Assembly: GCA_003160265.1 (NCBI GenBank)
Contig: PLQY01000104.1
Coordinates: 1,542-14,145, forward strand
From: Peptococcaceae bacterium
GTDB lineage: Bacteria > Bacillota > DSM-12270 > Thermacetogeniales > Thermacetogeniaceae
Reading direction: 5' to 3'
DNA: 12,604 nucleotides
In this document: positions 1 to 12,604 of the stretch, piece after piece
Layout: every line of letters starts with the position of its first letter
Position numbering within the stretch: position 1 is the first letter of the stretch
Notes under the pieces: generated by a model
Told to the model about the DNA's origin: nothing
The model's input: only the letters and a program-made list of their open reading frames with translations
Databases searched by the model: none
Position numbers and translations under genes: made by a program

Positions 1-120
1 CTCCGCCGTGATGGCCACATTTTTGAGAGTTCCCAGAATATCGGTGAACTGGAGCCTGATAAACTGGACCCCACGATCCTCAGCGATGCCGAGAACGTCT
101 TCCTTCGTCTTGGTAATCAT
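1..120 (-). CDS. glnA: Glutamine synthetase, type I (5' end only)
   Basis: The minus strand encodes 40 residues starting MITKTKEDVLGIAED and continuing with FIRLQFTDILGTLKNVAIT, which is the conserved N-terminus of type I glutamine synthetase (the beta-grasp domain that helps form the active site between subunits). The enzyme makes glutamine from glutamate, ammonia and ATP in the cytoplasm. The gene runs off the left edge of the window, so catalytic residues cannot be checked. The start is the ATG at 118-120, with a strong AGGAGG ribosome binding site at about 129-134. It lies 88 bases downstream of the ANTAR regulator gene on the same strand and is probably co-transcribed with it. The intergenic stretch 121-208 shows one weak GTCTG/CAGAC pairing and no clear terminator. 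The family call is firm because this N-terminal block is very distinctive. Confidence 0.93.
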   Translation of the reverse strand, partial: MITKTKEDVLGIAEDRGVQFIRLQFTDILGTLKNVAITAE

Positions 121-208
121 CCGCTGAACCTCCTGTACATATTATCTTGTTTTTACGTGTTTTTGAGTCTGCCAACCGGCATTTCGAATGTTTTCAGACC
201 GACGGGGA

Positions 209-793
209 TCACTTGTTCAAATCATAGGCCAGGATGATGGCTTCGGCCACCTTGCGCATCGACAGGCACTTGTCCATGCTCTGTTTCTGCATCCGACGGT
301 AGGCTTCGGCCTCACCTGTTCCCAGTTGCTGCATGAGCAGGCCCTTGGCCCGCTCCACCAACTTCCTGGTCTCGATCTTCTCCTGCAGGTCGGTGATCTC
401 CTTTTCCAGGCCATTGATGAATCTATGGCAATTGGACAGGCTCTCGATAGCCGGAAACAGGTTGTATTCCGACAGCGGTCTGGTGGCGTAGCAGATCGGG
501 TAGTTCTTGAATCGTTCATCCAGTTGCTGAAAGAGAAAGACCTGCTGGGAGATCAGAAGCACCGCCGTACGCCGATCCTGGTTTAGGGCCCTACAGAGTT
601 CAAAACCGTTAACACCAGGCAGGTCGATATCCGACATTACCATGTCCGGGTCAAGGCTCCGGGCCTGCCGTAGCACCTGCGATCCCTCCCCCGCCTCGGC
701 CACAACTTGATACGAGCCTCTTGCCAGCAACAGCTTGAGGCTATTCCGCTGCTCGGCCTTTGCCATCGCGATCAGTATGCGTGCCCGTTCCAT
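209..793 (-). CDS. ANTAR-domain response regulator (antiterminator) upstream of glnA
   Basis: A 194-residue cytoplasmic regulator. Residues 1-120 form a receiver-like domain. The phosphoacceptor-type Asp is present in MVMSDIDLPG, but the usual N-terminal acidic pair is replaced (IAMAKAEQ) and the usual Lys-Pro is Arg-Pro (RPLSEYNL), so it may not be phosphorylated normally. A short coiled coil follows (about 125-145, INGLEKEITDLQEKIE). Residues 140-190 match the ANTAR RNA-binding domain: ERAKGLLMQQLGTGEAEAYR then MRKVAEAII. ANTAR proteins bind paired RNA stem-loops and stop transcription termination. In clostridia such a gene commonly sits next to glnA, so a role in nitrogen assimilation is likely. 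The start ATG at 791-793 is preceded by a GAGAGGTG-type ribosome binding site. The domain call is sure; the RNA target and signal are inferred. Confidence 0.92.
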   Translation of the reverse strand: MERARILIAMAKAEQRNSLKLLLARGSYQVVAEAGEGSQVLRQARSLDPDMVMSDIDLPGVNGFELCRALNQDRRTAVLLISQQVFLFQQLDERFKNYPICYATRPLSEYNLFPAIESLSNCHRFINGLEKEITDLQEKIETRKLVERAKGLLMQQLGTGEAEAYRRMQKQSMDKCLSMRKVAEAIILAYDLNK

Positions 794-882
794 CCTTCAC
801 ACCTCTCATCAAACAGTTGGCTAGCCAGCAGCCGCAACGCTAACCACCCGGCGGGCGGCCCATCGTACCCGGCGCCTCGTGG

Positions 883-927
883 TAAACAATAAATGTCCTC
901 ATGGAACCCGGTTCCCGCCGAGGACAT
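883..927 (-). terminator. Terminator-like hairpin in the leader of the ANTAR-glnA operon
   Basis: On the minus strand, ATGTCCTC (920-927) pairs perfectly with GAGGACAT (893-900). An inner hairpin, GGAAC/GTTCC (903-907 with 911-915), sits inside it, and the T-rich run ATTTATTGTTT follows (to about 883). This has the shape of an intrinsic terminator. It lies between the predicted promoter and the ANTAR start codon, so it would act as an attenuator. ANTAR proteins are known antiterminators, which makes autoregulation plausible. A competing antiterminator structure was looked for by eye and not found. Confidence 0.5.
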
Positions 928-984
928 CTTCGCCCGCTGAGTCTGTTCATCCAGTTGCAGCCACGATCCGCTTTCATGGAACTT

Positions 985-1013
985 ATTATGAAATAAGGGT
1001 TCTCGAAAGTCAA
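985..1013 (-). promoter_or_regulatory. Sigma-A-type promoter for ANTAR-glnA
   Basis: On the minus strand, TTGACT (1008-1013) is separated by exactly 17 bases from CATAAT (985-990). This matches the vegetative consensus well (5 of 6 in each box). Transcription would start near 978 and give a leader of about 185 bases before the ANTAR start codon, containing the hairpin at 883-927. Confidence 0.65.
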
Positions 1014-1212
1014 CCGGCCGCAGCAATGTATTCAACATACAATTTGTCGTTCCTGAAACCTATGTACCCCAAGTATTCCAGGCTTGGGTTTTCAGTTTTG
1101 CTAACCGCTTGCCAACACTGGGGTTCCTCGACTTGAAACTGACCTTGAATTATGGTTTCTTGCTTCGGCGACAGGAGATGCACGATGACCTGGATCGCCC
1201 TCTGCTGATCCT

Positions 1213-1331
1213 GGGGAAGCAACTCGCTTCGCTCGGGGATTCAGTGGGGGTCTGCACCCCCACTGAATTAGCACTAAAGCTAAGCTGCCGAATTCATCTC
1301 CCGCTTGTAGAAGCGGGAGATTTCTTCGGTG
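1213..1331 (+). mobile_element. Orphan hairpin cluster resembling an IS200/IS605-type element end
   Basis: Consecutive stem-loops occupy this stretch. GAAGC/GCTTC pairs at 1216-1230. A perfect 12-bp stem pairs 1239-1250 with 1257-1268 around the six-base loop TCTGCA. TTAGC/GCTAA pairs at 1268-1283. A perfect 11-bp stem pairs 1296-1306 with 1311-1321 around the loop GTAG, and its base is closed by CCGAA/TTCGG (1288-1292 with 1325-1329) across a TTC/TTC internal loop. The run of hairpins and the motif CTCGCTTCGCTCGGGG recall the 3' end of IS200/IS605 tnpB elements, where the omega RNA lies. No tnpA or tnpB reading frame is present, so this would be a solo remnant or a non-autonomous element. 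The family assignment rests on memory of such ends. Confidence 0.4.
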
Positions 1332-1354
1332 TTATTTTAAATTTTAACTTTCAA

Positions 1355-1383
1355 TTTACCTGCTTATTTTTCATGCCTACTAT
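1355..1383 (+). promoter_or_regulatory. Candidate promoter for the hybrid kinase gene
   Basis: TTTACC (1355-1360), a 17-base spacer and TACTAT (1378-1383) form a sigma-A-like promoter in AT-rich DNA about 100 bases upstream of the kinase start at 1485. The -35 box is only a partial match (4 of 6). It lies just after the hairpin cluster, so insertion of that cluster may have separated the gene from an older promoter or N-terminus. Confidence 0.4.
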
Positions 1384-4300
1384 AGTTTCTGTGAACTGGT
1401 AACCTTACAGATCCCCTGGAGGAGATGGGAATTCCCGCGCCGAAAGCTCAAGGGTAAATAAGTCCAATTCAGGTGGTTGACGCCATGGATGTTCAGCCTT
1501 TCTTGGAAACAGCGATCAGGCTTGTCCAGGTCCTCGACAGGCTGCATACCAATAACCGGCAGGCATACCTGGTGGGCCAGCAGTCGTTTGCTTCTTTTGT
1601 TAATGAGGCCGGTACGACCCTCCCCGGTAAGCTTAAAGGCCCCCTGCTGTATATGTCTCCCGAGCAGAGCAACCGCGTCGACAGGCGGGTTGACTTCCGC
1701 TCGGATTTCTATTCACTGGGGGTAACGTTTTACGAACTGCTTGCGGGTCGGCTCCCCTTCTATTCCGAAGACCCCATGGAAGTGGTACATTTTCATATTG
1801 CCCAAAAGGCCAAGCCTTTGACTGGCGTCAATACCGATATTCCCCCGGTTTTATCAGATATCGTCGGCAAATTGATGGAGAAAAATCCGGGGGACCGGTA
1901 TCAGACTGCCAGCGGACTGCTGGCAGACCTGGAAAGGTGCCGCATCTCCTTGCAGCCTTTTGCCATCGCCACGGATGATGGCCCCGGCGAATTTGCAGTA
2001 CCCGGCAAGCTTTACGGGAGAGAAAAGGAGATCGAAATTCTGAAAGATTTCTACCAGGCTGCCAAATACGGCGGCCTGCAGACGGTCATGGTAGCCGGGT
2101 ATGCCGGTATCGGAAAGACATCGCTGGTGTATGAGCTGGCAGGGTTTGTGCTCGCAGACGGAGGGCTTTTTTCCTTTGGGAAGTTCGACCAGTATCAAAG
2201 TAGTACGCCCTATTCTGCATTTATCCAGGCGCTGCAAGCCGTCATCCGGGGCGTCCTGACCGGGAGCGAGAGCGAGATTCTTGACTGGAAGGAGCGGATG
2301 CTCGATTGCCTGCAGGGGAAGGCTCAGATTATGATCGAGATCATCCCGGAAGTGGAAAAAATCATCGGCCCGCAGTTGCCCGTCCCCAGGCTCGAGCCTC
2401 TGGAAGCCCGATTCCGGTTCTGCACAGTCATACTGAGCCTTATCCAGTTGTTCGCGCCTGACGGAAGGCCGTTCGTGCTGTTCCTGGACGACCTGCAGTG
2501 GGCGGACCCGGACAGTCTCAAGCTGATGGAGAGAATGGCCGGTGACCTGGACAGCAAGAATGTCCTGCTGATCGGAGCATACAGGGATAATGAAGTTGGG
2601 GCCAGCCACCCCCTGCAGGGCGCCCTGGGCAAGATGCAACGAGCCGGTCACGGCATGAGCGTGATCAATCTTGGCCCCCTGGAACAGGAGCAGATCAGCA
2701 TGATCGTTGCGGCAGCGCTCCATTCCAGCGCGCCCGAATCCGACCGGCTGACCAGGGCCTGTATGGCGAAAACGCAGGGCAATCCCTTTTTTCTGACGCA
2801 GTTCCTGTATTCCCTGAAGGAAGACGGCTTTATCTGGTTTGACGCCAAGCAAAAAAAGTGGGCCTGGGACTACGGATCGATCCTGCGCACGGATGTAACC
2901 GACAACGTGGTCAACCTGATGATCAGGAAAATCGACAGGCTTCCATCCGGGACGGTTGAGGTTTTGCAACTGGCCGCCTGCATCAATAACACCTTCGACG
3001 CCAGGACACTGGCCATTGTTGCGGAAAGGCCTCCGGAGTCAATCGACGAAGCTTTGGCAAGAGCGGTATCCGAAGGCCTGATCATGTTTGACGCAGGAAC
3101 ATACCGATTTTTGCACGACAGGATCCAGCAGGCGGCATATTCTCTGGCGTCTGACAGCGACAGAGTGCAGATGCATTATCAAATAGGGGTGCTGCTGTAT
3201 AACACCTCCGAAAAGGAAGTTGAAGAAAGGCTGTTTGAGATTGCAGACCACCTGAACAGCGCATCAGCACTGATCTCTGACAGGGAAGATAGGCACAGGC
3301 TGGCAGGGCTTAACCTGAGAGCGGGCAAAAAGGCCAGGTCTGCTGCCGCCTACGAAAGGACATACGAATACCTGGCGCTGGCGCTGGACCTGCTGGACGA
3401 GGACTGTTGGGAGAATGAATATGACCTGATGCTGGACCTCCATCTCGAGGCCGCCGAAGCGGCTTATGTCTGTATGCGCTTTGAGGCGATGGAAAGAATT
3501 GCGGACAAAACCCTGGTGCACGCCAGGGACCTGTTGGACAGGGCGAGGATATATGAGGTCCGGATCGCCGCCTACGCCTTGCAAAACGATCTGGAGAGGT
3601 CGCTGGCTACATCGTGGGAGATTCTAAGGCTGCTGGGCATAAGGCTGCCTGCAAACCCGGGGAAATGGCATCTCCTGTGGGGGTATCTCAGGACGAGGCT
3701 CGCCCTGGCCGGCCGGCCTCCCGACAGCCTGCTCGACCTGCCCGCCATGAAAGACCGTCAAAGCCTCACCGCTCTTCGAATCATGAACAGCACCAGCATC
3801 GCCAGTGCTCAGGCCTCGCACAACCATTGCGTCCTGCTGGCATTTAACGTCTTAATCCATACCCTGAAGCATGGGATCGCCGAGGAGGCAATCTGTTCCT
3901 ATGCCGGATACGGGTCTATGATCTATGCAATGTTCAATAGGGCGGAAGAGGGCTATCAATATGGAAAACTGGCCCTAAGGTTATCGGATCAATTCGGAGG
4001 CAGCAAATTTGAATGTTTTGCCAGGTTTGTCTTCAATATTATCATCAGGCACGCCAGAGAACCCTTGCGGAATACGCTGCTCGATTTTCCCGGTAGCTAT
4101 CAGAAAGGATTTGCCGCAGGCGACCTGATTAACGCCGGCGGTTCCATCATGCAGTACTTTCTATATTCCTATTTTGCAGGCAGGGAATTGCCGGTGATCG
4201 AACAGGAGATGCAGCAGCACTGGCATGCCCTTCTTAAAAGCGGACATACGATGTCAATCCGCATGTGCGAGCTGTGCCGGCAGACCATCTTGAACTTCAA

Positions 4301-5616
4301 GGAGGATGCCGGCGACCCGTGCCGGCTGGCCGGACAGTACTTCGACGAGGATGCCCTGCTGCCGGAATCTATAAAATCGAACGACGGGATAGTCGTATTT
4401 AGCATCTATTTTCACCGCATGCTGCAGTTTTTTTATTTCGGTCAGCCGGAGGCCGCACTGGAGGCTCTCCCGCACCTCGAAGCATACCTCAATGGTGTTT
4501 TGGGCATCTATTACATTCCACTCTTCCATTTTTACAAGTCCCTGGTGCTGCTTGCCAATGCGGAACGGACGGGCAGGATCAGGAAATTTTCGTATCTTGC
4601 CGGAGCGGACCGGTGCATCAGGGCGATGAAGAGATATGCGCGGACGGCGCCGGCCAACAATCTCCACAAACTGTACCTGATGCAAGCGGAAAGGGAGCGT
4701 GTCAGAGGCAGGTTTTTGTCAGCGGCGGACTATTATGACAGGGCGATCGAACTGGCGGGCAGCAACGGGTTTTTACAGGAAGAGGCGCTGGCCAATGAAC
4801 TGGCCGCCAAATTATATCTGTCCGCAGGCAAGCTGGATGCTGCTGCAAAACATCTGACGGATGCCTATCTATGTTATAACAGGTGGGGCGGCAATGCCAA
4901 GGCGCATGACCTGATCAAGCAATTTCCCGAAATCCTGTCTGCCTATTCCCTGCCTGAGGAGAGGCCTGACCATGGCAGTTCCTCTCTCGACTTGCTGTCC
5001 ATTATCAAGGCCAGCCAGGCCATTTCGGAAGCCCTTGTCCTCGATGAGTTGTTGAACCTGCTGATCAGGATCATCATCCAGAATGCAGGCGCTCAAAAGG
5101 CCGTCTTGATCATGAAAAACAATGGCCGGTTGTTCATCGAAGCGGAGGGAAACGCAGACGACAATACCATCAGTGTCTTGCAGTCCATCCCGCTTGATGA
5201 GCATGACGCCCTCCCGATCAGGTTGATCAATTATGTGGAACGAACCGGAGAGAGCGTTGTCTTGAAGACCGAAAACAGGGCGCTCTTCGGCCTCGATGAG
5301 CATGATCTGCCCAGATCGGCCATCTGCATGCCCGTGATCGCCAGGCGCTCCATTCAGGGAATACTTTACCTGGAAAATAATCTGCTGCCGGGAGCTTTCA
5401 CCAACGACAGCGTGACTGTTCTCAAGCTCCTCTCCTCACAGCTGGCCATCTCACTGGAAAATGCCAAACTGTACCGGGATATGGAAGGCATTATCCAAGA
5501 GCGCACCGACCAGCTCAATCAGAAGAATAGTGAATTGATCCGCATCAATAATGAGCTTGAGGCTGCAAGCCGGGCCAAGTCCCAGTTTGTCGCCAATATC
5601 AGCCACGAGCTGCGTA

Positions 5617-5623
5617 CCCCCCC
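5617..5623 (+). other. Frameshift at a C7 tract inside the histidine kinase H-box
   Basis: The upstream frame reads SHELRTP and then leaves the family pattern (PARDPGDGKP) and stops at 5681. The downstream frame is in register from LHGIQGMASLLQKSG. Six C bases instead of seven would restore SHELRTPLHGIQGM, the normal HisKA continuation. The break is therefore one extra C in a homopolymer. Possible causes are a sequencing error, a true mutation, or slippage giving on/off variation. Confidence 0.9.
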
Positions 5624-5640
5624 TGCACGGGATCCAGGGG

Positions 5641-7059
<1,419 letters not shown>

Positions 7060-7077
7060 AGATTGACCGGTTCATCA

Positions 7078-7360
7078 CAACCTGCTTCAGGCCAGTTCCG
7101 GGCTAGGGCCTCTGTGCCGGTAGCCCACGTATCTGATGGATTCGATCAGGAAGTCATTGTTTCCGGCTTCCTTGTCTAGCTCGCTGCTTTTAACCGAAAG
7201 CATGATCACAGGCACATGGCTCAACCCCCTGTCCGAACGGATATACGCAGTGTTGCCAGACCACCCATCCCTGGCAACAGAACATCCAGGATTACGGCAT
7301 CCACTTCGGTGGTCCTGAGGATCTCCAGGCATTTTTCCCCGAATCAGCCTGCAAGACGTC
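7078..7360 (-). pseudogene. Internally deleted copy of the OmpR-family response regulator
   Basis: This is a degraded duplicate of the regulator at 11413-12132. Bases 7078 to about 7172 match 11404-11498, the C-terminal wing ending NDFLIESIRYVGYR. Bases about 7173-7360 match about 11861-12048, the middle of the receiver including SDRGLSHVPVIMLSVKSSEL. About 360 bases in between (receiver end and most of the winged helix) are missing, yet the frame across the deletion is kept (SSELDKEAGNNDFL). Small indels further upstream break the frame, and the first part of the gene is replaced at 7360 by unrelated stalk-domain sequence. It has no start codon, phosphoacceptor Asp or complete DNA-binding domain, so it cannot work as a regulator. 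Confidence 0.85.
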
Positions 7361-7582
7361 ACAGTGACCCTGGGCAGCAACACCATCCAGCTCATGATCG
7401 GACAGGGCAGCGCCACGGTGAACGGGGTCAGCACGCCGATCGACCCCACCAACCCGGCTGTCACCCCGGTGATCGTTGCCGGATGCACCATGCTGCCCCT
7501 CAGGTTCATCGCCGAGAGCCTGGGCTGCCAGGTGAACTGGAACCAGGCTCAGCAGTTGGTTACGGTGACCTACCCGCAGTAG
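7361..7582 (+). pseudogene. 3' fragment of a secreted stalk-domain (copper amine oxidase N-terminal-like) gene
   Basis: About 72 residues, VTVTLGSNTIQLMIGQG then the stalk signature PVIVAGCTMLPLRFIAESLG and VNWNQAQQLVTVTYP, ending in TAG at 7580-7582. This is the C-terminal half of a stalk domain: a beta-rich, usually secreted module named after copper amine oxidase but without enzyme activity. There is no signal peptide and no ribosome binding site; the sequence begins abruptly at the junction with the response-regulator remnant. A GTG at 7364 or ATG at 7394 could start a short protein, but neither has a recognisable ribosome binding site. It is best read as a recombination leftover. Confidence 0.75.
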
Positions 7583-7660
7583 TAATGCTGTAAATCGGTG
7601 ACCGCATATTTTCTGGGACCAGGTGGATCGATGCAAATAATATTATGAAATATGACTTAA

Positions 7661-7734
7661 TTAACATGGATGTAACAAATGAACGATTGTTTGTAACAAT
7701 TGGATGATAGACTGTCAGCGGAAGTATGTATAAT
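7661..7734 (+). promoter_or_regulatory. Promoter module copy 1, upstream of the propeller/stalk protein gene
   Basis: TTAACA (7661-7666) and GTAACA (7672-7677) are direct repeats 11 bases apart, and a further GTAACA lies at 7693-7698. A dyad GATAG-A-CTGTC (7706-7716, one mismatch) and a perfect -10 box TATAAT (7729-7734) follow. No good -35 box is present, as expected for an activator-dependent promoter. Eleven-base direct repeats of TTAACA type are the known binding pattern of PhoP/OmpR-family regulators in Firmicutes. The same layout recurs at 10191 and 12217. A leader of about 125 bases separates it from the start codon at 7868. Confidence 0.6.
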
Positions 7735-7867
7735 TCTATTTTTCGTGTGCGGTTTTGATGGAGCTATCGTGGGCAGCTAATGGAATCTTTCGGGATTGAC
7801 CGGACACCAATGGATGGATCCAGGGTTTACCAGGTTTTGTGATTAATAATTGAACGGAGGCAAGTAG

Positions 7868-9271
7868 ATGACTGGAAAGGTTTTTTTGAAACGTGGATTG
7901 CTGTTGTTGATGGCCCTGCTGGTCGTGTTGGCGATGACGGCCACACCTGCTTTCGCCACTCTCGTAATCCCAGTCACCGGGGTAACCGTCAGCCCTCACA
8001 CCCTGAACCTGAATGTCGGAGCAACATCAACCCTGACCGCCACCGTAGCGCCTTCCAACGCCAGCCAGGCCGTGACCTGGAGTTCCGATAACACAGGCGT
8101 GGCTACGGTCGACTCCAACGGAGTGGTGACAGCGATTGCGCCAGGCTATGCGCACATCACCGCCACCACAGTGGGCACCTGGTCCTCAGGCAACCCGAGT
8201 GCCGACTCCGTCACCGTGGACGTGACAGCAGCAACCACGTCAGGCACCACGCCTAGCAGCGGTTCAACGCCACCGCCCGCCACTAACACCGCGCCGGCTG
8301 CTCCAAAGACCTATACTGTCGGCAATACCTACAACGTCGGCAATGGCCCGGAAGCCATAGCCATCGACTCCAGCGGCGACGTCTGGGTGGCTAACCAATA
8401 CGACGGCGTGACCGAGCTCTCTAATTCCGGCGCCACCATAGGAACCTACAAAGGCTTCGCTGACCCAGATGGCATAGCCATCGATGCCAGCGGCGATGCC
8501 TGGGTAACTAACTACGGAGGCGACTACGTGACCAAGCTCTCACCAGCAGGTGCCAAACTGGGAACGTACAAAGTCGGCGATGAGCCGTATGCTATAGCCT
8601 TCGACTCCAACGGCAACGCCTGGGTAACAAACTGGAATGGCAACAGCGTGACCGAGCTCTCTTCATCCGGCGCCAAACTGGGAACCTATAATGGCTTAAA
8701 TAGCGCTCATGGTATAGCCATCGACTCCAGCGGCGACGTTTTGGTGACAGACTCTACCAGCAACACTGGCGCCGTGTACGAGCTCTCTAATTCCGGCGCT
8801 AACCTGGGAACCTTGATTGATGGCAGCTGTTACCCAAATGGCGTGGCCATCGATGCCAGCGGCAATGTCTGGGTGACAAACTGGGACTCTAACACCGTCA
8901 CGGAACTAAAAGTAGCGAAGGCCATTCAGGTGTATGTCAACGGGACTCTCGTGCAGATGGATGTGGCGCCCAAGATTGTCGACGGGCGCATACTGGTGCA
9001 GATGCGGCCGATCTTCGAGGCCCTGGGGGCCACTGTGCAGTGGAATCCTGCCGACAAGAGCATCGTCGCCGCCGAGGGCAATACTATAATCAAGCTACAG
9101 ATCGGCAGCACCACGGCCTATAAAAACGGAGCCCCGGTCACCCTGGCCGCGCCGCCAATAATTGTCAATGGGCATACGCTGGTGCCGACGCGTTTCGTCA
9201 GTGAGGCCTTCGGATATAATGTCACATATGACGCTGCCAATATGCGGGTAGACATCACTAGCGGCTCTTGA
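7868..9271 (+). CDS. Secreted Ig-like (Big2) / NHL-type beta-propeller / stalk-domain protein
   Basis: A 467-residue exported protein with three modules. A signal peptide runs to about residue 28 (LLLLMALLVVLAMTATPAFA). A bacterial Ig-like Big2 domain follows (about 35-118; VTGVTVSPHTLNLNVG, VTWSSDNTGVATVDSNGVV, ITATT). A Ser/Thr/Pro linker (about 120-145) leads to five repeats of about 40 residues built on 'AIDSSGDVWVTN...VTELSNSGAKLGTY' (about 155-345), the pattern of NHL/Vgb-like propellers. The C-terminus (about 350-467) is a stalk pair with IQVYVNGTLVQMD, LVQMRPIFEALGATVQWNP and HTLVPTRFVSEAFGYNVTYD. It has no catalytic motif, so a surface or matrix binding role is likely. GGAGG lies 7 bases before the ATG at 7868. 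Promoter module copy 1 should drive it. Domain calls are firm; the job is unknown. Confidence 0.88.
   Translation: MTGKVFLKRGLLLLMALLVVLAMTATPAFATLVIPVTGVTVSPHTLNLNVGATSTLTATVAPSNASQAVTWSSDNTGVATVDSNGVVTAIAPGYAHITATTVGTWSSGNPSADSVTVDVTAATTSGTTPSSGSTPPPATNTAPAAPKTYTVGNTYNVGNGPEAIAIDSSGDVWVANQYDGVTELSNSGATIGTYKGFADPDGIAIDASGDAWVTNYGGDYVTKLSPAGAKLGTYKVGDEPYAIAFDSNGNAWVTNWNGNSVTELSSSGAKLGTYNGLNSAHGIAIDSSGDVLVTDSTSNTGAVYELSNSGANLGTLIDGSCYPNGVAIDASGNVWVTNWDSNTVTELKVAKAIQVYVNGTLVQMDVAPKIVDGRILVQMRPIFEALGATVQWNPADKSIVAAEGNTIIKLQIGSTTAYKNGAPVTLAAPPIIVNGHTLVPTRFVSEAFGYNVTYDAANMRVDITSGS
8335..8913 (+). repeat. Five tandem coding repeats of about 120 bases (propeller blades)
   Basis: The blades of the protein at 7868-9271 are also repeats at DNA level. 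Phrases such as CATAGCCATCGACTCCAGCG, GTGACCGAGCTCTCT and TCCGGCGCCA recur roughly every 120 bases. The near identity suggests recent tandem duplication, and unequal crossing-over could change the blade number. Five visible blades is fewer than the six to eight of a closed propeller, so part of the ring may come from diverged flanking sequence. Confidence 0.75.
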
Positions 9272-9332
9272 ACCAATCCGCCGGACCGGTAGATGCTCAA
9301 GCAGTCAGCCTGACTTTTGCATGTGCTACAAA

Positions 9333-9364
9333 AGCCAGCCCCGGTTCGCCAACCGGGGCTGGCT
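9333..9364. terminator. Hairpin between convergent genes
   Basis: A perfect 14-bp stem (9333-9346 with 9351-9364, arm AGCCAGCCCCGGTT, loop CGCC). On the minus strand it is followed by TTTTGT, giving a short intrinsic-terminator tail for leftward transcription from 9586-10083. On the plus strand no T-run follows, though it is the first strong hairpin after the gene ending at 9271. It lies between two converging genes and may serve both. Confidence 0.55.
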
Positions 9365-9410
9365 CATACATGTTGACTGCATTGAATCGGGTAGGAGGGG
9401 GCGTCTAGCC

Positions 9411-9508
9411 CCCGCGTCGCCGCGGACACCCTTGCCTTAAGCTACGGCTACTGCTACCTTCACCGTTCGGGACTTTCACCCTATGGACAGCGCCCATGCC
9501 GGGCGCAC
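9411..9508 (-). mobile_element. 5' end fragment of a group II intron
   Basis: Reading the minus strand from 9508, the sequence starts GTGCGCCCGGCATGGGCGC and continues with TATAGGGTGAAAGTCCC, GGTGAAGGTAGCAGTAGCC, GCTTAAGGCAAGGGTGTCC and GCGGCGACGCGG. This is the familiar 5' boundary and start of domain I of bacterial group II introns (GUGCG at the splice site, then the AGGGUG/AAGUCCC region). About 98 bases are recognisable. After that a short GGGGGC/GCCCCC hairpin (9397-9413) leads into unrelated DNA. There is no reverse transcriptase (LtrA-type) gene and no domain V, so it cannot splice or move. It begins directly after the hairpin at 9513-9548, the kind of site used by class C introns; the class itself is inference. 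Confidence 0.7.
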
Positions 9509-9512
9509 AAAT

Positions 9513-9548
9513 AAAATAATCGACTCCGAACATAGAGTCGACTATTTT
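9513..9548. terminator. Bidirectional intrinsic terminator after the short stalk-protein gene
   Basis: The arms 9513-9526 and 9535-9548 pair with one mismatch around the 8-base loop CGAACATA; the core is TCGACTC/GAGTCGA. Plus-strand reading ends in CTATTTTT; minus-strand reading ends in TTATTTTATTT. It lies 37 bases downstream of the stop of the minus-strand gene at 9586 and is probably its terminator, with the group II intron fragment inserted just after it. Confidence 0.65.
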
Positions 9549-9585
9549 TGAACCGGCATTCAGAATAAGCAGCATGGCAGCTCAA

Positions 9586-10083
9586 TCATCTGGTCAACAA
9601 CGCAGTCCAGGTGACCGGCTGCCAGGCAACCTGGTAGCCTAGAGCCTGGAACAGTGGCCTCAGGGGCAGAAACAGGCATCCGGACAGATCCGGAGGCGAG
9701 GCGCCTAGATCTACCCTTGAAATCTGGACAAACTGGGCAGCAATGCCTGGGCCTGGTCCGTTGGTAACGGTCAGCGTGTTCGATCCCAGGGTGACACCGG
9801 CTGTCAATTTTCGTGATCCCTCGACCCAGCTGAAAGAGGCCTCTTGATTGGCCGGGTCCCACTGCAGTCCTGCATTCAGAATAACGGCCAAGCCCCGCAA
9901 GGGAACAAACATACGGCCGTTCATGATGACCGGAACCGGCTGCAACTCGTAGACCTGGCCATCCACGGTGCAAGCCGGGCTCCCGGCCGTAAAGGCCAGG
10001 TTCGCCGCCTGAGCCCTGGCCGGAATGGCCTTCAGCGTTAAAAAAGCAGCCAGGATCAAGGTGATCATGGCCAGTCTTCTCAT
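9586..10083 (-). CDS. Short secreted stalk-domain (copper amine oxidase N-terminal-like) protein
   Basis: A 165-residue exported protein. The signal peptide is MRRLAMITLILAAFLTLKA followed by a probable AxA cleavage (PARAQA, about residue 24). The rest is one stalk unit pair: VDGQVYELQPVPVIMNG, MFVPLRGLAVILNAGLQWDP, LTAGVTLGSNTLTV and LFLPLRPLFQALGYQVAWQP. These 'PLR..F/L..LG..V.W' motifs define the domain, which is thought to be a non-catalytic surface or extracellular-matrix module. The inserted loop between the halves (NGPGPGIAAQFVQISRVDLG) is unusual. The start ATG (10081-10083) has AAAGGAG 6 bases upstream. It is transcribed away from the lipoprotein gene; the space between them holds its own promoter and promoter module copy 2. 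Function beyond export and the fold is unknown. Confidence 0.85.
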   Translation of the reverse strand: MRRLAMITLILAAFLTLKAIPARAQAANLAFTAGSPACTVDGQVYELQPVPVIMNGRMFVPLRGLAVILNAGLQWDPANQEASFSWVEGSRKLTAGVTLGSNTLTVTNGPGPGIAAQFVQISRVDLGASPPDLSGCLFLPLRPLFQALGYQVAWQPVTWTALLTR

Positions 10084-10122
10084 ATGCTTCTCCTTTCTCC
10101 CTCATGTCAATGTGCTGGGGAT

Positions 10123-10151
10123 ATTGTACCACCTCACCCCCTTAAAAGGGG
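10123..10151 (-). promoter_or_regulatory. Extended -10 promoter with overlapping dyad for the short stalk gene
   Basis: The minus strand has TGGTACAAT, an extended -10 box (TACAAT at 10123-10128), 40 bases before the ATG. There is no good -35 box. Where one would lie, the sequence is the dyad CCCCTTAAAAGGGG (10138-10151). That layout suggests a regulator-dependent promoter; the regulator is not identified. Confidence 0.45.
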
Positions 10152-10178
10152 TAAGTATTCCCGCAACGATTTTAAAAA

Positions 10179-10303
10179 TTTACGTCTTCGTTAACATGGA
10201 TGAAACAAATGAACTACTGTTTGTAACAATTGTGTGATAGACTATCGACTGTAGTGTGTGTAATTCTATTTTTATGCTGCACGATGGCGGTGTATGGCTC
10301 CAG
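10179..10303 (+). promoter_or_regulatory. Promoter module copy 2, upstream of the lipoprotein gene
   Basis: This copy is nearly identical to copy 3 from the TTTACGTCTTCG stretch (10179) through to ATGGCTCCAGAA (10303). It contains TTAACA (10191-10196), the arms ACAAA and TTTGT flanking ten bases, GTAACA (10223-10228 within TTTGTAACAATT), the perfect dyad GATAG-A-CTATC (10226-10236 region) and the -10-like TGTAAT (10259-10264). The TTAACA to -10 distance is 68 bases, as in the other copies. About 215 bases of leader follow before the ATG at 10482. In that leader I see only a tiny ORF (ATG 10347, four codons) and no riboswitch I recognise. Confidence 0.6.
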
Positions 10304-10481
10304 AACTAATGCCCCTTATTTTTTGAACTGGGAGGCGTCAGGCTTAATGGATGACTCTTAAAAAGCCTTGTTTCAACGGAACCTACAAGCATCTGATTGA
10401 GCAAAGCCGTCTTGTCGGGGAAAGGCCTGGCCAAAGGGCAGATGGTGTTTCATGGAAACTGCTATATTAGGAGGCGAAAGC

Positions 10482-11207
10482 ATGAAGAAGAGAGTGATCT
10501 GGTGTTTGTTGGCGTCGTTGATTGTTGTCGGTGTCCTGGTGGCAGGTTGCAGCAAAAGCAGTTCCACTGGCAGCAGCCCGACGGCTGGCAGCCAGTCGGT
10601 TACCACTCAGAGCCCGACGGCTACCACTCAGAGCCAGTCGAGCGGCAGCCAGACGTTAGCAGATTTAATTGCAAAGTCCAAGCAGGGGAGAAGCATGCAG
10701 GCCGACTTCACCGTTACCACCTCCAAAGGTACAGCCAACGGAACGATATGGAAGCAAAAGGACATGGCGAAGATCGAAACCACTGTCAATGGCCAGCAGT
10801 CTGTAATGATCATCAACTATGCCGACAATACCATGATTGAATATCAGCCAGCCCGTAACATGGGAGTGAAAATGAAGCTGCCATCCACGTCCCAGGACGC
10901 TAGTAGCTACCTGAACGGCGTCGACCCGAGCACTGTGCAGGACCTCGGGACGGCAGTCATAAATGGTGAGACCTGCCGCGTTATTCAATACACCATGGCA
11001 AGCGCGCCGACTACGACGATAAAAATGTGGCTGAGCGAGGATCTGGACTTTCCTGTCCAAATGATTAGCACCAACGCGAACGGCAATACCACGACGATGG
11101 ATTACACGAACATCACGGTGGGTACGCTGCCCAGCGACACCTTCAGCGTGCCGGCCGGCATAACGATCAGGGATATGACCAACGTGAACCTGCCTTCTCA
11201 ACCATAA
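10482..11207 (+). CDS. LolA-like secreted lipoprotein
   Basis: A 241-residue lipoprotein. The signal sequence MKKRVIWCLLASLIVVGVLVAGC ends in the lipobox VAGC, so the mature protein should be anchored by Cys 23 to the outer face of the membrane. A low-complexity Ser/Thr/Gln linker follows (to about residue 55, with SPTAGSQSVTTQ and SPTATTQSQ as imperfect repeats). The remainder is a beta-rich domain: ADLIAKSKQGRSMQADFTVT, TANGTIWKQKDMAKIET, NYADNTMIEYQPARNMGVKM, GETCRVIQYTM, KMWLSEDLDFPVQM, TFSVPAGITIRDM. This is the pattern of LolA/LppX-like lipid-binding folds found as lipoproteins in Gram-positives. I chose ATG 10482 because AGGAGG stands about 8 bases upstream; the ATG at 10452 has none and would spoil the signal peptide. 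Promoter module copy 2 lies upstream. The ligand is unknown. Confidence 0.85.
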   Translation: MKKRVIWCLLASLIVVGVLVAGCSKSSSTGSSPTAGSQSVTTQSPTATTQSQSSGSQTLADLIAKSKQGRSMQADFTVTTSKGTANGTIWKQKDMAKIETTVNGQQSVMIINYADNTMIEYQPARNMGVKMKLPSTSQDASSYLNGVDPSTVQDLGTAVINGETCRVIQYTMASAPTTTIKMWLSEDLDFPVQMISTNANGNTTTMDYTNITVGTLPSDTFSVPAGITIRDMTNVNLPSQP

Positions 11208-11303
11208 AAAGCAGTTGGGGAGGAGCTGTTGGTAATCCTGCTAGCGCTCGTATGGTGGCGCCAGCCCGGCACAAGCACGATGCGTGCTCAGGTAAGCATT
11301 ACT

Positions 11304-11351
11304 AGGACAGAGGCGGCCCGGAGTAAAAAAACACCGGGCCGCCTCTGTCCT
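11304..11351. terminator. Very strong hairpin between the lipoprotein and response-regulator genes
   Basis: A perfect 18-bp stem (11304-11321 with 11334-11351, arm starting AGGACAGAGGCGG) closes an A-rich 12-base loop (T-rich on the minus strand). It lies between the convergent 3' ends of the lipoprotein gene and the response regulator, so it is probably a shared transcription barrier. No T-run follows the stem on either strand, which is odd for an intrinsic terminator. Confidence 0.5.
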
Positions 11352-11359
11352 GGCGCCAG

Positions 11360-11388
11360 TTGCCTAAGTTATGAAGAGAAGTTATAAT
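11360..11388 (+). promoter_or_regulatory. Candidate antisense promoter reading into the response-regulator gene
   Basis: TTGCCT (11360-11365), a 17-base spacer and a perfect TATAAT (11383-11388) lie on the plus strand, just outside the 3' end of the minus-strand regulator. No plus-strand gene follows, so a transcript would be antisense to the regulator. This is based on box match and spacing only. Confidence 0.3.
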
Positions 11389-11412
11389 ATAGCTCAGCAA
11401 GGGCAACCTGCT

Positions 11413-12132
11413 TCAGGCCAGTGCCGGGCTATGGCCTCTGTACCGGTAGCCCACGTATCTGATGGATTCGATCAGGAAATCATTGCTCCCGGCTTTTTTG
11501 AATTTCATTCGGAGGCGCCGGATGTGGACGTCTACGGTACGGGTTTCCAGCGCATATTCGTTGCCCCAGATCGCATCCAGGATCTCGTTGCGGGTAAGGG
11601 CCCGGCCCGGGTTTTTGACAAGCAGGGCGAGTAGTTCGAATTCCTTGAAGGTAAGGGCAATCTTCCGGCTCTGGTAGAAAACCTCCCGTGTGACAAGGTC
11701 AATCTCCCCATCGCCGAAAGGCAGCCTGTCAGCATTGGCAACTGCCGCCTGTTCCATCCTGGTCCTGCGTAAAACGGATTTGACTCTCGAGATCAGTTCA
11801 TGGTAGCGGATCGGCTTTCCTATGTAATCGTCCGCCCCCAGTTCCAACCCCACCACGCTGTCTATCTCGCTGCTTTTAACAGAAAGCATGATCACGGGTA
11901 CGTGATTGAGCGCCCTGTCCGAGCGGATCTGGCGCAACGTTTCCAGACCGCCCATCCCTGGCAGCAAGACATCCAGGATTACGGCATCCACTTCGGTGGT
12001 CCTGAGGATCTCCAGGGCATTTTCCCCCGAATCAGCCTGCAAGACGTCAAATCCTTCCTGCTTGAGAGCAGACTCGGCCAGTCTCCTGATATCCGCATCA
12101 TCATCCACAATCAGGATAGTCTTCCTGAACAT
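11413..12132 (-). CDS. OmpR/PhoB-family response regulator
   Basis: A 239-residue DNA-binding regulator. The receiver domain (1-120) has the acidic cluster VDDDADIR, the phosphoacceptor Asp in AVILDVLLPGMGG, Ser in the switch position (VIMLSVKSSE) and Lys in IGKPIR. The winged helix (about 140-235) shows LTFKEFELLALLVKNPGRAL, RNEILDAIWG, TRTVDVHIRRLRMKFKK and the wing IESIRYVGYRYRG. I start it at ATG 12130-12132, with GGAGG about 4 bases upstream; a GTG at 12144 would place this ribosome binding site inside the gene. No histidine kinase gene is adjacent within the window, so it is an orphan here; the phosphorelay protein at 1485-7059 is the nearest candidate partner (inference). Its promoter overlaps promoter module copy 3, which suggests autoregulation. 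A deleted copy lies at 7078-7360. Confidence 0.93.
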   Translation of the reverse strand: MFRKTILIVDDDADIRRLAESALKQEGFDVLQADSGENALEILRTTEVDAVILDVLLPGMGGLETLRQIRSDRALNHVPVIMLSVKSSEIDSVVGLELGADDYIGKPIRYHELISRVKSVLRRTRMEQAAVANADRLPFGDGEIDLVTREVFYQSRKIALTFKEFELLALLVKNPGRALTRNEILDAIWGNEYALETRTVDVHIRRLRMKFKKAGSNDFLIESIRYVGYRYRGHSPALA

Positions 12133-12191
12133 TACTCCTCCCACCCGAGGTTACGTCTATCAATTACTGGGAACCGGGTAGATCAATTTTA

Positions 12192-12220
12192 ATAGTACCA
12201 TAAAATTACGTCTTCGTTAA
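12192..12220 (-). promoter_or_regulatory. Promoter of the response regulator, overlapping module copy 3
   Basis: On the minus strand, TTAACG (12215-12220), a 17-base spacer and TACTAT (12192-12197) are preceded by TG in extended -10 position (TGGTACTAT). The -35 box shares its TTAA with the first TTAACA repeat of module copy 3. A further TGATAGAC half-site lies in the leader (12155-12162, minus strand). Confidence 0.55.
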
Positions 12221-12332
12221 CATGGATGAAACAAATGAACGACTGTTTGTAACAACTGCGTGATAGACTATCGACTGTAGTGTGTGTAATTCTATTTTTA
12301 TGCTGCATGGATGGCACTGAATGGCTCCAGAA
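12204..12332 (+). promoter_or_regulatory. Promoter module copy 3, between the response regulator and the right-edge gene
   Basis: It shows the same order as copies 1 and 2: TTACGTCTTCG, TTAACA (12217-12222), ACAAA/TTTGT arms, TTTGTAACAA, the perfect dyad GATAG-A-CTATC (12262-12272), and the -10-like TGTAAT (12285-12290), again 68 bases from TTAACA. Homology with copy 2 runs on into the leader as far as ATGGCTCCAGAA. Its orientation points to the gene beginning near 12440. Confidence 0.6.
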
Positions 12333-12439
12333 TTCCGATCTCTGTTAAACCCTTTGCCCTACATCCTACTTTTGGCTTCCGACTTCTTTTCAAGGAAACG
12401 GATAGGCAAATCTGACACCAGAAAGGTGGGATATCTCGC

Positions 12440-12604
12440 ATTCAACGCTTCACAAGATTCCGTAACGTCATACTGTTGGTGGTCCTGCTGGCGCTCGCGG
12501 CAGCGCAAAACCTGTACAACGGTCCCATATTCACAATCAAGGCGCGCCTCAGAGCTACGAGTTCCAGGCCGCCTTTTTAACCCAGTTGGAAATATTTCCA
12601 ACTG
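12440..12604 (+). pseudogene. Start of an exported protein gene, partial and probably frameshifted
   Basis: An open frame encodes QRFTRFRNVILLVVLLALAA then AQNLYNGPIFTI, which looks like a signal or anchor sequence. AAGGTGGG lies 9 bases before an ATT codon at 12440, the only position with proper spacing; no ATG, GTG or TTG exists in this frame after the stop at 12413. The frame stops at 12580, but a second frame opening at about 12541 (GAPQSYEFQAAFLTQLEIFP) reads as a natural continuation, so one base seems to be missing near 12540. The gene leaves the window at the right edge. Module copy 3 is upstream, as for the other exported proteins. It could be a pseudogene or a region of poor sequence; the family is not recognised. 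Confidence 0.4.
12583..12604. repeat. 22-base perfect palindrome at the window edge
   Basis: The arm CAGTTGGAAAT (12583-12593) is followed directly by its exact reverse complement (12594-12604) with no loop. The window ends exactly where the palindrome does. It could be a real site or a fold-back artefact at a contig end. Confidence 0.6.

Follow-up and report, generated by a model that had tools for sequence, protein, structure and literature searches.

What reads a block of DNA that occurs three times on one short stretch of a Peptococcaceae genome, and what does it switch? We analysed this stretch of 12,604 nucleotides (hereafter the window) and compared it with its own genome and with related bacteria. 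The reading that fits best, to which we give a probability of about 0.7, is that each copy would be a promoter dependent on an activator, with an operator to which the OmpR-family response regulator (RR) of the same window binds. Positions of all features are collected in Table 1.

Results

The first-pass annotation had described the block as a fixed set of elements, most of which are found in all copies: TTAACA opens each of them (7661, 10191, and 12217), and the inverted pair (ACAAA at +14, TTTGT at +29) and a further GTAACA (+32) occur in three of three, so that the core of the array can be written as the half-sites TTAACA-N5-G(T/A)AACA-N15-GTAACA. Copy 1 differs from the other two at the repeat lying 11 bases on, with GTAACA where they have GAAACA, and again at the GATAG-A-CTATC dyad, where it reads GATAGACTGTC and only copies 2 and 3 have the perfect form. 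Similarity searches with the copy 2 block retrieved copy 3 (E 2.2e-50) and copy 1 (E 1.9e-21), far beyond chance, and no fourth copy in the 1.78-Mb assembly (84.7% complete), where the next place had E 0.069. At up to three mismatches the core pattern occurred in the assembly only at the three copies (reversed control 0); a looser pattern, with the same tolerance, also returned only these, yet its reversed control gave three matches as well. Considering an RNA or tRNA-linked element, no Rfam family reached its gathering score and no tRNA was found in the window. When copy 2 was compared with 100 relatives, a single 25-base match besides its own genome (E 0.002), lying inside a gene region, was taken as chance.

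Table 1. Features of the window (offsets counted from the first base of each site; scores from a matrix built without the window).
Feature	Position	Strand	Details
Hybrid kinase, proposed partner	1473..7059 (frames 1473-5681 and 5551-7059)	+	Domains; orthologues adjoin RR orthologues
Decayed piece of a second RR gene	7078..7361	-	Tail to tail with kinase, as RR in relatives
Site, copy 1	7661..7698	+	TTAACA 7661, GTAACA 7672, ACGATT 7683, GTAACA 7693; 44.8 bits
Proposed -10, copy 1	7708..7713	+	TAGACT preceded by TGA; offset 47; 4/6 matches to TATAAT
First-pass -10, copy 1	7729..7734	+	TATAAT; offset 68; may mark a second or an alternative start
Predicted target of copy 1, exported protein	7868..9271	+	Big_2, NHL repeats, Cu_amine_oxidN1; signal-peptide-like start read from sequence
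Site, copy 2	10191..10228	+	GAAACA at +11, ACTACT at +22; 32.7 bits
Proposed -10, copy 2	10238..10243	+	TAGACT; offset 47; 4/6 matches
Predicted target of copy 2, lipoprotein	10482..11207	+	DUF4412; lipobox (LVAG-C) read from sequence
OmpR-family RR, proposed binder	11413..12144	-	Response_reg PF00072 8.3e-30; Trans_reg_C PF00486 1.1e-24
Site, copy 3	12217..12254	+	Divergent from intact regulator gene; 31.5 bits
Proposed -10, copy 3	12264..12269	+	TAGACT; offset 47; 4/6 matches
Signal-peptide-like fragment downstream of copy 3	12452..12580	+	Stop at about 12580; adjoins assembly gap

A receiver domain joined to a Trans_reg_C winged helix places the RR in the OmpR/PhoB family; regulators 83-89% identical to it (P0002-P0006) are encoded on metagenome contigs. 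The kinase carries partial Pkinase, AAA_16 and GAF domains in one frame and HisKA, HATPase_c, Response_reg and Hpt in the other, unlike an orthologue (L184) that is complete in a single frame; with HisKA, HATPase_c, receiver and Hpt in the kinase and a regulator encoded nearby, the window has the parts of a two-component phosphorelay. The claim that all copies point to genes for exported proteins fits the predicted targets of copies 1 and 2, while for copy 3 a target is not demonstrable, as the fragment downstream runs into a stop and then, directly beyond the window end, into an assembly gap (NN).

The strongest evidence comes from other genera. In Petroclostridium, Desulfosporosinus and relatives, RR orthologues have the same array directly upstream and facing away from them, with spacing and orientation kept at orthologues of 47-57% identity; it was present in all eight examined regions with a kinase beside the RR and a readable upstream (L177-L184), and also in L012. 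A weight matrix built from 11 non-window sites gave its three highest scores in the window to the three copies (Table 1), the next being -2.9. In the 1.17-Mb background of this matrix, rows overlapping the window (L125, L126) or bearing a site (L161/L189) were set aside, and the top rows include L131, L139, L133 and L134, themselves selected by pattern. When each lineage was left out of its own matrix and 500 bases upstream of each RR were scanned, 11 of 102 regions reached at least 15 bits and the other 91 stayed below 10; these are at most 101 distinct regions (L011 and L188 being one place), near-identical relatives are counted separately, and L187, whose RR is cut by a contig end, is excluded. 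All 11 sites point away from the RR, and their regulators fall in one clade of 14 (SH-aLRT 99; tree without L187 and L011). At up to one mismatch, the 5.5-Mb Petroclostridium genome holds only two matches, both at the RR locus (control 0). Across the sites the tandem half-sites are clear at offsets 0, 11 and 32 and weak at 22, where CGA is nonetheless conserved. The earlier association of TTAACA-type direct repeats with an OmpR-family regulator is thus borne out by orthologues in other genera, and the recurrence of one site beside one regulator gene in distant bacteria makes it very probably the docking site of that regulator.

The association has exceptions. Desulfosporosinus sp. PR, whose RR has the highest identity among the loci examined (58%), has neither a kinase in its 12-kb region nor a site, although its relatives have the site, and the clade members L185 and L186 are also without it. 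A 16.9-bit match in L157 lies about 550 bases upstream of a 44%-identical RR, beyond the span scanned. In L191 and L192 an RR of 41% identity lies near a match to the general pattern, and similar arrays may therefore serve other regulators.

Half-sites and spacing of this kind are those of PHO boxes, and the local system could be one target among others of the phosphate regulator PhoB/PhoP. At up to one mismatch, 12 of 398 genomes in the phylum contain the general pattern and 4 contain its reversed control; one occurrence of the pattern, in L133, precedes a PstS-type gene, and the pstS of the present genome likewise has TTAACA-type repeats 11 bases apart. The site, however, tracks a single RR clade, the only close matches of Petroclostridium are at its RR locus, the pstS region of this genome (L143) scores -17.4 with the matrix, and the pstS repeats seen lack the central ACGA that the RR sites conserve. 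Neither the window nor the first genes scanned downstream of the outside RR-clade sites include a phosphate gene, so the arrangement of a Pho regulon, with the site before phosphate-uptake genes, was found in neither set. Pattern matches at the loci of other regulators and at the one PstS-type gene score 10 to 20 bits. Among the scanned matches L131, L133 and L136, only L133 faces a PstS-type gene; L131 and L136 were discarded as pst promoters, facing a Germane-domain and a PD40-repeat protein, respectively, each after another HAMP histidine kinase. We consider a PHO box unlikely, and retain the regulator of the window as the candidate binder.

The position of the -10 box probably has to be revised. 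A TATAAT-like hexamer at offset 47 is common to the 11 outside sites (mean 4.5 of 6 matches; next best offset 2.8), and its sharing is independent of the search patterns, in which it was absent. The first-pass annotation had set the -10 at 68 bases from TTAACA, a spacing that is indeed exact in the three copies (TATAAT in copy 1, TGTAAT in copies 2 and 3), and in the window the hexamer there fits TATAAT better than that at 47 (6, 5, and 5 vs. 4, 4, and 4 of 6). Its full model, in which the -10 at 68 is real and the dyad is the site of a second protein, appears nevertheless quite improbable, because offset 68 is not shared outside (mean only 2.13 of 6) and the dyad, broken in copy 1 and not conserved outside, overlaps the -10 at 47. 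At a 17-base spacing, none of the 13 sites examined had a -35-like hexamer (each 0 or 1 of 6 matches), and scanning for generic sigma-70 promoters gave none on the + strand of the copies. The sites show the two marks of a PhoB-like activated promoter, a -10 at fixed distance and no good -35, with only 4 of 6 matches at offset 47 in the window.

The site could instead be chiefly an operator over the regulator's own promoter, serving feedback, with the divergent genes as bystanders: read on the strand of the RR, 7 of the 10 outside sites upstream of an RR contain, within the site, a -35-like hexamer (4 of 6) and TACAAT (5 of 6) 17 bases apart. The window copies do not retain this pair (-10 matches 3, 2, and 2 of 6), and sites share the -10 that faces away from the RR; moreover, two outside sites lie upstream of the kinase rather than the RR, and copies 1 and 2 have no adjoining intact RR gene. 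We regard a mainly feedback role as very unlikely, and the promoter firing away from the regulator gene as the better account.

Genes facing the outside sites encode capsule or exopolysaccharide functions, a giant wall-binding protein, regulators or the partner kinase, and are not uniform: the L182 site faces a GAF-LuxR regulator and that of L189 a sigma factor. In L177-L179 and L012 the first gene begins 431-557 bases from the site start, a point against the promoter reading. The + strand direction of the copies and the largely surface-related set of targets agree with the surface-protein reading proposed earlier, and the regulator seems to control cell-surface genes.

As to their origin, copies 2 and 3 are near-identical across the block, while copy 1 matches copy 3 at 48 of its first 53 bases (91%). 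It had been argued that the elements kept in copy 1 reflect selection, but the decayed RR remnant beside it is about equally preserved (88% identity to the intact gene over 191 bases, 93% over 92 bases), which makes this retention alone weak evidence. The same similarities would be expected if the copies were functionless leftovers of local duplication; since identical positions are kept in other genera, and the outer flanks of copy 1 have drifted from copy 3 (13 of 40 and 8 of 40 matches) while its first 53 bases have not, we hold this to be extremely improbable. The position of copy 1 matches the layout of the relatives (kinase, tail-to-tail regulator remnant, site), and the ancestral location is therefore probably that of copy 1, not copy 3; copy 2 and the intact regulator with copy 3 would have arisen by local duplication, bringing further genes under the switch.

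Discussion

Judging from domains and spacing, phosphate would travel from the hybrid kinase, by way of its receiver and Hpt domains, to the regulator, whose dimers may occupy one face of the DNA at the half-sites (offsets 0, 11, about 22 and 32). Bound in this way they could make up for the lack of a -35 and bring polymerase to the -10 at offset 47, a geometry indicated by conservation, with the promoter expected to fire away from the regulator gene. As the sites of relatives are mostly at surface polysaccharide and wall-protein genes, and two lie upstream of the kinase, the system probably tunes its own level as well as the cell surface.

Taken further, the locus may represent a self-contained system, as yet undescribed, by which anaerobic Bacillota-type bacteria control their surface: a hybrid kinase that includes Ser/Thr-kinase-like, AAA and GAF parts would signal to a PhoB-like regulator reading its own operator (TTWACA-N5-GTAACA-N6-CGA-N6-GTWAC) and switching adjoining capsule, exopolysaccharide or giant surface-protein genes, the divergent switch having been copied in the window lineage to recruit further exported proteins; for this broader picture we judge the chances even. 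For the kinase-regulator pair of Desulfosporosinus, Petroclostridium and the present organism, so far uncharacterised, our results offer a candidate DNA site, the geometry of its promoter and a likely class of targets (surface and polysaccharide), and a local regulon may grow by copying the divergent promoter of its own regulator.

The kind of promoter, PHO-box-like and activator-dependent, is already known, and it is the present member that appears undescribed. Promoters activated by PhoB/PhoP are described as direct repeats 11 bases apart, upstream of the -10 and bound by a regulator of the OmpR/PhoB family (PMC4415409), an arrangement shared by the window sites; these differ from PHO boxes in the clade of the regulator and its hybrid kinase, in mostly surface targets and in the conserved central ACGA. 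At the protein level only, MtrA (2gwr), RegX3 (2oqr), PrrA (1ys6) and PhoP (3r0j) align with the window RR over nearly the full length of receiver and winged helix, sharing by eye about a third of the residues. SgmT-DigR of Myxococcus xanthus (PMC3509222) is said there to consist of partners that are orphans, unlike the kinase and RR of the window, yet it similarly joins a hybrid histidine kinase to a DNA-binding regulator with a role in the extracellular matrix.

The putative promoter blocks of the window

The three promoter blocks (TTAACA at 7661, 10191 and 12217; copies 1 to 3, offsets counted from this motif) carry the elements described in the first-pass annotation, with two departures: copy 1 has an imperfect dyad (GATAGACTGTC), and in copies 2 and 3 the repeat at offset +11 reads GAAACA. 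Over 106 bases, copies 3 and 1 are respectively 96% and 76% identical to copy 2. The block is confined to these copies within its own genome assembly (1.78 Mb, 84.7% complete) and is absent from 100 relatives, 2 of the same genus, the best being a 25-base partial match in one.

The conservation of copy 1 had been read as a sign of selection. Copies 1 and 3 match at 48/53 bases across the site and the -10, at 26/37 immediately downstream and at 13/40 and 8/40 in the outer flanks, and copy 1 is indeed better preserved than its own flanks; it is, however, no better preserved than the apparently dead gene adjoining it, a decayed piece of a second response regulator (RR) gene at 7078-7361 (88% identity to the intact RR gene over 191 bases, 93% over 92 bases), and the selection argument therefore requires outside evidence. 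A Cu_amine_oxidN1-like piece (7361-7583) is fused to the decayed one, and 70%-identical DNA occurs at C35:1190-1379 of the same genome.

Promoter blocks of the window and genes facing the array; the gene survey covered ORFs of at least 90 residues
Feature	Position	Gene product	Basis
Block copy 1	7646-7751		Sequence comparison with copy 2
Block copy 2	10176-10281		Reference copy for identity values
Block copy 3	12202-12307		Sequence comparison with copy 2
Copy 1 target, window		Big_2/NHL/Cu_amine_oxidN1 protein	
Copy 2 target, window		DUF4412 lipoprotein	
First gene downstream, L180, L181		CpsB_CapC	Pfam
First gene downstream, L183		CpsB_CapC	Visible likeness
First gene downstream, L178		Bac_transf sugar transferase	
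First gene downstream, L177		Short frame, same start as L178 Bac_transf	
First gene downstream, L179, L012		Polysacc_synt_2	
First gene downstream, L182		GAF-LuxR regulator	
First gene downstream, L184		Protein of at least 3000 residues, TIG, Laminin_G_3, CW_binding_2	
Downstream of second L184 site		Hybrid kinase	
First gene downstream, L162		Small ORF without Pfam match, ahead of kinase	
First gene downstream, L189		ECF-type sigma factor	

The array beside related regulators

The array TTAACA-N5-G(T/A)AACA-N15-GTAACA, with its spacing and a common -10 place, is tied to one clade of OmpR-family RRs and one type of hybrid histidine kinase. The nearest relatives of the window RR (best 80 of 107 loci on contigs of named genomes) are those of Desulfosporosinus sp. 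PR, at 58% identity, and Petroclostridium sp. X23, at 56%. In Petroclostridium, the strand opposite the RR carries TTAACA-N5-GTAACA-N15-GTAACAA upstream of that gene, the half-sites and their spacing being those of the window copies; the whole genome (5.5 Mb) holds two array matches at ≤1 mismatch (reversed control 0), the second 526 bases upstream of a hybrid kinase frame and ahead of a small ORF, and the Desulfosporosinus PR genome holds none at this threshold. An RR above about 50% identity at E 1e-60 was found in the window's own genome only among 398 genomes of its phylum. Among 196 relatives of Petroclostridium an RR past E 1e-63 occurs in Petroclostridium alone, and 14/298 genomes around Desulfosporosinus PR, PR counted, have one at E 1e-62 or better.

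The array lies upstream of the RR, with ≤3 mismatches in 18, at L164-L170 and L172, loci from these 14 genomes. Larger regions were taken for 14 places: the array was present in 8/8 regions where the kinase adjoins the RR and the upstream is readable (L177-L184), and also in L012, and was not found at L186, L188, L190 or L185, where the kinase lies at a distance of 1.6 kb; L187, with its RR cut off at the contig end, was set aside.

A matrix of 53 columns was built without window sequence; its 11 outside sites come from five lineages, across which they were weighted. It gives copy 1 44.8 bits, copy 2 32.7 and copy 3 31.5, and no other position in the window scores above -2.9; L189 departs from the array pattern at 6 positions, yet scores 29.6 bits. 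When every lineage was scored by a matrix that excluded it, the 500 bases upstream of the RR reached ≥15 bits in 11 of 102 cases (range 20.0 to 58.2), the other 91 staying below 10; all 11 sites face away from their own RR and end 33-89 bases ahead of its aligned start. A quick tree built from 46 RRs places these 11 inside one clade of 14 (SH-aLRT 99); the 32 outside it all lack the site, and presence of the site is explained by 3 changes on the tree, where shuffled labels average 10. Counter-evidence comes from a further 1.17 Mb of sequence: L131 (20.3 bits), L139 (12.4), L133 (10.6) and L134 (10.1), all four originally fetched by the array pattern, and L157, where a 16.9-bit match lies about 550 bases ahead of an RR with 44% identity.

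L189 harbors a second Petroclostridium RR (49%), whose diverged site at 8782 faces a sigma-factor gene and has TAAAAT at offset 47; no kinase was found in the 16.5 kb fetched around it.

Promoter anatomy

The patterns that located the outside sites spanned offsets 0-37 only. When offsets 36 to 79 were scanned, a TATAAT-like hexamer was common to the 11 outside sites at offset 47 alone (mean 4.5/6; next best offset 2.8/6). The -10 box proposed at offset 68 matches 6, 5 and 5 of 6 in the window, against 4, 4 and 4 at offset 47, but averages 2.13/6 in the outside sites; since the window hexamer fits better at 68, a second or alternative start from there is possible in the window. Window offset 47 reads TAGACT preceded by TGA, which we take to be an extended -10 type, and the proposed GATAG-A-CTATC dyad (offsets 45-55) overlaps this hexamer. 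The -35 place at a 17-base spacer matches at 0 or 1 of 6 bases in 13/13 sites.

The ACAAA/TTTGT inverted pair has an outside counterpart, with one arm at offsets 11-17 and the other at 30-36. Of 7 positions, 6-7 are complementary in L177-L181, L183 and L012, and 6, 5 and 5 in the window copies, but no more than 3-4 in L182, L184 and L189. On the RR strand, -35-like and TACAAT hexamers 17 bases apart lie within the site in 7/10 outside RR-upstream sites, as noted for L177-L183, so that the site may also span the promoter of the regulator itself.

Locus layout and facing genes

In L177-L181, L183 and L184 kinase and RR stand tail to tail, with the site past the RR start, and in the window the kinase stands tail to tail with the decayed RR piece, followed by copy 1. 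Because this order mirrors the relatives, copy 1 probably occupies the ancestral location, and the intact RR together with copy 3 would be a duplicate; copy 1 also has the highest matrix score among the window copies. The window kinase is split over two frames that overlap at 5551-5681 and meet inside the HisKA region, either by frameshift or assembly error; orthologues such as that of L184 are single frames. Near it, 209-793 encodes a response regulator that carries an RNA-binding domain of the ANTAR type, and a class A RNase P RNA (L009 4593-4962) lies downstream on the same contig.

The proposal that the three copies face exported-protein genes holds for copies 1 and 2, but copy 3 faces a fragment adjoining an assembly gap. 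In L177-L179 and L012 site start and gene start are separated by 431-557 bases, which makes the site-gene link less certain. Repeats of about 120 bases (8327-8881) in the exported protein gene correspond to its NHL/propeller part, and a 21-base inverted repeat, 95% complementary, follows the DUF4412 gene (11304-11351) and is perhaps a terminator.

Comparison with known systems

The kinase would pass phosphate to the RR by phosphorelay, and the RR would bind the half-sites in tandem and, once bound, activate the promoter, in a system that would serve a cell-surface role. PMC4415409 describes tandem binding of 11-base repeats by PhoB. No publication on the kinase-RR-array system was found by title or abstract start among the matches listed, most subscription journals lying outside this scope. 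The half-sites and geometry of the array are like those of the PHO box; however, phosphate genes are not among the scanned array targets, and the repeats at pstS of the same genome differ from the window array. We rate the kind of promoter as already known, and its kinase-RR-array member as apparently new.
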